From Streptomyces melanogenes (lineage in GTDB: Bacteria; Actinomycetota; Actinomycetes; Streptomycetales; Streptomycetaceae), in NCBI RefSeq assembly GCF_014649795.1, contig NZ_BMTS01000012.1:1-64000 (forward strand): 64,000 nt of DNA, in the 5' to 3' direction. Shown here in pieces: positions 1-64,000 of the stretch (the first letter of the stretch is position 1; each line of letters starts with the position of its first letter). The position numbers were made by a program, and so were the translations under genes. Under the pieces are notes generated by a model, which worked only from the letters and a program-made list of their open reading frames with translations, was not told the DNA's origin and made no database searches.

Positions 1-420
1 CTCTCCAACACCGCCGGAGAGCGACTGCGCGACGCCCACGTCCTGCGCGCGCTCACCACCGCGCTCGCCGGAGGCGGCCTCGAACTGCGCAACACCGCCT
101 GCCGGGTGCGCCGGGACGGGCGCGGCACACCGGCGTACGAGTTCGCGCTCGCGCCCCACACCCCCTGGACCGACGACGAGACCGACCGGTTCCTGGGCCG
201 CCTCGACCGGGCCCTCGGGGACGAGTCCCCGGGCTACCGGCGGGCCCGCGCCGAGCGGCGGCTCGGTGCGCCCACGGCGCTGCGGCTGCCCGCCGACGCG
301 TTCGCGCGCGACTGGCAGGAGAGCGTCGCCGGCGGCATCCGCCCCACCCAAGTCAAGGACCGCCTCTTCCGCCAGGACCCGGCGCAGTGGCGACGACTCA
401 CCGGCCGTACGCCGGAATAA
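1..420 (+). CDS. GH3-family acyl-adenylating enzyme, C-terminal part only
   Basis: The frame is open from base 1, so the 5' end lies outside the window; about 139 C-terminal residues are present. The tail has the pattern of the GH3 (auxin-responsive promoter) family C-terminal domain: a GTPAYEF strand, a D-x-x-L...YRRARAERRLG helix, then a WQESVAGG...QVKDRLF segment near the end. GH3 proteins belong to the ANL adenylating superfamily and join carboxylic acids to amino acids through an acyl-adenylate. Bacterial members often sit in biosynthetic clusters. The next gene starts 14 bases downstream, so it is the first visible gene of the operon. The substrate cannot be read from this fragment. Family call moderately sure. 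Confidence 0.6.
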   Translation, partial: LSNTAGERLRDAHVLRALTTALAGGGLELRNTACRVRRDGRGTPAYEFALAPHTPWTDDETDRFLGRLDRALGDESPGYRRARAERRLGAPTALRLPADAFARDWQESVAGGIRPTQVKDRLFRQDPAQWRRLTGRTPE

Positions 421-434
421 GGAGACACCCACCC

Positions 435-1292
435 ATGACCGCAGCACTGGACGCCGTCGAGCGCACCGCCCTGCTCACCGCGGCCCTGCGCGCCGCCGAG
501 ACGCGGCGCGAGGACCGGCTCTACGAGGACTCGTACGCCGCCGCGCTCGCCGGGGACATCGGGGCCGCCCTGCTCGCCGAGGTGCGGGACGCCACGTTCC
601 CGCCGGGCGAGCGGCGCAGCGTGCCGAGCACCCCCGACTACAACGCGATCCGCACCCGGTTCTTCGACGACTACCTCCAAGAGGCCGCCCGCGACCCGGA
701 GATGACACAGATCGTGCTCGCCCCGGCGGGGATGGACTCGCGCGCCTACCGGCTCGACTGGCCCGGCCACATCCGCTGGTTCGAGGTCGACCGGCCCGCC
801 GTCCTCGCGTACAAGAAGGAGCGGCTCACCGGCGTCGAGCCGCGCACCGACCTCCGCTCGGTCGCCGTCGACCTGACCTCGCCCGACTGGGAGCGGGATC
901 TGACCGCCGCCGGGTACGACCCCGCGCTGCCCTCGACCTGGCTCCTGGAGGGGCTGCTCTACTACATCCCCGAGCCGGACACCCACCGCATCCTGGAGCG
1001 GGTCGCCGCGATCTCCGCGCCCGGCAGCCGGATAGCCGCCGACATCGTCAACTCCGACGCCCTCACGCTGCCCCGGATGCGCGCGCTGCTCGACGTGTTC
1101 GCGGGCTGGGGCTGCCCCTGGCTGTTCGGTACGGACGAGCCGGAGGCGCTCTTCGACCGGTACGGGTTCACGGTGTCGGCCCCGCAGCCCGGCGAGCCGG
1201 GCGCGGACTTCGGGCGCTGGCCCGACCCGGTGCCGCCGCGAGCCAAGCGCGACCAGCGCCGGGTGTTCTTCGTCAATGGACGAAGGCGCTGA
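435..1292 (+). CDS. SAM-dependent methyltransferase, leucine carboxyl methyltransferase (LCM/PPM) type
   Basis: A 285-residue class I SAM-dependent methyltransferase of the LCM-like family common in actinomycetes (TIGR00027-type). The N-terminal VERTALLTAALRAAE helix and RTRFFDDY segment are typical. The SAM site follows as LAPAGMDSRAYRL (about residues 95-107), then FEVDRP (about 116). The ATG at 435 is chosen because AAGGAGA lies 9-15 bases upstream; an in-frame ATG at 387 would overlap the previous gene without a ribosome site. It is the second gene of the left operon and its stop is followed at once by the next start. It probably O-methylates a carboxylate or hydroxyl of the cluster product; that target is inference. 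Confidence 0.82.
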   Translation: MTAALDAVERTALLTAALRAAETRREDRLYEDSYAAALAGDIGAALLAEVRDATFPPGERRSVPSTPDYNAIRTRFFDDYLQEAARDPEMTQIVLAPAGMDSRAYRLDWPGHIRWFEVDRPAVLAYKKERLTGVEPRTDLRSVAVDLTSPDWERDLTAAGYDPALPSTWLLEGLLYYIPEPDTHRILERVAAISAPGSRIAADIVNSDALTLPRMRALLDVFAGWGCPWLFGTDEPEALFDRYGFTVSAPQPGEPGADFGRWPDPVPPRAKRDQRRVFFVNGRRR

Positions 1293-1293
1293 G

Positions 1294-2718
1294 ATGACGA
1301 CCACGGACAAGACAGCCGTCGTGGCGGGCGCGGGCGTCGCCGGTCTCGCCGGGGCACTGGCCCTGCACGGCATCGGCCACCGCGTACTGGTCCTGGAGCG
1401 CGGCGCCGAGCCGCCGGCCGAGGAGGTGGCCGAGGCGGCCGGGCGCTGGGCGCGGCCGACCGTCCCGCAGGGCATCCACTCCCACACGCTCACCTCGCTA
1501 GGGGTGAAGGTCCTGAGCGAGCGGGCGCCCCGCGTCCTGGACGCGGCCCTGGCCGCCGGGGCCCGGCTCCTCGACCTCACCGAGGCGCTGCCGCAGGGCT
1601 CCGACGGCGGCCGGGAGCCGGGCGACGAGGAACTGGTGGCGCTCGGCTGCCGCCGCACCGCGCTCGAACTCGTGCTGTACCGGGCCGTGGCGGCCCTGCC
1701 TGGAGTGGAGATCCGGCACGGCCGTGCCGTCGGCGCGCTCGAACTCGACCCGGGCGACGGGCGGGTGCGCGCGGTGCGCACGGACGGCGGCGAGCGGATC
1801 GCGGCCGATGCGGTGATCGACGCCACCGGGCGGCAGGCCGCCGCCCGGAGCTGGCTGCGCGCCGCCGGGGTACCGGTGGCCGAGGACCGGGTGAGCCCGT
1901 CGGGGCTGAGCGGCTTCACCCGCTTCTACCGGCTGACCGGCGAGGGGCGGCCCGGCCCGCTCAACCGGGGCAACGCGGCGGGCGACATCTTCGCCCACTA
2001 CGCGGGAGTGCTGCACCCCGGCGACAACGGCACGTTCTCCATCGCCCTGGCGACCCTGCCGGGCGACCGGGCGCTGCACGGGCTGCTCACCCCGGCCGGT
2101 TTCACCGCCGTGGCCCGGGCCACCCCCGGGCTCGGCGCGTGGCTGGCCGACGGCGTGAGCGAGCCGATCTCGCCCGTGCACGCCATCACCAGCCCGCCCA
2201 ACACCCTGCGCGGCACGGCCACTTCGACGCAGCGCCCGGTCCCCGGGCTCTTCCCGCTCGGCGACGCGGCCTGCGTCACCAATCCGCTCTTCGGGCGCGG
2301 GATGTCGCTCGCCCTGGCCCACGCCTTCCGCCTCGCGGACCTGCTGGCCGCGCACCCGACCGTGGACACGGCCCAGAGCCGGGCGGCGGCGCGGGAGGCC
2401 GAGGCGCTGTTCCTGCCCTGGTACGAGCAGTCGGCGGCGGCCGACCGCGAGCGGATCGCCCGCTGGCGCGCCCGGATCGAGGGGCGGCGGGCGGCCGCGG
2501 CCTCCGCCGCGCTCGCGGACGCCGCCCGCACCGACGCCACCGTCTGGCGCGCCCTCACCCGCATGCTGATGGGTCTGACCGCACCCGCCGAACTCCTGGC
2601 CGACGAGAAGCTCCTCGCCCGGGTGCGGGACGCCGCCCCGGCCCCCGCGCGCCCGCAGGCACCGGCACGCGAGGAGCTCGTACGGCTCGTCCGTGACGCG
2701 GAAGGAGCCCTCGGGTGA
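1294..2718 (+). CDS. FAD-dependent monooxygenase/oxidoreductase
   Basis: A 474-residue flavoprotein of the PHBH-like / geranylgeranyl-reductase fold. A dinucleotide-binding GAGVAGLAGA motif lies at about residues 12-21, followed by VLER (end of beta-2). An internal DATGRQAA motif and the second FAD motif PLGDAAC...GRGMSLAL at about 321-337 complete the fold. Start 1294 has GAAGG 7 bases upstream; an in-frame ATG at 1276 is the alternative. It overlaps or abuts both neighbours, so it is co-transcribed with the methyltransferase and the synthetase-like gene. It likely hydroxylates or oxidises an intermediate of the cluster product using NAD(P)H and O2; the substrate is unknown. Confidence 0.8.
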   Translation: MTTTDKTAVVAGAGVAGLAGALALHGIGHRVLVLERGAEPPAEEVAEAAGRWARPTVPQGIHSHTLTSLGVKVLSERAPRVLDAALAAGARLLDLTEALPQGSDGGREPGDEELVALGCRRTALELVLYRAVAALPGVEIRHGRAVGALELDPGDGRVRAVRTDGGERIAADAVIDATGRQAAARSWLRAAGVPVAEDRVSPSGLSGFTRFYRLTGEGRPGPLNRGNAAGDIFAHYAGVLHPGDNGTFSIALATLPGDRALHGLLTPAGFTAVARATPGLGAWLADGVSEPISPVHAITSPPNTLRGTATSTQRPVPGLFPLGDAACVTNPLFGRGMSLALAHAFRLADLLAAHPTVDTAQSRAAAREAEALFLPWYEQSAAADRERIARWRARIEGRRAAAASAALADAARTDATVWRALTRMLMGLTAPAELLADEKLLARVRDAAPAPARPQAPAREELVRLVRDAEGALG

Positions 2719-3872
2719 CCACGCTTCCCCTGGAGCGCCCGCGTGCCCGCGCCCGCGCCGAGCGGCGCGAGCGCGTCCTGCTCGCTCCCATCACCGTCAC
2801 CCCGTCCAAGCCCCTGACGCCCAGTCACCTCAAGGGGCTGCTGTGGACGGACGTGATGTACCGGGCCACCCGGGAGCTGGCCGACGTCACCTTCCGCTCC
2901 AGCCAGACCACGTACCACCCGACCGAACAGACCCTGGGGTTCTGGGAGTTCCTCGACCGCACGCACGGCGACCGCGAGTACGCCGAGTGCTCCGAGGAGG
3001 AGATCGGCGAGCTGTACGTCGCCTTCCGCGCCGAGGGGACCCGCGCGCCCGCCGAGGCGCTGCGGCCGTACGCCGACGCCGTCGAGCACGGCTGGGTCCA
3101 CCCGGCGAGCCGCCGGGTGCTCGGCCTGTGGTCCGGGCACTACGCCGGGCTCGGCCTGCACGACCCCGGGCTGCTCGCCCACCAGCCGCCCGGCCTCGGG
3201 CTCGACGAGACGATCGCCTGGCTCTCGGCGCTGGGGCTGTGCGTGGACCTGCGCGAGGTCGGCGGCCCCGTCCACCTCGACACCACCCGCTTCGGGCTGC
3301 CGCTGCGCCAGATCGTCACGGCCGACGGCCGCCCCAACTACCTCGCCTGCGCCCTGCGCGAACTCATGCCGCTCACCGCGGACTTCGACGAGGTGGTGCT
3401 GCTGTACGACCGCGAGCTGGGCCCCGACCACCAGCAGCTGGCGCACGTGCTGGCGCTGCTCGGCCCCCGGGTCCGCCGGGTCCCGATAGGCCGGGTGCCG
3501 ATCGACGGCCGGGTGCGTTCGGCGCGGCACGGCGGCTGGCAGGACAACCACGCGGGCGCGCTGCTCGCCTCGGCCCGCGCCGGATACGCCGAGCCGGTGG
3601 TGCGGCTCGGCATGCGGCTGTACTTCATCGCCACGCTCGGGCCGGGCCAGGCCCAGTCCTTCGACCCCGCTCTCGTACGCCAGTGCCTGAAGCGGGCCGA
3701 GCGGCTGCTGGCCGCCGCCGCGGACACGGACCCGTCGGACGACCTGGCCGAGCGGCTCGCCCGCCACCGGAAGGACCATGTGTACGTCGACCCGTACCGC
3801 CTGACGTCGAGTCTGCTCGGCAGGCGCGGCCCGGTGCCGGGCCATGACCTGCTGTCGGCGGTGTTCCTGTGA
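2715..3872 (+). CDS. Stand-alone class I aminoacyl-tRNA-synthetase-like protein
   Basis: A 385-residue protein with GTG start (GAAGGAG 7 bases upstream; GTGA overlap with the monooxygenase stop). I see features of a class I aaRS catalytic domain (ArgRS/CysRS/MshC side). PLTPSHLKG at about 33-41 sits where the HIGH loop belongs, with the second His replaced. TADGRPNYLACAL (202-214) and FDEVVLLYDRELGPDHQQL (about 224-242) match the ArgRS DGTxxYLTRDLA...Y-V-G-x-x-Q-x-x-H-x-x-Q-L pattern. VRSARHGG (266-273) sits where KMSKR is expected, and EPVVRLGMRL (293-302) resembles the post-KMSKS helix. No anticodon-binding domain is visible and both signatures are degenerate. It may activate or transfer an amino acid to a small molecule, as MshC does; it could instead be inactive as a ligase. 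Fold assigned from memory, not from a search. Confidence 0.5.
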   Translation: MTTLPLERPRARARAERRERVLLAPITVTPSKPLTPSHLKGLLWTDVMYRATRELADVTFRSSQTTYHPTEQTLGFWEFLDRTHGDREYAECSEEEIGELYVAFRAEGTRAPAEALRPYADAVEHGWVHPASRRVLGLWSGHYAGLGLHDPGLLAHQPPGLGLDETIAWLSALGLCVDLREVGGPVHLDTTRFGLPLRQIVTADGRPNYLACALRELMPLTADFDEVVLLYDRELGPDHQQLAHVLALLGPRVRRVPIGRVPIDGRVRSARHGGWQDNHAGALLASARAGYAEPVVRLGMRLYFIATLGPGQAQSFDPALVRQCLKRAERLLAAAADTDPSDDLAERLARHRKDHVYVDPYRLTSSLLGRRGPVPGHDLLSAVFL

Positions 3873-4642
3873 GCCGGGAGGAGTCGGCGGCCCAGGAGAG
3901 GCTGCGCGAGGCCGCCGCGGCCCGGATCCGCGCCGCCCGGCCGGAGCTCGCGGACGCCCACGACCTGACCTCGGCCGAGGGGCTGATCGCCGTCCGGGCC
4001 CGGATCGCGGAGGAGGCGGCGGCGCCGGAACACCTCGCGGCCGTCGTCGTCGGCCGCTTCGACCTGGCCTCCTGGGCCCGCGCCACCTGCGAGTTCGCCC
4101 TCGGCCTCGGCCCGGAGCAGGCGGCCGCCTGGCGGCGGTCGTTCACCCGGACCGTCTTCCTCGCGGGCAACCCGGACAACCTCCGGGAGCGCTTCTCCTT
4201 CGCGCACTTCGCCGACGACGGCTCGGCCGCGTGGACGGGGCCCGGCCCGGCGGCGGACTCGGCCGGGCTGCGCAGGCTCCTGAAGCTCTTCGACGGCCCG
4301 CGCCCGCTGCCCGTCCGGGCGGACACGGTCGTCGAGGTCCCACCGCGCGCGGGCCGCCGCCCGGACCGCCCCCCCGTCCACCGGGAGCTCCACATCGCCG
4401 CGTCCGGCTGCCGTGTCTCCGACGCGCTGGTGCATCTCAACCACCTGCTGGCCGAGGCGGTCCTGGACGGGCTGATCCGCCCCGGAGACACCCTGACGAT
4501 CCGTCATGTCCCGCGCCTCACCGGCCTCACCGACCATTTCGCCGCCCTGCGCGTCGACACCGACCCCACACTCCCCGGCCGGCTCCGCGCCGCCGCCGGA
4601 CTGACCGAGGAGGCACTCCTTGTCCCCCACCACCGGCCCTGA
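3869..4642 (+). CDS. Uncharacterised biosynthetic-operon protein (possibly DUF6182)
   Basis: A 257-residue protein that starts at GTG 3869, overlapping the preceding stop by four bases, which suggests translational coupling to the synthetase-like protein. I recognise no catalytic motif. It is soluble, with an alpha-helical Arg/Ala-rich first 60 residues and a central RTVFLAGNPDNLRERFSF stretch that looks structural or ligand-binding. The segment HRELHIAASGCRVSDALVHL at about 170-190 is followed by an LNHLLAEAVLDGLI helix. From memory it resembles the actinomycete DUF6182 family, unverified. Constant overlap with gene 2715 suggests the two proteins work together, perhaps as a complex or a carrier/partner; this is inference. 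Confidence 0.55.
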   Translation: MSREESAAQERLREAAAARIRAARPELADAHDLTSAEGLIAVRARIAEEAAAPEHLAAVVVGRFDLASWARATCEFALGLGPEQAAAWRRSFTRTVFLAGNPDNLRERFSFAHFADDGSAAWTGPGPAADSAGLRRLLKLFDGPRPLPVRADTVVEVPPRAGRRPDRPPVHRELHIAASGCRVSDALVHLNHLLAEAVLDGLIRPGDTLTIRHVPRLTGLTDHFAALRVDTDPTLPGRLRAAAGLTEEALLVPHHRP

Positions 4643-5249
4643 TCCCGTCATCCGGCTCGGCTACCACGGCTCCGTGGAGTTCGCCCACGAGATCGCCCGG
4701 CTCGCCGGTCCCGGCCACGCCGAGGTGCGCACCAGCCCGTACGACGTCGTCGACCCCTTCCACGGGGTGCGGACGGGCGGCCTGGACGTGATGATCGTGA
4801 AGTTCTCGCTGCGCGAGCCGGACCTGGCGGCCAGCCGCGTCCTCGCGCACGACGGCCGCGCCGCCGTCGTGGGCGCCCACCACCCGCTGGCCGGGCGTGA
4901 GTCGGTCTCCATCGAGGAGCTGGCCGACTACAGCACCTTCCAGCGCCCGGGCGTCTTCCCCGACTACGTGTGGGACGAGGTCGTCCCGCCGCGCACCCCG
5001 GCCGGACGCCCGATCGACCGCCGCCACCAGGTCTCCGGCATCCCCCGGATGATGGCCCTGGTCGCCGAGGGCGAGGCGGTGCACATCTCGCTCGCCTCGC
5101 TGGCCGACGTCGCCCCGCCCGCCGTCCGGATCGTCCCGATCCACGACCTGCCGCCCGCCCCGGTCGTCCTGGCCTGGCGGCGCGGAGTGGAACTGCCCGC
5201 ACACGTAAGGGAGTTCGTCACCGCGGCCGAAGAGGCGGCCTCCCGGTGA
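4620..5249 (+). CDS. LysR-type effector-binding domain protein lacking the HTH
   Basis: A 209-residue protein that looks like the periplasmic-binding-protein-like effector domain of LysR regulators: IRLGYHGSVEF at the start, GGLDVMIVKF for the first lobe, VVGAHHPLAGRESVSIEELADY (the typical 'hpla...v.l.dL' hinge) and GIPRMMALVAEGEAVHISLASLADV in the second lobe. No helix-turn-helix precedes it. TTG at 4620 is chosen because GAGGAGG lies 6 bases upstream, and it overlaps the previous gene by 23 bases. Without a DNA-binding domain it may be a ligand sensor acting on another regulator, a small-molecule carrier, or an enzyme on the same fold. It is encoded inside the biosynthetic operon. Confidence 0.65.
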   Translation: MSPTTGPDPVIRLGYHGSVEFAHEIARLAGPGHAEVRTSPYDVVDPFHGVRTGGLDVMIVKFSLREPDLAASRVLAHDGRAAVVGAHHPLAGRESVSIEELADYSTFQRPGVFPDYVWDEVVPPRTPAGRPIDRRHQVSGIPRMMALVAEGEAVHISLASLADVAPPAVRIVPIHDLPPAPVVLAWRRGVELPAHVREFVTAAEEAASR

Positions 5250-6019
5250 GCGCGGCCCGCAGGACCCCCGTCGTCCTGCTGCACGCACTCTCGCTCGACG
5301 CGTCGATGTGGGACGCGCAGCGCCGTGCGCTCCAGGCCGTCGGGCACCCGGTGATCGTCTCCGACCAGCGCGGCTTCGGGGCCGTGCCGCTCGGCGACGA
5401 ACCGCCCTCGCTCGACGTGGTCGCCGACGACCTGGCCCGTACGCTCGACGAACTCGGGGCGGGGCCGGTGCTGCTCGCCGGTTCCTCCATGGGCGCCTAC
5501 ACCGCGCTGGCCTTCCTGCGCCGCCACCCCGGGCGCACCGCGGGCCTCGCCCTGCTCTCGGCCCGGGCCACCGCCGACTCCCCCGAGGCGAGGGCCCAGC
5601 GCCTGCGGTTCGCGGAGCTGGTCCACAGCGAGGAGGTACGGCCCCAGCTCATCGCGAAGACGACCCCGATGCTGGTCGGCGCCACCACGCGCGCGCGGCG
5701 CCCGGACGTCGTCGAGCGGCTGCTCGCCGACGCGGCGAAGGCCGACCCCGCGGCCCTGGCCTGGGCCCAGCGCGCCATCGCGGACCGGCCCGACTCCACG
5801 GACACGCTCCGCGCCGCCGACCTGCCCGCCGTGGTGATCGCGGGCGAGGAGGACGAGCTGGTCGGGGCCGAGGAGTCCCGGCGGACGGCGGCGCTGCTGC
5901 GCCACGGCCGCCTGGTGACCGTGCCGGGCGCCGGGCACCTCCAGCCCCTGGAGACACCGGACCGCGTGACCCGGGAACTCCTGGGTCTGCTCGACGAGAT
6001 CGGAGCACCCGCATGCTGA
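5246..6019 (+). CDS. Alpha/beta hydrolase
   Basis: A 257-residue alpha/beta-fold hydrolase (GTG start overlapping the upstream TGA). Visible elements are VVLLHALSLDASMWD (oxyanion-side strand), the nucleophile elbow GSSMG at about 79-83, an acid in AGEEDELV (about 200) and a catalytic His in GAGHLQPLE (about 230), giving a full Ser-Asp-His triad. It resembles 3-oxoadipate enol-lactonase/haloperoxidase-type hydrolases. It lies between the LysR-like protein and a methyltransferase whose ATG overlaps its stop, so it belongs to the same transcript. It may cleave a thioester, ester or lactone in the cluster pathway. Confidence 0.8.
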   Translation: MSAARRTPVVLLHALSLDASMWDAQRRALQAVGHPVIVSDQRGFGAVPLGDEPPSLDVVADDLARTLDELGAGPVLLAGSSMGAYTALAFLRRHPGRTAGLALLSARATADSPEARAQRLRFAELVHSEEVRPQLIAKTTPMLVGATTRARRPDVVERLLADAAKADPAALAWAQRAIADRPDSTDTLRAADLPAVVIAGEEDELVGAEESRRTAALLRHGRLVTVPGAGHLQPLETPDRVTRELLGLLDEIGAPAC

Positions 6020-6924
6020 GCGCAGGACCCGAAGGACCGGGCGGCCTCCCGGACGGACCCGCCGGGGACCACGAGGCCTGGGGGTTCACCTCCTCGACCG
6101 GGCTCGGCTTCACCCACCACACCATCGTCGACGCCCACTTCCGCGCCTGCGCCGTCCCGTACCAGGAACTCCTGGAGCAGGCCCGGATCCAGCGCGCCTG
6201 GCGGGTGCTCGACGCGGGCTGCGGCCCGGGCGAGTTCCTGCCGTGGCTGGCCGAGCTGGTCGGGCCCGAGGGCCGGGTGTCGGCCGTCGACCTGGCCGAG
6301 GAGAACGCGGCGCTCGCCGCCGAGCGCGTCGCCCGCTGGAAGTCCCCGTGCCCGGTGGACGTCCGCCAGGGCGATCTGCTGAAACTCCCTTACGCGGACG
6401 ACTCGTTCGACGCGGTGTGGTGCGCCAACACCGTGCAGTACCTGGACGACGAGCAGCTGGCGCTCGCGCTGCGGGAGCTGGTGCGGGTGGTGCGACCCGG
6501 CGGGATCGTGGCCGTCAAGGACCTCGACGCCCATCTGATCACCGCGCGCCCGGCCGACCCGTACCTCTTCTCCGACTTCTTCCGCACGGCCGGGAAGACC
6601 CCCGGGTACGCGGCCCAGCTGCTGCGCAGCCGCGATCTGTACCGGTGGCTGCGGGAGGCGGGGCTCACCGGGGTGCGGCAGCAGTCGATGGTGATCGAGC
6701 ACTACGCGCCCTTGTCGGAACCGGCGCGCGAGTTCTACGGGCTGTCCTGCGCCCGGCTCGCGGAGCAGGCCGGGCAGCTCGGGCTGAGCGAGGAGTGGCG
6801 GCGCTTCCTCGACCCGGCCGGCCCGGACCACCCGCTGGACGCGCCCGACGGCTACATCAGCGAGGGCAACGTCCTCGCGGTCGGCACCGTGCCCGCCACC
6901 ACCGCCGTCGACCACCTCCGGTAA
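6013..6924 (+). CDS. Class I SAM-dependent methyltransferase
   Basis: A 303-residue methyltransferase (UbiE/methyltransferase-11 type). Motif I VLDAGCGPGEF lies at about residues 65-75, the acidic end of beta-2 is VSAVDLAEEN, motif II is DAVWCANTVQYL and motif III VVRPGGIVAVKDLD. The ATG at 6013 overlaps the hydrolase stop by seven bases. This is the last gene of the overlapping operon; a promoter-like region and a separate hydrolase gene follow. It is the second methyltransferase of the cluster and differs in family from the LCM-type gene, so the product probably carries two kinds of methyl groups. The target atom is not predictable from sequence. Confidence 0.82.
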   Translation: MLSAGPEGPGGLPDGPAGDHEAWGFTSSTGLGFTHHTIVDAHFRACAVPYQELLEQARIQRAWRVLDAGCGPGEFLPWLAELVGPEGRVSAVDLAEENAALAAERVARWKSPCPVDVRQGDLLKLPYADDSFDAVWCANTVQYLDDEQLALALRELVRVVRPGGIVAVKDLDAHLITARPADPYLFSDFFRTAGKTPGYAAQLLRSRDLYRWLREAGLTGVRQQSMVIEHYAPLSEPAREFYGLSCARLAEQAGQLGLSEEWRRFLDPAGPDHPLDAPDGYISEGNVLAVGTVPATTAVDHLR

Positions 6925-6962
6925 TCGGGTAACCGAGCGGCAATTCCCCGCCCATTCCATGC

Positions 6963-6992
6963 TTGTACATGCAATGCAGCCATGGGTAACTT
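6963..6992 (+). promoter_or_regulatory. Candidate promoter with overlapping palindrome upstream of the 7072 hydrolase
   Basis: TTGTAC (6963-6968) and TAACTT (6987-6992) are separated by 18 bases, matching a HrdB-type promoter. A 14-base imperfect palindrome, TGCTTGTACATGCA (6960-6973, 12 of 14 positions symmetric), covers the -35 box and could be an operator. Seen by eye only. Confidence 0.45.
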
Positions 6993-7071
6993 ACGCCCAG
7001 GCGCAGACGGCCTTCGGGCCGCGCCCGTTTTCGAGATCCGTCCCGTGAGGGAATTTCACAGAGGAGCCCGC

Positions 7072-7863
7072 ATGCCCACCGTTAAGACTTCCAGCGCCGA
7101 GGTGGAGTACTTCGTCACCGGCGAAGGCCCCGGCCTCGTTCTGCTGCACGGCACCGGCGGCGCCGCTGAGGGCTTCGCCCACCTCGTCGAGAAGTTCAGC
7201 GACAAGCGCACGGTCATCACGCCCAACTACTCGGGCAGCGGCCAGACCAAGGACAACGGCGAGCCGCTGACCGTCGACGCGGTCGTCGAGCAGGTCGCCG
7301 CGGCGATCCGCGACGCGGGCACCGGCCCGGTGGACCTGGTCGGCTGGTCGCTCGGCGCGCTGAACTCGGCCGCGCTGGCCGCCAAGCACCCGGAACTGGT
7401 CCGCCGCCTCGTGCTGCTGACCGGCTGGTCGGCCCTGGACGAGCGCCAGCGGCTCTTCTTCGACCTGTGGGACCGGCTCGACCGCCTCGACCACGACGCG
7501 TTCGGCCGCTTCCTCCAGCTGCACGGCTGGACGGACACCCAGATCAACGCGTTCGGCGTCGCGGGCGTCGAGGGCCTCCTCGCCGGTGGCATCCCGGCGG
7601 GCATCGGCCGCCAGATCGCCCTGAACCTCCAGGCCGACATCACCGAGCTGCTGCCGCAGATCACCGTCCCGACGCTGGTCATCGGCGCCAGCCAGGACCG
7701 TGTCGTCCCGGTCGAGCACTCGCGCCGGCTGCACCAGGCCATCGCGGGCAGCCGCTACGCCGAGCTGGACGCCGGCCACTTCGCCCTCTTCGAGAAGGCC
7801 GACGAGCTGACCGTCCTGCTCCAGGGGTTCCTGTACGAGGACGTGGCCGCGGCCGCCGCCTGA
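7072..7863 (+). CDS. Alpha/beta hydrolase
   Basis: A 263-residue alpha/beta hydrolase. LVLLHGTGGAAEGF gives the HG oxyanion motif, GWSLG (about 91-95) the nucleophile elbow, QDRVVP (about 206-211) the acid loop and AGHFALFE (about 233) the catalytic His. ATG 7072 is preferred because GAGGAG lies 5 bases upstream; an in-frame start at 6982 has no such site. It is separated from the operon by 147 bases that carry their own promoter-like boxes, and a strong hairpin follows its stop. It is similar in size to, but clearly different from, the hydrolase at 5246. It could be a tailoring or self-protection enzyme of the neighbouring cluster, or unrelated to it. Confidence 0.8.
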   Translation: MPTVKTSSAEVEYFVTGEGPGLVLLHGTGGAAEGFAHLVEKFSDKRTVITPNYSGSGQTKDNGEPLTVDAVVEQVAAAIRDAGTGPVDLVGWSLGALNSAALAAKHPELVRRLVLLTGWSALDERQRLFFDLWDRLDRLDHDAFGRFLQLHGWTDTQINAFGVAGVEGLLAGGIPAGIGRQIALNLQADITELLPQITVPTLVIGASQDRVVPVEHSRRLHQAIAGSRYAELDAGHFALFEKADELTVLLQGFLYEDVAAAAA

Positions 7864-7870
7864 CGGGGAA

Positions 7871-7916
7871 AAGGCCCGGACGGGGCTCCGCCGAGCGGAG
7901 CGCCCGTCCGGGCCTT
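7871..7916. terminator. Bidirectional hairpin terminator
   Basis: AAGGCCCGGACGGG (7871-7884) pairs perfectly with CCCGTCCGGGCCTT (7903-7916). It lies between the convergent hydrolase gene (plus) and ABC permease gene (minus), so it can serve both. Confidence 0.85.
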
Positions 7917-7954
7917 CTCGTGTTTTCGACGCACCCCGAACCGGGCCCGCCGTC

Positions 7955-8842
7955 CTACGACACGATGTCCTTCTTCTCGAAGCCCCGGAACGCCAGCGCC
8001 ATCAGCACCAGCGCGTACCCCACCGACACCCCCGCGCCCTGCGCCATGCCGCTCCACTCCAGATGCGGCTGGAGCGCGTCCGCCCAAGCGAACTGCCAGT
8101 GCGCGGGGAGGGCGTCGCGCCAGTCGCCCAGGGCCGTGATCGCGTCCAGGACGTTGCCCACGATCGTCAGGCCGACAGCGCCGCCGACCGCGCCCAGGGG
8201 TGCGTCCGTCTTGGTGGACAGCCAGAACGCGAGCCCGGCGGTGACCAGTTGGGAGACGAAGACGAACGCCACGGCGATGGCCAGGCGCGGTACCGCCTCC
8301 CCGGCCCCCAGCGAGCCGCCGGTCGGGATCTCCAGCGGGCCCCAGCCGTACGCCGCCGTGCCCACCGCGAGCGCCACCAGCGGCAGCAGCACGATCGCCG
8401 CCGCGCTCAGACCCAGCGCCACCGCCAGCTTGCTCCACAGCAGCCGGGCCCGGGGCACGGGCGCGGCCAGCAGATAGCGCAGCGACGACCAGCTGGCCTC
8501 CGAGGCGACGGTGTCGCCGCAGAACAGGGCGACGGGCACCACCAGCAGGAAGCCCGCCGAGACGAACAGCGCGGTCGCCGCGAAGTTCGCCCCGGACGCG
8601 GTCGCCGTGTCGATCAGGGTGATCCGGCCGTCCCGCCCGGACGGCGTGCCGCCGATGGCGAACGCCGTGACCAGGATGAACGGCAGCGCGGCGAGGATGC
8701 CGCCCATCACCAGGGTGCGGCGCCGCCGCAGCTGGCGCGCCGCCTCCACCCGCAGGGGCAGGGTGCGGCGCGGCCGGTAGCCGGGGGCGGTCGCCCGCAG
8801 GTCCGGCGCGGGCTCGGCCCCGGTGTGCGTCGGCGCACTCAT
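7955..8842 (-). CDS. ABC-2 type transporter permease
   Basis: A 295-residue membrane protein of the ABC-2 permease type. After a basic cytoplasmic N-terminus (AARQLRRRRTL) come about six hydrophobic segments, for example GILAALPFILVTAFAIGG, FVSAGFLLVVPVALFCG, AAAIVLLPLVALAVGTAAYG and VAFVFVSQLVTAGLAFWL. It contains the characteristic SEASWSSLRYLLAAPVPRARLL segment that contacts the ATPase. Its ATG overlaps the stop of the upstream hydrolase-ATPase fusion gene (ATGA), so the two encode one transporter. The substrate is not evident; such two-gene exporters often handle antibiotics or lipids. Confidence 0.88.
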   Translation of the reverse strand: MSAPTHTGAEPAPDLRATAPGYRPRRTLPLRVEAARQLRRRRTLVMGGILAALPFILVTAFAIGGTPSGRDGRITLIDTATASGANFAATALFVSAGFLLVVPVALFCGDTVASEASWSSLRYLLAAPVPRARLLWSKLAVALGLSAAAIVLLPLVALAVGTAAYGWGPLEIPTGGSLGAGEAVPRLAIAVAFVFVSQLVTAGLAFWLSTKTDAPLGAVGGAVGLTIVGNVLDAITALGDWRDALPAHWQFAWADALQPHLEWSGMAQGAGVSVGYALVLMALAFRGFEKKDIVS

Positions 8843-11460
8843 GCCGATCCTCCGATCAGGGTCAGGAACGCGTCCTCCAGGCGGCGGTGCGGGCCGACGC
8901 CCGTCAACGGCACGTCGAGGCGGACCAGTTCGGTGATCAGCTCCGTGGCCGTGGCGCCCTCCAGGCGCACCAGCATGCCCTCGTCGGTGCGGGTCGCCGC
9001 GCCGATGCCGGGCAGCGCGGCCACCTTGTCGGCGAGCACCTCGGTGACCGGTCCCTCGACGGTCACCAGGAGCGTGTCGCTCTCGCCGGTGATCTCGGCG
9101 ACCGGGCCCGCCTGGATCAGCCGGCCCCGGTCCATGACCACCAGGTGCGTGCAGGACTGCTCCACCTCGGAGAGGAGGTGGCTGGAGACGATGACCGTGC
9201 GCCCGCCCTGGGCGTAGCGGATCATCACGTCCCGCATCTCGCGGATCTGCGGCGGGTCCAGGCCATTGGTCGGCTCGTCGAGGATCAGCAGGTCCGGCAG
9301 GCCCAGCATGGCCTGCGCGATGGCCAGGCGCTGGCGCATGCCCTGCGAGTACGTCCGCACCGCGCGCGCGAGCGCGTCGCCCAGGCCCGCGATCTCCAAG
9401 GCCTCGTCCATGTGGGAGTCCTCGGCGGGGCGGCCGGTGGCCTGCCAGTACAGCTCCAGGTTGGCGCGGCCCGACAGGTGCGGCAGGAAGCCCGCGCCCT
9501 CGACGAAGGCGCCGACCCGGGACAGGACGGGCGCGCCCGGCCGGATGGCGTGGCCGAAGACGCGGATCTCGCCGCTGTCGGGGCGGATCAGGCCCATCAG
9601 CATGCGCAGGGTGGTGGTCTTGCCCGCCCCGTTGGGCCCGAGCAGGCCGAGCACCTGGCCCTTCTCGACCCGGAAGGAGAGGTCGCGGACCGCGTACCGG
9701 TCGGTCGACTTGGCGTACTTCTTGGTCAGGTCGGTGATCTGGAGCGGGACTTCGGCCAGCTCCGGGTCGGGGGCGGGGGCCGTGGTGCGGCGGGTGACCA
9801 GCAGGCCCAGCGCGATCACCGCTCCCGCCAGCGGCATCCCCCAGGCCCACCAGGGCACCCCGGCGGGCTCGGTCTTCACGCCGGGCGCGGTCGGCACCGC
9901 GAGCGAGCCGTCCACCAGCGAGACCTTGTACGTGCCGGGCTCGGCCGGGGAGGCGTAGCCGAGGTCGGTCGCGGCGACCACCAGGCGCAGCCGGTGGCCC
10001 GCCTCCACGTTGTGGTCGACGGCGGGCAGGGTGACCTCGACCTCCTTGCCCTCCTTGGCGCCGTCCACCCGGACGGGCGCGACCAGTTGGGCGGGGAGGA
10101 CCTGCTGCTTGCCGTCGGGGCCGACGTCGTACACCTTGCCGAAGAGCACCGCGCCGTCGCCGCTGGAGGTGACCTTCAGCCGGACCTTGGGCGAGCCGGT
10201 GATGCGCAGGCCGGGCTTCAGCGGCGCGGAGTCGAAGCGCGCGTACTGCCCGGGGAAGTCGATGGACAGGCCGCCCACGCCGAGCGAGGACAGGCCCGCG
10301 AGGCCGCCGCCGACGCCGGGCACGGCGGAGATGGCGGGCGGGGCGGCGCCCGCCGGGTTCTCGAAGGTCTGCTCGCGGCCGGTGAGCCCGATCGCGCGCG
10401 TGCCGTCCGCCAGGCCCGGGTAGCTGCCGCTGGTGGCGCCGCGCAGTTGGGCGGCGCCGTCGGTGGAGCTGATGCCGCCGGTCCTGGTGACGCGGAAGGC
10501 GGGTCCGGTGGAGGCGCCCTCGTCGCCCTTCAGGTAGTGGTCGAACCAGGAGGCGATCCGGGCGTTGATCCGCCCCGACTCGCGGTCGCCGCCGTCGTGG
10601 CCTCCGGTGATCCAGTCGACCGCGACCGGGGCGCCGTTGGCGCGGATCCGCCGGGCCATGGCGTCGGCCTGGCCGAGCGGGAAGAGGGAGTCGCTCTGGC
10701 CCTGGACGATCAGCGCGGGCACCTTGATGCGGTCGCCCACGGCGGACGGGGAGCGGGCCGCGAGCAGGTCGCGCGCCTCGGCGTCCGGCTTCCCACTGAC
10801 CGCGACCCTCTCGTACATGTCGCAGAGCTGCTTCTCGAAGGTCCTGCAGCCGCCGCCGGTGGAGAAGAAGATCCCGGCCCAGAGCTTCTTGAACACCCCG
10901 TCGGGGAAGAGCGCGTCCGCCAGGTTCCAGTAGGTGATCTGCGGCGCGATCGCGTCGATCCGCTTGTCGTACCCGGCGGCCAGGAGCGAGATCGCGCCCC
11001 CGTACGACGCGCCGGTGACGCCCACGCGCGGGTCGCCCGCCGCGTCGAGCTTCACCTCGGGGCGCTTGGCCAGCCAGTCGACGAGCCGCGAGACGTCCTT
11101 CACCTCGAACGCCGGGTCGTTGAGGCCGATCTCGCCCGTGGAGTCGCCGAAGCCGCGCGCCGACCAGGTCAGCACCGCGAAGCCCTCGCGCGCGAGGCTC
11201 CGCGCCTGGCCGCGGACGTCGTCCTTGCTGCCGCCGAAGCCGTGGCCGAGGAGGACGGCGGGGCGCTTCTTCTTCGCGTCGCCCGCCGTGAAGTACGACG
11301 TGTCGATCTTCGCCCCGGGCATCTCCATCACCCGGTCCTCCTGGTGCACCGCGGGCGTGCCGCCGGCGCCGGAGGCCGTCCAGATGCCGGCGCCGGCGAG
11401 CACCGCGAGGGCGGCGGCCACCGCGGCCGCCGCCCTCCCACGAGGTCTGCGCAGTCTCAT
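8839..11460 (-). CDS. Fusion: secreted S15/CocE-type hydrolase plus ABC transporter ATPase
   Basis: An 873-residue two-domain protein. Order: signal/TM segment (about 8-30); alpha/beta hydrolase of the X-Pro dipeptidyl-peptidase/acyl-esterase type with LLGHGFGGSKDD, nucleophile elbow GASYGG (about 149-154), acid in GQSDSLFP (about 255) and His in GGHDGGD (about 286); a beta-rich PepX-C-like domain; a second TM helix (about 533-557); and an ABC ATPase with Walker A GPNGAGKTT (about 607), signature YSQGMRQR and Walker B LLILDEPTNGLDP. Predicted topology puts the hydrolase outside and the ATPase inside. ATG 11460 is preceded by GGTGGAG; upstream in-frame codons lack a ribosome site. It is coupled to the permease, so an exporter carries its own extracellular hydrolase. 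Confidence 0.88.
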   Translation of the reverse strand: MRLRRPRGRAAAAVAAALAVLAGAGIWTASGAGGTPAVHQEDRVMEMPGAKIDTSYFTAGDAKKKRPAVLLGHGFGGSKDDVRGQARSLAREGFAVLTWSARGFGDSTGEIGLNDPAFEVKDVSRLVDWLAKRPEVKLDAAGDPRVGVTGASYGGAISLLAAGYDKRIDAIAPQITYWNLADALFPDGVFKKLWAGIFFSTGGGCRTFEKQLCDMYERVAVSGKPDAEARDLLAARSPSAVGDRIKVPALIVQGQSDSLFPLGQADAMARRIRANGAPVAVDWITGGHDGGDRESGRINARIASWFDHYLKGDEGASTGPAFRVTRTGGISSTDGAAQLRGATSGSYPGLADGTRAIGLTGREQTFENPAGAAPPAISAVPGVGGGLAGLSSLGVGGLSIDFPGQYARFDSAPLKPGLRITGSPKVRLKVTSSGDGAVLFGKVYDVGPDGKQQVLPAQLVAPVRVDGAKEGKEVEVTLPAVDHNVEAGHRLRLVVAATDLGYASPAEPGTYKVSLVDGSLAVPTAPGVKTEPAGVPWWAWGMPLAGAVIALGLLVTRRTTAPAPDPELAEVPLQITDLTKKYAKSTDRYAVRDLSFRVEKGQVLGLLGPNGAGKTTTLRMLMGLIRPDSGEIRVFGHAIRPGAPVLSRVGAFVEGAGFLPHLSGRANLELYWQATGRPAEDSHMDEALEIAGLGDALARAVRTYSQGMRQRLAIAQAMLGLPDLLILDEPTNGLDPPQIREMRDVMIRYAQGGRTVIVSSHLLSEVEQSCTHLVVMDRGRLIQAGPVAEITGESDTLLVTVEGPVTEVLADKVAALPGIGAATRTDEGMLVRLEGATATELITELVRLDVPLTGVGPHRRLEDAFLTLIGGSA

Positions 11461-11572
11461 GGCTCCACCGTAAGCGCCGGGTCCGACAACCGAGCCTGCC
11501 GCCAGGTGGAGGTCGCGGGTGTACTCGCGGCGTACGGCACGCCCGCGCCGTACCGCACCGGGAGTACGCCCG

Positions 11573-12367
11573 TCAGCCGAAGGAGGCCCGCTGGAGCCAG
11601 AAGTCCAGGAGCTCGGCGTCGCCCAGGACCTCGACCCGGGGGCTGTCGGCGGGCAGTCGGCGGTAGAAGACGCCCAGGACGTCGGTGAGCGGGCCACGCA
11701 GCGCCACCGTGGCCTTCTCGTGGCCGCGCCGCCAGCTCACCCCGTCCTCGCCGAGCTCGATCAGCCACTCGGCGCCGGGCGCGTCGGTGGCGTGCAGATG
11801 GATGCTGCGGCCGGGGCCGCGCAGTTCGGCGGCGGCCGGGGCCAGCTTGGCGGCCTGGACGTAGGTGACGATGTCCAGCCACTCGTCGATGGTGTCGGCG
11901 GCCAGCTCCGGCGCGAGCCGGTACTCGGCGCCCACGGTGAGGGCCGCGTCCACACGGTGGACCACCGTCTCGTGGGTCATCCGGCGCGCCCAGAACCCGG
12001 CGGTCGCCTCGCCCGCCCAGGTCCAGGCGGCCTGGTCGGGCCCGGCGTCGCGCAGGGCGTCGGCGCAGAGCGCGGCGCCCTGCGCGAGCCATTCGTCCAG
12101 CGCCTCCGGTTCGTCCTTCTCGGGGCCGGAGGAGTCGAGCACGCGCTCCTGGGGGACGACGGCGGTGGCCTTCGTACGGATGATCTCGGCGACCCAGCGG
12201 TGGGCGCCGCCGACATGCACGGCGAGCTGCCGCAGTGTCCAGTCGGGGCAGGTCGGCACGGTGGCGGAGAGGTCCGCACCGGTCAGGTGCGCCCTCAACT
12301 CGTCGGTCTGTCGCAGGATTTCGCAGCAGTAGAAGTCGTGGTCGAGAGGCGTGTGCGCGGCTGTCAT
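11573..12367 (-). CDS. Maleylpyruvate isomerase family mycothiol-dependent enzyme (DinB-like)
   Basis: A 264-residue protein with the actinobacterial mycothiol-dependent maleylpyruvate isomerase/DinB fold. The N-terminal helix carries LRAHLTGADLSATVPTCPDW, then TLRQLAVHVGGAHRW with its metal-ligand His, then the E/H-containing RRMTHETVVHRVDA helix (His ligands in THETVVHR). The C-terminal half is the SCP2-like WRRGHEKATVALRGPLTDVL domain typical of these proteins. Start ATG 12367. It stands alone between the ABC genes and the APC permease. Family members use mycothiol as cofactor for isomerisation or thiol transfer; the true substrate of this one is unknown. Confidence 0.82.
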   Translation of the reverse strand: MTAAHTPLDHDFYCCEILRQTDELRAHLTGADLSATVPTCPDWTLRQLAVHVGGAHRWVAEIIRTKATAVVPQERVLDSSGPEKDEPEALDEWLAQGAALCADALRDAGPDQAAWTWAGEATAGFWARRMTHETVVHRVDAALTVGAEYRLAPELAADTIDEWLDIVTYVQAAKLAPAAAELRGPGRSIHLHATDAPGAEWLIELGEDGVSWRRGHEKATVALRGPLTDVLGVFYRRLPADSPRVEVLGDAELLDFWLQRASFG

Positions 12368-12450
12368 ACCCCAAACCCTAGGCGGGGCCCGCCCGTTGCG
12401 TCCCGCGGAAGTACCGCCGGATCCGGACAGACCCCGCCATGGGCCGGGCG

Positions 12451-13848
12451 TCAGTTCTGCTCGTCCTCGGGGATGCTCACCAGCCACCGCGTCTCGCGGC
12501 GCGGGCGCAGGTAGAAGGCCCAGTAGAGGGTGGCGACGGCGGTGATGCCGCCGGTCCACAGCAGGTACTGGGTCTCCTGCTGGGTGAGGATGTACGCGAG
12601 GACGGCGATCAGGACCACCGGCACCGCGGGCCACAGCGGCATCCGCCAGGCGGCGGTCTCGCGGTGCGAGCCGCGGCGGCTGAGCAGCGCGGCGACCGCG
12701 ACCAGCAGGTACATCCCGGTGACCGAGACGCCGGTGACGCCGTACAGGGTGTCGAGGTTGACGAAGCAGAGGGCCGCGCCGGGGACGCCGACCAGGAGGG
12801 TGGCGACCCACGGGGAGCCGAATCGGCCCAGTCGGGACAGCCCGCGGTTGACCGGCTCGGGCCAGGCCTTGTCGCGGGCGGAGGCGAACAGGACGCGGGA
12901 GTTCTGGATGACCATCACGATGCCCGCGTTGACGATGGCGAGGGCCACGCAGAGGCTGACGAAGGTGCCGACGGCCGAGTTGGACCAGGCGGTGACCATG
13001 CCGCTGATGTCGCCGGAGGTGAGCGCCGAGAGGTCGGAGGCGCCCAGGGTGATGGCGATGACGGGGACGAGGATGACGGCGGTCGAGATGGCGAGGGTGG
13101 CGAGCACGGTCCGGGCCACGTTGCGGCGCGGGTGCTCCAGCTCCTCGGAGAGGTAGACGGCGGTCGAGAAGCCCTGGGTGATGAAGAGGGCGATGGCGAG
13201 CCCGGAGACGACCATCATCGCGGTGACCGTGGAGTGCGTACCGCCGTCCCCGGCGACCGTGCCGTGGACGAGCGAGGAGGCGCCGCGGTGGCTGTGGGAG
13301 AAGCCGAGGACGGCGACGACGGCCGCGGCGACGACTTCGAGCACCAGGAAGATGCCGGTGATCCAGGCGTTGGCCCGCAGGTCGAGCAGTCCGGCGAGGG
13401 TGGCGAGCAGCATCACGCCGCCGCCGGCGACCGGGGCCGGGATGTGGACGAGCGGGGCAAGGTAGTCGGCGGTGCCCATGGCGATGACCGGAGGGACGAT
13501 CATCACCACGAGCAGCGAGAGGACGAACACCAGCCAGCCCGCGAGCCGTCCGGCTAGCGTCGAGACCATCGCGTACTCGCCGCCCGCGCTGGGGATGAGG
13601 GTGCCCAGCTCCGAGTAGCAGAACGCGACGCCGATACAGAGCAGCGAGCCGATGGCGATGGTCAGCGCGGTGTACGTGCCGAGGCTGGAGAAGAGGTCGG
13701 GCACGACCACGAAGAGGGTCGACGCGGGCGTCACGCAGGAGAGCGTGAGCAGGGTCCCGCCCACGACGCCGATGGAACGCTTGAGCTTCTTGGGGGCCTC
13801 GCCCGTGGCCGGGGAGAGTACGTGGGGCGGGCTGAGCGTTTCGGTCAT
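12451..13848 (-). CDS. APC-superfamily amino acid permease
   Basis: A 465-residue polytopic permease with about 12 hydrophobic segments. KRSIGVVGGTLLTLSCVTPAS opens TM1 as in APC transporters (unwound G-rich helix), FCYSELGTLIPSAGGEYAMV is the family's conserved TM2-TM3 sequence, and the loop FSTAVYLSEELEHPRRNVART matches the TM6-TM7 consensus. A basic YLRPRRETRW tail ends in an acidic SIPEDEQN. It is monocistronic: 83 bases separate it from the downstream isomerase-family gene, and a 440-base gap with the mmsA terminator lies upstream. The substrate is probably an amino acid or polyamine; it cannot be fixed from sequence alone. Confidence 0.87.
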   Translation of the reverse strand: MTETLSPPHVLSPATGEAPKKLKRSIGVVGGTLLTLSCVTPASTLFVVVPDLFSSLGTYTALTIAIGSLLCIGVAFCYSELGTLIPSAGGEYAMVSTLAGRLAGWLVFVLSLLVVMIVPPVIAMGTADYLAPLVHIPAPVAGGGVMLLATLAGLLDLRANAWITGIFLVLEVVAAAVVAVLGFSHSHRGASSLVHGTVAGDGGTHSTVTAMMVVSGLAIALFITQGFSTAVYLSEELEHPRRNVARTVLATLAISTAVILVPVIAITLGASDLSALTSGDISGMVTAWSNSAVGTFVSLCVALAIVNAGIVMVIQNSRVLFASARDKAWPEPVNRGLSRLGRFGSPWVATLLVGVPGAALCFVNLDTLYGVTGVSVTGMYLLVAVAALLSRRGSHRETAAWRMPLWPAVPVVLIAVLAYILTQQETQYLLWTGGITAVATLYWAFYLRPRRETRWLVSIPEDEQN

Positions 13849-14232
13849 CGAGGGTGCGTCCGATCGCGGGTTCGTGGGTGCTGAGCGGGGAGCGCTATCG
13901 ACCTCCGGGTGGTGCTCGCGGGGCCCGTCCGGCCCCGGTGGTGAGTGGTGGGTCGCTCCCGGGCCGCCATTTCAATCTCCACGCGATCCGCAGGTCAATA
14001 GCTGTTCACCTACGGAATTCGTCGCTCCGACACCCTTACGACACTGATACGGCGTTAAGAGCGCAATAAAAGAGCGTGTTCCGACGGTACGGGAACCGCA
14101 GCCTCCGCGCCGAAAAAGTTTGCCGAATTCCGAATACCGGAACGCTTTGGCACCCCGTGCCAGGCCTTCCGGTTACCCCCGGTCACCGCCGCGCGCCAGC
14201 CGGTGCGCGGCCGGGGCCGCCCCACAAAACGC
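13849..14232. other. Non-coding gap with AT-richer region and palindrome, upstream of the APC permease
   Basis: No convincing gene. The stretch 13970-14150 is unusually AT-rich for this genome. On the minus strand TTGACC (complement of 13993-13998) could be a -35 box for the permease. TTCCG-AATAC-CGGAA (14128-14142) is a perfect 5-base inverted repeat that could be an operator. Both are weak, unaided calls. Confidence 0.3.
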
Positions 14233-14275
14233 GGACGGCCGCGGAACCCCTTCTCCAGGGGTTCCGCGGCCGTCC
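14233..14275 (-). terminator. Strong hairpin terminator of the inositol operon
   Basis: A perfect 18-bp stem: GGACGGCCGCGGAACCCC (14233-14250) and its complement (14258-14275), with a 7-base loop. It starts 15 bases past the mmsA stop and would end the five-gene minus-strand inositol operon. Confidence 0.9.
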
Positions 14276-14289
14276 TTCGGGCCCGTACG

Positions 14290-15792
14290 TCAGTGGTTGC
14301 GCGGGAAGCCCAGGTCGACGCCCGTGGGGCCCTCGGAGGGGTCCGGCCAGCGGGTGGTGACGACCTTGCCGCGGGTGTAGAAGTGCGTGCCGTCGTTGCC
14401 GTAGATGTGGTGGTCGCCGAAGAGCGAGTCCTTCCAGCCGCCGAAGGAGTGGTAGCCCACCGGGACCGGGATCGGCACGTTCACGCCGACCATGCCGGCC
14501 TCGACCTCCAGCTGGAAGCGGCGGGCCGCGCCGCCGTCGCGGGTGAAGATCGCGGTGCCGTTGCCGAACGGCGAGGCGTTGATGAGCGCCAGGCCCTCGT
14601 CGTACGACTCCACGCGCAGCACGCACAGCACCGGGCCGAAGATCTCGTCCCGGTACGCGTCGGCCGACGTGGGCACCTTGTCGAGCAGCGAGAGGCCGAT
14701 CCAGTGGCCGTTCTCGTAGCCCTCCACGGTGTAGCCGGTGCCGTCCAGGACGACCTCGGAGCCCTGCGCGGCCGCGCCCGTCACGTACGAGGCGACCTTG
14801 TCGCGGTGGGCGGCCGTGATCAGCGGGCCCATCTCGGAGGCCGGGTCGTCGCCGGGGCCGATCTTGATCTTCTCGGCGCGCTCGCGGATCTTCGCCACCA
14901 GCTCGTCGCCGATGGCGCCCACCGCGACGACCGCCGAGATGGCCATGCAGCGCTCGCCCGCCGAGCCGTACGCGGCCGAGACGGCGGCGTCGGCGGCCGC
15001 GTCCAGGTCGGCGTCCGGCAGCACCAGCATGTGGTTCTTGGCGCCGCCCAGCGCCTGGACGCGCTTGCCGTTGGCGGAGGCGGTGGTGTGGATGTACCGG
15101 GCGATCGGGGTGGAGCCGACGAAGGAGACGGCGGCCACGTCCGGGTGCTCCAGGAGGCGGTCGACGGCCACCTTGTCGCCGTGCACGACGTTGAAGACGC
15201 CGTCGGGAAGACCGGCCTCGCTCAGCAGCTGCGCGATCTTCATCGAGGCCGACGGGTCCTTCTCCGACGGCTTGAGGACGAAGGTGTTGCCGCAGGCGAT
15301 GGCGAGCGGGAACATCCACATCGGCACCATCGCCGGGAAGTTGAACGGCGTGATGCCCGCGACCACGCCGAGCGGCTGGCGCAGCGAGGCGACGTCCACG
15401 CGGCTGGCGACCTGCGTCGACAGCTCGCCCTTGAGCTGGACGTTGATGCCGCACGCCAGGTCCACGATCTCCAGGCCGCGCGCGACCTCGCCGAGCGCGT
15501 CCGAGTGCACCTTGCCGTGCTCGGCGGTGATCAGCTCCGCGATCGCGTCGCGGTTGGCGTCGAGCAGCGCGCGGAACTTGAACAGCACCGTCGTCCGTTG
15601 AGCCAGCGAGGACTGGCCCCAGGTGGCGTAGGCCTCACGGGCCGCGGCGACCGCCGCGTCCACCTCCTCCACATTGGCGAAGGCGACCTGCGTGGTCACG
15701 GCTCCCGTGGCGGGATCGGTGACCGGGCCGTACGTACCGGACGCGCCCTCGACGGTCTTGCCACCGATCCAGTGGTTGACGGTCTTCGTCAT
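14290..15792 (-). CDS. mmsA: Methylmalonate-semialdehyde dehydrogenase (CoA-acylating)
   Basis: A 500-residue aldehyde dehydrogenase of the MmsA/IolA family. It converts malonate semialdehyde (inositol breakdown) or methylmalonate semialdehyde (valine breakdown) to acetyl- or propionyl-CoA with NAD+ and CoA. Evidence: VNHWIGGKTVEG start, PFNFPAMVPMWMFPLAIACGNTFVLKPSE typical of MmsA, FVGSTPIARYIHTTA, and catalytic Cys in GSAGERCMAIS (about residue 284). Start ATG 15792 has GAAGGAG upstream, inside the end of iolD. It is the last gene of the operon, where it would finish inositol catabolism, so iolA is the functional equivalent name. Confidence 0.92.
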   Translation of the reverse strand: MTKTVNHWIGGKTVEGASGTYGPVTDPATGAVTTQVAFANVEEVDAAVAAAREAYATWGQSSLAQRTTVLFKFRALLDANRDAIAELITAEHGKVHSDALGEVARGLEIVDLACGINVQLKGELSTQVASRVDVASLRQPLGVVAGITPFNFPAMVPMWMFPLAIACGNTFVLKPSEKDPSASMKIAQLLSEAGLPDGVFNVVHGDKVAVDRLLEHPDVAAVSFVGSTPIARYIHTTASANGKRVQALGGAKNHMLVLPDADLDAAADAAVSAAYGSAGERCMAISAVVAVGAIGDELVAKIRERAEKIKIGPGDDPASEMGPLITAAHRDKVASYVTGAAAQGSEVVLDGTGYTVEGYENGHWIGLSLLDKVPTSADAYRDEIFGPVLCVLRVESYDEGLALINASPFGNGTAIFTRDGGAARRFQLEVEAGMVGVNVPIPVPVGYHSFGGWKDSLFGDHHIYGNDGTHFYTRGKVVTTRWPDPSEGPTGVDLGFPRNH

Positions 15793-15805
15793 GCGAATAG
15801 CTCCT

Positions 15806-17686
15806 TCAGAGATGGCGGCGTCGGGCTGCGACTTGCCGGTCGTACTCCTGACGCGCCTCGACCGCCGACGAGCGGGTCGCGGTCTCGGCCACAGGAACAT
15901 CCCACCACGCCTGTGCCGGGGGCGGGCCCGACACAGTGTCTGCCGTTTCGGTCTCGACGTAGACACATGTGGGACGGTCCGCCGCACGGGCGGCCGCGAG
16001 GGCTTCGCGCAGGTCACGAACGGTCTTGGGGCGCAATACGGCCATCCCGAGCGAGGCCGCGTTGGCCGCCAGGTCCACCGGCAGCGGCTCGCCCGTGTAG
16101 GTCCCGTCGGGCGCCTTGAAGCGGTACGCGGTGCCGTAGCGCTCGCCGCCCACCGAGGCCGAGAGGCCGCCGATGGAGGCGTACCCGTGGTTCTGCAGGA
16201 TCACCACCTTGATGGGGAGGTTCTCCTGCACGGCCGTGACGATCTCGGTGGGATTCATCAGATACGTGCCGTCGCCGACCAGCGCCCACACCGGCCGGCC
16301 GGGCGCGGCGAGCGCCACCCCGATCGCCGCCGGGATCTCGTATCCCATGCAGGAGTAGCCGTACTCGACGTGGTACTGGTCGCGCGAGCGGGTCCGCCAG
16401 AGCTTGTGCAGGTCGCCGGGGAGCGAGCCCGCCGCGTTGATCAGGATGTCGTCGCCGGTGACCAACGTGTCGAGTGCGCCCAGGACTTGGGCCTGGGTGG
16501 GGCGGGCGTCCTCGTCCCCGGGCGTGTACGCGGCGGTGACCCGCTCCTCCCAGGCGGCCTTCGCCTCGCCGTAGCCGGTCGCGTACGCGGGGGCGACGCG
16601 GTGCCCGCCGAGGGCGTCCGCGAGCGCTTCGAGGCCCGCGCGGGCGTCCGCGACGAGCTGGAGCGCGCCCAGCTTGTGGGCGTCGGCGCCGTTCACGTTG
16701 AGCCCGATGAAGCGCACGGACGGGTTCTGGAAGAGGGTCGAGGAAGCGGTGGTGAAGTCGGTCCAGCGGGTGCCGACGCCGAGCACGACGTCGGCCTCGC
16801 GGGCCAGCGCGTCGGCCGTGGCGGTGCCGGTGTGGCCGATGCCGCCCACGTCGCAGGGGTGGTCGTACGGCAGCGAGCCCTTGCCCGCCTGGGTGGCGGC
16901 GACCGGGACGCCGGTGCGCTCGGCGAAGCGGCGCAGGGCGTCCTCGGCGCGGGAGTGGTGCACCCCGCCGCCCGCGACGACCAGCGGCCGGCGGGCGGCA
17001 CGCAGCAGGGCCACGGCCTCGTCGAGCTCCACCGGGTCCGGCTCCTGGGCGCGCACGCGCCACACCCGCCGCCGGAAGAACTCCTCGGGCCAGTCGTACG
17101 CCTGCGCCTGCACGTCCTGCGGCAGCGCGAGCGTGACCGCGCCGGTCCTGGCCGGGTCGGCGAGCACGCTCATCGCGGCGAGCGCGGCCGGGATCAGGGC
17201 CTCGGGCCGGGTGATCCGGTCGAAGTAGCGCGAGACGGGGCGCAGGCAGTCGTTGACCGACACGTCGCCCGCGTACGGGACTTCGAGCTGCTGGAGGACC
17301 GGGTCGGCCGGGCGGGAGGCGAAGACGTCGCCGGGCAGCAGCAGGACCGGCAGGTGGTTGACGGTGGCCAGGGCCGCGCCCGTGACCAGGTTGGTGGCGC
17401 CGGGCCCGATCGAGGTGGTCACCGCGTGCGCCGAGAGCCGCCCCGACTGGCGGGCGTAGCCGACGGCCGCGTGCACCATGGCCTGTTCGTTGCGGCCCTG
17501 GTGGTACGGCATGTCGCTGCCGGGTTCCAGGAGCGCCTGGCCGATCCCGGCGACGTTGCCGTGGCCGAAGATGCCCCAGGTCGCGGTGATCAGGCGCTGC
17601 TCGGTGCCCGCGCGGGCGGTGTACTGGCGGGAGAGGAAGGCGAGCAGCGCCTGCGCGGTGGTCAGGCGCCTGGTCGTACCGCTCAT
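15806..17686 (-). CDS. iolD: 3D-(3,5/4)-trihydroxycyclohexane-1,2-dione acylhydrolase
   Basis: A 626-residue thiamine-diphosphate enzyme that opens the ring of 3D-trihydroxycyclohexane-1,2-dione to 5-deoxy-glucuronate, the third step of myo-inositol catabolism. It starts LTTAQALLAFLSRQYTARAG and has IFGHGNVAGIGQALLE and YHQGRNEQAMVHAAVGYAR (catalytic Glu region of TPP enzymes). The TPP motif GDGTYLMNPTEIVTA lies near residue 470, followed by the Asn-containing VVILQNHGYASIGGL. The length fits IolD (about 620-640). It overlaps iolB by four bases and its stop lies within the ribosome site of mmsA. Confidence 0.95.
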   Translation of the reverse strand: MSGTTRRLTTAQALLAFLSRQYTARAGTEQRLITATWGIFGHGNVAGIGQALLEPGSDMPYHQGRNEQAMVHAAVGYARQSGRLSAHAVTTSIGPGATNLVTGAALATVNHLPVLLLPGDVFASRPADPVLQQLEVPYAGDVSVNDCLRPVSRYFDRITRPEALIPAALAAMSVLADPARTGAVTLALPQDVQAQAYDWPEEFFRRRVWRVRAQEPDPVELDEAVALLRAARRPLVVAGGGVHHSRAEDALRRFAERTGVPVAATQAGKGSLPYDHPCDVGGIGHTGTATADALAREADVVLGVGTRWTDFTTASSTLFQNPSVRFIGLNVNGADAHKLGALQLVADARAGLEALADALGGHRVAPAYATGYGEAKAAWEERVTAAYTPGDEDARPTQAQVLGALDTLVTGDDILINAAGSLPGDLHKLWRTRSRDQYHVEYGYSCMGYEIPAAIGVALAAPGRPVWALVGDGTYLMNPTEIVTAVQENLPIKVVILQNHGYASIGGLSASVGGERYGTAYRFKAPDGTYTGEPLPVDLAANAASLGMAVLRPKTVRDLREALAAARAADRPTCVYVETETADTVSGPPPAQAWWDVPVAETATRSSAVEARQEYDRQVAARRRHL

Positions 17687-18504
17687 CGGTAGCCCTCCGT
17701 GTGGTCGGGGTGGAAGCGGATCCGCCAGACGCGTTCCTCGCCCGGGCCCGCCATCACGTTCAGGTAGTACATGGGGTGCCCGGGCGCGGCGATGGAGGGG
17801 CCGTGCCAGCCGTCGGGGACGAGGACGGCGTCACCGGTGCGGACCTCGGCGAGCACGTCGGCGCCGCCGGGGCGCGAGGGCGAGACGCGCTGGTACCCGA
17901 AGCCCCGCTCGGACGCGAACTCGAAGTAGTAGATCTCCTCCAGCTCCGACTCCTGCCCGGGGACCTGCTCGTCGTGCTTGTGGGGCGGGTAGGAGGACCA
18001 GTTGCCGCCCGGCGTGATCACCTCGACGGCGATCAGCCGGTCGCAGGCGAAGACGTCGGCGGCGGCGAAGTTGCGGACCTCGCGGGCGCTGATGCCCGAG
18101 CCGCGCCGTTCGACGGGCACCTCCGGCGCGGGGCCGTGACGAGCGGGGAGTCGGCGCTCGCAGCTCGCTCCTGCCAGGGCGAACCGGCCTCCCGCGCCGG
18201 AGGCGATCTGTGCGTGGGCGTCGCGCGGGAGGTACGCGAAGTCGGTGACTCCGGCGAACACGCTCTCCCTGCCCAGCAGTTCCATGGTCCGGTCTTCTAC
18301 ATGTACCGTACAGCCACCTTGCAGGGGCAGCACGATCCACTCGCTGTCGCCGGTGGCGAAGGCGTGGCTCCCGCCCGGCGCCAGCTCCAGCACGCGCAGC
18401 CCCGAGTAGCCCCAGCCGGCCCGCTCGGGGCCGATGTCGAGGGCGTACGCCTCGCGGGAGGTGGATCCGGCCCGTACGAACAGCTCGTCCTTGTGCTCGT
18501 CCAT
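17683..18504 (-). CDS. iolB: 5-deoxy-glucuronate isomerase
   Basis: A 273-residue bicupin isomerase that converts 5-deoxy-D-glucuronate to 5-dehydro-2-deoxy-D-gluconate. Both cupin halves are visible: GLRVLELAPGGSHAFATGDSE and the metal-binding SSYPPHKHDEQVPGQE...LEEIYYFEF segment (His/Glu ligands), followed by VPDGWHGPSIAAPGHPMYYLNVMAG, the IolB hallmark. Length is normal for the family. It is translationally coupled to iolD (ATGA overlap) and lies 9 bases after the aldolase-like gene. Confidence 0.94.
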   Translation of the reverse strand: MDEHKDELFVRAGSTSREAYALDIGPERAGWGYSGLRVLELAPGGSHAFATGDSEWIVLPLQGGCTVHVEDRTMELLGRESVFAGVTDFAYLPRDAHAQIASGAGGRFALAGASCERRLPARHGPAPEVPVERRGSGISAREVRNFAAADVFACDRLIAVEVITPGGNWSSYPPHKHDEQVPGQESELEEIYYFEFASERGFGYQRVSPSRPGGADVLAEVRTGDAVLVPDGWHGPSIAAPGHPMYYLNVMAGPGEERVWRIRFHPDHTEGYR

Positions 18505-18513
18505 GCCTCCTCC

Positions 18514-19413
18514 CTACCCCCTCAGCAGCGCGGCGGCGGTGTCGACCGCGCCCGCCACGTCGCCGTCGGCCGGATAGAGCAGGGTGCGCCCGGCCACCAG
18601 GCCCTGGACGGTGGGCAGTCGCAGCGCGCCGCGCCACTTCTCGTACGCCGCCTCCTGCTCCCCCGGCGTCTTGCCGATGTCCCCGCCGAGCAGCACGGCG
18701 GGCAGCGTGGTGGTCGCCATCACCCGGGCCATGTCGTCCGGGTCCTCGGTGACGGGCACCTTCAGCCAGGTGTACGCCGAGGTCCCGGCGAGGCCCGAGG
18801 CGATCGCGAGCGAGCGCGTGACCGCGTCCGCACTGAGATCGTTCCGCAGCCGTCCGTCGCGCCGGTGACAGATGAACGGCTCCACGAAGACGGGGAGCTG
18901 ACGCTCCGCCATCTCGTCGATGGCACGGGCCGCCGAGTGCAGCGTGTTGAGCGAGCCGGGGTCGTCGTAGTCGAGCCGCAGCAGCAGTTTGCCCGCGTCG
19001 AAGCCGAGCCGGGCGAGGTCCTGGGCGCGGTGGCCGGTGAAGCGGTCGTCCAGCTCGAAGGAGGCCCCGGCGAGCCCGCCCCGGTTCATCGACCCCATGA
19101 CGACCTTGTCCTCCAGGGCCCCGAGCAGCAGCAGGTCCTCCAGGATGTCCGCGCTGGCCAGCACCCCGTCGACGCCGGGCCGGGACAGCGCGAGGCAGAG
19201 CCGTTCGAGCAGGACGGAACGGTCGGCCATGGCGAAGGCGTCGTCGCCGACGCCCAGCGCGCCGCGCGCCGGGTGGTCGGCCGCGATGATCAGGAGCCGC
19301 CCGGCGCCCCGCACGAGCGGGCGCCGACCGCGCCGGGCGGCGGCTTCGGCGACGGCCTCGGGATTCCGGGTGCGCACCCGGGCGAGGTCGCCGGGACTGA
19401 TGCGGATGCTCAC
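18514..19413 (-). CDS. Cgl0159-family (beta/alpha)8 aldolase-like protein, probable DKGP aldolase
   Basis: A 299-residue TIM-barrel protein resembling the actinobacterial Cgl0159 family found in inositol clusters. Features: LLIIAADHPARGALG near the start (DhnA/FbaB-like strand with DHP), AGKLLLRLDYDD with a candidate Schiff-base region, LPVFVEPFICHRR, TSAYTWLKVPVTED and VLLGGDIGKTPGEQ (phosphate-binding GG). GTG start at 19413 overlaps the iolC stop by four bases. Its place between kinase and isomerase suggests it cleaves 2-deoxy-5-keto-gluconate 6-phosphate into DHAP and malonate semialdehyde, replacing classical IolJ. That role is inferred from position. Confidence 0.75.
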   Translation of the reverse strand: MSIRISPGDLARVRTRNPEAVAEAAARRGRRPLVRGAGRLLIIAADHPARGALGVGDDAFAMADRSVLLERLCLALSRPGVDGVLASADILEDLLLLGALEDKVVMGSMNRGGLAGASFELDDRFTGHRAQDLARLGFDAGKLLLRLDYDDPGSLNTLHSAARAIDEMAERQLPVFVEPFICHRRDGRLRNDLSADAVTRSLAIASGLAGTSAYTWLKVPVTEDPDDMARVMATTTLPAVLLGGDIGKTPGEQEAAYEKWRGALRLPTVQGLVAGRTLLYPADGDVAGAVDTAAALLRG

Positions 19414-20366
19414 GCCGCTCCCCCCGCCAGGACGCGCTCGACCTCGGCCGGGTACGGCATGGCGGAGGAGCAGGCGAGCCGGGACGCGACGATCGCGCCG
19501 GCGGCGTTGGCGTACCGCATCAGCCGTTCGGTGTCCCAGCCCGCCAGCAGCCCGTGGCAGAGCGCCCCGCCGAACGCGTCCCCGGCGCCGAGCCCGTTGA
19601 CCACCTCGACCGGGACGGGCGGCACCTCGGCGGCGCTCCCGTCCCGGTGGACGGCGAGCACCCCCTCGGGCCCCTGTTTGACCACGGCGAGCTCCGCCCC
19701 GGCCGCGAGCAGCGCCCGGGCGGCGGCGTGCGGATCCCGCTCCCCGGTGGCCACTTCGCACTCGTCGAGGTTGCCGACGGCGACGGTGGCGTGGCGCAGT
19801 GCCTCGCGGTAGTACGGGCGGGCCTGGTCGGGGTCCTTCCAGAACATCGGCCGCCAGTCGAGGTCGAAGACCGTGGTGCCGGTACGGGCGCGGGCGGCCA
19901 GCGCCGCCAGCGTGGTGGACCGGCTCGGCTCGACGCTCAGCCCCGTGCCCGTGACCCAGAAGATCCGCGCCGCGCGGATCGCGTCCAGGTCGAGGTCCGC
20001 CTCGTACAGCTCCAGGTCGGGGGCCTTGGGCTCGCGGTAGAAGTAGAGCGGGAAGTCGTCCGGCGGGAAGATCTCGCAGAAGGTGATCGGGGTCGGCAGA
20101 CCCGGCACGCTCTTCACCCAGCGCGCGTCGACCCCGAACTCGCCCAGCTCGGCACGGAGATACTCCCCGAAGGGGTCCTCGCCGGTGCCGGTGATCACGG
20201 CCGTGCGGCGCCCGAGCCGGGCCGCCGCGACCGCTACGTTGGAGGGCGAGCCGCCGAGGAACTTGCCGAACGACGTCACCCGGGACAGCGGCACGCCGGT
20301 CTGGAGCGGGTAGAGGTCCACCCCGATCCGCCCCATGGTGATCACGTCGTACGGAACCGCCTCCAT
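19410..20366 (-). CDS. iolC: 5-dehydro-2-deoxygluconokinase
   Basis: A 318-residue PfkB/ribokinase-type kinase that phosphorylates 2-deoxy-5-keto-D-gluconate. ITMGRIGVDLYPLQTGVPL and SFGKFLGGSPSNVAVAAARLG are typical of IolC, and FDLDWRPMFWKDP is an IolC signature. The catalytic anion-hole motif NGLGAGDAFGGA lies at about 259-270. ATG 20366 is chosen because GAAGGGGG lies just upstream; an in-frame ATG at 20381 has no ribosome site. It is the first gene of the minus-strand inositol operon, reading away from the divergent promoter region. Confidence 0.94.
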   Translation of the reverse strand: MEAVPYDVITMGRIGVDLYPLQTGVPLSRVTSFGKFLGGSPSNVAVAAARLGRRTAVITGTGEDPFGEYLRAELGEFGVDARWVKSVPGLPTPITFCEIFPPDDFPLYFYREPKAPDLELYEADLDLDAIRAARIFWVTGTGLSVEPSRSTTLAALAARARTGTTVFDLDWRPMFWKDPDQARPYYREALRHATVAVGNLDECEVATGERDPHAAARALLAAGAELAVVKQGPEGVLAVHRDGSAAEVPPVPVEVVNGLGAGDAFGGALCHGLLAGWDTERLMRYANAAGAIVASRLACSSAMPYPAEVERVLAGGAA

Positions 20367-20404
20367 GCACGCCCCCTTCATCGGCGACCCGTGGAGGTCC
20401 CAGG

Positions 20405-20466
20405 TCTAGCCGCCCCTCCCCGACCCTGTCAATCTTTTGTCCTTACATTCGGACGTAGCCTTGACA
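20405..20466. promoter_or_regulatory. Divergent promoter/operator region of the inositol locus
   Basis: Two outward-facing TTGACA boxes are present. TGTCAA at 20427-20432 is a minus-strand -35 with CTAGAC 17 bases on, which suits iolC. TTGACA at 20461-20466 is on the plus strand, 31 bases before the 20498 start. Between them GTCC-N8-GGAC (20439-20454) is an inverted repeat that could bind the inositol repressor. No regulator gene is in the cluster. Confidence 0.5.
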
Positions 20467-20497
20467 CCGTTCCGGCGCCCCCGGAAGGCTTGGTCCC

Positions 20498-21400
20498 ATG
20501 ACGACGGCCAAGACTCGCATCCGGATCGGCTCTGCCCCCGACTCCTGGGGCGTCTGGTTCCCCGACGACCCCCGCCAGGTCCCGTGGACCCGCTTCCTCG
20601 ACGAGGTCGCCGGGGCCGGATACGGCTGGATCGAACTCGGACCGTACGGCTATCTCCCCACCGATCCGGCGCGCCTCGCCGACGAGACCGCGCGCCGCAA
20701 CCTGCGCGTCTCGGCCGGGACCGTCTTCACCGGTCTGCACCACGGCCCGGCGGTGTGGGACACCACCTGGGAGCACGTCGCGGACGTGGCCGAGCTGACC
20801 CGGGCGACCGGCGCCGGGCACCTCGTCGTCATCCCGGCGTTCTGGCGCGACGACAAGACCGGCGAGGTCCTGGAGAGCTCGACGCTCACCGCCGCCCAGT
20901 GGCGCGACCTGGCCGGGCAGACCGAGCGGCTCGCCCGCGAGGTGCGCGAGCGGTACGGGCTGCGGATCGTCGTCCACCCGCACGCCGACACCCACATCGA
21001 CAGCGAGGAGAACGTCGCCCGCTTCCTCGACGCCACCGACCCCGACCTGGTGAACCTCTGTCTGGACACCGGGCACTACGCCTACTGCGGCGGCGACAGC
21101 GTCAAGCTGATCGAGACGTACGGGGAGCGGATCGGCTACCTCCACCTCAAGCAGGTGGACCCGGACGTCCTGGCCCAGGTGCACGCCGAGGAGCTGCCGT
21201 TCGGGCCCGCCGTGGCCCGGGGCGTGATGTGCGAGCCGCCCGCCGGGGTGCCCGCGCTCGAACCGGTCCTCGCCGCGGCCCAGGCGCTCGACGTCGACCT
21301 CTTCGCGATCGTGGAGCAGGACATGTACCCGTGCGACCCGGACCGCCCGCTGCCCATCGCCACACGTACGCGCGCGTTCCTGCGCTCCTGCGGGGCGTGA
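20498..21400 (+). CDS. Sugar phosphate isomerase/epimerase-like TIM barrel, probable inosose dehydratase (IolE/IolH type)
   Basis: A 300-residue AP-endonuclease-2-like TIM barrel. [18 protein letters not shown] and [15 protein letters not shown] (metal-ligand Glu) are typical of the inosose dehydratase/IolH group of actinobacteria. Further ligands appear in [26 protein letters not shown] and AIVEQDMY. In the pathway it would dehydrate 2-keto-myo-inositol to the trihydroxycyclohexane-dione used by IolD. No other IolE candidate is in the inositol locus, which favours that role over the accessory IolH/IolI. GGAAGG is 9 bases upstream of the ATG. The iolG-like gene follows after 4 bases. Confidence 0.78.
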
Positions 21401-21404
21401 CCCG

Positions 21405-22424
21405 ATGACCTCCGCACCGCTCGGGATCGCCGTCGTCGGCACCGGAAAGATGGGCGCCGACCACGTCCGCCGCCTCACCACCGTGATCGGCGGGGCCCGG
21501 GTCGCGGCCGTCGCCGACGTCGACGCGGAGCGCGCCAAGGCCGTCGCGGGCCCGATCGACGGCTGCACCGCCCACACCGACGCGGCGGCCGCGATGGCCG
21601 CGCCGGGCGTCGACGCGGTCCTGATCGCCGCCTCGGGCCCGGCCCACGAGCCCGCGCTCCTGGAGGCGTTCCGGCGCGGCCTGCCGGTCCTGTGCGAGAA
21701 GCCGCTCACCCCGGACCCGGGCGGCGCCCTGCGGGTCCTGGAGGCCGAGACCCGCCTCGGCCGCCGCCTGGTGCAGGTGGGGTTCATGCGGCGGTACGAC
21801 GCGGAGTACGTCCGCCTCAAGGCGCTGCTCGACGAGGGCGGGCTCGGGCGCCCGCTGTTCCTGCACTGCCGCCACCGCAACGCCTCCTCCCCCTCGTTCT
21901 TCACCACCGAGATGCTGATCCGCGACTCCGTGGTCCACGAGGTCGACGCGGCCCGCTGGCTGCTCGGCCAGGAGCTCACCGCCGTCCAGGTACTCCGCCC
22001 GCGCCCGTCCTCGTACGCCCCGGAGGGCCTGGGCGACCCGCAGCTCGTGCTGTTCGAGACGGCCGGCGGCGCGGTCGTCGACGTCGAGATCTTCGTCAAC
22101 TGCGGCTTCGGCTACGAGGTGCGCTGCGAGGCCGTCTGCGAGCGCGGCACCGCCTCGACCGGCGCCGGGACCGGCCCGGTGGTCCGCTCCGACGGGCGCT
22201 GGGGCGGCGAGGTCCCGCAGGACTTCACGGTCCGCTTCGCCGACGCGTACGACCGCGAGGTGCAGGCGTGGGTCGACGCCACCCGGCAGGGCCGCGTCGA
22301 GGGCCCGAGCACCTGGGACGGCTATATGGCGGCCGTGGTCTGCGAGGCGGGCGTCCGCGCCCAGCGCTCGGGCGAACGGGTGGCCGTGGAGGCGGCGGTG
22401 GGGCGGCCGGGGCTGTACGGGTAA
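21405..22424 (+). CDS. iolG: Gfo/Idh/MocA oxidoreductase, probable myo-inositol 2-dehydrogenase
   Basis: A 339-residue NAD-dependent dehydrogenase. The Rossmann motif [12 protein letters not shown] lies near the N-terminus; EKPLTPDP carries the conserved catalytic Lys; [13 protein letters not shown] and [21 protein letters not shown] (catalytic Asp/His region) match inositol dehydrogenases, as does [18 protein letters not shown] in the C-terminal domain. It would oxidise myo-inositol to 2-keto-myo-inositol, the entry step for the neighbouring iol genes. It is the last gene of the plus-strand arm, followed by a GC-rich hairpin. No inositol transporter gene is in the window. Confidence 0.82.
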
Positions 22425-22460
22425 GCGGCGGGGCACTTACGCCGACGGGGCCGCGTCCAG

Positions 22461-22486
22461 GGGCGCGCCTGCGCTTTCGCGCGCCC
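22461..22486 (+). terminator. Hairpin after iolG
   Basis: GGGCGCGC (22461-22468) pairs with GCGCGCCC (22479-22486) around a 10-base loop, 36 bases past the iolG stop. It has no T-tract, so it is a moderate call. Confidence 0.5.
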
Positions 22487-22529
22487 GGGGCGTGCCCCCG
22501 CCCCTCCCCCTCGTCCCATTCATCACCCG

Positions 22530-22587
22530 CGTCACAACCATCCGCTTCACGTCACACATGTCTCCATTACGCGGGTCTTGCGTCACA
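22530..22587. promoter_or_regulatory. Three CGTCACA repeats upstream of the small HTH gene
   Basis: CGTCACA occurs at 22530-22536, 22550-22556 and 22581-22587, all in the same orientation, in the 300-base gap before the HTH gene. The complement TGTGACG resembles a Crp half-site. Otherwise the gap holds only the iolG hairpin. Regulatory meaning is a guess. Confidence 0.3.
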
Positions 22588-22724
22588 GAGAGTCGACAGC
22601 CACACCCCTGCCTTCACTCTCCGTCGTTCAACGGGCACAGGCTGAGTGATCGTCAAGTGCCCGCGCCCAGCTCCCCCGACGGCCGTCAGACCGCCGCTGC
22701 GGCGCACGCAGGGAGGTGTCCACC

Positions 22725-22928
22725 ATGACCGACCGACGGCTCTGGTCGTACAAGGAGATCGCCGCGCACATCCGGGTACAGCCGGACACGGTCCGCTCGT
22801 ACCGCAAGCACGGGCTGCTGCCCCCGCCCGACACCGTCGAGAACGGCAAGCCCTTCTGGTACGCCGACACCATCCGCACCTGGGTCGCGCGCCGCCCGGG
22901 GAACCGGAGCCGTAGGGCGAACGACTGA
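22725..22928 (+). CDS. Small helix-turn-helix (MerR/AlpA-like) DNA-binding protein
   Basis: A 67-residue protein consisting almost only of a winged HTH: WSYKEIAAHIRVQPDTVRSYRKHGLLPPPD is the helix-turn-helix with recognition helix TVRSYRKHG, and NGKPFWYADTIRTWVARRPG is the wing and final helix. ATG 22725 has GGGAGG 8 bases upstream; a GTG at 22716 lies inside that site and is rejected as start. There is no effector domain. It lies just upstream of the copper operon but has no metal-binding Cys, so copper control by it is unlikely. Similar mini-regulators are common in Streptomyces and mostly uncharacterised. Confidence 0.75.
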   Translation: MTDRRLWSYKEIAAHIRVQPDTVRSYRKHGLLPPPDTVENGKPFWYADTIRTWVARRPGNRSRRAND

Positions 22929-22956
22929 CTGAGGAGGTGGAGCGGGTACTGGATTA

Positions 22957-22976
22957 ATACCCCCTAGGGGTATAAC
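22957..22976 (+). promoter_or_regulatory. CsoR-type copper operator overlapping a -10 box
   Basis: ATACCCCCTAGGGGTAT (22957-22973) is a near-perfect inverted repeat matching the TACCCC...GGGGTA sites bound by the copper sensor CsoR in actinobacteria. It overlaps TATAAC (22971-22976), a good -10 box, 83 bases before the copZ-like start. CsoR bound here would block the promoter until Cu(I) releases it. No csoR gene is in the window. Confidence 0.8.
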
Positions 22977-23058
22977 GTGGAACCTGTCAGTGGGCCTCGG
23001 CTTCCCCGTGACCCCCTGGTGCACCATGGATCCGTACCGCCCCACAGAGGAGAACTCC

Positions 23059-23370
23059 ATGACCTCCGAGACCGAAGCCGCCGTCGCCACGACCGGCTCC
23101 TGCTGCTCGCCCGCCGGTTCCTGCCACAGCGACGGCCCGGCCGGCATCCAGGTCGGCTCCGTCACCACCGTGTACCAGGTCTCCGGCATGACCTGCGGGC
23201 ACTGCGAGGGCGCCGTGTCGAGCGAGATCGGCGAGATCGCCGGCGTCGGTTCGGTGAAGGCGGTCGCCGCGACCGGCGAGGTGACCGTCGTCTCGGCCGC
23301 GCCGCTGGACGACGAGGCCGTCCGCGCGGCGGTCGACGAGGCCGGCTTCGAGCTGGTCGGCCGGGCCTGA
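23059..23370 (+). CDS. copZ: Heavy-metal-associated domain protein, CopZ-like copper chaperone
   Basis: A 103-residue copper chaperone. The C-terminal 68 residues form an HMA domain, VYQVSGMTCGHCEGAVSSEI with the Cu(I)-binding CGHC, ending DEAGFELVG. It also has an N-terminal extension of about 33 residues, with a Cys-rich GSCCSPAGSCHSDG patch that could bind further metal and is not in classical 70-residue CopZ proteins. ATG 23059 follows GAGGAG. It is controlled by the CsoR-type operator upstream and precedes copA, to which it would deliver Cu(I) in the cytoplasm. Confidence 0.88.
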   Translation: MTSETEAAVATTGSCCSPAGSCHSDGPAGIQVGSVTTVYQVSGMTCGHCEGAVSSEIGEIAGVGSVKAVAATGEVTVVSAAPLDDEAVRAAVDEAGFELVGRA

Positions 23371-23388
23371 AAGCCCGATCTTCCTCTT

Positions 23389-23437
23389 CCGGGCCGTACG
23401 ACCAGCGCATCCGCGCCGTACGGCCCGGTCCCTTTTT
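23389..23437 (+). terminator. Hairpin with T-tract between copZ and copA
   Basis: CCGGGCCGTACG (23389-23400) pairs perfectly with CGTACGGCCCGG (23417-23428) and is followed by TCCCTTTTT (23429-23437). It is a rho-independent-type signal inside an operon, 11 bases before the copA start, so it may attenuate copA relative to copZ. Confidence 0.7.
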
Positions 23438-23448
23438 CAGGAGCTCAC

Positions 23449-25779
23449 GTGGAGACCAACGTGGAAAGCAACCTGGTCGAGCTGACCATCGGCGGCATGA
23501 CGTGCGCCTCGTGCGCGGCCCGCATCGAGAAGAAGCTGAACCGGATGGACGGGGTCGAGGCGACGGTCAACTACGCGACCGAGAAGGCGAAGGTCGCCTT
23601 CTCCGACGGGATCGAGGTGGCAGGCCTGGTCGCGACGGTCGTGAAGATGGGGTACACGGCGGAGTCACTGGCACCGCCGGAGCCCCCGCCGCCTCCGGTG
23701 GTCGCGGCGCCCTCGGTGGCCTCGGAGCCTTCCGTGGCCTCGGCGGCCGAGGAGCTGCGGGAGGCGCCCGCGGCCCCCGTCGCCGCACGGCCCGACCCGG
23801 CCGCCGCCGCGGAGAGCCGCGCGGCCCAGGCCCTGGCCGCCCTGAAGCAGCGGCTCCAGGTCTCGGCGCTGCTCGCCGCGCCCGTCGTACTGCTCGCCAT
23901 GGTCCCCTCGCTGCAGTTCGACAACTGGCAGTGGCTGAGCCTCACCCTCGCCGCGCCGGTCGTCGTCTGGGGCGGGCTGCCCTTCCACAAGGCCGCCTGG
24001 GCCAACCTGAAGCACAGCACGGCCACCATGGACACCCTCGTCTCGGGGGGCACCCTCGCCGCCTTCCTCTGGTCGCTGTGGGCGCTGTTCTTCGGCGACG
24101 CCGGGCAGCCCGCGATGCGCCACGGCTTCGACGCCATGGCCGGCGACACGCACGGCGCGTCCACCATCTACCTCGAAGTCGCCGCCGGAGTCGTCACCTT
24201 CATCCTGCTGGGCCGCTATCTGGAGGCCCGCTCCAAGCGGAAGGCGGGCGCGGCCCTGCGGGCGCTGCTGGAACTCGGCGCCAAGGACGTGGCCGTCCTG
24301 CGCGGCGGCCGTGAAGTGCGCGTACCCATCGGGGAGTTGCGGGTCGGGGACCGGTTCGTGGTGCGGCCCGGCGAGACCGTCGCGACCGACGGCACGGTCG
24401 TGGAGGGCGCGTCCGCCGTGGACACGTCCATGCTGACCGGCGAGTCCGTCCCCGTGGACGTGAGTGCGGGCGACGGCGTCACCGGCGCCACCGTCAACGT
24501 GGGCGGCCGCCTGGTCGTCGAGGCGACCCGGGTCGGCGCCGACACCCAGCTGGCCCGGATGGCCCGCCTGGTGGAGGACGCGCAGAACGGCAAGGCCGAG
24601 GTCCAGCGCCTCGCCGACCGCATCTCCGGCGTCTTCGTCCCCATCGTGCTGCTGATCTCGCTCGGCACGCTGGTCGTCTGGCTGCTCACCACGGACGACA
24701 TCACCGCGTCCTTCACGGCCGCCGTGGCGGTCCTGATCATCGCCTGCCCGTGCGCCCTGGGGCTCGCGACCCCGACCGCGCTGATGGTCGGCACCGGCCG
24801 CGGCGCCCAGCTCGGCATCCTCATCAAGGGCCCCGAGGTCCTGGAGTCCACCCGACGCGTCGACACCGTCGTCCTCGACAAGACGGGCACGGTCACCACC
24901 GGGCAGATGACGCTGTACGACGTGTACGCGACGGACGACACCGACGAGAAGGAAGTCCTGCGGTACGCGGGCGCCCTGGAGCACTCCTCCGAACACCCCA
25001 TCGCCCGCGCGATCGCCCAGGGCGCCGCCGAGCGGACCGGGGAGCTGCCCGTGCCCGAGTCCTTCCTGGCCCTGCCCGGGCGCGGGGTGGAGGGCGTGGT
25101 CGAGGGGCGCGAGGTCTTCGTGGGGCGGGGTGTCGAGCTGCCCGCCGCGCTCGCGACCGCCAAGGAGGCCGCCGAGGCCGAGGGGCGCACCGCCGTCGTG
25201 GTGGCCTGGGACGGGGTCGCCCGGGGCGTCCTGACCGTCGCCGACGCCGTGAAGGAGACCAGCGCCGAGGCGGTGTCCCTGCTGCGCGGCCTCGGGCTGC
25301 GGCCGGTCCTGCTGACCGGGGACAACCGGGCGGTGGCCGAGTCGGTGGCGGCCAAGGTCGGGATCGCGGCCGAGGACGTCCACGCCGAGGTGCTGCCCGA
25401 GGACAAGGTCGACGTGGTCAAGCGGCTCCAGGCCGAGGGCCGTTCGGTGGCGATGGTGGGCGACGGCGTCAACGACGCGGCCGCACTGGCCACCGCCGAT
25501 CTGGGGCTGGCGATGGGCACGGGCACGGACGCGGCGATAGAGGCGTCCGACCTGACCCTCGTACGGGGGGACTTGCGGGTCGCGGCCGACGCCATCCGGC
25601 TCTCCCGGCGGACCCTGGCGACCATCAAGGGCAACCTGTTCTGGGCCTTCGGCTACAACGTGGCCGCGGTTCCGCTCGCCGCGGCGGGCCTGCTGAACCC
25701 TATGATCGCGGGCGCGGCTATGGCGTTCTCCTCGGTCTTCGTGGTAACCAACAGCCTACGGTTGCGCTCCTTCACCTGA
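23449..25779 (+). CDS. copA: Copper-translocating P1B-type ATPase
   Basis: A 776-residue Cu(I)-exporting ATPase. An HMA domain with GMTCASC lies at about 15-21, then an Ala/Pro linker and paired TM helices. The actuator domain has MLTGES (about 328-333) and the transmembrane metal site CPC is in IACPCALGLATPTA (about 433). The phosphorylation motif DKTGTVT starts near 477, the SEHP loop near 514, GDGVNDAA near 671 and MAFSSVFVVTNSLRL in the last TM. All signature residues of the Cu(I) subclass are present. GTG 23449 is preceded by AGGAG; a second GTG at 23461 is possible. It is the effector of copper efflux in the CsoR-type operon. Confidence 0.95.
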   Translation: METNVESNLVELTIGGMTCASCAARIEKKLNRMDGVEATVNYATEKAKVAFSDGIEVAGLVATVVKMGYTAESLAPPEPPPPPVVAAPSVASEPSVASAAEELREAPAAPVAARPDPAAAAESRAAQALAALKQRLQVSALLAAPVVLLAMVPSLQFDNWQWLSLTLAAPVVVWGGLPFHKAAWANLKHSTATMDTLVSGGTLAAFLWSLWALFFGDAGQPAMRHGFDAMAGDTHGASTIYLEVAAGVVTFILLGRYLEARSKRKAGAALRALLELGAKDVAVLRGGREVRVPIGELRVGDRFVVRPGETVATDGTVVEGASAVDTSMLTGESVPVDVSAGDGVTGATVNVGGRLVVEATRVGADTQLARMARLVEDAQNGKAEVQRLADRISGVFVPIVLLISLGTLVVWLLTTDDITASFTAAVAVLIIACPCALGLATPTALMVGTGRGAQLGILIKGPEVLESTRRVDTVVLDKTGTVTTGQMTLYDVYATDDTDEKEVLRYAGALEHSSEHPIARAIAQGAAERTGELPVPESFLALPGRGVEGVVEGREVFVGRGVELPAALATAKEAAEAEGRTAVVVAWDGVARGVLTVADAVKETSAEAVSLLRGLGLRPVLLTGDNRAVAESVAAKVGIAAEDVHAEVLPEDKVDVVKRLQAEGRSVAMVGDGVNDAAALATADLGLAMGTGTDAAIEASDLTLVRGDLRVAADAIRLSRRTLATIKGNLFWAFGYNVAAVPLAAAGLLNPMIAGAAMAFSSVFVVTNSLRLRSFT

Positions 25780-25862
25780 TCTCCACAAAGAGAGCTAGAT
25801 CACAGAGATTATGAGGTAACCATCGGACCGGTTCGGGAGTCTAAGTGGTCGATGCCGAGGAC

Positions 25863-25899
25863 GTCTTGGGGGACGTCCATGGAATGTCTTGGGGGACGT
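25863..25899. repeat. Tandem direct repeat in the copA-citrate synthase gap
   Basis: GTCTTGGGGGACGT occurs at 25863-25876 and again at 25886-25899, a 23-base period (two helical turns), with near-identical flanks. The whole gap 25780-26094 has no gene; it holds this repeat, an AT-rich start and a terminator hairpin. The spacing would suit a dimeric DNA-binding protein, but there is no promoter evidence. Confidence 0.5.
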
Positions 25900-26029
25900 T
25901 CCAGGCAGCGCGTTGGCCGGGGCACGTACAACGGGGAGCTTTGAGCGGCCCACCCGTTACGTACGTACCCCGGCAGACCGCCGGACTCCCGGCCGGATCC
26001 CGTGGGGGGAATCCGCACCGGGTAAATGG

Positions 26030-26091
26030 GAAGCGCCCCGGCCGCCGACCCGTGGGGGGATCGGTGGGCGGGGCGCTTCTGTATGTTTTTT
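26030..26091. terminator. Hairpin terminator between copA and citrate synthase
   Basis: GAAGCGCCCCG (26030-26040) pairs with CGGGGCGCTTC (26069-26079), followed on the plus strand by TGTATGTTTTTT. It terminates plus-strand transcripts and, read the other way, follows the citrate synthase stop by 15 bases. Confidence 0.8.
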
Positions 26092-26094
26092 GGC

Positions 26095-27393
26095 TCAGCG
26101 GGCCTCGACGGGCACGAAGTCGCGCAGGACCTCGCCCGTGTAGATCTGGCGCGGGCGGCCGATGCGGGAGCCCGGCTCCTTGATCATCTCGTGCCACTGG
26201 GCGATCCAGCCCGGCAGGCGGCCCAGCGCGAACAGGACCGTGAACATCTCGGTCGGGAAGCCCATCGCGCGGTAGATCAGACCCGTGTAGAAGTCCACGT
26301 TCGGGTACAGGTTGCGCGAGACGAAGTACTCGTCGGAGAGCGCGTGCTCCTCCAGCTTCAGCGCGATGTCGAGCAGCTCGTCGGACTTGCCGAGGGCCGA
26401 CAGGACGTCGTGCGCGGCGGCCTTGATGATCTTCGCGCGCGGGTCGAAGCTCTTGTAGACCCGGTGGCCGAAGCCCATCAGACGGACGCCGTCCTCCTTG
26501 TTCTTCACCTTGCGGATGAAGGAGTCGACGTCGCCGCCGTTGGCCTGGATGCCTTCCAGCATCTCCAGGACCGACTGGTTGGCGCCACCGTGCAGGGGGC
26601 CCCACAGCGCCGAGATGCCCGCCGAGATCGAGGCGAACATGTTGGCCTGCGACGAGCCGACCAGGCGGACCGTGGAGGTCGAGCAGTTCTGCTCGTGGTC
26701 CGCGTGCAGGATGAGCAGCTTGTCGAGCGCCGAGACGACGACCGGGTCCAGCTCGTACTCCTGCGCCGGGACCGAGAAGGTCATCCGCAGGAAGTTCTCG
26801 ACGTAGCCGAGGTCATTGCGCGGGTAGACGAACGGGTGGCCGATCGACTTCTTGTACGCGTACGCCGCGATCGTCGGAAGCTTGGCGAGCAGGCGGATCG
26901 TCGAGAGGTGGCGCTGCTTCTCGTCGAACGGGTTGTGGCTGTCCTGGTAGAACGTGGACAGCGCCGAGACGACCGAGGAGAGCATCGCCATCGGGTGGGC
27001 GTCCCGCGGGAAGCCGTCGAAGAAGCGCTTGACGTCCTCGTGCAGCAGCGTGTGCTGGGTGATCTCGCTCTTGAACGTCGACTGCTGGTCGACCGTCGGC
27101 AGCTCACCGTTGATGAGCAGGTACGCGACCTCCAGGAAGGTCGAGCGCTCGGCCAGCTGCTCGATCGGGTAGCCGCGGTAGCGCAGGATGCCCTGCTCGC
27201 CGTCGAGGTACGTGATCGCGGATTTATAGGCGGCAGTGTTGCCGTATCCGCTGTCCAGGGTCACGAGACCGGTCTGGGCCCGGAGCTTCCCGATGTCGAA
27301 GCCCTTGTCGCCGACGGTGCTGTCGATCACCGGGTAGGTGTACTCGCCATCGCCGAACCGCAGTACTACAGCGTTGTTAGCGTTCTCGCTCAC
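26095..27393 (-). CDS. gltA: Citrate synthase
   Basis: A 432-residue type II-like bacterial citrate synthase (called citA in S. coelicolor), condensing oxaloacetate and acetyl-CoA in the TCA cycle. Seen: GILRYRGYPIEQLAERSTFLEVAYLL in the small-domain approach, ILHADHEQNCSTSTVRLVGSS (catalytic His region), WGPLHGGANQSVLEML, and the family signature GFGHRVYKSFDPRA near residue 305 with the catalytic Asp. GTG 27393 is chosen because GAGGG lies upstream and it gives the expected N-terminus (SENANNAVVLRFGDGEY). It is monocistronic with its own upstream region of about 180 bases. Confidence 0.95.
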   Translation of the reverse strand: MSENANNAVVLRFGDGEYTYPVIDSTVGDKGFDIGKLRAQTGLVTLDSGYGNTAAYKSAITYLDGEQGILRYRGYPIEQLAERSTFLEVAYLLINGELPTVDQQSTFKSEITQHTLLHEDVKRFFDGFPRDAHPMAMLSSVVSALSTFYQDSHNPFDEKQRHLSTIRLLAKLPTIAAYAYKKSIGHPFVYPRNDLGYVENFLRMTFSVPAQEYELDPVVVSALDKLLILHADHEQNCSTSTVRLVGSSQANMFASISAGISALWGPLHGGANQSVLEMLEGIQANGGDVDSFIRKVKNKEDGVRLMGFGHRVYKSFDPRAKIIKAAAHDVLSALGKSDELLDIALKLEEHALSDEYFVSRNLYPNVDFYTGLIYRAMGFPTEMFTVLFALGRLPGWIAQWHEMIKEPGSRIGRPRQIYTGEVLRDFVPVEAR

Positions 27394-27572
27394 GTCATCC
27401 CTCACCGACGTAGTGCCTCTTCTTCGAGGTGCCCTGACTGTCTCTACCATCCCCCATTTGGCTCAGCAGAGTGCACTCGGGGTCGCCCATTGGGCTTATT
27501 AGCGGCACTCAGTGCCGTCAACCTGCTCATCCTGCCCCCTTCGCCCCGGTTCTGGAAGCCCCGGGTGATGTT

Positions 27573-29789
27573 TCACACCAAGGCGCCCCCTGACAGCCGA
27601 TGAGCGAGTGCGGTAAAGCGTCTGCCTGCGGAAACCGTACGCACTGCCTGGCCGATCGCCTTGCGGGACCCCACCAGGACGACGAGTTTTCTGGCGCGGG
27701 TGACCGCCGTGTAGAGCAGGTTCCGCTGGAGCATCATCCAGGCGCCGGTGGTGACCGGGATCACCACCGCCGGGTACTCACTGCCCTGCGAGCGGTGGAT
27801 CGTCACCGCGTACGCATGGGCCAGCTCGTCCAGTTCGTCGAAGTCGTACGGCACTTCCTCGTCCTCGTCCGTCAGCACCGTCAGCCGCTGTTCGTCCGGG
27901 TCGAGCGCGGTCACCACGCCGACGGTGCCGTTGAAGACACCGTTCTTGCCCTTCTCGTAATTGTTCCGGATCTGGGTGACCTTGTCGCCCACCCGGAACA
28001 CCCGGCCGCCGAACCGCTTCTCCGGCAGGTCGGGGCGGGCCGGGGTGATGGCCTGCTGGAGGAGGCCGTTGAGGTTGCCGGCGCCCGCCGGGCCGCGGTG
28101 CATGGGGGCGAGCACCTGGATGTCGCGCCGGGGGTCGAGGCCGAACTTCGCGGGGATGCGCCGCGCCGCCACGTCCACCGCGAGCCGCCCGGCGTCCTCG
28201 GTCTCCTCCTCCACGAAGTGGAAGAAGTCGCTGAGGCCCTGGGTGAGCGGCGGGACGCCGGAGTTGATGCGGTGGGCGTTGGTGACCACGCCGGACTGCT
28301 GGGCCTGGCGGAAGATCCGGGTGAGCCGGACCCTCGGCACCGGGCCGCCCTCGGCGAGCAGATCGCGCAGCACCTCGCCGGCGCCGACCGAGGGCAGCTG
28401 GTCCACGTCCCCGACCAGCAGCAGGTGCGCGCCGGGGGCGACCGCCTTCACCAGCTTGTTGGCGAGCAGCAGGTCCAGCATCGAGGCCTCGTCGACCACC
28501 ACCAGATCGGCGTCGAGCGGGCGGTCCTTGTCGTACGCCGCGTCGCCGCCCGGCTTCAGCTCCAGCAGGCGGTGCACCGTCGACGCGTCGGCGCCGGTGA
28601 GCTCGGCGAGCCGCTTGGCGGCGCGGCCGGTGGGCGCGGCGAGCACCACCTTGGCCTTCTTGGCCCGGGCGAGCTCGACGACCGAGCGGACCGTGAAGGA
28701 CTTGCCGCAGCCGGGGCCGCCGGTGAGCACCGCGACCTTGCTGGTCAGGGCGAGCCGCACGGCCTCCTGCTGCTCGGGGGCGAGCTCGGCGCCGGTGCGC
28801 GCGGCGAGCCAGGACAGGGCCCGGTCCCAGTCCACGTCCTGGAAGCCCGGCATCCGGTCCTCGCGGGTGCGCAGCAGCCGGACGACCTGGGCGGCGAGGG
28901 AGAGCTCGGCGCGGTGGAAGGGGACCAGATAGACGGCGGTGACCCGCTCGGCCCCGCCCTCGGGCCCCGGGACCGGCTCGCGGACGACGCCCTCCTCGGT
29001 GACCAGCTCGCCCAGGCAGTCGATCACCAGGCCCGTGTCGACCTGGAGGAGCTTCACCGAGTCGGCGATGAGCTGCTCCTCGGGCAGGAAGCAGTGGCCC
29101 TGGTCGGTGGACTGGGACAGGGCGTACTGAAGCCCGGCTTTCACCCGCTCCGGGCTGTCGTGCGGGATGCCGACGGCCTGGGCGATGCGGTCGGCGGTGA
29201 GGAAGCCGATGCCCCAGACGTCGGCGGCCAGCCGGTAGGGCTGGTTCTTCACCACGGAGATCGAGGCGTCCTCGTACTTCTTGTAGATGCGCACGGCGAT
29301 GGAGGTGGAGACGCCGACCCCCTGGAGGAAGACCATCACTTCCTTGATGGCCTTCTGCTCCTCCCAGGCGGCTCCGATGAGCTTGGTGCGCTTGGGGCCC
29401 AGGCCCGGCACCTCCACCAGGCGCCCGGGCTGCTGCTCGATGACGTCGAGCGTGTCCGTGCCGAAGTGCTCCACGATGCGGTCGGCGATGCGGGGGCCGA
29501 TGCCCTTGATCAGGCCCGAGCCGAGGTAGCGCCGGATGCCCTGGATGGTGGCGGGCAGGATCGTCGTGTAGTTCTCCACGGTGAACTGCTTGCCGTACTG
29601 CGGGTGCGAGCCCCAGCGGCCCTCCATCCGCAGCGACTCGCCCGGCTGCGCGCCGAGCAGCGAACCGACCACCGTGAGGAGATCGCCACCGCCGCGCCCG
29701 GTGTCGACCCGGGCGACCGTGTAGCCGTTCTCCTCGTTGGCGTATGTGATCCGCTCCAGGACCCCTTCGAGCACCGCGAGATTGGACAT
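27573..29789 (-). CDS. recD2: RecD2-type ATP-dependent DNA helicase
   Basis: A 738-residue SF1B helicase of the RecD2 (RecBC-independent) family. The N-terminal region has tandem HhH-type segments (GIGPRIADRIVEHFGTDT and VPGLGPKRTKLI), then Walker A GGPGCGKSFT (about 355-364), Walker B VVDEASMLD (about 430), LVGDVDQLPSVGAGEVL, and motif VI region VTIHRSQGSEYPAVVIPV (about 660). The length fits RecD2 and rules out the shorter RecD of RecBCD. It moves 5'-3' on single-stranded DNA and is thought to help repair and replication restart. ATG 29789. It runs toward citA with 176 bases between. Confidence 0.93.
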   Translation of the reverse strand: MSNLAVLEGVLERITYANEENGYTVARVDTGRGGGDLLTVVGSLLGAQPGESLRMEGRWGSHPQYGKQFTVENYTTILPATIQGIRRYLGSGLIKGIGPRIADRIVEHFGTDTLDVIEQQPGRLVEVPGLGPKRTKLIGAAWEEQKAIKEVMVFLQGVGVSTSIAVRIYKKYEDASISVVKNQPYRLAADVWGIGFLTADRIAQAVGIPHDSPERVKAGLQYALSQSTDQGHCFLPEEQLIADSVKLLQVDTGLVIDCLGELVTEEGVVREPVPGPEGGAERVTAVYLVPFHRAELSLAAQVVRLLRTREDRMPGFQDVDWDRALSWLAARTGAELAPEQQEAVRLALTSKVAVLTGGPGCGKSFTVRSVVELARAKKAKVVLAAPTGRAAKRLAELTGADASTVHRLLELKPGGDAAYDKDRPLDADLVVVDEASMLDLLLANKLVKAVAPGAHLLLVGDVDQLPSVGAGEVLRDLLAEGGPVPRVRLTRIFRQAQQSGVVTNAHRINSGVPPLTQGLSDFFHFVEEETEDAGRLAVDVAARRIPAKFGLDPRRDIQVLAPMHRGPAGAGNLNGLLQQAITPARPDLPEKRFGGRVFRVGDKVTQIRNNYEKGKNGVFNGTVGVVTALDPDEQRLTVLTDEDEEVPYDFDELDELAHAYAVTIHRSQGSEYPAVVIPVTTGAWMMLQRNLLYTAVTRARKLVVLVGSRKAIGQAVRTVSAGRRFTALAHRLSGGALV

Positions 29790-29870
29790 GATCCGACGCT
29801 ACCGGTGGGCTCGGACACCGCGGGGCGCCTGTGGACAACTTTCCGCGCGGGGCGGCCCGGGGAATTCAAG

Positions 29871-29897
29871 GGGGCCCGGTCCGTATGACCGGGCCCC
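29871..29897. terminator. Hairpin in the recD2-DUF937 gap
   Basis: GGGGCCCGGTC (29871-29881) pairs with GACCGGGCCCC (29887-29897) around a 5-base loop. It lies 82 bases upstream of recD2 in a region without genes (29790-30077), so it may end some other plus-strand transcript or be an upstream structure. Confidence 0.55.
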
Positions 29898-30064
29898 TCG
29901 ATTCCCTCCCCTATCCCTCCCCAGTCGGTGTCCCCTCGGATCCCCCCGGATCCCTCCCCTGGAACGCCGACGCAAAGTAAGACACCGGTCACGCCACAAG
30001 GGTTGTACGACTGCGGGCAGTAATTTTTCCGGAATCTCGACGTGCCGACAAAGGGGGGTGGTCG

Positions 30065-30070
30065 TAGCGT
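30065..30070 (+). promoter_or_regulatory. Possible leaderless -10 box of the DUF937 gene
   Basis: TAGCGT (TANNNT form) ends 7 bases before ATG 30078, and no ribosome site is within the normal distance, the pattern of leaderless Streptomyces transcripts. The -35 region is poor. Confidence 0.45.
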
Positions 30071-30077
30071 TTCGCCC

Positions 30078-30485
30078 ATGAGTGACGATTCCAGCTTTGA
30101 ACAGGACGTACTGAACGAGCTGGGGGACGACGGGCTGCAGCAGCTCGCCCAGCAGCTCGGCACGGACCCGGCCGGCGCCCAGCAGGTCGTGGAGTCGGCG
30201 GCCGCCGGTCTCGCGGACGGGCTGCCCCCGGACGCGGTGGCGTCGGAGGCGGCGGCCCCGGAGGACCGGCCCCTGGAGGGCGTGGCCACGCTCGGCGGCC
30301 TCGGGGCGGTCGGCGGCGGTCTGATGGCCGGGGTCCTGGCGAAGGCGACCAAGCCGGTGGCCACCGCGGTCGCGAAGAGGACGGGCCTCCCGGTCGCGAC
30401 CGTCACACGGGGGCTCGAGCTGCTGGTGCCGGTGGTGCTGGCGGTGCTGAGCAAGAGGGCGGCGGGCGGCAAGGGGCCCAAGTAG
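30078..30485 (+). CDS. DUF937-domain protein
   Basis: A 135-residue protein with the DUF937/YidB-like pattern: FEQDVLNELGDDGLQQLAQQLGTDPAGAQQVVESAAAGLADGL is two short amphipathic helices of the family. A glycine/alanine-rich middle follows (GGLGAVGGGLMAGVLA), then a hydrophobic C-terminal helix LELLVPVVLAVLSKRAAGG. Its function is unknown in any organism I can name with certainty. It stands alone, convergent with the SDR gene 48 bases downstream. The absence of a ribosome site and a TANNNT box close to the ATG suggest a leaderless mRNA. Confidence 0.75.
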   Translation: MSDDSSFEQDVLNELGDDGLQQLAQQLGTDPAGAQQVVESAAAGLADGLPPDAVASEAAAPEDRPLEGVATLGGLGAVGGGLMAGVLAKATKPVATAVAKRTGLPVATVTRGLELLVPVVLAVLSKRAAGGKGPK

Positions 30486-30533
30486 CCCGCCGGGACCCCG
30501 CGCCCAGCCCCCTTTGGGAGCCTCACCAAGGCC

Positions 30534-31340
30534 TCACACCGCCTTCAAGTACCCCCCGTCCACCACGAAGTCCGCCCCCGTCGTGCTGCCCGACCTCGGG
30601 GACACCAGCAGGGCCACCGCGTCCGCTATCTCCTCGGGGGTCACCAGGCGGCCCGTGGAGACGTTCATCATCTGGGGGGCCAGGGTGTCCATCACCGTGT
30701 CGCGGTCCGAGCCCGCCATCGCCGCGATGATGTCCGCCGCGCCGCCCTCCTCGGTCCACCACGCCGTCCGTACCGCGCCCGGCGACACCGTGTTGAAGCG
30801 GACGCCCTGCGGGGCGTACTCCTCCGAGAGGACCTTGGTGAGGTTGGTCAGGGCCGCCTTCGCCGCGCCGTACTCGGCGTTGCCGACGGCGGGCTGACGC
30901 GCCAGGCCCGTCGAGACGCTGACGACGGCGCCGCCGCCGTCGGCCAGCAGGTGCGGCAGGGCCGCGCGGACCGCCCGTACCGCCGAGAACAGGTTGAACT
31001 CGAACATCGCGGGCCAGTCCGCGTCCGACGCGTCCAGGAACGACGTGCGCGGCAGGGACACGCCCGGCGGCGGGCCGCCCGCGTTGTTGACCAGGATGTC
31101 CAGGCCGCCGAACTCCTCGACGGCACGCGCCACCACGCGCGCGGGGGCCTCGGGGTCCATGAGGTCGGCGGCCACGTGGACGAGCTCGGGGCGGGCCAGC
31201 TTCTCCAGCTCCGGGCTGGTGCGGCGGGACACCGCGACCACGCGCGCGCCCTCGTCGAGCAGCGTGCGGACCACCGCGAGCCCGATGCCCTTCGAGGCGC
31301 CGGTGACGAGCGCGGAACGGCCGGAAAGGTGCAGGTCCAT
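30534..31340 (-). CDS. SDR-family oxidoreductase
   Basis: A 268-residue classical short-chain dehydrogenase. The NAD(P) motif TGASKGIG lies at about 14-21, LVNNAGGPPPG near 87, the catalytic Ser in VSVSTGLA, YGAAK (Tyr-x-x-x-Lys) near 158, and a FVVDGGYL C-terminus. Arg pairs after beta-2 (SRRTS) suggest NADPH preference. ATG 31340 has GAGGAG upstream. It lies downstream of the LacI-family gene on the same strand with 142 bases between, so it could be co-regulated. It may act on a sugar or polyol related to the divergent operon, which is inference. Confidence 0.86.
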   Translation of the reverse strand: MDLHLSGRSALVTGASKGIGLAVVRTLLDEGARVVAVSRRTSPELEKLARPELVHVAADLMDPEAPARVVARAVEEFGGLDILVNNAGGPPPGVSLPRTSFLDASDADWPAMFEFNLFSAVRAVRAALPHLLADGGGAVVSVSTGLARQPAVGNAEYGAAKAALTNLTKVLSEEYAPQGVRFNTVSPGAVRTAWWTEEGGAADIIAAMAGSDRDTVMDTLAPQMMNVSTGRLVTPEEIADAVALLVSPRSGSTTGADFVVDGGYLKAV

Positions 31341-31482
31341 GGGGTTGTCTCCTCGGGGTGCGGCCCTCGCCCCGGACGGGCGAACCGGAGGCCGTGCACA
31401 CGATCCTGGTGCGCCGCGCCCCCACCCGCTGGCGGGAATCCGGCACCGAGTTGGACCCCACCGAAGACCCCGGACACCGCCT

Positions 31483-32550
31483 CTACGCGCGCGTGCGTCC
31501 CGTCGAGCCCCGGACCATCAACTCGCCGTGCACCGTGGCGATCCCGCCCGGCGGCACCGGCTCCTTGCCCATCGCGAGCCGGCCCGCCCGCGCCCCGGCC
31601 TCGTACAGCGGCAGCCGTACCGTCGTCAGGGCCGGGACCGCGTCCGTGCTGAACGGGAGGTCGTCGAAGCCCGCCACCGAGACGTCGTCCGGGATCGACA
31701 GGCCCCGGTCGCGCAGGGCCGCGCAGGCACCGAGCGCGACCGTGTCGTTGGCGGCCACGACGGCCGTCAACGACGGGTCCAGGCGCAGGAGTTCGAGGGT
31801 CGCGTCGTAGCCGGAGCGGCGGTCGTACGAGCCGTGGACGAGCGGGCCCGGCGCCACGCCCGCGTCCGCGAGCGCGGCCAGGTGGCCCTCGACGCGGTGC
31901 CGGGTCGTGGTGCGCTCCTCGGGGCCCGCGACATAGCCGATGCGGCGGTGGCCGAGCGCCAGCAGGTGTTCGGTCAGACGGCGGCTGCCGCCCCGGTTGT
32001 CGAAGGTGAGCGTGGCCGCGACGGCGGGCCGTACGCCCGTACCGGCCCCGGCCCCGGGGAGCACCAGCGGCGGCCGCCCGCACAGCACGATGCGGGCCCC
32101 CGCCTCCGCGAGCCGTCCCAGCTTCGCCGCGACCGCCGCCGCGTGCCCGGGGTCCTCCAGGGCGCCGCCGGTGAGGATGACGGCCGCCGCGCGCTGGCGC
32201 TGGAGCAGCGTGAGGTAGGTCAGTTCGCGCTCCGGCGAGCCGCCCGTGTTGCAGACCACGGCCAGCTTCTCGCGGGCCCCGGGGCCGCCGCCGATCTCCG
32301 ACTGGGCCGCGCCCGCCATGATCCCGAAGAACGGGTCGGCGATGTCGTTGACGAGTATGCCGACCAGGTCGGAGGTGGCGGCGGCGAGCGAGCTGGCGGG
32401 CCCGTTCAGGACGTAGTCCAGTTCGTCGACGGCCCGCAGGACGCGCTCGCGGGTGGCCGCGGCGACCGGGTAGTTGCCGTTGAGCACCCGCGAGACGGTC
32501 GCCGGGGACACCCGGGCGCGCGCCGCCACATCCGCCAGGGTCGCTGTCAT
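31483..32550 (-). CDS. LacI-family transcriptional regulator
   Basis: A 355-residue LacI/GalR regulator. The N-terminal HTH is TLADVAARARVSPATVSRVLNGNYPVAAATRERV, followed by the hinge helix and LVGILVNDIADPFFGIMAGA, the start of the sugar-binding periplasmic-like domain. VVAANDTVALGACAALRDRG and IPDDVSVAGFDDLPFS are consensus effector-domain segments. It is divergent from the Gfo/Idh operon, and a cre-like operator lies in between, so it most likely represses that operon and itself until its sugar ligand binds. Confidence 0.92.
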   Translation of the reverse strand: MTATLADVAARARVSPATVSRVLNGNYPVAAATRERVLRAVDELDYVLNGPASSLAAATSDLVGILVNDIADPFFGIMAGAAQSEIGGGPGAREKLAVVCNTGGSPERELTYLTLLQRQRAAAVILTGGALEDPGHAAAVAAKLGRLAEAGARIVLCGRPPLVLPGAGAGTGVRPAVAATLTFDNRGGSRRLTEHLLALGHRRIGYVAGPEERTTTRHRVEGHLAALADAGVAPGPLVHGSYDRRSGYDATLELLRLDPSLTAVVAANDTVALGACAALRDRGLSIPDDVSVAGFDDLPFSTDAVPALTTVRLPLYEAGARAGRLAMGKEPVPPGGIATVHGELMVRGSTGRTRA

Positions 32551-32643
32551 CTCTGCCTCCGGGCACGTCTGTTGGGCACTTGGGGTGGTCCGGCCGCGCG
32601 CCTCTTGTCGGCGGCGCTGTGCGCAGGCTAGCGTCCCCCTCGA

Positions 32644-32658
32644 TAGAAAGCGCTTGCT
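32644..32658. promoter_or_regulatory. LacI-family operator (cre-like)
   Basis: TAGAAAGCGCTTGCT fits the LacI/CcpA-type consensus WTGNAANCGNWNNCW at 14 of 15 positions, with core palindrome AAGCGCTT (32648-32655). It lies between the divergent LacI gene and the Gfo/Idh operon, 86 bases from the regulator start. Confidence 0.75.
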
Positions 32659-32766
32659 ACAGCTGTTACCAGTAGCTGAACGCTGAATCACCGCACCCCG
32701 GCCGCCGGTACGGAAGGAACGTCGACACCGGTACGGAAGGGGCACAAGGGATGGAGGGGACTTCGG

Positions 32767-33930
32767 ATGACACCGAAAGCCGCACGCCGGACCGTGCGGA
32801 TCGCCATGAACGGCGTCACCGGCCGGATGGGCTACCGCCAGCACCTCGTACGCTCCCTGCTCGCCCTGCGCGAGGAGGGCGGCCTCGACCTCGGCGACGG
32901 CACGGTCCTGTGGCCCGAGCCCGTCCTGGTGGGCCGCCGCGAGTCCGCGCTGCGGGCCATCGCCGAGCGGCACGGCCTCGCCCACTGGTCCACCGACCTG
33001 GACGCGGTCCTCGCCGACGACACCGTGGAGATCTACTTCGACGCCCAGGTCACCTCCGCCCGCCAGGAGTCCCTGGTCAAGGCCATCGCGGCGGGCAAGC
33101 ACGTCTACACCGAGAAGCCCACCTCCACCGGCCTGTCCGGCGCCCTGGAGCTGGCCAGGCTCGCCCGGGACGCCGGGATCAAGCACGGCGTCGTCCAGGA
33201 CAAGCTCTTCCTGCCGGGCCTGCTGAAGCTGAAACGGCTCGTCGACGGCGGCTTCTTCGGGCGGATCCTGTCGGTGCGGGGCGAGTTCGGCTACTGGGTC
33301 TTCGAGGGCGACTGGCAGAGCGCCCAGCGCCCGTCGTGGAACTACCGCGCCGAGGACGGCGGCGGCATCGTGGTCGACATGTTCCCGCACTGGGAGTACG
33401 TGCTGCACGAGCTGTTCGGCCGCGTCACCTCCGTACAGGCGCTGGCGACCACGCACGTGCCGCAGCGCTGGGACGAGGGCGGCAAGCCGTACGACGCGAC
33501 CGCCGACGACGCCGCGTACGGGATCTTCCAGTTGGAGGGCGGCGCGGTCGCCCAGATCAACTCCTCCTGGGCGGTCCGCGTGCACCGGGACGAGCTGGTC
33601 GAGTTCCAGGTCGACGGCACCGAGGGCTCGGCGGTGGCGGGTCTGCGCACCTGCCGCGCCCAGCACCGCGCCGCCACCCCCAAGCCGGTGTGGAACCCGG
33701 ACCTGCCCGCGACCGAGTCGTTCCGCGCGCAGTGGCAGGAGGTGCCGGACAACACCGCGTTCGACAACGGCTTCAAGGCCCAGTGGGAGCTCTTCCTGCG
33801 CCATGTCGCCCTCGACGCGCCTTACCGCTGGGACCTGTTGGCGGGCGCGCGCGGGGTGCAGCTGGCCGAGCTGGGGCTGAAGTCGTCGGCCGAGGGCCGT
33901 CGTATCGAGGTGCCGGAGATCGCGCTGTGA
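32767..33930 (+). CDS. Gfo/Idh/MocA-family oxidoreductase
   Basis: A 387-residue NAD(P)-dependent dehydrogenase. RIAMNGVTGRMGYRQHLVRSL is a variant Rossmann start (GxTGRMG), with AIAAGKHVYTEKPTSTGLSGALEL carrying the conserved EKP lysine motif. The C-terminal domain has SVRGEFGYWVFEGDWQSAQRPSWNYRAEDGGGIVVDMFPHWEYVL (catalytic Asp/His region), unusually rich in Trp. ATG 32767 is preceded by GGAGGGG. It is the first gene of the LacI-controlled operon and overlaps the DUF993 gene. It probably oxidises a sugar or cyclitol that the downstream isomerase- and aldolase-like proteins then break down. Confidence 0.85.
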   Translation: MTPKAARRTVRIAMNGVTGRMGYRQHLVRSLLALREEGGLDLGDGTVLWPEPVLVGRRESALRAIAERHGLAHWSTDLDAVLADDTVEIYFDAQVTSARQESLVKAIAAGKHVYTEKPTSTGLSGALELARLARDAGIKHGVVQDKLFLPGLLKLKRLVDGGFFGRILSVRGEFGYWVFEGDWQSAQRPSWNYRAEDGGGIVVDMFPHWEYVLHELFGRVTSVQALATTHVPQRWDEGGKPYDATADDAAYGIFQLEGGAVAQINSSWAVRVHRDELVEFQVDGTEGSAVAGLRTCRAQHRAATPKPVWNPDLPATESFRAQWQEVPDNTAFDNGFKAQWELFLRHVALDAPYRWDLLAGARGVQLAELGLKSSAEGRRIEVPEIAL

Positions 33931-35081
33931 GCCTGCTGCTGCCGCGCGCGGGCGGGGCGCTCGTCCGGTACGAGCCGCGCCCGGGCCCGGTCGTCGTCGC
34001 CCCGGGCGGCCCGCCCGTCTCCCGTACGGTCTTCTCGGCGGCGCACGTCGTCGCCGACCCGTACGCCGACACCGCGCCCGGCGGTCCGGCCGCCGTCGAC
34101 TGGGAGACCACGCTCGCCTTCCGCCGCCATCTGTGGGCGCACGGACTCGGGGTCGCGGAGGCGATGGACACCGCGCAGCGCGGCATGGGCCTGGACTGGC
34201 CGGTGGCCGCCGAGCTGATCCGGCGCTCGGCCGCCGAGGCGCGGGCGGTAGGCGGGCGGATCGCGTGCGGGGCGGGCACCGACCAGCTCGCCCCGGGCGC
34301 CTCGCTTCCCGAGGTGACGGCGGCGTACGAGGAGCAGCTCGCGGTCGTCGAGGGCGCGGGCGCCCAGGCGGTCCTGATGGCGTCACGGGCGCTGGCGGCG
34401 GTGGCGCGCGGCCCGGAGGGCTATCTCGCGGTGTACGGGCGGCTGTTGGAGCAGACGGCCCGGCCGGTGATCCTGCACTGGCTCGGCCCGATGTTCGACC
34501 CGGCGCTCGCCGGATACTGGGGATCACCCGACCTGGACACGGCCACGGAGGCGTTCCTGGTGATCGTCGCCGCCCACGCGGAGAAGGTCGACGGCGTCAA
34601 GGTGTCACTGCTCGACGCCCGCCGGGAAGTGGCGCTCAGAAGGCGGCTTCCGGACGGCGTGAAGTGCTACACGGGCGACGACTTCCACTACCCCGAGCTG
34701 ATCGAGGGCGACGAACAGGGCTTCAGCCACGCCCTGTTGGGGATCTTCGACCCGCTGGGACCGCTGGCCGCCGACGCGGTACGGGCGCTGGACGCGGACG
34801 ATCCGGCGGGCTTCCGCAAGCGCCTCGACCCGACCGTCGAGCTCGCCCGCCACCTCTTCGCGGCGCCGACCCGCTTCTACAAGACGGGCGTGGTCCTGCT
34901 CGCCTGGCTGGCGGGCCACCAGGACCACTTCACGATGGTCGGCGGCCTCCAGTCGGCCCGCTCGCTGCCGCATCTGGCGCGGGCGTACGAACTGGCCGAC
35001 GGTCTGGGCCTGTTCCCGGACCCGGAGGCGGCCGAGTCCCGTATGCGCACCCTGCTCACGGTCCACGGAGTCACCTCATGA
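33927..35081 (+). CDS. DUF993 / dihydrodipicolinate synthase-like (beta/alpha)8 protein
   Basis: A 384-residue protein resembling the DUF993 family, annotated as dihydrodipicolinate-synthase-like. Visible: FSAAHVVADPYAD, GLGVAEAMDTAQRGMGLDWPVAAELIRRS, IACGAGTDQLAPG, PVILHWLGPMFDPALAGYWGS, and a candidate Schiff-base lysine in EKVDGVKVSLLD (about 218-229), followed by GVKCYTGDDFHYPELIEGD. GTG 33927 overlaps the dehydrogenase stop. The fold and likely Lys suggest an aldolase or lyase acting on a keto-sugar; the actual substrate is unknown. Confidence 0.78.
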   Translation: MSLLLPRAGGALVRYEPRPGPVVVAPGGPPVSRTVFSAAHVVADPYADTAPGGPAAVDWETTLAFRRHLWAHGLGVAEAMDTAQRGMGLDWPVAAELIRRSAAEARAVGGRIACGAGTDQLAPGASLPEVTAAYEEQLAVVEGAGAQAVLMASRALAAVARGPEGYLAVYGRLLEQTARPVILHWLGPMFDPALAGYWGSPDLDTATEAFLVIVAAHAEKVDGVKVSLLDARREVALRRRLPDGVKCYTGDDFHYPELIEGDEQGFSHALLGIFDPLGPLAADAVRALDADDPAGFRKRLDPTVELARHLFAAPTRFYKTGVVLLAWLAGHQDHFTMVGGLQSARSLPHLARAYELADGLGLFPDPEAAESRMRTLLTVHGVTS

Positions 35082-36013
35082 GCCCCCACACCCCTGTTGA
35101 CCTCTCCCGTCTCAGCATCAACCAGATGACCGTCAAACAGCTCTCGCTGCCCCAACTGGTCGACGCCTGCGTGGAGTCGGGCGTACCGGGCGTCGGGCTG
35201 TGGCGCGAGCCCGTGCGGGCGTACGGCGTCGAGGCGGCCGCGCGGCTCGTGCGGGACGCCGGGCTGGGCGTCACCACGCTGTGCCGGGGCGGCTTCTTCA
35301 CCACGGCCGAGCCCCACGCGCGCGTACGTGCGCTCGACGACAACCGGGCGGCCATCGACGAGGCGGCGGCCCTCGGCACGGACACGCTGGTGCTGGTGTC
35401 GGGCGGACTGCCCGAGGGCAGCCGGGACCTGGCCGGGGCGCGCGAGCGGGTCGCCGACGCGCTGGCCGAGCTCGGGCCGTACGCGCACGCCCGGGGCGTC
35501 CGTCTGGCGATCGAGCCGCTGCACCCGATGTACGCCTCGGACCGCTGTGTCGTCTCCACCCTCGGCCAGGCCCTGGAGCTGGCCGAGCGTTTCCCGGCCG
35601 AGGAGGTCGGGGTCGTCGTCGACACCTACCACCTCTGGTGGGACGACCAGGCACCGGCCGCCGTGGCCCGCGCCGGGGCGGGCGGGCGCATCCACTCCTT
35701 CCAACTGGCGGACTGGATCACGCCGTTGCCCGCCGGAGTCCTGACCGGACGCGGCCAGCTGGGGGACGGCGTGATCGATCTGCCGGGCTGGTACGAGCGG
35801 GTGGGCGCGGCGGGGTACACGGGCCCCGTGGAGGTCGAGCTGTTCAACGAGGGGCTGTGGGGACGGGAGGGGGTGGAGGTGCTGCGGGAGACGGTGGAGC
35901 GGTTCGGGGAGGTGGTGCGGGGAGGGGCGGGCGCGCCGGGTGGATCGGTGCAACCCCTCGCGTCCGCCGGGCCGACGACTGCCGCGCCTCCGTTCGGGTC
36001 CTCCGTCCGGTGA
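35078..36013 (+). CDS. Sugar phosphate isomerase/epimerase (TIM barrel)
   Basis: A 311-residue xylose-isomerase-like TIM barrel. LSINQMTVKQLSLPQLVDACVESGVPGVGLWREPV is the first beta/alpha unit; metal ligands appear in RLAIEPLHPMY (Glu), VVVDTYHLWWD (Asp-x-x-His), IHSFQLADW and GPVEVELFNEGLWG (Glu). ATG 35078 overlaps the DUF993 stop by four bases. The C-terminal 25 residues are low-complexity Gly/Ala/Pro and probably disordered. In the operon it likely isomerises or epimerises the keto-sugar produced by the dehydrogenase. Confidence 0.85.
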   Translation: MSPHTPVDLSRLSINQMTVKQLSLPQLVDACVESGVPGVGLWREPVRAYGVEAAARLVRDAGLGVTTLCRGGFFTTAEPHARVRALDDNRAAIDEAAALGTDTLVLVSGGLPEGSRDLAGARERVADALAELGPYAHARGVRLAIEPLHPMYASDRCVVSTLGQALELAERFPAEEVGVVVDTYHLWWDDQAPAAVARAGAGGRIHSFQLADWITPLPAGVLTGRGQLGDGVIDLPGWYERVGAAGYTGPVEVELFNEGLWGREGVEVLRETVERFGEVVRGGAGAPGGSVQPLASAGPTTAAPPFGSSVR

Positions 36014-36024
36014 CCCCCGCCCGG

Positions 36025-36030
36025 CATACT
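36025..36030 (+). promoter_or_regulatory. Leaderless promoter -10 box of the GNAT gene
   Basis: CATACT lies 6 bases before GTG 36037, with no ribosome site in between. This is the spacing of leaderless transcripts and implies a separate promoter inside the operon. Confidence 0.6.
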
Positions 36031-36036
36031 GGCCCC

Positions 36037-36558
36037 GTGGCCGACACACACTCCGCCCCGCCCCGCCCCGAGCCCGTCCTGCGGGACCCCCGCCCGGGGG
36101 ACCTGGGCTGGATCGTGGAGCGGCACGGCGCGCTGTACGCCGCCGAGTACGGCTGGAACACCGACTTCGAGGGCCTGGTCGCCGGGATCGTCGCGGGCTT
36201 CGCCCAGGACCACGACCCGCATCTGGAGCGCGTCTGGATCGCGGAGCTGGCCGGGCGCCGCGTCGGGTGCGTGATGTGCGTGCGCGACGACGCCCCGGCC
36301 ACCGCCCGGCTGCGCCTGCTCCTGGTGGAGCCCGAGGCCCGCGGCCACGGCCTCGGGGACCGGCTGGTGGCCGAGGTCGTCGCCTTCGCGCGCGAGGTCG
36401 GCTACCGCGAGCTGGTGCTGTGGACCAACGACGTGCTCGCCGCCGCCCGCGCGCTCTATCTGCGCCACGGCTTCACCCTGGTGGCCGAGAAGCCCCACCG
36501 CTCCTACGGCGCCGACCTGGTCGGCCAGGACTGGCGGCTCGGACTGGCGGACCGGTGA
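36037..36558 (+). CDS. GNAT-family N-acetyltransferase
   Basis: A 173-residue acetyltransferase. VWIAELAGRRVGCVMCVRDD is beta-2/beta-3, LLVEPEARGHGLGDRLVAEVVAFARE carries the acetyl-CoA pyrophosphate loop (RGHGLG), and ELVLWTNDVLAAARALYLRHGFTLV is the terminal GNAT consensus. GTG 36037 is chosen by the adjacent -10 box (leaderless). It sits between two TIM-barrel genes and overlaps the next by four bases (GTGA), though its own chemistry has no obvious link to sugar breakdown. It may modify an amino group on a small molecule or protein. Confidence 0.87.
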   Translation: MADTHSAPPRPEPVLRDPRPGDLGWIVERHGALYAAEYGWNTDFEGLVAGIVAGFAQDHDPHLERVWIAELAGRRVGCVMCVRDDAPATARLRLLLVEPEARGHGLGDRLVAEVVAFAREVGYRELVLWTNDVLAAARALYLRHGFTLVAEKPHRSYGADLVGQDWRLGLADR

Positions 36559-37400
36559 ACGGCGTGCGCTACGCGTTCTCCACCCTCGGCGTGCCCGGCC
36601 TCCCCGTCCCCGAGGTCGTCCGCCTCGCCGCCGCACACGGCTACCACGGCGTCGAGCTCCGCGCCCACCCCGAGGAGCCGGTGCACCCCGGCATCGACGC
36701 ACGTCAACGAGCAGACGTGGCAAAGCAGTTCGCGGCTGGTGGCGTCCGCGTGCTCACGGTCGCCGGGTACGCGCGCGTGGCCGACCCCGACGACGCCGAG
36801 CGGCTGGACGCGCTGGTGGACCTCGCGTACGACCTCGGCGCCTCGTACGTACGTGTCTTCCCCGGCGGCCGGGGCAGTCCGGAAGACGACGGCGTCGCCG
36901 TGCGGCGGCTGCGGTCGGTGGCCGCGCTCGCCGCCGACCGGGGGGTGCGCGTGCTGCTCGAAACGCATGACTCGCACCGCACGGGCGCGGCCGTCGCCCG
37001 CGTCCTGGACCGGGTCGGCGCGCCCTCGGTTGGCGCGCTGTGGGACGTGATGCACACCTGGCTCGGCGGCGAGAGCCCCGCCGAGTCGTACACGGCACTC
37101 GCCCCGCACCTGGGATACGTGCAGGTCAAGGACATCACCTCGGCCCAGGACACCACCCCGCTGCCGCTCGGCGCCGGGGTGCTGCCACTGGCGGACGCAT
37201 TGGCACCGCTGGGTCCGGACGGCTGGCTGTGCTGGGAGTACGAGAAGCGCTGGTATCCGGAGGCGGCGGAGCTGCCGGGGCTGCTGACGGCCGGGCGGGA
37301 GCGGCTGGCCGCGCTGCTCGCGGAGACAAGGACGCCACCCCACCCGACCCCTTGGCCCCGGCCGCCCGGTTCCGTACCTATTTCCCGCAGCGGGCCGTGA
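36555..37400 (+). CDS. Sugar phosphate isomerase/epimerase (TIM barrel)
   Basis: A 281-residue AP-endonuclease-2-like TIM barrel. VRYAFSTLGVPGLPVPEVVRLAAAHGYHGVELRAH is the first unit; metal-ligand segments are VRVLLETHDSH (Glu, His), GALWDVMHTWLGGE (Asp-x-x-His), YVQVKDITSAQD and WLCWEYEKRWYPEAAEL (Glu). GTG 36555 overlaps the GNAT stop. It differs clearly from the isomerase-like protein at 35078, so the operon has two distinct barrel enzymes. The last 25 residues are Pro/Arg-rich without structure. A hairpin cluster follows 130 bases on. Confidence 0.83.
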   Translation: MNGVRYAFSTLGVPGLPVPEVVRLAAAHGYHGVELRAHPEEPVHPGIDARQRADVAKQFAAGGVRVLTVAGYARVADPDDAERLDALVDLAYDLGASYVRVFPGGRGSPEDDGVAVRRLRSVAALAADRGVRVLLETHDSHRTGAAVARVLDRVGAPSVGALWDVMHTWLGGESPAESYTALAPHLGYVQVKDITSAQDTTPLPLGAGVLPLADALAPLGPDGWLCWEYEKRWYPEAAELPGLLTAGRERLAALLAETRTPPHPTPWPRPPGSVPISRSGP

Positions 37401-37533
37401 CCCGGAACCCCTCGGTGGCGGGCTCCGTCCAAGTCCCGTACTGCCGGTGAGTCTCCGCAGAGCGGTGTCGGTCCTCGCTGCTGGCTGCGAACGGCCGACT
37501 CCCCTCTCCAACCGCCTGCGGCCGGCAGCACAG

Positions 37534-37596
37534 CCGCCACCGGCGCGCCCCCCTCCGACTGCGCCGGTGGCGGCCGCTCCCTTTTCCGGGAGCGGC
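37534..37596. terminator. Two consecutive hairpins in the gap before the GH3 gene
   Basis: CCGCCACCGGCGC (37534-37546) pairs with GCGCCGGTGGCGG (37561-37573); directly next, GCCGCTCCC (37573-37581) pairs with GGGAGCGGC (37588-37596). They probably terminate the sugar operon. The rest of the gap (37597-37680) holds TTGACC and a TGGAAG-TTT-CTTCCA inverted repeat, possible promoter elements of the next gene. Confidence 0.65.
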
Positions 37597-37680
37597 GGTG
37601 CGCGCCCCCTTGACCGGCAATAACTTTCCGGTTATCGGTTCGGTTTGGAAGTTTCTTCCAGACCTAGGGATGGAGTGCCC

Positions 37681-39501
37681 GTGTCGTACCGCACCTCCAG
37701 ACGCACCCTCCTCGCCACCGCCGCCGCGACGGCCGCCGCGGCCGCCGTCGGGCCCGCGCTCCCCGCGTACGCCGGGACCCTGCGCGCCCCGAGCGACCGC
37801 CTGCGCCGGATCGTCTCCCGGATGTCCCTGGCGGAGAAGGTCGGCCAGCTCTTCGTGATGCGGGTGTACGGACACTCCGCGACCGCGCCCGACCAGGCCG
37901 ACGTCGACGCCAACATGAGCGAGATGGGCGTACGCACCGCCGCCGAGCTCATCGCCAAATACCACGTCGGCGGCATCATCTACTTCAGCTGGGCGCACAA
38001 CACCCGCGACCCGCACCAGATCGCCGAGCTCTCCAACGGCATCCAGCGGGCGGGCCTGTCCCAGCCCACACCGGTGCCCCTGCTCATCGCCACCGACCAG
38101 GAGCACGGCATCGTCTGCCGGGTCGGCTACCCCGCCACCCTCTTCCCGGGCGCGATGGCGCTCGGCGCCGGGGGGTCGCCGCGCGACGCCCGTACGGTCG
38201 GGCGCGTCGCCGGGGCCGAGCTGCGGGCGCTGGGGATCCGGCAGAACTACTCCCCCGACGCCGATGTGAACGTCAACCCGGCCAACCCCGTCATCGGCGT
38301 CCGCTCCTTCGGCGCCGACCCGGCGGCGGTCGCCCGGATGGTGGCGGCGGAGGTGCGCGGCTACCAGGAGGCGGGGATCGCGGCGACCGCCAAGCACTTC
38401 CCCGGGCACGGCGACACCACGGTCGACAGCCACACCGGCATCCCGGTGATCACCCACACCCGGCAGCAGTGGGAGGAGCTGGACGCGCCGCCGTTCCGGG
38501 CCGCGGTCGCCGCCGGGATCGACTCGATCATGACGGCGCACATCCAGTTCCCGGCGCTCGACGCGACCAACGACCCGGCGACGCTGTCGCACCCGATCCT
38601 CACCGGGATCCTGCGCGAGGAGCTCGGCTACCGCGGGGTGATCGTCACCGACTCGCTGGGCATGCAGGGCGTACGGGACAAGTACGGCGACGACCGGGTG
38701 CCGGTGCTCGCCCTGAAGGCCGGAGCCGACCAGCTGCTCAACCCGCCGGACCTGGCGGTGGCCTGGAACGGTGTGATGGCGGCGGTCACCAGTGGCGAGA
38801 TCGGCGTGGCCCGGCTCGACGAATCGATCCTGCGGATCCTTGAACTCAAGGAGCGGCGGGGCCTGTTCAGCCATCCGTACGTGTCGGGGCCAGGCGTGGA
38901 CCGGGTGGTCGGCATCCGGCCGCATCTGGCCGCCGCCGACGCGGTGGCCGAGCGGACGACGACGCTGCTCGCCAACACGGGCGGGCTGCTCCCGCTGTCG
39001 CGGCGGCGCCACCGGAACGTGCTGGTCGTGGGCGCGGATCCGGCGTCGCCGTCCGGGACGACGGGTCCCCCGACGGCGGTCCTGGCGAAGGCCTTCACGG
39101 AGCTCGGCTTCACCGCGACCGCCCTGTCGACCGGCACCCTGCCCTCGCAGGCGCAGATCGACGCGGCGGTGGCGGCGGCGCGGGGCCGGGACGTGGTGGT
39201 CGTGGGCACGTACAACGCGGGTCCCGGCGGGGCGCAGGCCCGGCTGGTGGCGGCGCTCGGCGCGACGGGCGTGCCGGTGGTGCACCTCGCGATCCGCAAC
39301 CCGTACGACATCGCGCACCTCAGCGGGTACGCGGCCTCGCTCGCCACCTACTCCTGGACGGACGTCGAACTGCGGGCTGCGGTACGGGTCCTGGCGGGCC
39401 GGGCCGCGCCTGCCGGGCGGCTGCCGGTGGCGGTGCCGCGCGGGGACGATCCGGCCCAGGTTCTGTACCCGATCGGCTACGGGCTGTCGTACCAGAGATA
39501 A
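37681..39501 (+). CDS. Secreted glycoside hydrolase family 3 protein, probable beta-N-acetylhexosaminidase
   Basis: A 606-residue exported enzyme. The N-terminus TSRRTLLATAAATAAAAAVG...AYAG is a Tat-type signal. The GH3 barrel follows: VGQLFVMRVYG, LIATDQEHGIVCRVGYP, the NagZ-type His/Asp motif KHFPGHGDTTVDSH (about 238-251), and the nucleophile in GVIVTDSLGMQG (Asp near 323). A GH3 C-terminal domain completes it (VLVVGADPAS...VVVVGTYNAGPGG). The KHFPGHG...DSH motif marks beta-N-acetylglucosaminidases rather than beta-glucosidases, so the target is probably chitin or peptidoglycan amino sugars. GTG 37681 follows GGAG. Confidence 0.88.
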   Translation: MSYRTSRRTLLATAAATAAAAAVGPALPAYAGTLRAPSDRLRRIVSRMSLAEKVGQLFVMRVYGHSATAPDQADVDANMSEMGVRTAAELIAKYHVGGIIYFSWAHNTRDPHQIAELSNGIQRAGLSQPTPVPLLIATDQEHGIVCRVGYPATLFPGAMALGAGGSPRDARTVGRVAGAELRALGIRQNYSPDADVNVNPANPVIGVRSFGADPAAVARMVAAEVRGYQEAGIAATAKHFPGHGDTTVDSHTGIPVITHTRQQWEELDAPPFRAAVAAGIDSIMTAHIQFPALDATNDPATLSHPILTGILREELGYRGVIVTDSLGMQGVRDKYGDDRVPVLALKAGADQLLNPPDLAVAWNGVMAAVTSGEIGVARLDESILRILELKERRGLFSHPYVSGPGVDRVVGIRPHLAAADAVAERTTTLLANTGGLLPLSRRRHRNVLVVGADPASPSGTTGPPTAVLAKAFTELGFTATALSTGTLPSQAQIDAAVAAARGRDVVVVGTYNAGPGGAQARLVAALGATGVPVVHLAIRNPYDIAHLSGYAASLATYSWTDVELRAAVRVLAGRAAPAGRLPVAVPRGDDPAQVLYPIGYGLSYQR

Positions 39502-39561
39502 CCCCCGGGCCCTCTGGCGTGTTTTCGCGGTGAGCGGTCACGCTGAGGCAGGGGGTCGGAC

Positions 39562-40140
39562 ATGTACGAGTACGGTGCCGCAAGGTCGGTTTGGGTCGTT
39601 CCGGCGGCGTTCTGGGCGCTGCTCCTGACGGGCTGCGGCGAGACCCCGACCGCGTCGGCGCCCCCGTCCCCCACTCCCTCGTACGGCGCCACGTTCCTCG
39701 GGGCCGGGGACTGTGCGGCGCGGGGGCGGGCGTTCAGCGAGGTGCCGTGTACCAGTGAGCGGGCGGTGGCGCGGGTGTCCGTGCGGAGCGAGGGGGCGGC
39801 GCGGCGGGGTGGGGCGGCGGGGTGTCCGCTCGATACGGACTTCGTGCTGTACATCGGGGGTGACGGGGCTTCGGGGTACGCGTGTATGCGCAACCTGGAA
39901 GCGCCGCATCCGGGTGACCCGGGGATGGGGGGCGGGCCCTTCACCGTGGTGGGGGACTGTGTGTACCGGGCGGGGGCGGGCCAGGTGAAGGAGGCCGCGT
40001 GCGACGGCTCGGGCGCCAACGCGCCGGAGTACCGGGTGACTTCGTCGGTGCCGCGCCGGGCCGACTGTCCGGCGTCGACGGCGCTGTATGTGGAGCTGCC
40101 GGGGGGTGGGGAGGGGGTGGGTTGCGCGCGGCGCGTGTGA
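39562..40140 (+). CDS. Predicted lipoprotein of unknown function
   Basis: A 192-residue protein with a lipoprotein signal: WVVPAAFWALLLTGCGE, lipobox LTGC. The mature part starts with a Pro/Ser/Thr linker and has at least eight further Cys (AGDCAARG, VPCTSE, AGCPLD, YACMRN, GDCVYR, AACDGS, ADCPAS, VGCARR), evenly spaced, suggesting four disulfides. It resembles small actinobacterial LppU-type lipoproteins, but I cannot name a function. GC-rich runs near the 3' end (GGGGG) make it prone to sequencing indels. It follows the GH3 gene by 60 bases. Confidence 0.7.
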   Translation: MYEYGAARSVWVVPAAFWALLLTGCGETPTASAPPSPTPSYGATFLGAGDCAARGRAFSEVPCTSERAVARVSVRSEGAARRGGAAGCPLDTDFVLYIGGDGASGYACMRNLEAPHPGDPGMGGGPFTVVGDCVYRAGAGQVKEAACDGSGANAPEYRVTSSVPRRADCPASTALYVELPGGGEGVGCARRV

Positions 40141-40185
40141 TCCCCCACCCCACCCCTTCCCGAAAGCCCTCTGGCGGGCGGCCGG

Positions 40186-40321
40186 GTTCGTCGTCTGCGG
40201 ACCGTGGGTGGCTGGCCGCGCAGTTCCCCGCGCCCCTTAAATGCGCCCCTTCGGGGCGCTCCTAGGGGCGCGGGGAACTGCGCGAGCAACCCACCACGGT
40301 CCGCAGACGAACACCGGGCCC
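40186..40321. repeat. Long dispersed inverted repeat, copy 1
   Basis: The left arm (40191-40239) reads TCGTCTGCGG...GCGCAGTTCCCCGCGCCCC; the right arm (40264-40310) is its complement ending CCGCAGACGA. A nested hairpin GCGCCCC-TTC-GGGGCGC (40243-40259) sits in the centre. The right edge CAGACGAACACCGGGCCC abuts the S37 peptidase stop. The same element occurs at 61368-61525. It may also act as a terminator between the convergent genes. Confidence 0.9.
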
Positions 40322-41725
40322 CTACGGGCGCAGGGTCGGCTCGCGGTCCAGGGGCTGGTGGTCCAGGGTCGCGTCAAAACGCGCCAGCGGCTTCGCCGTC
40401 GAAGACGACACGCCCGCCCAGCGCAGGATCGCCGACGTCGCCGTCGTCTTCTCCTGCGCCGCCAGACCCGCCACCTTCGACCCGTGGTTGCCACCCGCGA
40501 CCGTGAACACGTATGAGTCACGCGCCCCGGCTCCGAGCCGGAACCGCTCCGCGCCCCACGGGTCGTTCTGCCCGTACACGTACAGCATGTGGTCGGCGTG
40601 CTGCCGCACCCACGTGTCGACCGGCGGCATCGCGGCGGGGTGGAAGCGCATCGGGATGGAGCGCGGGACGAAGTTGCGCGGCGGCTGGTAGCCGTAGCGG
40701 CTCAGGTCGCCGAGCCAGGGCTGCCGGATGGTCGGCGAGCCGAGCTGCGTACCGGCCTGGTAGTAGTACGGCGTGTACGGCTCAAGACCCTGGTCCGTGT
40801 AGAACGAGAAGCCGGAGATCGTGTCGACCGTGTCCCAGATCGCCTGGTCGGTCGCGTGCGGCGCGTCCGCCGGGATGGTGCCGCAGTCCGCCAGCAGGTG
40901 ATACTGCCAGAAGCCCCACACGTAGTCGAGCACGACCGCCTCGTACGACTTGTCGAGGGAGCCGGTCGTGGTGAAGGTGTAGCCGTTGGCCTTGGCGTAC
41001 TCCGCGTACTTGGCCTCCAGCGGCTTGCGGCGCACCAGCGCCTCGCGCTGCACCGCCTCCAGCTTGTCGCGGCACTCCTTGGTGCCGACGTTCTGGAAGA
41101 AGCGGTCGTACGCCGAGTCCTCGTTGTTCACGACATCGTTGGGGGCGACGTACGCCACCACGCCGTCCATGTCCTTGGGGTAGAAGCGCTTGTAGTACGT
41201 CGCCGTCATCCCGCCCTTGGAGCCGCCGGTGGTCAGCCAGTTCTTGGCGTACACCGGCTTCAGGGCCTCGAAGATGCTGTGCTGGTCGCTGGCCGCCTGC
41301 CAGATGTCCAGCTTGTTCCAGTCCGCCGGGGCGGGGCGGGACGGGGTGAAGTAGCGGTACTCGACGGAGACCTGGTTGCCGTCCACGATCTGGGTCGGCT
41401 CGGAGCGGCTGGGGTTGGTCGAGACGCTGTAGCCGCTGGTGTACATGACCGTCGGGCGGGCGGTGTCCTTGTGCAGCAGGGTGATCCGCTGCTGGAAGGT
41501 GCCGGCGGCCGGGTTGTGGTGGTCCACCTGCTGGGTGAAGTTGAGGACGAAGTACCGGTAGCCGGGGTACGGCTTCTCCTCGATGAGACTCACCCCGGGT
41601 ATCGCCAGGATGCGGTCCTTGATGTCCGGCTCGGCGGCGGTGGCCGCCCCTGCCGCGGCTCCCGCCACGCTCACCGTGCCTATGAGCACGACGAGTGAAA
41701 GAAGCCATCTGAGCGTCTTGCGCAT
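40322..41725 (-). CDS. Secreted S37-family (PS-10) tripeptidyl/tetrapeptidyl aminopeptidase
   Basis: A 467-residue secreted serine peptidase. The signal peptide is LLSLVVLIGTVSVAGAAAGAATA. YRYFVLNFTQQVDHHNP and GTFQQRITLLHKD open the S37/S28-like domain; the nucleophile motif GGSKGGMTATYYKRFYPKD is at about 167-172, the acid in YGQNDPWG (about 387) and His in GGNHGSK (about 411). It matches the Streptomyces prolyl tri/tetrapeptidyl aminopeptidase type (PS-10, S. mobaraensis SM-TAP), which trims N-terminal peptides, for example from activated transglutaminase. ATG 41725 follows GGGGAGAG. Confidence 0.88.
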   Translation of the reverse strand: MRKTLRWLLSLVVLIGTVSVAGAAAGAATAAEPDIKDRILAIPGVSLIEEKPYPGYRYFVLNFTQQVDHHNPAAGTFQQRITLLHKDTARPTVMYTSGYSVSTNPSRSEPTQIVDGNQVSVEYRYFTPSRPAPADWNKLDIWQAASDQHSIFEALKPVYAKNWLTTGGSKGGMTATYYKRFYPKDMDGVVAYVAPNDVVNNEDSAYDRFFQNVGTKECRDKLEAVQREALVRRKPLEAKYAEYAKANGYTFTTTGSLDKSYEAVVLDYVWGFWQYHLLADCGTIPADAPHATDQAIWDTVDTISGFSFYTDQGLEPYTPYYYQAGTQLGSPTIRQPWLGDLSRYGYQPPRNFVPRSIPMRFHPAAMPPVDTWVRQHADHMLYVYGQNDPWGAERFRLGAGARDSYVFTVAGGNHGSKVAGLAAQEKTTATSAILRWAGVSSSTAKPLARFDATLDHQPLDREPTLRP

Positions 41726-41854
41726 GCACTCTCCCCTGGGGTCACGACGTGACGCGATCGTCGTGAACCTAGCGGGGCGAACACCCGTGCCACCAGACCC
41801 AATTGCCCTGGCACCGGGTTATGGCAGCGTTGTCATCCTCTGCTCAGGAAGGTC

Positions 41855-42250
41855 TCAGCACAGGATCCAGCCCGTGGAGCCGCCGCTGCCCGCCACCGAA
41901 CCCGACGCCCGGACACAGCGGTTGATCGCGTGGACCGTGACCGGGCCCGCCTGCTGGGTGAACCGGCCGCTGTCCGAGACCGGGCCGCCGCCGCGCGCCT
42001 GGATCGTCACCGACATCTGCCGTCTCGCGCCGGGCGACTTGGCGACCGCCAGCGCGCACGCGTAGCCGTGCGTCTTGTAGACGCGCAGCTCGCCGGTGGC
42101 GAACTGGACCGTCTTGACCTGCCGTCCGCCGCACGAGGCCGCCGCGTCGGCGCTCCCCGCGCCCGGCCCGAGCACGGCCAGTGCGGCCGTCACCAGGAGC
42201 ACGGCGACACCCGGACCGGCCCGCCCGCCCCGCATTCCCCCACCGAACAC
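41855..42250 (-). CDS. Small secreted disulfide protein
   Basis: A 131-residue protein with signal peptide AVLLVTAALAVLGPGAGSADAA. The mature part is about 90 residues with four Cys (ASCGG, YACAL, NRCVR, WILC at the very end), enough for two disulfides. It is probably a beta-sandwich (VKTVQFATGELRVYKTHGYACALAVAKS, MSVTIQARGG). GTG 42250 has GGAAGG 10-15 bases upstream; ATG 42235 and GTG 42259 are alternatives. Size and Cys count recall the SSI protease inhibitor family, but I do not see its reactive-site motif, so the function is open. Confidence 0.65.
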   Translation of the reverse strand: MFGGGMRGGRAGPGVAVLLVTAALAVLGPGAGSADAAASCGGRQVKTVQFATGELRVYKTHGYACALAVAKSPGARRQMSVTIQARGGGPVSDSGRFTQQAGPVTVHAINRCVRASGSVAGSGGSTGWILC

Positions 42251-42300
42251 GCTTGCCACCTTCCGTCACACGAACGTATGTGAGTACGGACGCGCGGGGG

Positions 42301-42569
42301 CTACCGGCGGTTGCGCGGGGCGCGCGGGCGGCACCGGCGACGGCGAGGGCCCAGCCGAGCTGGTCGCCGCTCACCCCGTGGGAGGCGCAGTCCGGGTAGT
42401 AGTCGCCGTAGGTCAGACACCGGGCAAACCGGTCCGAGCTCGCCACCACGAGCACCGCGAGGACCACCGCCGGGATCAGGCCGAGCGCCGAGAGTACGGC
42501 CGCCGAGCGCAGCCGGGGCAGGGAGGTCGTCGGGGTCGGGGCGGCCTGGGACGCGGTGTTCGTGGTCAT
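42301..42569 (-). pseudogene. Small membrane-protein gene with apparent frameshift
   Basis: From ATG 42569 the frame encodes LRSAAVLSALGLIPAVVLAV (TM), then SSDRFARCLTYGDYYPDCASHGVSGDQLGWALAVAGAA. It then loses its stop and runs on, antisense-like in quality, right through the next gene's frame. Another frame ends in PRAPRNRR-stop at 42301-42303, a natural-looking basic tail for the second TM segment. A one-base indel near 42320-42350 (a GC-run region) would join them into a roughly 90-residue two-TM protein. It is either a true frameshift or a sequencing error. Confidence 0.45.
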
Positions 42570-42647
42570 GCCCCGATCCAACCGGGGACGGCCCGCCGAG
42601 CGGACCGTCCCCGGTACTCATTCGCGTCCGTACGCGTACTCAGCCGC

Positions 42648-45600
42648 TCACACCGCCGCGGGCTCGTCCTCGCCGATGAAGGTGCGCCACAGGCTCGCGT
42701 ACCGGCCGTCCTGGGCGAGGAGTTCGTCGTGGGTGCCGTCCTCGACGACCCGGCCGTGGTCCATCACCACGACCCGGTCCGCGCGGGCGGCCGTGGTGAG
42801 GCGGTGGGCGACGACCAGGGTGGTGCGGCGGCCGGTGAGCCGGTCGGTGGCCTGGTTGACCTGGGCCTCGGTGGCCAGGTCCAGGGCCGCGGTCGCCTCG
42901 TCGAGGAGCAGGACGTCCGGATCGACCAGCTCGGCGCGGGCCAGCGCGATGAGCTGGCGCTGTCCGGCCGAGAGGTTGCGGCCGCGCTCGGCGACCTCGT
43001 GGAGGTAGCCGCCGTCCAGGGTGGCGATCATGTCGTGCGCGCCGACCGCCCGGGCCGCGGCCTCCACCTGGGCGTCGGTGGCGTCGGGCCGCCCGTAGGC
43101 GATGGCGTCCCGGACGGTCCCGGCGAACAGGTACGCCTCCTGCGGGACCACGCCCAGGCGGTGGCGGTAGGCGGTGATGTCGAGCGAGCGCAGGTCGGTG
43201 CCATCGGCGGTGACCCGGCCACCGGTCGGGTCGTAGAACCGCGCGACCAGCTTGACCAGCGTCGACTTGCCCGCGCCGGTCTCGCCGACGAAGGCGACGG
43301 TCTGCCCGGCCGGGATCCGCAGGTTCACGCCCGACAGCGCCTCCTCCTCGTCGCCGTACGCGAAGTCGACGTCCTCGAAGGCGATCTCGCCGCGCAGCGA
43401 GAGCACGTCCAGCGGCTCGGCGGCCGCCTTCGTGGAGGTGGGCTCGCGCAGCAGCTCCTGGATCCGCTTGAGCGACACGGCCGCCTGCTGGTAGCCGTCG
43501 AAGACCTGCGAGAGCTGCTGTACGGGGGCGAAGAACAGGTCGATGTAGAGGAGGTAGGCGACGAGCGCACCGGTCGTCAGGGTGCCCGCGTCGACCCGGT
43601 GGGCGCCCACGATCAGCACCGCGGCCGCCGCGACCGACGACAGGAGCTGGACGAAGGGGAAGTACACCGAGATCAGCCACTGGCCGCGGATGCGGGCCGT
43701 GCGGTAGTCGGCGCTGCGGGCGGTGAACCGCTCGCCGCCGTCGCGCTCGCGGCCGAAGGCCTGGACGATCCGCAGCCCGCTGACCGACTCCTGGAGGTCG
43801 GCGTTGACCCCGGCGACCCGCTCGCGCGCCAGCTCGTACGCCTTCACGCTCTGCTTGCGGAAGAAGTACGTGCCGATGATCAGCGGCGGCAGCGTCACGA
43901 AGACGACCAGGGCGAGCTGGAGGTCGATGACCAGGAGCGCCAGCATGATGCCGAAGAAGGTGACGACCGAGACGAACGCGGTGACCAGGCCGGTCTGGAG
44001 GAAGGTGGCCAGTGCGTCGACGTCGGTGGTCATCCGGGTCATGATGCGGCCGGTGAGCTCGCGCTCGTAGTAGTCCAGGCCGAGCCGCTGGAGCTGGGCG
44101 AAGATCTTCAGCCGGAGGCTGTAGAGGACGCGCTCGCCGGTGCGCCCGGTCATCCGGGTCTCGCCGAACTGCGCGGACCACTGGATCAGCACGGTCAGCA
44201 GGGCCAGGCCCGCCGCCGCCCACACCGCGCCGAGCGCCAGCTTGGAGACGCCCTGGTCGATGCCGTGCCGGATCAGGACCGGCAGCAGCAGCGACATGCC
44301 CGCGTCGACGGCGACCAGCGCGAGGCTGACGGAGAGCGGCTTGCCGAAGCCGCGCAGCAGCCGGCGCAGCCCGTACGACTCCTCGGGCTGTACGGCCCGG
44401 GCCTCGTCGATGCCCGGGGTGTCGTCGGCCGGGGGCAGCGCCTCGACCTGGGCGAGGAGTTCGGGGGTCGCCGGCATGCCGCCGGGGGCGGAGGAGACGG
44501 GCTTGTCCTCGCGGATCCACAGCGGGGGCGTGATGCCCCGCTCGGCGTCGAACTCGGCGTCCAGCTCGTCCCGTACGGTCCGGTCCTCCACCGCCTCGAC
44601 GGGCACCACGTGGCCGGGCGAGACCGCGCCCAGCTCGTCGGGGTCGGTCAGCAGACGGCGGTAGAGCGCCGAGTCGCGCTGGAGCTCCTCGTGGGTGCCG
44701 AGGGCCGCCAGGCGGCCCCCGTCGAGGACGGCGATGCGGTCGGCGAGGTTGAGGGTGGAGCGGCGGTGGGCGATGAGCAGCGTGGTGCGCCCGGCCATCA
44801 CGGACTTCAGGGCCTCGTGGATCTCGTGCTCCACGCGCGCGTCCACGGCCGAGGTGGCGTCGTCCAGGACCAGCAGGCGCGGGTCGGTGAGGATGGCGCG
44901 GGCCAGGGCGACGCGCTGGCGCTGGCCGCCGGAGAGGGTCAGGCCGTGCTCGCCGACCGTGGTGTCGTAGCCGTCCGGCAGGTCGGCGATGAAGCGGTCC
45001 GCCTGGGCGGCGCGCGCGGCGGCCTCGATCTCCTCCTGGGTGGCGTCCGGCTTCCCGTACGCGATGTTGGCGCGCACGGTGTCGGAGAAGAGGAAGCTGT
45101 CCTCCGGCACCAGGCCGATGGCGGCGCGCAGCGAGGCCAGGGTGAGCTCGCGCACGTCGTGGCCGCCGACCAGGACGGCGCCGTGGGTGACGTCGTAGAA
45201 GCGCGGCAGCAGCAGCGAGACGGTGGACTTGCCGGATCCGGAGGCCCCGACCACGGCGACGGTCTCGCCGGGGCGGATCTCCAGGGAGAAGCCGTCCAGG
45301 ACCGGGCGCCCGTCCTCGTAGCCGAAGCGCACGTCGTCGAACTCGACGGTGGCCGGGGCGTCGGCGGGCAGCTCCTTGGTGCCGTCGGCGAGGGACGGCT
45401 CGGTGTCGATCAGCTCCAGGACGCGCTCGACGCCCGCGCGGGCCTGCTGGCCCACGGTGAGCACCATGGCCAGCATCCGCACCGGCCCGACGAGCTGCGC
45501 CAGATAGGTGGAGAACGCCACGAAGGTGCCGAGGGTGATCTCGCCCCGGGTGGCGAGCCAGCCGCCGAGCGCCAGCATGGCGACCTGGCCGAGCGCGGGC

Positions 45601-46355
45601 ACGGCCTGGAGGGCCGGGGTGTAGCGGGAGTTCAGCTTGATGGTGCGCAGTCGGCCCGCGAAGAGCTTGCGGCCCACCTCGCGGAGCTTGCCGGTCTCCT
45701 GGTCCTCCTGGCCGAAGCCCTTGACCACGCGGACGCCGGAGACGGCGCCGTCGACGACGCCCGCGACGGCCGCCGCCTGGCCCTGGGCGTACCAGGTGGC
45801 GGGGAAGAGCCGGGTGCGGCTGAGCCGGGCGATGAACCACAGCGCGGGCGCCACGGCCAGCGCGACCAGGGTCAGCAGCGGGGAGAGCCAGGCCATGATC
45901 GCCAGGGAGATCAGGAAGAGCAGGATGTTGCCGATGGTCATCGGCAACATGAAGAGCAGGCCCTGGATGAGCTGGAGGTCGCTGGTGGCGCGGCCGACGA
46001 CCTGGCCGGTGGAGAGCTCGTCCTGGCGCCGCCCGTCGAGCCGGGTGATCGTCGCGTACATCTCGGTGCGCAGGTCGTGCTGGACGTCGAGGGCGAGGCG
46101 GCCGCCGTAGAAGCGGCGTATGTACGTCAGGACGTACACGACGACCGCCGCGGCTATGAGCAGGCCGGTCCAGACCGCGAGGGACCGGGTGTGGGCCCCG
46201 ATCACATCGTCGATGATCACCTTGGTGACCAGCGGGACCAGAGCCATCACCGCCATGCCGCCGAGCGACGACCCGAGGGCCAGCACGACATCGCGCCGGT
46301 ACCGCCAGGCGTACCCGGTGAGCCGCCGTGCCCACCCTTGCTCCGACGCCGCCAC
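42648..46355 (-). CDS. Fused heterodimer-type ABC exporter (two TMD-NBD halves)
   Basis: About 1235 residues, two complete exporter halves in one chain. Half 1: six-TM domain, Walker A GASGSGKST (about 370), signature LSGGQRQRVALARA (about 473), Walker B LLVLDDATSAVDA (about 492), where Asp replaces the catalytic Glu. Half 2: six TM, Walker A GETGAGKST (about 1021), signature LSAGQRQLIALARA (Gly to Ala, about 1125), intact LLLDEATAALD. So one composite ATP site is degenerate and the other active, as in TM287/288 and BmrCD. GTG 46355 is chosen because GGGAGG is 5 bases upstream; GTG 46403 lacks one. It is likely a multidrug or lipid exporter. Confidence 0.92.
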   Translation of the reverse strand: MAASEQGWARRLTGYAWRYRRDVVLALGSSLGGMAVMALVPLVTKVIIDDVIGAHTRSLAVWTGLLIAAAVVVYVLTYIRRFYGGRLALDVQHDLRTEMYATITRLDGRRQDELSTGQVVGRATSDLQLIQGLLFMLPMTIGNILLFLISLAIMAWLSPLLTLVALAVAPALWFIARLSRTRLFPATWYAQGQAAAVAGVVDGAVSGVRVVKGFGQEDQETGKLREVGRKLFAGRLRTIKLNSRYTPALQAVPALGQVAMLALGGWLATRGEITLGTFVAFSTYLAQLVGPVRMLAMVLTVGQQARAGVERVLELIDTEPSLADGTKELPADAPATVEFDDVRFGYEDGRPVLDGFSLEIRPGETVAVVGASGSGKSTVSLLLPRFYDVTHGAVLVGGHDVRELTLASLRAAIGLVPEDSFLFSDTVRANIAYGKPDATQEEIEAAARAAQADRFIADLPDGYDTTVGEHGLTLSGGQRQRVALARAILTDPRLLVLDDATSAVDARVEHEIHEALKSVMAGRTTLLIAHRRSTLNLADRIAVLDGGRLAALGTHEELQRDSALYRRLLTDPDELGAVSPGHVVPVEAVEDRTVRDELDAEFDAERGITPPLWIREDKPVSSAPGGMPATPELLAQVEALPPADDTPGIDEARAVQPEESYGLRRLLRGFGKPLSVSLALVAVDAGMSLLLPVLIRHGIDQGVSKLALGAVWAAAGLALLTVLIQWSAQFGETRMTGRTGERVLYSLRLKIFAQLQRLGLDYYERELTGRIMTRMTTDVDALATFLQTGLVTAFVSVVTFFGIMLALLVIDLQLALVVFVTLPPLIIGTYFFRKQSVKAYELARERVAGVNADLQESVSGLRIVQAFGRERDGGERFTARSADYRTARIRGQWLISVYFPFVQLLSSVAAAAVLIVGAHRVDAGTLTTGALVAYLLYIDLFFAPVQQLSQVFDGYQQAAVSLKRIQELLREPTSTKAAAEPLDVLSLRGEIAFEDVDFAYGDEEEALSGVNLRIPAGQTVAFVGETGAGKSTLVKLVARFYDPTGGRVTADGTDLRSLDITAYRHRLGVVPQEAYLFAGTVRDAIAYGRPDATDAQVEAAARAVGAHDMIATLDGGYLHEVAERGRNLSAGQRQLIALARAELVDPDVLLLDEATAALDLATEAQVNQATDRLTGRRTTLVVAHRLTTAARADRVVVMDHGRVVEDGTHDELLAQDGRYASLWRTFIGEDEPAAV

Positions 46356-46439
46356 TGGTGCCTCCCGTTTGTCCGCTCCGCCGGAAGGCTCCAACGCCGT
46401 CACCGGCGGATTTCATCCCGTAGCAACATTCGGAAACGA

Positions 46440-46475
46440 AAGACCCGCCTCTGGTCCTAGGACCGGGCGGGTCTT
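46440..46475 (-). terminator. Hairpin between the serine hydrolase and ABC exporter genes
   Basis: AAGACCCGCC (46440-46449) pairs with GGCGGGTCTT (46466-46475). It follows the stop of the upstream serine hydrolase gene by 24 bases, ending that transcript before the exporter gene. Confidence 0.75.
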
Positions 46476-46498
46476 CCGGGGGGGTGGGCAGCGGCGCG

Positions 46499-47485
46499 CT
46501 AGTGGGCCTGGACCGTCGAGACGAGGTCGCGGCCCGCGGGGGCCTCGGGCACCGGCGGGATGGCCTCGCTCGCCACGGTCGGCCGCTTCGGCGGGTTCCA
46601 CGGCTTGCCGCCCTCGGACGGGCGGCCGAGGTCCGCGTGGACGGCGCGGGCGACGGCCTCGATGGTGCTGATGCCCTGGCCCATCGTGCCGTTGTCCTCG
46701 GTGAGGACGGCGATGCCGTAGTCGTGGCCGTTGTCGGTGAAGGCGCCGATGCTGTGCACCCGCCAGCCGTGCGTGGCGCGCGACAACCAGCCGTTCTTGA
46801 CCTGCACGGTCGTCCCGCCCTGGACGCCGGCGGGGGTGCCCCAGCGCTGGTCGGAGCGGACCCGGTTCATCAGGCCCAGCTCGTACTCGCGGGCGTCCTC
46901 GCTGAGCACCGAGTTGGGGGAGGTCAGCAGCGCGAGCAGCTTGGCCTGGTCGCGGGCGGTGATCCGGGTCAGGCCCCAGTAGCCGTCGGAGCCCGGCGTC
47001 GTCTGGGTCATCCCGGCGGCCTTGAGGAACGCGGACACCTTGCCGGTGCCGAGCTGCTTCCACAGGGTGCTCGTCGAGGCGTTGTCCGACTCGGTGATCA
47101 TCTTGGTGGCCAGGGCGCGCTCGTTCGAGGTGAGCGAGCGGTGCTGCTTGGTCGCGTCCCACAGCAGCGTCGCCAGCACGGTGGCCTTGACCACGCTGGC
47201 GGAGTCGAAGGTGTCGGTCGCCCGCAGCTCGCACTTGGTGCCGGTGGAGCGGTCGTACAGGGCCACGGCCGTCAGCGACGAGCGGCCGCTGAGCGCCGAG
47301 GTGATGTCCTTGGACAGCTTGGCGGCGAGCCCGGCCTTGTTCGAGGTGCAGGTCACCGACGCGGCGGCCGAGGCCGGCGCGGCACCCGCGACCACCGGCG
47401 CGAGCACACCCGCGGCGACGGCCAGGGAGAGCGCGCCGCGCCGGGCGCGGCGGGATATTCGGGCGGTGCGGAAGTGTCTGGGCAA
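46499..47485 (-). CDS. Secreted class A beta-lactamase-like serine hydrolase
   Basis: A 328-residue exported protein (RRGALSLAVAAGVLAPVVAGAAPASAA signal). Penicillin-recognising motifs: DSASVVKATVL with the active-site Ser-x-x-Lys (about 94-97), ESDNAS (SDN loop, about 130-132) and VKNGWL in the position of KTG. The omega-loop Glu of true class A beta-lactamases is not obvious. It is more likely a PBP-related peptidase or esterase than a resistance enzyme. A C-terminal Pro-rich tail follows the domain. The TTG start at 47485 has only a weak GGGGAC ribosome site, so the exact N-terminus is uncertain. Confidence 0.8.
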   Translation of the reverse strand: MPRHFRTARISRRARRGALSLAVAAGVLAPVVAGAAPASAAASVTCTSNKAGLAAKLSKDITSALSGRSSLTAVALYDRSTGTKCELRATDTFDSASVVKATVLATLLWDATKQHRSLTSNERALATKMITESDNASTSTLWKQLGTGKVSAFLKAAGMTQTTPGSDGYWGLTRITARDQAKLLALLTSPNSVLSEDAREYELGLMNRVRSDQRWGTPAGVQGGTTVQVKNGWLSRATHGWRVHSIGAFTDNGHDYGIAVLTEDNGTMGQGISTIEAVARAVHADLGRPSEGGKPWNPPKRPTVASEAIPPVPEAPAGRDLVSTVQAH

Positions 47486-47511
47486 AGCGTCCCCGTCCCC
47501 GGAAAGTCGTG

Positions 47512-47542
47512 AGGCGGGCGCACCTGTGTGGCGCGCCCGCCT
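47512..47542 (-). terminator. Hairpin after the TPP-enzyme operon
   Basis: AGGCGGGCGC (47512-47521) pairs with GCGCCCGCCT (47533-47542). It lies 98 bases past the TPP-enzyme stop and just upstream of the serine hydrolase gene. Confidence 0.6.
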
Positions 47543-47639
47543 GAGATGACTAGTCGAGGACGGGAAAGTTGCCCGCCGAAGACGTTGAAATCTGTCACAG
47601 CTCTGTCACCGGCGGACCCAAAGCGGTCCGATTCCGGCA

Positions 47640-49310
47640 TTACAGATGCGTCGGCGCGAACATCCTCAGCACGGCGGGCAGCACGACCACCGAGGGCCCG
47701 GGGGCCGCCAGCGCCTTGCCCAGGTCCTCCCGGAGCGACTCCACGCTCGTATGGACCGCCGGGACGCCGAAGGACTCGGCCAGCGCGACGAAGTCCGGGC
47801 GGGCCAGCTCCGTGGCGGTGGGCTCGCCGAACGCGTCCGTCATGTACTCGCGCAGGATCCCGTAGCCGCCGTCGTCGACGATCAGCCAGGTCACCGGCAG
47901 GTCGTACTGCTTCGCGGTGGCGAGCTCCGCGATCGAGTACATCGCGCCGCCGTCGCCGGAGACCGCGAGCACCGGCCGTGTCGGGTCGGCGGCCGCGGCC
48001 CCGATCGCCGCCGGGAAGCCGTAGCCGAGGCCGCCCGCGCCCTGCGCCGAGTGCAGCGCGCCCGGCCAGGCGGACCAGGCCCAGTACGCCAGGATCGTCA
48101 TGTCCCAGAAGCTGGGCGCGTCGGCGGGCAGCGCCGCGCGCACATCGGCCAGGATCCGCTGCTCGGCGTCCAGGTCCTGCCCCGCGAGGCGCTCGCGCAC
48201 CTTGGCCAGGACGGTCCGTACGGAGTCGGCCGCCGCCGGGTCGGTGCGCTCGCCCACGGTCTCCAGGAGCGCGGAGAGCGCGATGCGGGCGTCCGCGTGG
48301 ATGCCGAGCGCGGGGTGGTTGGACTCCAGCTTGCCGAGGTCCGCCTCGATCTGGATCACGCGGCCGCGCGGCCTGAACGTGTGGTAGTTCGAGGAGAGTT
48401 CGCCCAGGCCCGAGCCGACCACGAGCAGGACGTCGGCGTCCTCCAGGAAGTCCGTGGTGTGCCGGTCCTCCAGCCAGGACTGGAGCGAGAGCGGGTGCTC
48501 CCAGGGGAACGCGCCCTTGCCGCCGAAGGTGGTGACGACCGGCGCGTCCAGCCTCTCGGCGAGCGCGCGGAGCTTGCCGGAGGCGTCGGCGCGTACGACA
48601 CCGCCGCCCGCGATGATCGCCGGGCGGGCCGCGTGGGTCAGCAGCTCGGCCGCCACGGCGGTCAGTTCGGGGCGCGGCACCAGGTCGTGCGGGGTCGCGT
48701 CCACGGCCGTGACGACCGGCAGGCGGGTCTCGGCGAGCAGCACGTCCTGCGGGATCTCCACCCAGACCGGGCCGTGCGGGGCGGTCAGCGCGGACTCCCA
48801 GGCCGCCGCGATCGCGGACGGGATCTGGGACTGGCTGCGGACGGTGTGCACCGACTTCACGACGTCGCGGAACGAGCCCTGCTGGTCGCGGAGTTCGTGC
48901 AGATAGCCGTGGCGGCCGCCGCCGAGCCCGGCGGTGGGCACCTGGCTGGCGATGGCGAGCACGGGGGCGCTCGCGGCGGCCGCCTCCTGGAGCGCGGCCA
49001 GCGCCATCAGGGCGCCGGGCCCGGTGGACAGCAGCAGCGGGGCGGCCTCGCCCGTGACCCGGCCGTACGCGTCGGCGGCGAAGCCCGCGTTGTTCTCGAC
49101 GCGCAGCCCGACGTACGCCATCGACGAGCGCCGCAGCGCGTCGAACATCCCGAGGGCGTGCTGCCCCGGCAGCCCGAACACGGTGGTGGCCCCGAGCCCC
49201 CGCAGCGTCTCGACGACCAGGTCACCGCCGATGCGGCCGGGGGGCGGGTTCAGCGCCGCGCGGGTCTGCGCCTCGGTGGGGCGCAGCACCACGTCGTGGT
49301 CATGCGTCAC
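47640..49310 (-). CDS. Thiamine-diphosphate enzyme of the acetolactate synthase family, possible 2-ketoarginine decarboxylase
   Basis: A 556-residue TPP enzyme with all three domains. [18 protein letters not shown] and [16 protein letters not shown] hold the cofactor-activating Glu; the central domain has [13 protein letters not shown]; the TPP motif [15 protein letters not shown] starts near 448 and ends [14 protein letters not shown]. Annotators would call it acetolactate synthase, but there is no regulatory-subunit gene and it is coupled to a ureohydrolase (GTGA overlap at 49307-49310). That pairing and the length (AruI is about 559) fit 2-ketoarginine decarboxylase of the arginine transaminase pathway. 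The alternative parallel is CeaS-Pah of clavulanate. Family certain, substrate inferred. Confidence 0.85.
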
Positions 49311-50278
49311 TTGGACGCCTTGGCCGCCGCGATCTGCCGGGACATGATCGTGGTCAGCTCGTACGCCGTGTGGGACGCGGCCACCGACGTGATCTCGGCG
49401 TGGTCGTACGCCGGGGCGACCTCGACGACGTCGGCCGAGACCAGGTTGCAGGAGGACAGGCCGCGCAGGATCTCCAGGAGCTCGCGGGAGGTCATGCCGC
49501 CCGCCTCCGGGGTGCCGGTGCCGGGGGCGTGCGCCGGGTCGAGGCAGTCGATGTCGATCGAGATGTACAGCGGGCGGTCGCCGATGCGCTGGCGCAGCTG
49601 GTCGGCGATCTCGTCGGCGCCGCGGCGGTAGACGTCGGCCGAGGTGACGATGCCGAAGCCCATCTTCTCGTCGTCGGTCAGGTCCTGCTTGCCGTAGAGC
49701 GGGCCGCGGGTGCCGACGTGGGAGAGCGCCTCGGTGTCGAGGATGCCCTCCTCCACGGCGCGGCGGAACGGGGTGCCGTGGGTGTACTCGGCGCCGAAGT
49801 AGGTGTCCCAGGTGTCCAGGTGCGCGTCGAAGTGGAGCAGCGCGACCGGGCCGTGCTTCTTGGCGACCGAGCGCAGCAGCGGCAGCGCGATGGTGTGGTC
49901 GCCGCCGAGGGTCATCAGCCGGGCGCCGGTGCCGAGCAGGTCGTCGGCGGCGGCCTCGATCGTGTCGACGGCCTCGTTGATGTTGAACGGGTTCACGGCG
50001 ATGTCGCCGCCGTCCGCGACCTGGGCGAGCGCGAAGGGCGAGGCGTCCTGCGCCGGGTTGTACGGGCGCAGCAGACGGGAGGCCTCGCGGATGGCGTTGC
50101 CGCCGAAGCGGGCGCCCGGGCGGTAGGAGACACCGCTGTCGAAGGGCACGCCGACCACGGCGACGTCGGCGGTGCCGACCTCGTCGAGGCGGGGCAGCCG
50201 GGCGAAGGTCGCGGGGCCGGCGTACCGCGGGACGCGGGACGAGTCGATCGGACCGCGCGGCGTTTCGTTGCTGCTCAT
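49307..50278 (-). CDS. speB: Ureohydrolase, agmatinase / guanidinobutyrase
   Basis: A 323-residue Mn-dependent ureohydrolase. Metal-ligand motifs are complete: [13 protein letters not shown] (about 120-132), [12 protein letters not shown] (about 143-154) and [20 protein letters not shown] (about 235-254). The family removes urea from guanidino compounds: agmatine, 4-guanidinobutyrate or proclavaminate precursors. Because the downstream overlapping gene is a TPP decarboxylase-like enzyme, 4-guanidinobutyrate (GbuA role) is at least as likely as agmatine. It is the first gene of the operon, divergent from the PucR regulator with a shared palindrome between. Confidence 0.92.
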
Positions 50279-50386
50279 GTCGGGGTGCCCTTCGTGATCG
50301 GCATGCGTACGGACCCGACGGCCCGTGGTTCCTCCGGGCCGGTGCGGCCCGCGCTGGCCACCCTAGGTGGCCGTACCGCCATACTG

Positions 50387-50407
50387 AAGTGTACGTTTCC
50401 TACACTT
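50387..50407. promoter_or_regulatory. Inverted repeat between the ureohydrolase and pucR genes
   Basis: AAGTGTA (50387-50393) and TACACTT (50401-50407) form a perfect 7-base inverted repeat with a 7-base spacer, centred in the divergent promoter region 28-109 bases from the two starts. It is a candidate operator for the adjacent PucR-family regulator. Confidence 0.6.
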
Positions 50408-50434
50408 ATGGCCTCACCGATGTACGGAGTGCCC

Positions 50435-51880
50435 ATGACTGCCGAGCCCACGGCAGCCCCACCCACCACTCCCGTCCCGCTGGCCGCCCTGCTGGCCCGG
50501 CCGGACCTGGGTCTGCGGCAGATCGCGGGGCCGCCGGACGCCGTCGTGCACTGGGTGCACACCTCGGAGATGGCCGACCCGTACCCGTATCTGCTCGGCG
50601 GGGAGCTGCTGCTCACGGCGGGCGTGCAGCTCACGGACCCGGAGCGGTACGCGGCGCGGGTCGCCCAGGCGGGCGCGGCGGCGCTCGGCTTCGGGCTCGC
50701 GCCGGTGTACGACGCTGTTCCGGCGGCCCTGGTGGCCGCCTGTGAGCGGCACGGGCTGCCGCTGGTGGAGGTGCCGCCGCCGACCACGTTCACGGCGATC
50801 GCGCGCGCCGTGTGGGGCCTGATGACCGAGGCCCGCCACCACGAGCTGCGCCGGGTCTCCCAGGCCCAGCAGGGCCTCGCCTCGGCGGCCGCACGACCCG
50901 ACCCGGTCCCGGCGGTCCTGCACCAGCTCGCGGTGCGGCTGGGCGGCTGGGCGGGGCTGCTGGACGCGGACGGCGCGGTGCTCGCCGGTGCGGGGCCCGA
51001 CCGGCCGGACGAGGTGCGGGACGCGGTGCGGCGGCTCGCGGGGGTGGTGACGGGTCCGGCCTCCGGCGGCCCCAAGGCGCTGACCGCCACCGACGCCGTC
51101 GCCGGGGAGCAGCTCGCCGTCCACGCGCTCGCCGGGACCCGGGGGCTCACCCTCGCGGTCGCCGGTCCCGGGCGCGACCCCGGCGACCACACCATCGCCG
51201 GGGTCGCGGCCGTACTGCTCTCGCTGCTGACCGCCGAGCGGCAGGGCGCGGACGAGGCCACCCGGTCGGCCGCGCTGGTGCGGCTGCTCCTTGGCGCGGC
51301 CCCGGCCGAGGTCGCGCCGCTGCTCGGCGAGGCGCCCTGGACCGTCGTCCACGCGCGCGGCGAGGGCGCCCCGCCCGACCTCGGCAGCCCGCTGGTGGAG
51401 GCGGGCGACGGCCACGCGCGCGTGCTCGTCCCCGGCGGGCAGGACGTCGGCCCGCACCCGGGCTGGACGCTGGGGGCGAGCGCGCCCGTGGCGGCCGGGG
51501 AGCTGGCCGCCGCCGACGCCCAGGCCGCCCGGGCGCTGCGCCGGGCGGAGGCGGCCCGTTCGCCCCTGGTGCGCCACCGCACCGGCGGGTACGCCTCGCT
51601 GGTGGACCCGGAGGAGGCCGCCGCGTACGCCCGCGGGCTGCTCGCCCCGCTCGCCGAGCCGCTGCTCACGACCCTGCGCACCTGGCTCTCGCTGCACGGC
51701 AGCTGGGACCGCACGGCCGTGGCGCTCGGCGTGCACCGCAACACCGTCCGCCAGCGCCTGGCCCGCTGCGCCGCGCTGCTCGACGCGGACCTGGACGACA
51801 TGGACGTCCGTACGGAGCTGTGGCTGGCGCTGCGGAGTGCGGGCGGACGTGCGCAGGCTCACTCTGGACAGTGCGAGTGA
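50435..51880 (+). CDS. PucR-family transcriptional regulator
   Basis: A 481-residue regulator. The N-terminal PucR sensor domain has VVHWVHTSEMADPYPYLLGGELLLTAGVQL and GLPLVEVPPPTTFTAIARAVWGL, both family consensus. The middle is a GAF-like/GGDEF-related region, and the C-terminal HTH_30 domain is LRTWLSLHGSWDRTAVALGVHRNTVRQRLARC (about 414-446). ATG 50435 is preferred because GGAG is 5 bases upstream; in-frame ATGs at 50408 and 50420 fall in or near the operator. PucR proteins usually control purine or amino-acid catabolic genes nearby, here most likely the divergent ureohydrolase/TPP operon. Confidence 0.88.
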   Translation: MTAEPTAAPPTTPVPLAALLARPDLGLRQIAGPPDAVVHWVHTSEMADPYPYLLGGELLLTAGVQLTDPERYAARVAQAGAAALGFGLAPVYDAVPAALVAACERHGLPLVEVPPPTTFTAIARAVWGLMTEARHHELRRVSQAQQGLASAAARPDPVPAVLHQLAVRLGGWAGLLDADGAVLAGAGPDRPDEVRDAVRRLAGVVTGPASGGPKALTATDAVAGEQLAVHALAGTRGLTLAVAGPGRDPGDHTIAGVAAVLLSLLTAERQGADEATRSAALVRLLLGAAPAEVAPLLGEAPWTVVHARGEGAPPDLGSPLVEAGDGHARVLVPGGQDVGPHPGWTLGASAPVAAGELAAADAQAARALRRAEAARSPLVRHRTGGYASLVDPEEAAAYARGLLAPLAEPLLTTLRTWLSLHGSWDRTAVALGVHRNTVRQRLARCAALLDADLDDMDVRTELWLALRSAGGRAQAHSGQCE

Positions 51881-51910
51881 CCGCCGGGTAACTTCGTATT
51901 TCAAGCTCTG

Positions 51911-51924
51911 AGCAAGCGCTTAGC
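51911..51924. promoter_or_regulatory. Possible operator upstream of the 51958 acyl-CoA dehydrogenase
   Basis: AGCAAGCGCTTAGC contains palindrome AAGCGCTT (51914-51921) and resembles TetR-type sites (AnCAAGnnCTTGnT) of actinobacterial acyl-CoA metabolism genes, with one core mismatch. It lies 34 bases from the start codon. Confidence 0.35.
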
Positions 51925-51957
51925 CAAAGCCGCCGCCACCGTCGAAGGAGAGGCCCC

Positions 51958-53115
51958 GTGCGCCGTACGGTATTCAACGAGGACCACGAGGCGTTCCGGG
52001 AGACCATCCGGGCCTTCATCGAGGCCGAGGTCGTCCCGGTCTACGACGAGTGGTTCGCCGCCGGCCAGGCGCCGCGCGACTTCTACTACAAGCTCGCCGA
52101 GCTGGGCGTCTTCGGCATCCGCGTCGACGAGGAGTTCGGCGGCGCGGGCATCGACTCGTACAAGTTCGAGGCCGTGATGTACGAGGAGACGTCCCGCGCG
52201 GGCGTCCACTTCGGCGGCTCCGGTGTGCACGTGCTGCTCGGCCTGCCCTACATCAAGATGCTCGCCACCGACGAGCAGAAGAAGCGCTTCCTGCCGAAGT
52301 TCGTCTCCGGCGAGGAGATGTGGGCCCTGGCGATGACCGAGCCGGGCACCGGCTCCGACCTCGCGGGCATGAAGACCACCGCGAAGCTCTCCGAGGACGG
52401 CACGCACTACGTCCTCAACGGCTCCAAGACGTTCATCACCGGTGGCGTCCACGCCGACCGCGTGATCGTCTGCGCCCGCACCGCCGCGCCCACCGCCGAG
52501 GACCGCCGCCACGGCATCTCGCTGTTCGCCGTGGACACCAAGGCCGAGGGCTACTCCATCGGCCGCAAGCTCGACAAGCTCGGCCTGAAGACCTCCGACA
52601 CCGCCGAGCTGGCGTTCGTCGACGTGAAGGTCCCCGTCGAGGACCTCCTCGGTGAGGAGAACAAGGGCTTCTACTACCTCGGCCACAACCTCGCCTCCGA
52701 GCGCTGGGGCATCGCCTTCGGCGCCTACGCGCAGGCCAAGGCCGCCGTCCGGTTCGCCAAGGAGTACGTGCAGGAGCGCACCGTCTTCGGCAAGCCGGTC
52801 GCGCACTTCCAGAACACCAAGTTCGAGCTGGCCGCCTGCCAGGCCGAGGTGGACGCCGCCGAGGCGGTCGCCGACCGCGCCCTGGAGGCCCTGGACGCGG
52901 GCGAGCTGACGCCGGCCGAGGCCGCCTCCGCCAAGCTGTTCTGCACCGAGGTCGCCCACCGCGTCATCGACAAGTGCCTCCAGCTGCACGGCGGTTACGG
53001 CTTCATGAACGAGTACCCGATCGCCCGTCTGTACGCCGACAACCGCGTCAACCGGATCTACGGCGGCACCAGCGAGATCATGAAGTCGATCATCGCCAAG
53101 GACATGGGTCTGTGA
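51958..53115 (+). CDS. Acyl-CoA dehydrogenase
   Basis: A 385-residue FAD acyl-CoA dehydrogenase. It has ALAMTEPGTGSDLAGMKTTA (FAD site), GSKTFITGG, RTVFGKPVAHFQ and CLQLHGGYGFMNEYPI. At the usual catalytic-base position it reads IYGGTSEI (Gly at about 368, no Glu). Instead a Glu sits in ASERWGIA (about 248), the position used by isovaleryl- and long-chain acyl-CoA dehydrogenases. This suggests a branched- or long-chain substrate. GTG 51958 has GAAGGAG upstream. It is translationally coupled to the TesB thioesterase gene (GTGA overlap). Confidence 0.9.
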   Translation: MRRTVFNEDHEAFRETIRAFIEAEVVPVYDEWFAAGQAPRDFYYKLAELGVFGIRVDEEFGGAGIDSYKFEAVMYEETSRAGVHFGGSGVHVLLGLPYIKMLATDEQKKRFLPKFVSGEEMWALAMTEPGTGSDLAGMKTTAKLSEDGTHYVLNGSKTFITGGVHADRVIVCARTAAPTAEDRRHGISLFAVDTKAEGYSIGRKLDKLGLKTSDTAELAFVDVKVPVEDLLGEENKGFYYLGHNLASERWGIAFGAYAQAKAAVRFAKEYVQERTVFGKPVAHFQNTKFELAACQAEVDAAEAVADRALEALDAGELTPAEAASAKLFCTEVAHRVIDKCLQLHGGYGFMNEYPIARLYADNRVNRIYGGTSEIMKSIIAKDMGL

Positions 53116-53972
53116 CCGAGGCTCTGGATGCCCTGCTCGATCTGCTCGACCTGGAGCAGATCGAGCGGGACTACTTCCGGGGCCGCTCACGCTCGGCGCT
53201 CGTACCCCGTGTCTTCGGGGGCCAGGTGGCGGCCCAGGCGCTGGTCGCCGCGGGCCGCACGGTCCCCGGGGACCGCCCGCCGCACTCCCTCCACGCGTAC
53301 TTCCTGCGTGCCGGGGACCCGGGCGCACCGATCGTCTACATGGTCGACCGCATCCGCGACGGCCGCTCCTTCACCACCCGAAGGGTGGTGGCGGTCCAGC
53401 ACGGCAACCCGATCTTCCACCTCTCCGCGTCTTTCCAGACGTACGAGGAGGGCCTGGAGCACCAGACGGACATGCCGTCCGCTCCGGACCCCGAGTCGCT
53501 CCCGACGGCGGCCGAGATGCTGCCGCGCCATCTGCCCGCGGACGTCGCCGAGCGGCTGATCGAGGCCCGCGCGGCCGTCGACCTGCGGTACGCCGACGCG
53601 CCGCCGTGGGCCAGCGTCGGCACCGCGCGCGAGCCCCGCTCGCAGGTCTGGTTCCGTACGAACGGCAAGCTCGCGGACGACCCCCTGCTGCACATCGCGC
53701 TCGCCACCTACGTCTCCGACATGACCCTGCTCGACTCGGTGCTGCTCGCACACGGCCGGGGCGGCTGGGCGGTCGGCGACGTGGTGGGCGCGTCCCTGGA
53801 CCACGCGATGTGGTTCCACCGCCCGTTCCGGGCCGACGAATGGCTCCTGTACGACCAGGAGTCCCCGTCGGCCTCGGCGGGCCGGGGCCTGGGCCAGGCC
53901 CGCATCTACACCCAGGACGGCCGCCTGGCGGTGACGGTGATCCAGGAGGGCGTGGTGCGGGTGCCGCGCTAG
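53112..53972 (+). CDS. tesB: Acyl-CoA thioesterase II
   Basis: A 286-residue double-hotdog thioesterase. VFGGQVAAQALVAAGRTVP and PHSLHAYFLRAGDPGAPIVYMVDRIRDGRSFTTRRVVAVQHG form the first hotdog; the second has ALATYVSDMTLLDSVLLAHG (catalytic Asp region) and ASLDHAMWFHRPFRADEWLLYDQESPSASAGRGLGQARIY, the TesB consensus. It hydrolyses medium/long or branched acyl-CoA to free acid and CoA. The start overlaps the acyl-CoA dehydrogenase stop, so the two act together, possibly to relieve CoA-ester build-up. Confidence 0.92.
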   Translation: MTEALDALLDLLDLEQIERDYFRGRSRSALVPRVFGGQVAAQALVAAGRTVPGDRPPHSLHAYFLRAGDPGAPIVYMVDRIRDGRSFTTRRVVAVQHGNPIFHLSASFQTYEEGLEHQTDMPSAPDPESLPTAAEMLPRHLPADVAERLIEARAAVDLRYADAPPWASVGTAREPRSQVWFRTNGKLADDPLLHIALATYVSDMTLLDSVLLAHGRGGWAVGDVVGASLDHAMWFHRPFRADEWLLYDQESPSASAGRGLGQARIYTQDGRLAVTVIQEGVVRVPR

Positions 53973-53984
53973 CGGCCCCCGCGC

Positions 53985-54773
53985 TCAGACCAACTCGGCC
54001 GCACCCAGCAGGTACTCGGTCATCGGCTCGTAGTAGCGCGGGTCCACCACGTGGTCGTCGAGCGGCACGGCGACCTGAAGGGTCCCCTCCGCCTCCGCCA
54101 GGAACAGCGCGGGGTCGTTGCAGTCGGCGTAACCGACCGCATCGATCCCGCGCTGGGCCGCGCACCCGGCCCAGCCGTGGTCCGCCACGATCAGATCCGG
54201 CAGCGGCCGCCCCTCGCGCTCCAGCGCGTCCAGGATCGCCGCCATCGGCGCGGGCGAGTGCGTGTGCCACAGGGACGCGCCGCGCTCGAACAGCGAGACG
54301 TCCGCGAACTGCACGACGCAGCCCTCGTCCGCGAGCACCCCGTCCGGAATGCGCACGATCTCGCACCCGGCCGCACGCAGCGCCGCAGCGGTCCGGCTGT
54401 GCACGTCGATGAGCGCACCCGGGTGCCCGGTCGCGAACAGCACCCGCTCCCGGCCCGCCACGGCCTTCCGCAGCCGCGCCGCCATCCGCTCCAGCGCGTC
54501 GACGGTGAGCTCCGGGTCGATGGTGTCCTGGCCCGTACGGTGCCCGGGGTCGTCGACGACCCCGCAGCGCTCGGCCATCACCGCGAGCACGTCCTGCTCG
54601 TCGGTCCAGCGGTCGCCCAGTTCCAGGCCCAGCCAGTAGTGGCGGTCGCCGTTGGCGAGCTTGCGGTAGTGGGAGAGGTTGTTGTCGCGCGGGGTGGCGA
54701 CGTCTCCGGCGATACGGGTGCGGACGAGGTGGTCGACGAGAGCGGCACGGCTGGGTATCGGCATGCGCCCCAT
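53985..54773 (-). CDS. Phosphatase-like protein of unknown substrate
   Basis: A 262-residue protein convergent with tesB. I recall this type from actinomycetes under the label phosphatase; no classical HAD or PTP motif is visible. Landmarks: GDVATPRDNNLSHYRKLANGD, LFATGHPGALIDVHSRTAAALRAAG with a phosphate-loop-like TGHPG, SLWHTHSPAPM, and DLIVADHGWAGCAAQRGIDAVGYADCNDPAL, which has a conserved-looking D-H-G-W-A-G cluster suited to metal or phosphate binding. The start may be ATG 54773 or ATG 54764; neither has a clear ribosome site. Function unresolved. Confidence 0.6.
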   Translation of the reverse strand: MGRMPIPSRAALVDHLVRTRIAGDVATPRDNNLSHYRKLANGDRHYWLGLELGDRWTDEQDVLAVMAERCGVVDDPGHRTGQDTIDPELTVDALERMAARLRKAVAGRERVLFATGHPGALIDVHSRTAAALRAAGCEIVRIPDGVLADEGCVVQFADVSLFERGASLWHTHSPAPMAAILDALEREGRPLPDLIVADHGWAGCAAQRGIDAVGYADCNDPALFLAEAEGTLQVAVPLDDHVVDPRYYEPMTEYLLGAAELV

Positions 54774-54842
54774 TCTGCCCCGGTGCGCGGCGCCGGGCGC
54801 CGTCGTCCGCGCAGTGGACGCGCCCGCGCGCGCGTGGCGGAC

Positions 54843-55436
54843 TCAGCCCCCGAGCGCCGCGAACGCCCCGTGCGCCAAGCGCCGCAGCAGCGCCTCCGTG
54901 GCGTTGCGGTCGCGCAGCCCCGCCCCGTACGCCCCCAGGTGCGGCGTCGAGTTGAGCAGGCCGAACACCGCGTGGACGGCCGTGCGGACCTCCGCCTCGG
55001 ACCCGAGCGGGTACAGCTCCCGTACGACCCCGACCCACAGCTCCACGTACTGCCGCTGCAGCTGCCGCACCAGCTTGCGGTCGCTGTCGCGCAGCCGGTC
55101 CAGCTCCCGGTCGTGGAGCGTGATCAGGGCCCGGTCGTCGAGGGCGAAGTCGATGTGGCCGTCGATGAGCGAGCCGAGGAGCGCCTCCGGGCCCCCGGAG
55201 GCCTCGGCGACCCGCTTGCGGCCGCCGTCGTACAGCCGCCCGCTGATCCCCACCAGCAGCTCCGCCAGCATCGCGTCCTTGCCCGCGAAGTGCCGGTAGA
55301 GGCCGGGGCCGCTGATGCCGACCGCCGCGCCTATCTCGTCGACACCCACGCCGTGGAAGCCGCGTTCGGCGAAGAGGCGGGCGGCCTCGCGCAGGATCTG
55401 CTCGCGGCGGGTGGGGGCATCGGTCCGGGTGCTCAT
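54843..55436 (-). CDS. TetR-family transcriptional regulator
   Basis: A 197-residue TetR repressor. The HTH is REQILREAARLFAERGFHGVGVDEIGAAVGISGPGLYRHFAGKDAML, full TetR consensus. The C-terminal ligand domain has no recognisable cofactor motif. It is divergent from accD1 with 121 bases between, containing two operator-like inverted repeats. By position it probably represses the leucine/isovalerate operon and responds to an acyl-CoA intermediate (SACE/LiuR-type logic); that is inference. Confidence 0.9.
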   Translation of the reverse strand: MSTRTDAPTRREQILREAARLFAERGFHGVGVDEIGAAVGISGPGLYRHFAGKDAMLAELLVGISGRLYDGGRKRVAEASGGPEALLGSLIDGHIDFALDDRALITLHDRELDRLRDSDRKLVRQLQRQYVELWVGVVRELYPLGSEAEVRTAVHAVFGLLNSTPHLGAYGAGLRDRNATEALLRRLAHGAFAALGG

Positions 55437-55458
55437 GAGAATTCATTCTAGACAACGC

Positions 55459-55504
55459 GGTTAGCGCTCGTTAACCTGAAGGAAACGAGTTAACGGTCAT
55501 TAAC
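55459..55504. promoter_or_regulatory. Two TetR-operator-like inverted repeats upstream of accD1
   Basis: Site 1 GGTTAGCGCTCGTTAACC (55459-55476) is symmetric at 14 of 18 positions and site 2 GTTAACGGTCATTAAC (55489-55504) at 12 of 16. Their half-sites share GTTA/TAAC. They lie between the divergent TetR and accD1 genes. Confidence 0.6.
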
Positions 55505-55557
55505 ATCCGGCCGGAAAGCGTCGCCGGAACTGCGTACGGGCAAGGGGGCTCGACACG

Positions 55558-57189
55558 ATGCAGCAGGCACCGGTCCTTGGGAGCGCGGCTGATCCCGCGT
55601 CCGAGGCTTGGCGGGCCAACGAGGCGGCGCACCGCGCCCTCGGCGAGGAGCTGCGCGCCAGACTGGCCGCGGCCCGCCTCGGCGGCGGCGAGCGGGCCCG
55701 CGAGCGCCATGTCGCGCGCGGCAAGCTGCTGCCGCGCGACCGCGTCGACACCCTGCTCGACCCCGGCTCGCCCTTCCTGGAGCTCGCGCCGCTCGCGGCG
55801 AGCGGGATGTACGGGGACCAGGCCCCCGCCGCCGGGGTGATCGCCGGGATCGGGCGGGTCAGCGGCCGCGAGTGCGTGATCGTGGCCAACGACGCCACGG
55901 TCAAGGGCGGCACGTACTACCCGATGACGGTCAAGAAGCACCTGCGCGCCCAGGAGGTGGCCCTGGAGAACCGGCTGCCGTGTCTGTACCTGGTGGACTC
56001 CGGCGGCGCCTTCCTGCCGATGCAGGACGAGGTCTTCCCCGACCGGGACCACTTCGGCCGCATCTTCTACAACCAGGCCCGGATGTCGGCCGCCGGGATC
56101 CCGCAGATCGCGGCGGTCCTCGGCTCCTGCACGGCGGGCGGGGCGTATGTGCCCGCGATGAGCGACGAAGCCGTGATCGTCCGCAACCAGGGCACGATCT
56201 TCCTCGGTGGCCCGCCGCTGGTGAAGGCCGCCACCGGCGAGGTCGTCACCGCCGAGGAGCTCGGCGGCGGCGAGGTCCACTCGCGCACCTCCGGCGTGAC
56301 CGACCACCTCGCCGAGGACGACGCGCACGCGCTGCGGATCGTCCGCAACATCGTGGCCACCCTCCCCGCGCGCGGCGAGCTCCCGTGGAGCGTGGAGCCC
56401 GTCGAGGAGCCCAAGGCCGACCCCTTCGGGCTGTACGGGGCGGTGCCGGTCGACTCCCGCACGCCGTACGACGTCCGCGAGGTCATCGCGCGCGTGGTCG
56501 ACGGCTCCCGCTTCCAGGAGTTCAAGGCCGAGTTCGGCCAGACGCTGGTCACCGGCTTCGCCCGGATCCACGGCCACCCGGTCGGCATCGTCGCCAACAA
56601 CGGCATCCTGTTCTCCGAATCCGCCCAGAAGGGCGCCCACTTCATCGAGCTGTGCGACCAGCGCGGCATCCCGCTGGTGTTCCTCCAGAACATCTCGGGC
56701 TTCATGGTCGGACGGGACTACGAGGCGGGCGGCATCGCCAAGCACGGCGCCAAGATGGTGACGGCGGTGGCGAGCACCCGCGTGCCCAAGCTGACGGTGA
56801 TCGTCGGCGGGTCGTACGGGGCGGGGAACTACTCGATGTGCGGCCGCGCCTATTCGCCGCGCTTCCTGTGGATGTGGCCCAACGCCAAGATCTCGGTGAT
56901 GGGCGGCGAGCAGGCCGCCTCGGTGCTCGCCACCGTCAAGCGCGACCAGCTGGAGGCGCGCGGCGAGGAGTGGCCGCTCGACGCCGAGGAGTCCTTCAAG
57001 GACCCCATCCGCGCCCAGTACGACCAGCAGGGCAACGCCTACTACGCGACGGCCCGGCTGTGGGACGACGGGGTGATCGACCCGATGGAGACCCGCCAGG
57101 TCCTCGGGCTCGCCCTGACGGCCTGTGCCAACGCCCCCCTCCCCCAGCGGGACTACTCGGCGCCCGGCTTCGGCGTCTTCCGGATGTGA
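55558..57189 (+). CDS. accD1: Acyl-CoA carboxylase beta subunit (methylcrotonyl/propionyl type)
   Basis: A 543-residue carboxyltransferase. [68 protein letters not shown] (oxyanion GG) and [22 protein letters not shown] with [28 protein letters not shown] match methylcrotonyl-CoA carboxylase beta (MccB/LiuB) closely; length is also typical. It transfers CO2 from biotin to 3-methylcrotonyl-CoA in leucine breakdown. In S. coelicolor the equivalent is named AccD1. AAGGGGG lies 9 bases upstream of ATG. First gene of the liu operon, under two TetR-like sites. Confidence 0.92.
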
Positions 57190-57197
57190 GGCGGACC

Positions 57198-59249
57198 ATG
57201 ACGATGTTCGACACAGTCCTCGTCGCCAACCGGGGCGAGATCGCGGTCCGCGTCATCCGCACCCTGCGCGCCCTCGGGGTGCGCTCGGTCGCGGTGTTCA
57301 GCGACGCGGACGCGGACGCCCGGCATGTGCGCGAGGCCGACACGGCCGTGCGGATCGGCCCGGCGGCCGCGTCCGAGAGCTACCTCTCCATCGACCGGCT
57401 CCTGGAGGCGGCTGCCAGGAGCGGCGCCCAGGCGGTCCACCCGGGCTACGGCTTCCTGGCGGAGAACGCGGCCTTCGCGCGCGCGTGCGCCGAGGCGGGC
57501 CTGGTCTTCATCGGCCCCCCGGCGGACGCGATCTCGCTGATGGGCGACAAGATCCGGGCCAAGGAGACCGTGAAGGCGGCCGGTGTCCCGGTGGTGCCCG
57601 GCTCCTCGGGCAGCGGCCTCACCGACGGCCAACTGGCCGACGCGGCCCGCGAGATCGGCATGCCGGTGCTCCTCAAGCCCAGCGCGGGCGGCGGCGGCAA
57701 GGGCATGCGGCTGGTCCGCGACGAGGCGGCGCTCGCCGACGAGATCGCGGCCGCCCGCCGCGAGGCCCGCGCCTCCTTCGGCGACGACACGCTCCTGGTG
57801 GAGCGGTGGATCGACCGCCCCCGCCACATCGAGATCCAGGTCCTCGCGGACGGCCACGGCAACGTGGTGCACCTCGGCGAGCGCGAGTGCTCCCTCCAGC
57901 GCCGCCACCAGAAGATCATCGAGGAGGCCCCCTCGGTCCTGCTCGACGAGGAGACCCGGGCCGCGATGGGCGAGGCGGCGGTCCAGGCGGCCCGCTCCTG
58001 CGGCTACGCGGGCGCGGGCACGGTGGAGTTCATCGTCCCGGGCAACGACCCGTCCTCGTACTACTTCATGGAGATGAACACCCGCCTCCAGGTGGAGCAC
58101 CCGGTCACCGAGCTCATCACGGGCCTGGACCTGGTGGAGTGGCAGGTCCGGGTCGCGGCGGGCGAGGAACTGCCGTACGGACAGGGGGACATCACCCTCA
58201 CGGGCCACGCCATCGAGGCCCGCATCTGCGCCGAGGACCCCTCCCGCGGCTTCCTGCCCTCGGGCGGTACGGTCCTGGCGCTGCGGGAGCCGCAGGGCGA
58301 CGGGGTGCGTACGGACTCGGGGCTGAGCGAGGGCACGGAGGTCGGCAGCCTCTACGACCCGATGCTCTCCAAGGTCATCGCGTACGGACCGGACCGGGCG
58401 ACCGCGCTGCGCCGGCTGCGGGCGGCGCTGGCCGACACGGTGACGCTGGGCGTGCCCACCAACGCGGGCTTCCTGCGCCGACTGCTCGCCCACCCGGCCG
58501 TGGTCGCGGGCGACCTCGACACGGGCCTGGTGGAGCGCGAGGCGGACTCGCTGGTGCCGGAGGGGGTGCCGGAGGAGGTGTACGCGGCGGCGGCGCTGGC
58601 TGCTGCGCAGGCGGAATTCCCCCACCCCGCCCCTTCCCGCAGCATCGATATGCGGCTCCGCCGCGTGGCCGCCGGGGGCTGGACAGACCCCTTCGCGGCT
58701 ACCAGCGGCTGGCGCCTCGGCGGCGAACCGGCCTGGACTGTGCGCCACTTCCGGGTGCCGGGCCAGGACCCGCTGGCCGTCCGCGTCCGCGCGCACGCTG
58801 GTTTCACGGAGGCCCGGCTGGGCGAGCAGGATCCCGTACGCACCCGGCTCGCTCACGCCGCTGCAGGCCGTGTCTCGGTCGAACTTCACGGCCTCACCCA
58901 CACCTTCACCACCGTCCCCTCCCCGGAGGGGACCTGGCTCGGGCGGGACGGGGACAGCTGGCACGTGCTGGACCACGACCCCGTCGCGGCGAGCCTCACC
59001 GGCGCCGCGCGCGGCGGCCTCGACACGCTGGCCGCGCCGATGCCCGGGACCGTCACCGTCGTCAAGGTGGCGGTCGGCGACGAGGTGGACGCGGGCCAGA
59101 GCCTGCTGGTGGTGGAGGCGATGAAGATGGAGCACGTCATCTCCGCCCCGCACGCCGGCACCGTCACCGAGCTGGACGTCTCCCCCGGCTCGACCGTGGC
59201 CATGGACCAGGTCCTGGCCGTGGTGACCCCGAAGGAGGAGGACCAGTGA
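57198..59249 (+). CDS. accA1: Acyl-CoA carboxylase alpha subunit (biotin carboxylase plus BCCP)
   Basis: A 683-residue biotin-dependent alpha subunit. Biotin carboxylase: [38 protein letters not shown]-grasp [33 protein letters not shown] and [28 protein letters not shown]-like linker of about 150 residues follows, then the BCCP domain with biotinyl Lys in EAMKMEH (about 643). It carboxylates its own biotin with ATP and bicarbonate for the AccD1 subunit. GAGG is 7 bases upstream of ATG 57198; the gene overlaps hmgL by four bases. Confidence 0.95.
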
Positions 59250-60187
59250 CGCTGCCCATGGTCGTACCGGCGCAGGGCCTGCCCGCCTCGGTGCGGATCC
59301 ACGAGGTCGGGGCCCGCGACGGCCTGCAGAACGAGAAGGCCGTCGTCCCCACCGAGATCAAGGCGGAGTTCATCCACCGCCTGGCGGAGGCGGGCCTGAC
59401 CACCATCGAGGCGACCAGCTTCGTGCACCCCAAGTGGGTGCCCCAACTTGCCGACGCCGAGCGGCTGTTCCCGATGCTCGACGGCATCGAGGGCGTGGCG
59501 CTGCCCGTGCTGGTGCCCAACGAGCGGGGCCTGGACCGCGCGCTCGCGCTCGGCGCCCGCCGCATCGCGGTCTTCGCCAGCGCCACGGAGTCGTTCGCCA
59601 AGGCCAATCTGAACCGTACGGTGGACGAGTCGCTCCAGATGTTCGCGCCCGTCGTGGCCCGCGCCAAGGAGCAGGCGGTCCATGTCCGGGGCTATCTGTC
59701 GATGTGCTTCGGCGACCCGTGGGAGGGAGCCGTCCCCGTCCACCAGGTCGTCCACGTCGCCAAGTCCCTGCTGGACCTGGGCTGCGACGAGCTGAGCCTC
59801 GGGGACACGATCGGGGTCGCGACCCCGGCGCACGTCCGGAGCCTGCTCGCGGCCCTGAACGAGGAGGGCGTGCCGACCTCCGCGATCGGGGTGCACTTCC
59901 ACGACACGTACGGCCAGGCGCTCGCCAACACCCTCGCCGCGCTCCAGCACGGCGTGACCACGGTCGACGCCTCGGCGGGCGGCCTGGGCGGCTGTCCGTA
60001 CGCCAAGTCCGCCACCGGAAACCTCGCCACCGAAGACCTCGTGTGGATGCTCCAGGGCCTCGGTATCGACACCGGGGTCGACCTCGGCAGGCTCACCGCC
60101 ACCAGCGTGTGGCTCGCCGAGCAGCTGGGACGGCCGAGCCCGTCCCGCACCGTCCGCGCCCTCTCCCCCGACTCCCACAAGGAGTGA
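59246..60187 (+). CDS. hmgL: Hydroxymethylglutaryl-CoA lyase
   Basis: A 313-residue HMGL-like TIM barrel that splits HMG-CoA into acetoacetate and acetyl-CoA, the final step of leucine catabolism. [21 protein letters not shown] is the catalytic Arg-Asp segment, [16 protein letters not shown] follows, [18 protein letters not shown] holds the metal His, and [15 protein letters not shown] (Cys near 249) is the HMGL signature. GTG 59246 has GAAGGAGGAG upstream and overlaps the accA1 stop. All expected active-site residues are present. Confidence 0.95.
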
Positions 60188-60193
60188 CCCCCC

Positions 60194-61354
60194 ATGTCCC
60201 TTGACCACCGGCTCTCCGAAGAGCACGAAGAACTCCGCCGTACGGTCGGGGAGTTCGCGCACGACGTCGTCGCCCCGAAGATCGGCGACTTCTACGAGCG
60301 CCACGAGTTCCCGTACGAGATCGTCCGCGAGATGGGCCGCATGGGCCTGTTCGGGCTGCCCTTCCCCGAGGAGTACGGGGGCATGGGCGGCGACTACCTC
60401 GCGCTCGGCATCGCCCTGGAGGAGCTGGCGCGGGTCGACTCCTCGGTCGCCATCACCCTGGAGGCCGGGGTCTCGCTCGGCGCGATGCCGGTGTTCCGGT
60501 TCGGCACCGAGGAGCAGAAGCGGGAGTGGCTGCCCCGGCTGTGCTCCGGCGAGCTGCTGGGCGCGTTCGGCCTGACCGAGCCGGACTGCGGCTCGGACGC
60601 GGGCGGCACGCGCACGACGGCGGTGCGCGACGGCGACGAGTGGGTCATCAACGGCACCAAGTGCTTCATCACCAACTCGGGTACGGACATCACGGGCCTG
60701 GTGACGGTGACGGCGGTAACCGGCCGCAAGCCCGACGGGCGTCCGCTGATCTCGTCGATCATCGTCCCGTCCGGCACGCCGGGCTTCACGGTGGCCGCGC
60801 CGTACTCGAAGGTGGGGTGGAACGCGTCGGACACCCGCGAGCTCTCCTTCGCGGACGTCCGCGTCCCGGTCGCCAACCTCCTGGGCGAGGAGGGCCGGGG
60901 CTACGCGCAGTTCCTGCGCATCCTCGACGAGGGCCGCATCGCCATCTCGGCGCTGGCCACGGGGCTGGCACAGGGCTGCGTCGACGAGTCGGTGAAGTAC
61001 GCGCACGAGCGCCACGCGTTTGGCCGTCCGATCGGTGACAACCAGGCGATCCAGTTCAAGATCGCCGACATGGAGATGCGGGCGCACATGGCCCGGGTGG
61101 GCTGGCGCGACGCGGCGTCCCGGCTGGTGCGGGGCGAGTCCTTCAAGAAGGAGGCGGCGCTGGCGAAGCTGTACTCGTCGACGGTGGCGGTGGACAACGC
61201 GCGCGACGCCACGCAGATCCATGGCGGCTACGGGTTCATGAACGAGTATCCCGTGGCCCGGATGTGGCGCGACTCCAAGATCCTGGAGATCGGGGAGGGG
61301 ACGAGTGAGGTGCAGCGGATGCTGATCGCTCGGGAGTTGGGTCTGCCTGCGTGA
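60194..61354 (+). CDS. acdH: Acyl-CoA dehydrogenase of the leucine/isovalerate operon
   Basis: A 386-residue acyl-CoA dehydrogenase. FGLTEPDCGSDAGGTRTTA (FAD/substrate), FITNSGTDITGLVTVTAVTG, HAFGRPIGDNQAIQFKIADM and YGFMNEYPVARMWRDSKILEIGEGTSEVQRML. The catalytic Glu is in IGEGTSEVQ (about 368), the short/medium-chain position, unlike the enzyme at 51958. AAGGAG is 9 bases before ATG 60194. It should supply methylcrotonyl-CoA (from isovaleryl-CoA) or related enoyl-CoA for AccD1/AccA1. The equivalent place in S. coelicolor is SCO2779 acdH. Confidence 0.92.
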   Translation: MSLDHRLSEEHEELRRTVGEFAHDVVAPKIGDFYERHEFPYEIVREMGRMGLFGLPFPEEYGGMGGDYLALGIALEELARVDSSVAITLEAGVSLGAMPVFRFGTEEQKREWLPRLCSGELLGAFGLTEPDCGSDAGGTRTTAVRDGDEWVINGTKCFITNSGTDITGLVTVTAVTGRKPDGRPLISSIIVPSGTPGFTVAAPYSKVGWNASDTRELSFADVRVPVANLLGEEGRGYAQFLRILDEGRIAISALATGLAQGCVDESVKYAHERHAFGRPIGDNQAIQFKIADMEMRAHMARVGWRDAASRLVRGESFKKEAALAKLYSSTVAVDNARDATQIHGGYGFMNEYPVARMWRDSKILEIGEGTSEVQRMLIARELGLPA

Positions 61355-61367
61355 GCTTCGGCCCGGG

Positions 61368-61525
61368 GTTCGTCTGCGGGTGAGTGGGGGGCTGGTCGCG
61401 CAGTTCCCCGCGCCCCTTAGATGCCGCTCCGCGGCAATCCCCTGGGCGCCCCGCAGGGGCGCATCTCAGGGGCGCGGGGAACTGCGCGACCAGTTGGGGA
61501 CGGCCCGCAGACGAACACCGGGCCC
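61368..61525. repeat. Long dispersed inverted repeat, copy 2
   Basis: It shares with copy 1 (40186-40321) the arms GTTCGTCTGCGG... and GCGCAGTTCCCCGCGCCCC with their complements, and the same right edge CAGACGAACACCGGGCCC. The centre differs: two nested hairpins (CCGCTCCGCGG; GGCGCCCCGCAGGGGCGC). Position: 13 bases after the liu operon stop, so it can act as terminator. Confidence 0.9.
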
Positions 61526-61600
61526 GCGAGCTTCGCTCGAAGGGGTGGCCTCGCGCCGTACACCCCGCGCCGCCCCCACCCCCCGCACCACCCTGGGCCC

Positions 61601-61777
61601 GTGACCCCGCCCACCTGCCCCGCCTGCCCCACGCGTCCGCCGTTGTGGAAGGACACCTCCACCACCGCCCCCGGCGCCGCCGACCACTGGCACTGGCACT
61701 GCGTCGGGTGCCGGACGCTCTACGAGCCGACCGCGTCCCACAAGGTCCGCTTCACGTACGCCCCGCTGCGGCGGTAG
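61601..61777 (+). CDS. Possible small CxxC protein
   Basis: A 58-codon frame from GTG 61601: PPTCPACPTRPPLWKD...HWHWHCVGCRTLYEPTASHKVRF. The two Cys pairs CPAC and CVGC plus His residues look like a small zinc ribbon. No ribosome site is seen, so it would need leaderless translation. It lies between the dispersed repeat and the desE iron box. It could be a real small gene or a chance frame. Confidence 0.4.
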   Translation: MTPPTCPACPTRPPLWKDTSTTAPGAADHWHWHCVGCRTLYEPTASHKVRFTYAPLRR

Positions 61778-61809
61778 GCACTCCCGGGAGACCCCTCTAC
61801 AGATCCTTG

Positions 61810-61828
61810 TGAGGTTAGGCTAACCTAC
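61810..61828 (+). promoter_or_regulatory. Iron box (DmdR/IdeR operator) upstream of desE
   Basis: TGAGGTTAGGCTAACCTAC matches the 19-base DmdR1/IdeR consensus TTAGGTTAGGCTAACCTAA at 16 positions, 48 bases before the desE start. With Fe(II) the repressor would shut off siderophore uptake. Confidence 0.9.
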
Positions 61829-61876
61829 CCAGGAACTGCCAGAGGCCGACCCCGGCACGTACGAAAGCGGATCGTC

Positions 61877-62905
61877 ATGCCCATTTCCCGAGCGTCCCAC
61901 CTCTCCCGTCGCGGCCTGCTGGCCGCCGGCGGCGCCATCGGCCTCGGGGCCGCGCTGGCCGCGTGCGGGGACGACGACAAGAAAAAGGGCGACTCGCAGA
62001 AGGCCGCGGAGAAGTCCGGCCCCTGGTCCTTCAAGGACGACCGCGGCAAGGCCGTCGAGGCGAAGTCCACCCCCAAGACCATCGTGGCCTTCACCGGCAC
62101 CGCCGCCGCCCTCCACGACTACGGCATCGAGGTCAAGGCCGTGTTCGGCCCGACCAAGACCAAGGACGGCAAGCCGGACGTCCAAGCGGGCGACCTCGAC
62201 ATCAGCAAGGTCGAGATCCTCGGCAACGTCTGGGGCGAGTTCAACGTCGAGAAGTACGCGGCCCTCGCGCCCGACCTGCTCGTCACGGACATGTGGGAGA
62301 AGGACGCCCTCTGGTACGTGCCGGACAACAGCAAGGACAAGATCCTCAAGCTCGCCCCCAGCGTCGCGCTGTGGGCCGCGCAGCTCAGCATGCCGGCCGC
62401 GCTCCAGCGCCGCGCCGACCTCGCCGCCGCCCTCGGCGCCGACCTGAAGGCCGCCAAGTTCACCGAGGCCAAGGCCCGCTTCGAGAAGGCCGCCGCCCGG
62501 CTGCGCGCCGCCACCAAGGCCAACCCCGGCGTCACGGTGATGATCGGCTCGGCCAGCGCCGACCTGTTCTACGTCTCCGCGGCCAAGACGTCCGCCGACA
62601 CCGCGTACTTCCAGGAGCTGGGCGTCAAGTTCGTCGAGCCGAAGGTCAACGCGCAGGGCTTCTTCGAGGAGCTCAGCTGGGAGAACGTCGGCAAGTACAA
62701 GGCCGACGTGATCATGATGGACAACCGCTCCACCGCCCTCCAGCCGGACGCCCTGAAGTCCAAGCCGACCTGGACCGGGCTGCCCGCCGTCAAGGCCGGC
62801 CAGATCACCCCGCGCACCACCGAGCCGATCTACTCGTACGACAAGTGCACCCCGATCCTCGAAACCCTGGCCAAGGCCATCGAGACCGCGAAGAAGGTTG
62901 CCTGA
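61877..62905 (+). CDS. desE: Ferrioxamine-binding lipoprotein
   Basis: A 342-residue siderophore-binding lipoprotein. SRRGLLAAGGAIGLGAALAAC carries a twin-arginine signal with lipobox LAAC. The mature protein has the FecB/FhuD-like two-lobe pattern: TPKTIVAFTGTAAALHDYGIEVKAVFGP, YAALAPDLLVTDMWEKDALWYVPD and NVGKYKADVIMMDNRS. It delivers ferrioxamine to an ABC permease not in the window. Known in S. coelicolor as DesE (SCO2780), just before desF and desA as here. Controlled by the iron box upstream. Confidence 0.93.
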   Translation: MPISRASHLSRRGLLAAGGAIGLGAALAACGDDDKKKGDSQKAAEKSGPWSFKDDRGKAVEAKSTPKTIVAFTGTAAALHDYGIEVKAVFGPTKTKDGKPDVQAGDLDISKVEILGNVWGEFNVEKYAALAPDLLVTDMWEKDALWYVPDNSKDKILKLAPSVALWAAQLSMPAALQRRADLAAALGADLKAAKFTEAKARFEKAAARLRAATKANPGVTVMIGSASADLFYVSAAKTSADTAYFQELGVKFVEPKVNAQGFFEELSWENVGKYKADVIMMDNRSTALQPDALKSKPTWTGLPAVKAGQITPRTTEPIYSYDKCTPILETLAKAIETAKKVA

Positions 62906-62907
62906 CC

Positions 62908-63747
62908 ATGACGCTGACAGCCGAGACCGCCACCGTCCCCTTCCGTCTCTTCGACCTGAGCGTGGTACGGACCCGGCGGCTCGGCCCGTCGCTGATCAGG
63001 ATCACCTTCGACGGCGAGCAGTTGGCGTACTTCGAGGGCGGCGGCCGGGACCAGAGCCTCTCGCTCTTCCTGCCGCACCCCGGCCAGGACGCGCCCGTAC
63101 TGCCGCACACCCAGAACCCTCAGACGTGGTTCGCGGACTACCGGGCGCTGCCCGACGACATCCGGGCCGTGATGCGCTCGTACACCCTGCGCGAGCAGCG
63201 CCGCGACCCCGACGAGGTCGACATCGACTTCGCGCTCCACGAGGACGGCGGCCCGGCGTGCCGCTGGGCGGCGCGCGCCGAGCCCGGGGACCGGGTGGCG
63301 GTCCTCGGTCCGGCGGTCGCCGACAACACGGCGGTGCGGTTCCGGCCGCCTGTCGGTACGGACTCCGTCGTCATCTGGGGCGACGAGACCGCGCTGCCCG
63401 CCGTCTCCGCGATCCTGGAGTGGCTGCCGGCGGGCACGGCCGCCCGGGTGTGGCTCGAAGTGCCGTTCAGTGGGGACCGGATGCCGTTGCTGACGGCTGC
63501 GGACGCGGAGATCACGTGGCTCGTACGGGAGGAAGGTGCGCCCTCCGTCCTGGACGCCGTCCGTGCCGAGCCCGCTCTGCCGGGGGTCGACCCGTACGTG
63601 TGGATCGCCGGGGAGGCGTCCACCATGCGGGAGCTGCGGCGACACTTTGTGAATGACCGTCAGGTCGATCGCAGGAACGTTACTTTCGTCGGCTATTGGC
63701 GACGGGGGCGTTCCGAGGACCAGTTGCGCGAGGAAGAGGCCGTATAG
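62908..63747 (+). CDS. desF: Siderophore-interacting protein (ferric-siderophore reductase)
   Basis: A 279-residue ViuB-type flavin reductase that frees iron from imported ferrioxamine. FAD-binding motif RSYTLREQRRD, NADPH-binding GPAVADNTAVRF and VIWGDETALPAVSAILEWLPAGT, then YVWIAGEASTMRELRRHF near the C-terminus, all consensus for the siderophore-interacting protein family. It starts 2 bases after the desE stop, so the two form one operon under the first iron box. Corresponds to DesF (SCO2781) of S. coelicolor. Confidence 0.92.
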   Translation: MTLTAETATVPFRLFDLSVVRTRRLGPSLIRITFDGEQLAYFEGGGRDQSLSLFLPHPGQDAPVLPHTQNPQTWFADYRALPDDIRAVMRSYTLREQRRDPDEVDIDFALHEDGGPACRWAARAEPGDRVAVLGPAVADNTAVRFRPPVGTDSVVIWGDETALPAVSAILEWLPAGTAARVWLEVPFSGDRMPLLTAADAEITWLVREEGAPSVLDAVRAEPALPGVDPYVWIAGEASTMRELRRHFVNDRQVDRRNVTFVGYWRRGRSEDQLREEEAV

Positions 63748-63789
63748 GTCTCACGAAGCTGCGCCCCAGGGGGCGAGGGCTTGTTGAGA

Positions 63790-63820
63790 TCGAAGTTAGG
63801 TTAGGCTAACCTAACTTCGA
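63790..63820. promoter_or_regulatory. Extended iron box between desF and desA
   Basis: TTAGGTTAGGCTAACCTAA (63796-63814) is a perfect iron box and is embedded in a 31-base palindrome (63790-63820, flanks TCGAAG/CTTCGA). It lies 72 bases before the desA start and 42 after the desF stop. Confidence 0.92.
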
Positions 63821-63891
63821 GATCGCGGTCCTCGCCCCCTTCCTTTCTGCCCGGAGGGCCCGACGAAGTCCCCGATCCGGGAGGACAGTTC

Positions 63892-64000
63892 ATGCGTTCG
63901 CACCTGCTCAATGACACGACGGCGGAGAGCTACCGGCGCTCCGTGACCGAAGGAGTCGAGCGGGTGGCGTCGAAACTCGCCGCGACACGCCGCCCGTTCA
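63892..64000 (+). CDS. desA: Lysine decarboxylase of desferrioxamine biosynthesis, N-terminus only
   Basis: The window contains the first 36 codons: MRSHLLNDTTAESYRRSVTE then GVERVASKLAATRRPF, matching what I recall of the DesA N-terminus (SCO2782). DesA is a PLP-dependent decarboxylase making cadaverine, the first step of desferrioxamine synthesis. ATG 63892 has GGAGGA about 6 bases upstream. The catalytic region is outside the window, so the call rests on the N-terminus and on desE-desF synteny and the iron box. Confidence 0.85.
   Translation, partial: MRSHLLNDTTAESYRRSVTEGVERVASKLAATRRPF

Follow-up and report, generated by a model that had tools for sequence, protein, structure and literature searches.

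Hydrolysis coupled to an ABC machine has precedents, since it has been described for YbbAP-TesA of E. coli (excerpts of PMC12646458) and for the peptidases ZmaM, PamJ and EdeA (excerpts of PMC9889268 and PMC4234257). In the first of these accounts, the proposal is that YbbAP-TesA pulls hydrophobic compounds out of the membrane so that they can be hydrolysed. Its outward-facing serine esterase, TesA, belongs to the GDSL family and is a protein of its own, which associates non-covalently with a Type VII permease. The others are presented as type II prodrug-activating peptidases, whose single chain combines an outward-facing serine hydrolase with membrane helices and with a C-terminal ABC domain that presumably lies in the cytoplasm. 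Their hydrolase is a PF00144 peptidase of the beta-lactamase superfamily, the known examples are encoded in NRPS clusters, and PamJ carries nine transmembrane (TM) helices and the ABC domain in the same chain (same excerpts).

The two-gene module analysed here lies within a 64,000-nucleotide stretch of a Streptomyces melanogenes contig (the window). It resembles YbbAP-TesA as an ABC machine partnered by an outward-facing serine esterase (the topology here is predicted), but its enzyme is an alpha/beta hydrolase (S15) fused to the ATPase and its permease is of the ABC-2 type; Pfam identified S15 and ABC2_membrane_4/ABC2_membrane_2, rather than a GDSL-family hydrolase and an FtsX/MacB-type permease. 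In contrast to the ZmaM type, the window fusion has an S15/PepX_C fold, one helix between its halves and a permease in a second gene, and PF00144 was absent among the 11 Pfam matches of the window scan, which also took in four neighbouring genes. A further comparison is offered by NosFY, whose extracytoplasmic partner is NosD; NosF, NosY and NosD are separate proteins and are not known to include a hydrolase, unlike the window fusion. The likeness to NosFY/NosDFY (PDB 7o0y and others) lies in the ATPase and permease, for which these are among the nearest proteins by sequence or fold. Full-text literature searches found no published study of the fusion/permease module.

Layout, conservation and predicted topology of the fused gene

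Positions 8839..11460 of the minus strand, on which all features below lie, form a single uninterrupted ORF of 873 aa (P0001). The earlier note on this DNA had described one chain with an N-terminal signal or TM segment, an S15/CocE-type hydrolase, a second TM helix and a full ABC ATPase, and the ORF, Pfam matches and hydropathy bear this out. Hydropathy above 1.5 (19-residue windows) is confined to residues 8-32 and 537-556. The first peak, found in 100/100 Streptomyces-group rows and 19/20 rows of the divergent alignment, covers a putative signal peptide or signal anchor (residues ~8-27, 11380..11439) preceded by RLRRPRGR. The Peptidase_S15 domain follows (PF02129, residues 63-264, 10669..11274; 70.5 bits against a curated cut-off of 23), with the motif HGFGG at residues 73-77 and the predicted nucleophile Ser152 in GASYGG (11005..11007); Asp257 (10690..10692) and His288 (10597..10599) are the predicted acid and base of the triad. 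Cys205 to Cys213 (10822..10848), a stretch of nine residues, may hold a disulfide in the lid region. Beyond PepX_C (PF08530, residues 405-509, 9934..10248; 53.7 bits against 22.5), a second TM helix predicted from hydropathy and the model (TM2, residues ~537-555, 9796..9852) is followed by arginines and then by the ABC ATPase (residues 573-794, 9079..9744), in which ABC_tran matched residues 592-732 with 108.3 bits against 25. All ATPase motifs are present, namely Walker A Lys614, the signature YSQGMRQR at 704-711, Asp728/Glu729 of Walker B and the H-loop His761. The C-terminal extension (residues 796-873, 8842..9075) is short in 14/34 divergent homologues. A scan for promoters and terminators detected a single terminator-like site, within chance, and nothing resembling a promoter.

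Conservation was assessed in 109 Streptomyces-group loci (L009-L117, the window's own included; 107 distinct sequences), of which an alignment of 100 sequences (window included, 99 distinct) was made, and in 34 divergent homologues (38-60% identity) drawn from actinobacteria of other families, orders and classes; the earlier note had suggested looking for the architecture in actinobacteria. Loci were gathered because they matched the whole protein or its hydrolase half, and a long frame was the main criterion for the divergent ones, which therefore give no measure of prevalence. The frame is open over the hydrolase/ATPase junction in 109/109 Streptomyces-group loci and in the 34 divergent homologues, and a missed stop near 9850 (the position of TM2), the error that the earlier note itself had thought might have joined two genes, is thereby ruled out. 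Nothing was found in favour of such an artefact, the 107 distinct Streptomyces-group sequences and the 34 divergent loci all share the fusion, and it is annotated as a single CDS in Tsukamurella; its probability is negligible. S15, PepX_C and ABC_tran all exceeded their cut-offs in the 6/6 divergent fusions scanned.

Each residue of the triad and each of the ATPase motifs named above was identical in 100/100 aligned Streptomyces-group sequences, and triad, both cysteines and ATPase residues do not vary across the window and the 34 divergent homologues. By sequence, the complete Ser-Asp-His triad proposed earlier thus appears to be present. Cys205 and Cys213 were each conserved in 99/100 Streptomyces-group sequences and in 35/35 of the window and divergent set. 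Lysine and arginine are commoner after TM2 than before it in 99/100 Streptomyces-group rows and 20/20 rows of the first divergent alignment (window in both). By the positive-inside rule, this charge pattern predicts a cytoplasmic ATPase and a hydrolase outside the cell; the two invariant cysteines would fit an oxidising exterior. The extracellular hydrolase and intracellular ATPase of the earlier note therefore hold as a prediction.

The permease partner and predicted folds

Downstream of the fusion lies a permease gene (7955..8842; 295 aa, modelled with about six long helices), whose start overlaps the fusion stop as ATGA and is preceded by GGAGG at 8849-8853. Its sole Pfam matches at E <= 0.001 were ABC2_membrane_4 and ABC2_membrane_2 (PF12730, 35.9 bits against a gathering cut-off of 27; PF12679, 30.8 against 27.2), and the pairing of the fusion with an ABC-2 permease gene claimed previously is well founded. 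By BLAST, a same-strand permease adjoins the fusion in 107/109 Streptomyces-group loci, the two others (L023, L103) being contig ends, and a permease was detected beside the fusion in 34/34 divergent loci. The ATGA junction occurs in 92/109 and 18/34 loci respectively, against a background rate of 12.4% among 2591 long ORFs of the same loci; ATGA or GTGA together account for 107/109 and 27/34, GTGA being common by chance (28.3%).

The AlphaFold models of fusion and permease were of moderate confidence (mean pLDDT 66.0 and 66.4), and that of the fusion was low at 256-259 and 287-292, i.e. at the triad residues Asp257 and His288. Over model residues 34-525, the hydrolase matched PaL lipase best (PDB 8yzn/8yzo; Z 27.6, 450 aligned, 3.9 A) and cocaine esterase next (CocE, 1ju3 and others; Z 23.6, 444 aligned, 3.4 A), both sharing the overall fold but consisting of 505-574 residues and lacking an ABC ATPase. 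These nearest folds, which outscore X-Pro dipeptidyl-peptidase, point to an ester substrate; true peptidases and alpha-amino acid ester hydrolases are also found among the S15 fold relatives, and the preference for ester over peptide is a nearest-neighbour guess from the model.

By sequence, the ATPase is nearest to ABCA phospholipid transporters and then to NosF. The fold of the permease matched PmtCD, NosY, ABCG, ABCA and KpsM about equally and weakly (Z 8.7-11.1 over the 50 rows listed, a range that the comparison tool flags as ambiguous for helical proteins); the ABCA/ABCG/PmtCD/NosY group we take to represent the Type V exporter fold. For both hydrolase and permease, the absence of a protein from the list of fold matches carries no weight. 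The appearance of NosF and NosY among the nearest relatives, together with the one helix that tethers ATPase to hydrolase, invites the reading that, with no transport at all, ATP bound on the inside causes the outer hydrolase to move or its active site to open. NosFY acting on NosD would be one model for this and the regulation of peptidoglycan amidases by FtsEX, as given in excerpts of PMC12646458, another. We consider such mechanotransmission improbable, because the permease is of the ABC-2 type, the ABCA, ABCG and PmtCD exporters score equal to NosY, and a single helix with linkers would make a poor lever.

Origin, distribution and neighbours of the module

The fused hydrolase domains form one clade (support 100/96) in a tree rooted at the midpoint for drawing, on which L004 and L140 have long branches; this is best read as a single early fusion in Actinomycetota. 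The label 'fused' requires two changes on the tree, and one change suffices in 0% of 200 bootstrap trees, since the 'free' row L157 falls within the fused clade; its frame ends 2 bases short of the contig end, and we read it as probably cut there and not as a loss. The nearest group outside the clade consists of free-standing hydrolase relatives, and the two join with support of 93/78 only. No ATPase or permease homologue (E <= 1e-10) was found near 7/7 free S15 relatives in Streptomyces (L176-L181, L139) within the 13.5-16.5 kb covered per locus, so these are paralogues and not a split-gene version of the fusion, for which they had been considered in a Rosetta stone test. Cys205 and Cys213 recur in 9 and 8 of 21 free relatives, and the pair is therefore no hallmark of fusion. 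The free-standing relatives imply that the enzyme can work alone, which would suit a helix that just anchors a surface esterase, pump and esterase being independent, but one fusion clade with no proven split inside it and the invariant motifs of both halves make this very unlikely.

At E <= 1e-90 a match was found in 74/296 genomes of the class (own included), three of them of only 1.3-1.4 Mb; the 222/296 without a match indicate that the module is dispensable in many lineages. The best frame was under 793 aa in 3/74 matching genomes (G660, 700; G517, 552; G688, 531). The listing covers 20 of the 222 genomes without a match. Among the same-genus genomes listed, 26/28 carry a match (exceptions G228 and G701), and 34/36 same-genus relatives have a frame of at least 873 aa, the others being G031 without a match and G008 with a partial, 505-aa frame. 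The module is thus near-universal in the window's genus, Streptomyces, the classic antibiotic producers, which, with its retention in the 1.3-1.4 Mb genomes, argues for a general rather than strain-specific role. Matches occurred in 3153 plasmid records, of which 40 were listed; among four examined, one was non-actinobacterial (Haloterrigena, L140), a lone hydrolase. Loci L137-L160 hold the fusion in 19/24 cases (not in L139, L140, L152, L157 and L158). The same fusion and permease are present in Tsukamurella tyrosinosolvens (NZ_LR134452.1, EL451_RS08105/08110; 59% identity to the window protein over aligned positions), where they are named 'alpha/beta fold hydrolase' and 'ABC transporter permease', the ATPase half being absent from the name.

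The permease is the only constant neighbour of the fusion that was found. Clustering covered 66 named loci (those above 11 kb of 80) with a crude GC3 gene caller, which recovered the permease in 35/66 loci, against 107/109 by BLAST, and often, in our reading, placed an antisense frame on top of it (clusters 4 and 5), so the cluster counts are lower bounds: at least 34/66 loci for what is presumably, from its sequence, a methylmalonate-semialdehyde-dehydrogenase-like protein, 31/66 for a VWA/YfbK protein and 18/66 for an anthrone-oxygenase family protein (the last two by Pfam). Ten proteins from divergent loci comprised Bax1-I and CWB2 (twice each), acyl-CoA dehydrogenase, amidohydrolase, histidine kinase, thymidine kinase, SnoaL and one protein with no match; nine in L161 comprised arginase, Cu monooxygenase, DUF305, DUF5671, cytochrome b5, decarboxylase, a small hydrolase, FAA hydrolase and one without a match. 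No constant lipid-metabolism gene was seen among the neighbours scanned. In two genomes of one genus glpD adjoins the module, with ECH/FadD in one of these. A function inferred from neighbours was rejected, there being no constant partner and glpD and ECH/FadD being too thin a basis.

The earlier note had suggested, as an example, a substrate cleaved on exit, which is only one of several options. The permease would export a cytoplasmic peptide or protected metabolite and S15 remove a leader or protecting group outside, as in ZmaM, PamJ and EdeA, serine peptidases that face outwards and carry TM helices and an ABC domain in the same chain (excerpts of PMC9889268 and PMC4234257); S15/PepX_C also includes X-Pro dipeptidyl-peptidases. 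No constant biosynthetic or precursor gene was found in the 66 loci (crude caller) or among the 25 divergent-locus neighbours scanned, and genus-wide near-universality and occurrence in 1.3-Mb genomes are unlike a typical specialised-metabolite gene, which leaves this proposal rather unlikely. The module might instead protect its host by pumping out membrane-active antibiotics or antimicrobial (lipo)peptides and hydrolysing them at the cell surface as well. The best NCBIfam scores of the ATPase, to DrrA (TIGR01188, 178.7 bits) and lantibiotic-protection (TIGR03740, 174.2 bits) models, point that way, as does the PF12730 match of the permease, but both scores fall far below the cut-offs of 312.45 and 309.75, the neighbours scanned included one histidine kinase (L149) and zero resistance genes, and the module is retained in streamlined genomes; we regard self-protection as quite doubtful.

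A proposed ATP-powered esterase machine

The reading that we favour, at somewhat under an even chance, is a two-gene ABC machine that passes an amphiphilic ester to a tethered, outward-facing esterase. The complex would most likely be (fusion)2(permease)2, each fusion chain spanning the membrane with its S15/PepX_C esterase outside, its ATPase inside and one helix beside the permease. ATP hydrolysis would drive the ABC-2 permease to extrude or extract the ester, possibly a lipid, lysolipid, lipopeptide or similar, which the tethered esterase may cleave at the outer face on outward delivery, probably in a housekeeping role in the envelope. Of this, the data directly show the architecture, its conservation, the one fusion clade, the start/stop overlap and the intact catalytic motifs; topology, stoichiometry, outward delivery, an ester and not a peptide as substrate, and the envelope role are inferred. 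By analogy, the machine is best read as like YbbAP-TesA in logic and the ZmaM-type peptidases in architecture, with unrelated parts joined via the ATPase. Against this explanation counts the little evidence, in the excerpts on YbbAP-TesA, of ATP stimulating esterase activity on the substrates tried (PMC12646458), as do the lack of a constant lipid-metabolism gene among the neighbours scanned and the many genomes of the class that have no match.

More broadly, and tentatively, this may be an ancient envelope machine, spread across the actinobacteria, whose single chain links ATP hydrolysis in the cytoplasm covalently to ester hydrolysis outside it, with the enzyme on the motor and not the channel. 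It could then be an ATP-powered hydrolase of membrane lipids or lipoconjugates, unnamed so far because annotation records only one half. If the ATPase does power delivery to the esterase, the module would make ATP-coupled hydrolysis on the outward side of the membrane cleanly accessible to genetics, through point mutations in a single protein.

Architecture of the fusion and its permease

The minus-strand ORF at 8839-11460 encodes a single chain of 873 residues, whose start at 11460 (MRLRRPRG) aligns with the starts of homologues such as MKLRKPRG. Hydropathy analysis placed a hydrophobic stretch after the basic residues of the N-terminus and a second one at about residues 537-555, and three Pfam domains scored over their curated cut-offs: Peptidase_S15 (residues 63-264), PepX_C (405-509) and the ABC ATPase domain ABC_tran (592-732). 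The stop codon of the fusion overlaps, as ATGA, the ATG of a 295-residue ABC-2 permease (7955-8842, minus strand), with GGAGG six bases ahead of that ATG. The earlier note's proposal of one chain with a signal or transmembrane segment, an S15-type hydrolase, a second transmembrane helix and an ABC ATPase, beside an ABC-2 permease, was borne out by ORF, Pfam and hydropathy alike. A gene of the mycothiol-dependent maleylpyruvate isomerase family lies upstream of this two-gene module (11573-12463), and another was found near the module on a Tsukamurella plasmid (6759-7415 of locus L137).

AlphaFold2 models were of moderate confidence for both the fusion (pLDDT 66.0, pTM 0.49) and the permease (pLDDT 66.4, pTM 0.65). 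Residues 34-525 of the fusion model matched the folds of the PaL lipase (Z 27.6), cocaine esterase (Z 23.6), X-prolyl dipeptidyl aminopeptidase (Z 22.3) and alpha-amino acid ester hydrolase (Z 22.2); Foldseek likewise ranked PaL first, as did a sequence search (E 1.2e-27). In sequence comparisons the closest relatives of the ATPase are the ABCA phospholipid transporters, followed by NosF. The permease model is about equally alike to PmtCD, ABCG, NosY, ABCA and KpsM (Z 8.7-11.1, an ambiguous range for helical models), with NosY the best Foldseek match (E 0.08).

The predicted hydrolase triad is complete, as the earlier note had it: Ser152, Asp257 and His288 are all present and, together with Cys205, Cys213 and the ABC residues Lys614, Ser705, Gly707, Asp728, Glu729 and His761, are identical in the window and in 34 divergent fusions from other actinobacterial families, orders and classes. 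Within the Streptomyces group the triad and ABC residues were found in 100 of 100 sequences and each cysteine in 99. The second helix is hydrophobic in all 120 rows of two alignments (100 Streptomyces-group rows and 20 rows of the first divergent set, the window in both), and 119 of these rows have more Lys/Arg after the helix than before it. By the well-established positive-inside rule, this excess predicts an ATPase inside the cell and a hydrolase outside. Divergent homologues vary in a low-complexity insert (none to roughly 100 residues) directly before the invariant C...C lid motif (10822-10848 in the window). The C-terminal extension of the ATPase, about 78 residues long in the window (8842-9075), shrinks to 15-43 residues in fourteen of the divergent fusions.

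Integrity and spread of the module

Joining of two genes by a sequencing error was rejected, given that the fusion frame is open in all 109 Streptomyces-group loci (L009-L117), the window's own included; the missed stop near 9850 that the earlier note had named as refuting was found in none of them. Of the 109 sequences, 107 are distinct over the last 780 residues. Among named records, the hydrolase part recovered 463 relatives, of which the best 80 were kept; all but one bear Streptomyces titles, the exception being 'Actinobacteria bacterium OV450'. Proteins of two same-genus genomes are identical to those of named Streptomyces loci (L015 = L041, L117 = L102), which points to Streptomyces as the genus of the window. 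A frame of at least 873 residues was recovered from 34 of 36 same-genus relatives searched with the hydrolase part (none in G031, partial in G008). The permease lies on the strand of the fusion in 107 of the 109 loci, the other two (L023 and L103) stopping at contig ends, and beside the fusion in all 34 divergent loci. The ATGA junction occurs in 92/109 Streptomyces-group and 18/34 divergent loci, and its background rate among 2591 long ORFs of these stretches is 12.4%; GTGA occurs in another 15 and nine (chance level 28.3% of ORFs).

The search for this architecture across actinobacteria, suggested in the earlier note, extended it well beyond the genus. Whole-protein matches at E <= 1e-90 were found in 74 of 296 genomes of the class, the window's own included, with no match at this threshold in the other three quarters; the best open frame reached at least 793 residues in 71 of the 74. 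Among the genomes listed in this survey, 26 of 28 from the same genus matched. At the phylum level, 68 of 396 genomes had a hydrolase match at E <= 1e-30, many with frames too short for the fusion. The divergent stretches were taken from these genome matches, mostly where the frame was long; the fusion was present in 19 of 24 in the first set and 15 of 15 in the second, with 38-60% of the aligned residues identical to those of the window protein, including genomes of other classes, the Tsukamurella plasmid and a Nonomuraea (L138). The module is also kept in three genomes of 1.3-1.4 Mb (G467, G497 and G694; loci L161-L163). In L161 and L162 a DUF305 gene follows it, and in L161 a divergent Cu-monooxygenase-like gene lies ahead of it.

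No paper on the fusion stood among those listed in searches of the open literature, as judged by titles and abstract openings. The Tsukamurella record already annotates the gene as one CDS, named only 'alpha/beta fold hydrolase'.

Origin of the fusion

A midpoint-rooted maximum-likelihood tree was built from 61 hydrolase domains, 40 of them carrying the label fused and 21 counted as free of the ATPase half; all fused rows fell into a single clade (support 100/96). One free row, L157, lies inside it; its frame runs into a contig end, and if it is counted as free the label needs two changes on the tree. With the root so placed, the simplest history would be one fusion event before the split of the sampled actinobacterial classes. 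The nearest free group (support 93/78) comprises hydrolases of Streptomyces and related bacteria, and no such ABC genes were found in the stretches fetched around the seven of its eight members that were examined (L176-L181 and L139). The cysteine pair is probably older than the fusion, since some free relatives also carry it.

Proposed function

Both halves keep invariant active sites in one chain, beside one overlapping permease gene, which argues for a common task of the ATPase and the surface hydrolase. From the observed architecture we infer, tentatively, a mechanism in which the ABC machine would extrude or extract an amphiphilic ester and the outward-facing esterase half would hydrolyse it at the cell surface. 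Two resemblances favour this: that of the hydrolase to a lipase and an esterase, its nearest matches, and that of the ATPase to ABCA proteins, which move lipids. Peptidases too are found with the S15 fold, which counts against an ester, as does the lack of a match at the threshold used in three quarters of the class genomes against the model as a whole, and cleavage of a substrate on exit is an unlikely though credible alternative. The closest architecture is that of the prodrug-activating ZmaM, PamJ and EdeA, in which a peptidase shares its chain with membrane helices and an ABC domain (PMC9889268, PMC4234257). The closest worked-out logic is that of YbbAP-TesA from E. coli, an ABC machine with a separate esterase that is proposed to pull hydrophobic compounds out of the membrane for hydrolysis; with the substrates they tested, its authors saw little evidence of a stimulating effect of ATP, which counts against ester extrusion or extraction (PMC12646458). 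Mechanotransmission without transport seems less probable still than cleavage on exit.

Genome context gives no substrate, as no constant neighbour besides the permease was found among the neighbours scanned. Two genomes from a single genus carry a glycerol-3-phosphate-dehydrogenase-like gene in divergent orientation to the module, which in one of them is followed by genes for an enoyl-CoA hydratase and an AMP-binding ligase. These neighbours (L164 11323-13068; L165 5596-7332, 10995-13531) hint weakly at lipid use.

Antimicrobial defence was considered the most doubtful of these readings. A role bound to one antibiotic would fit poorly with a gene pair that is near-universal in the genus and is kept even by very small genomes; this distribution is a further reason for tentatively favouring the model in which an amphiphilic ester is extruded or extracted.
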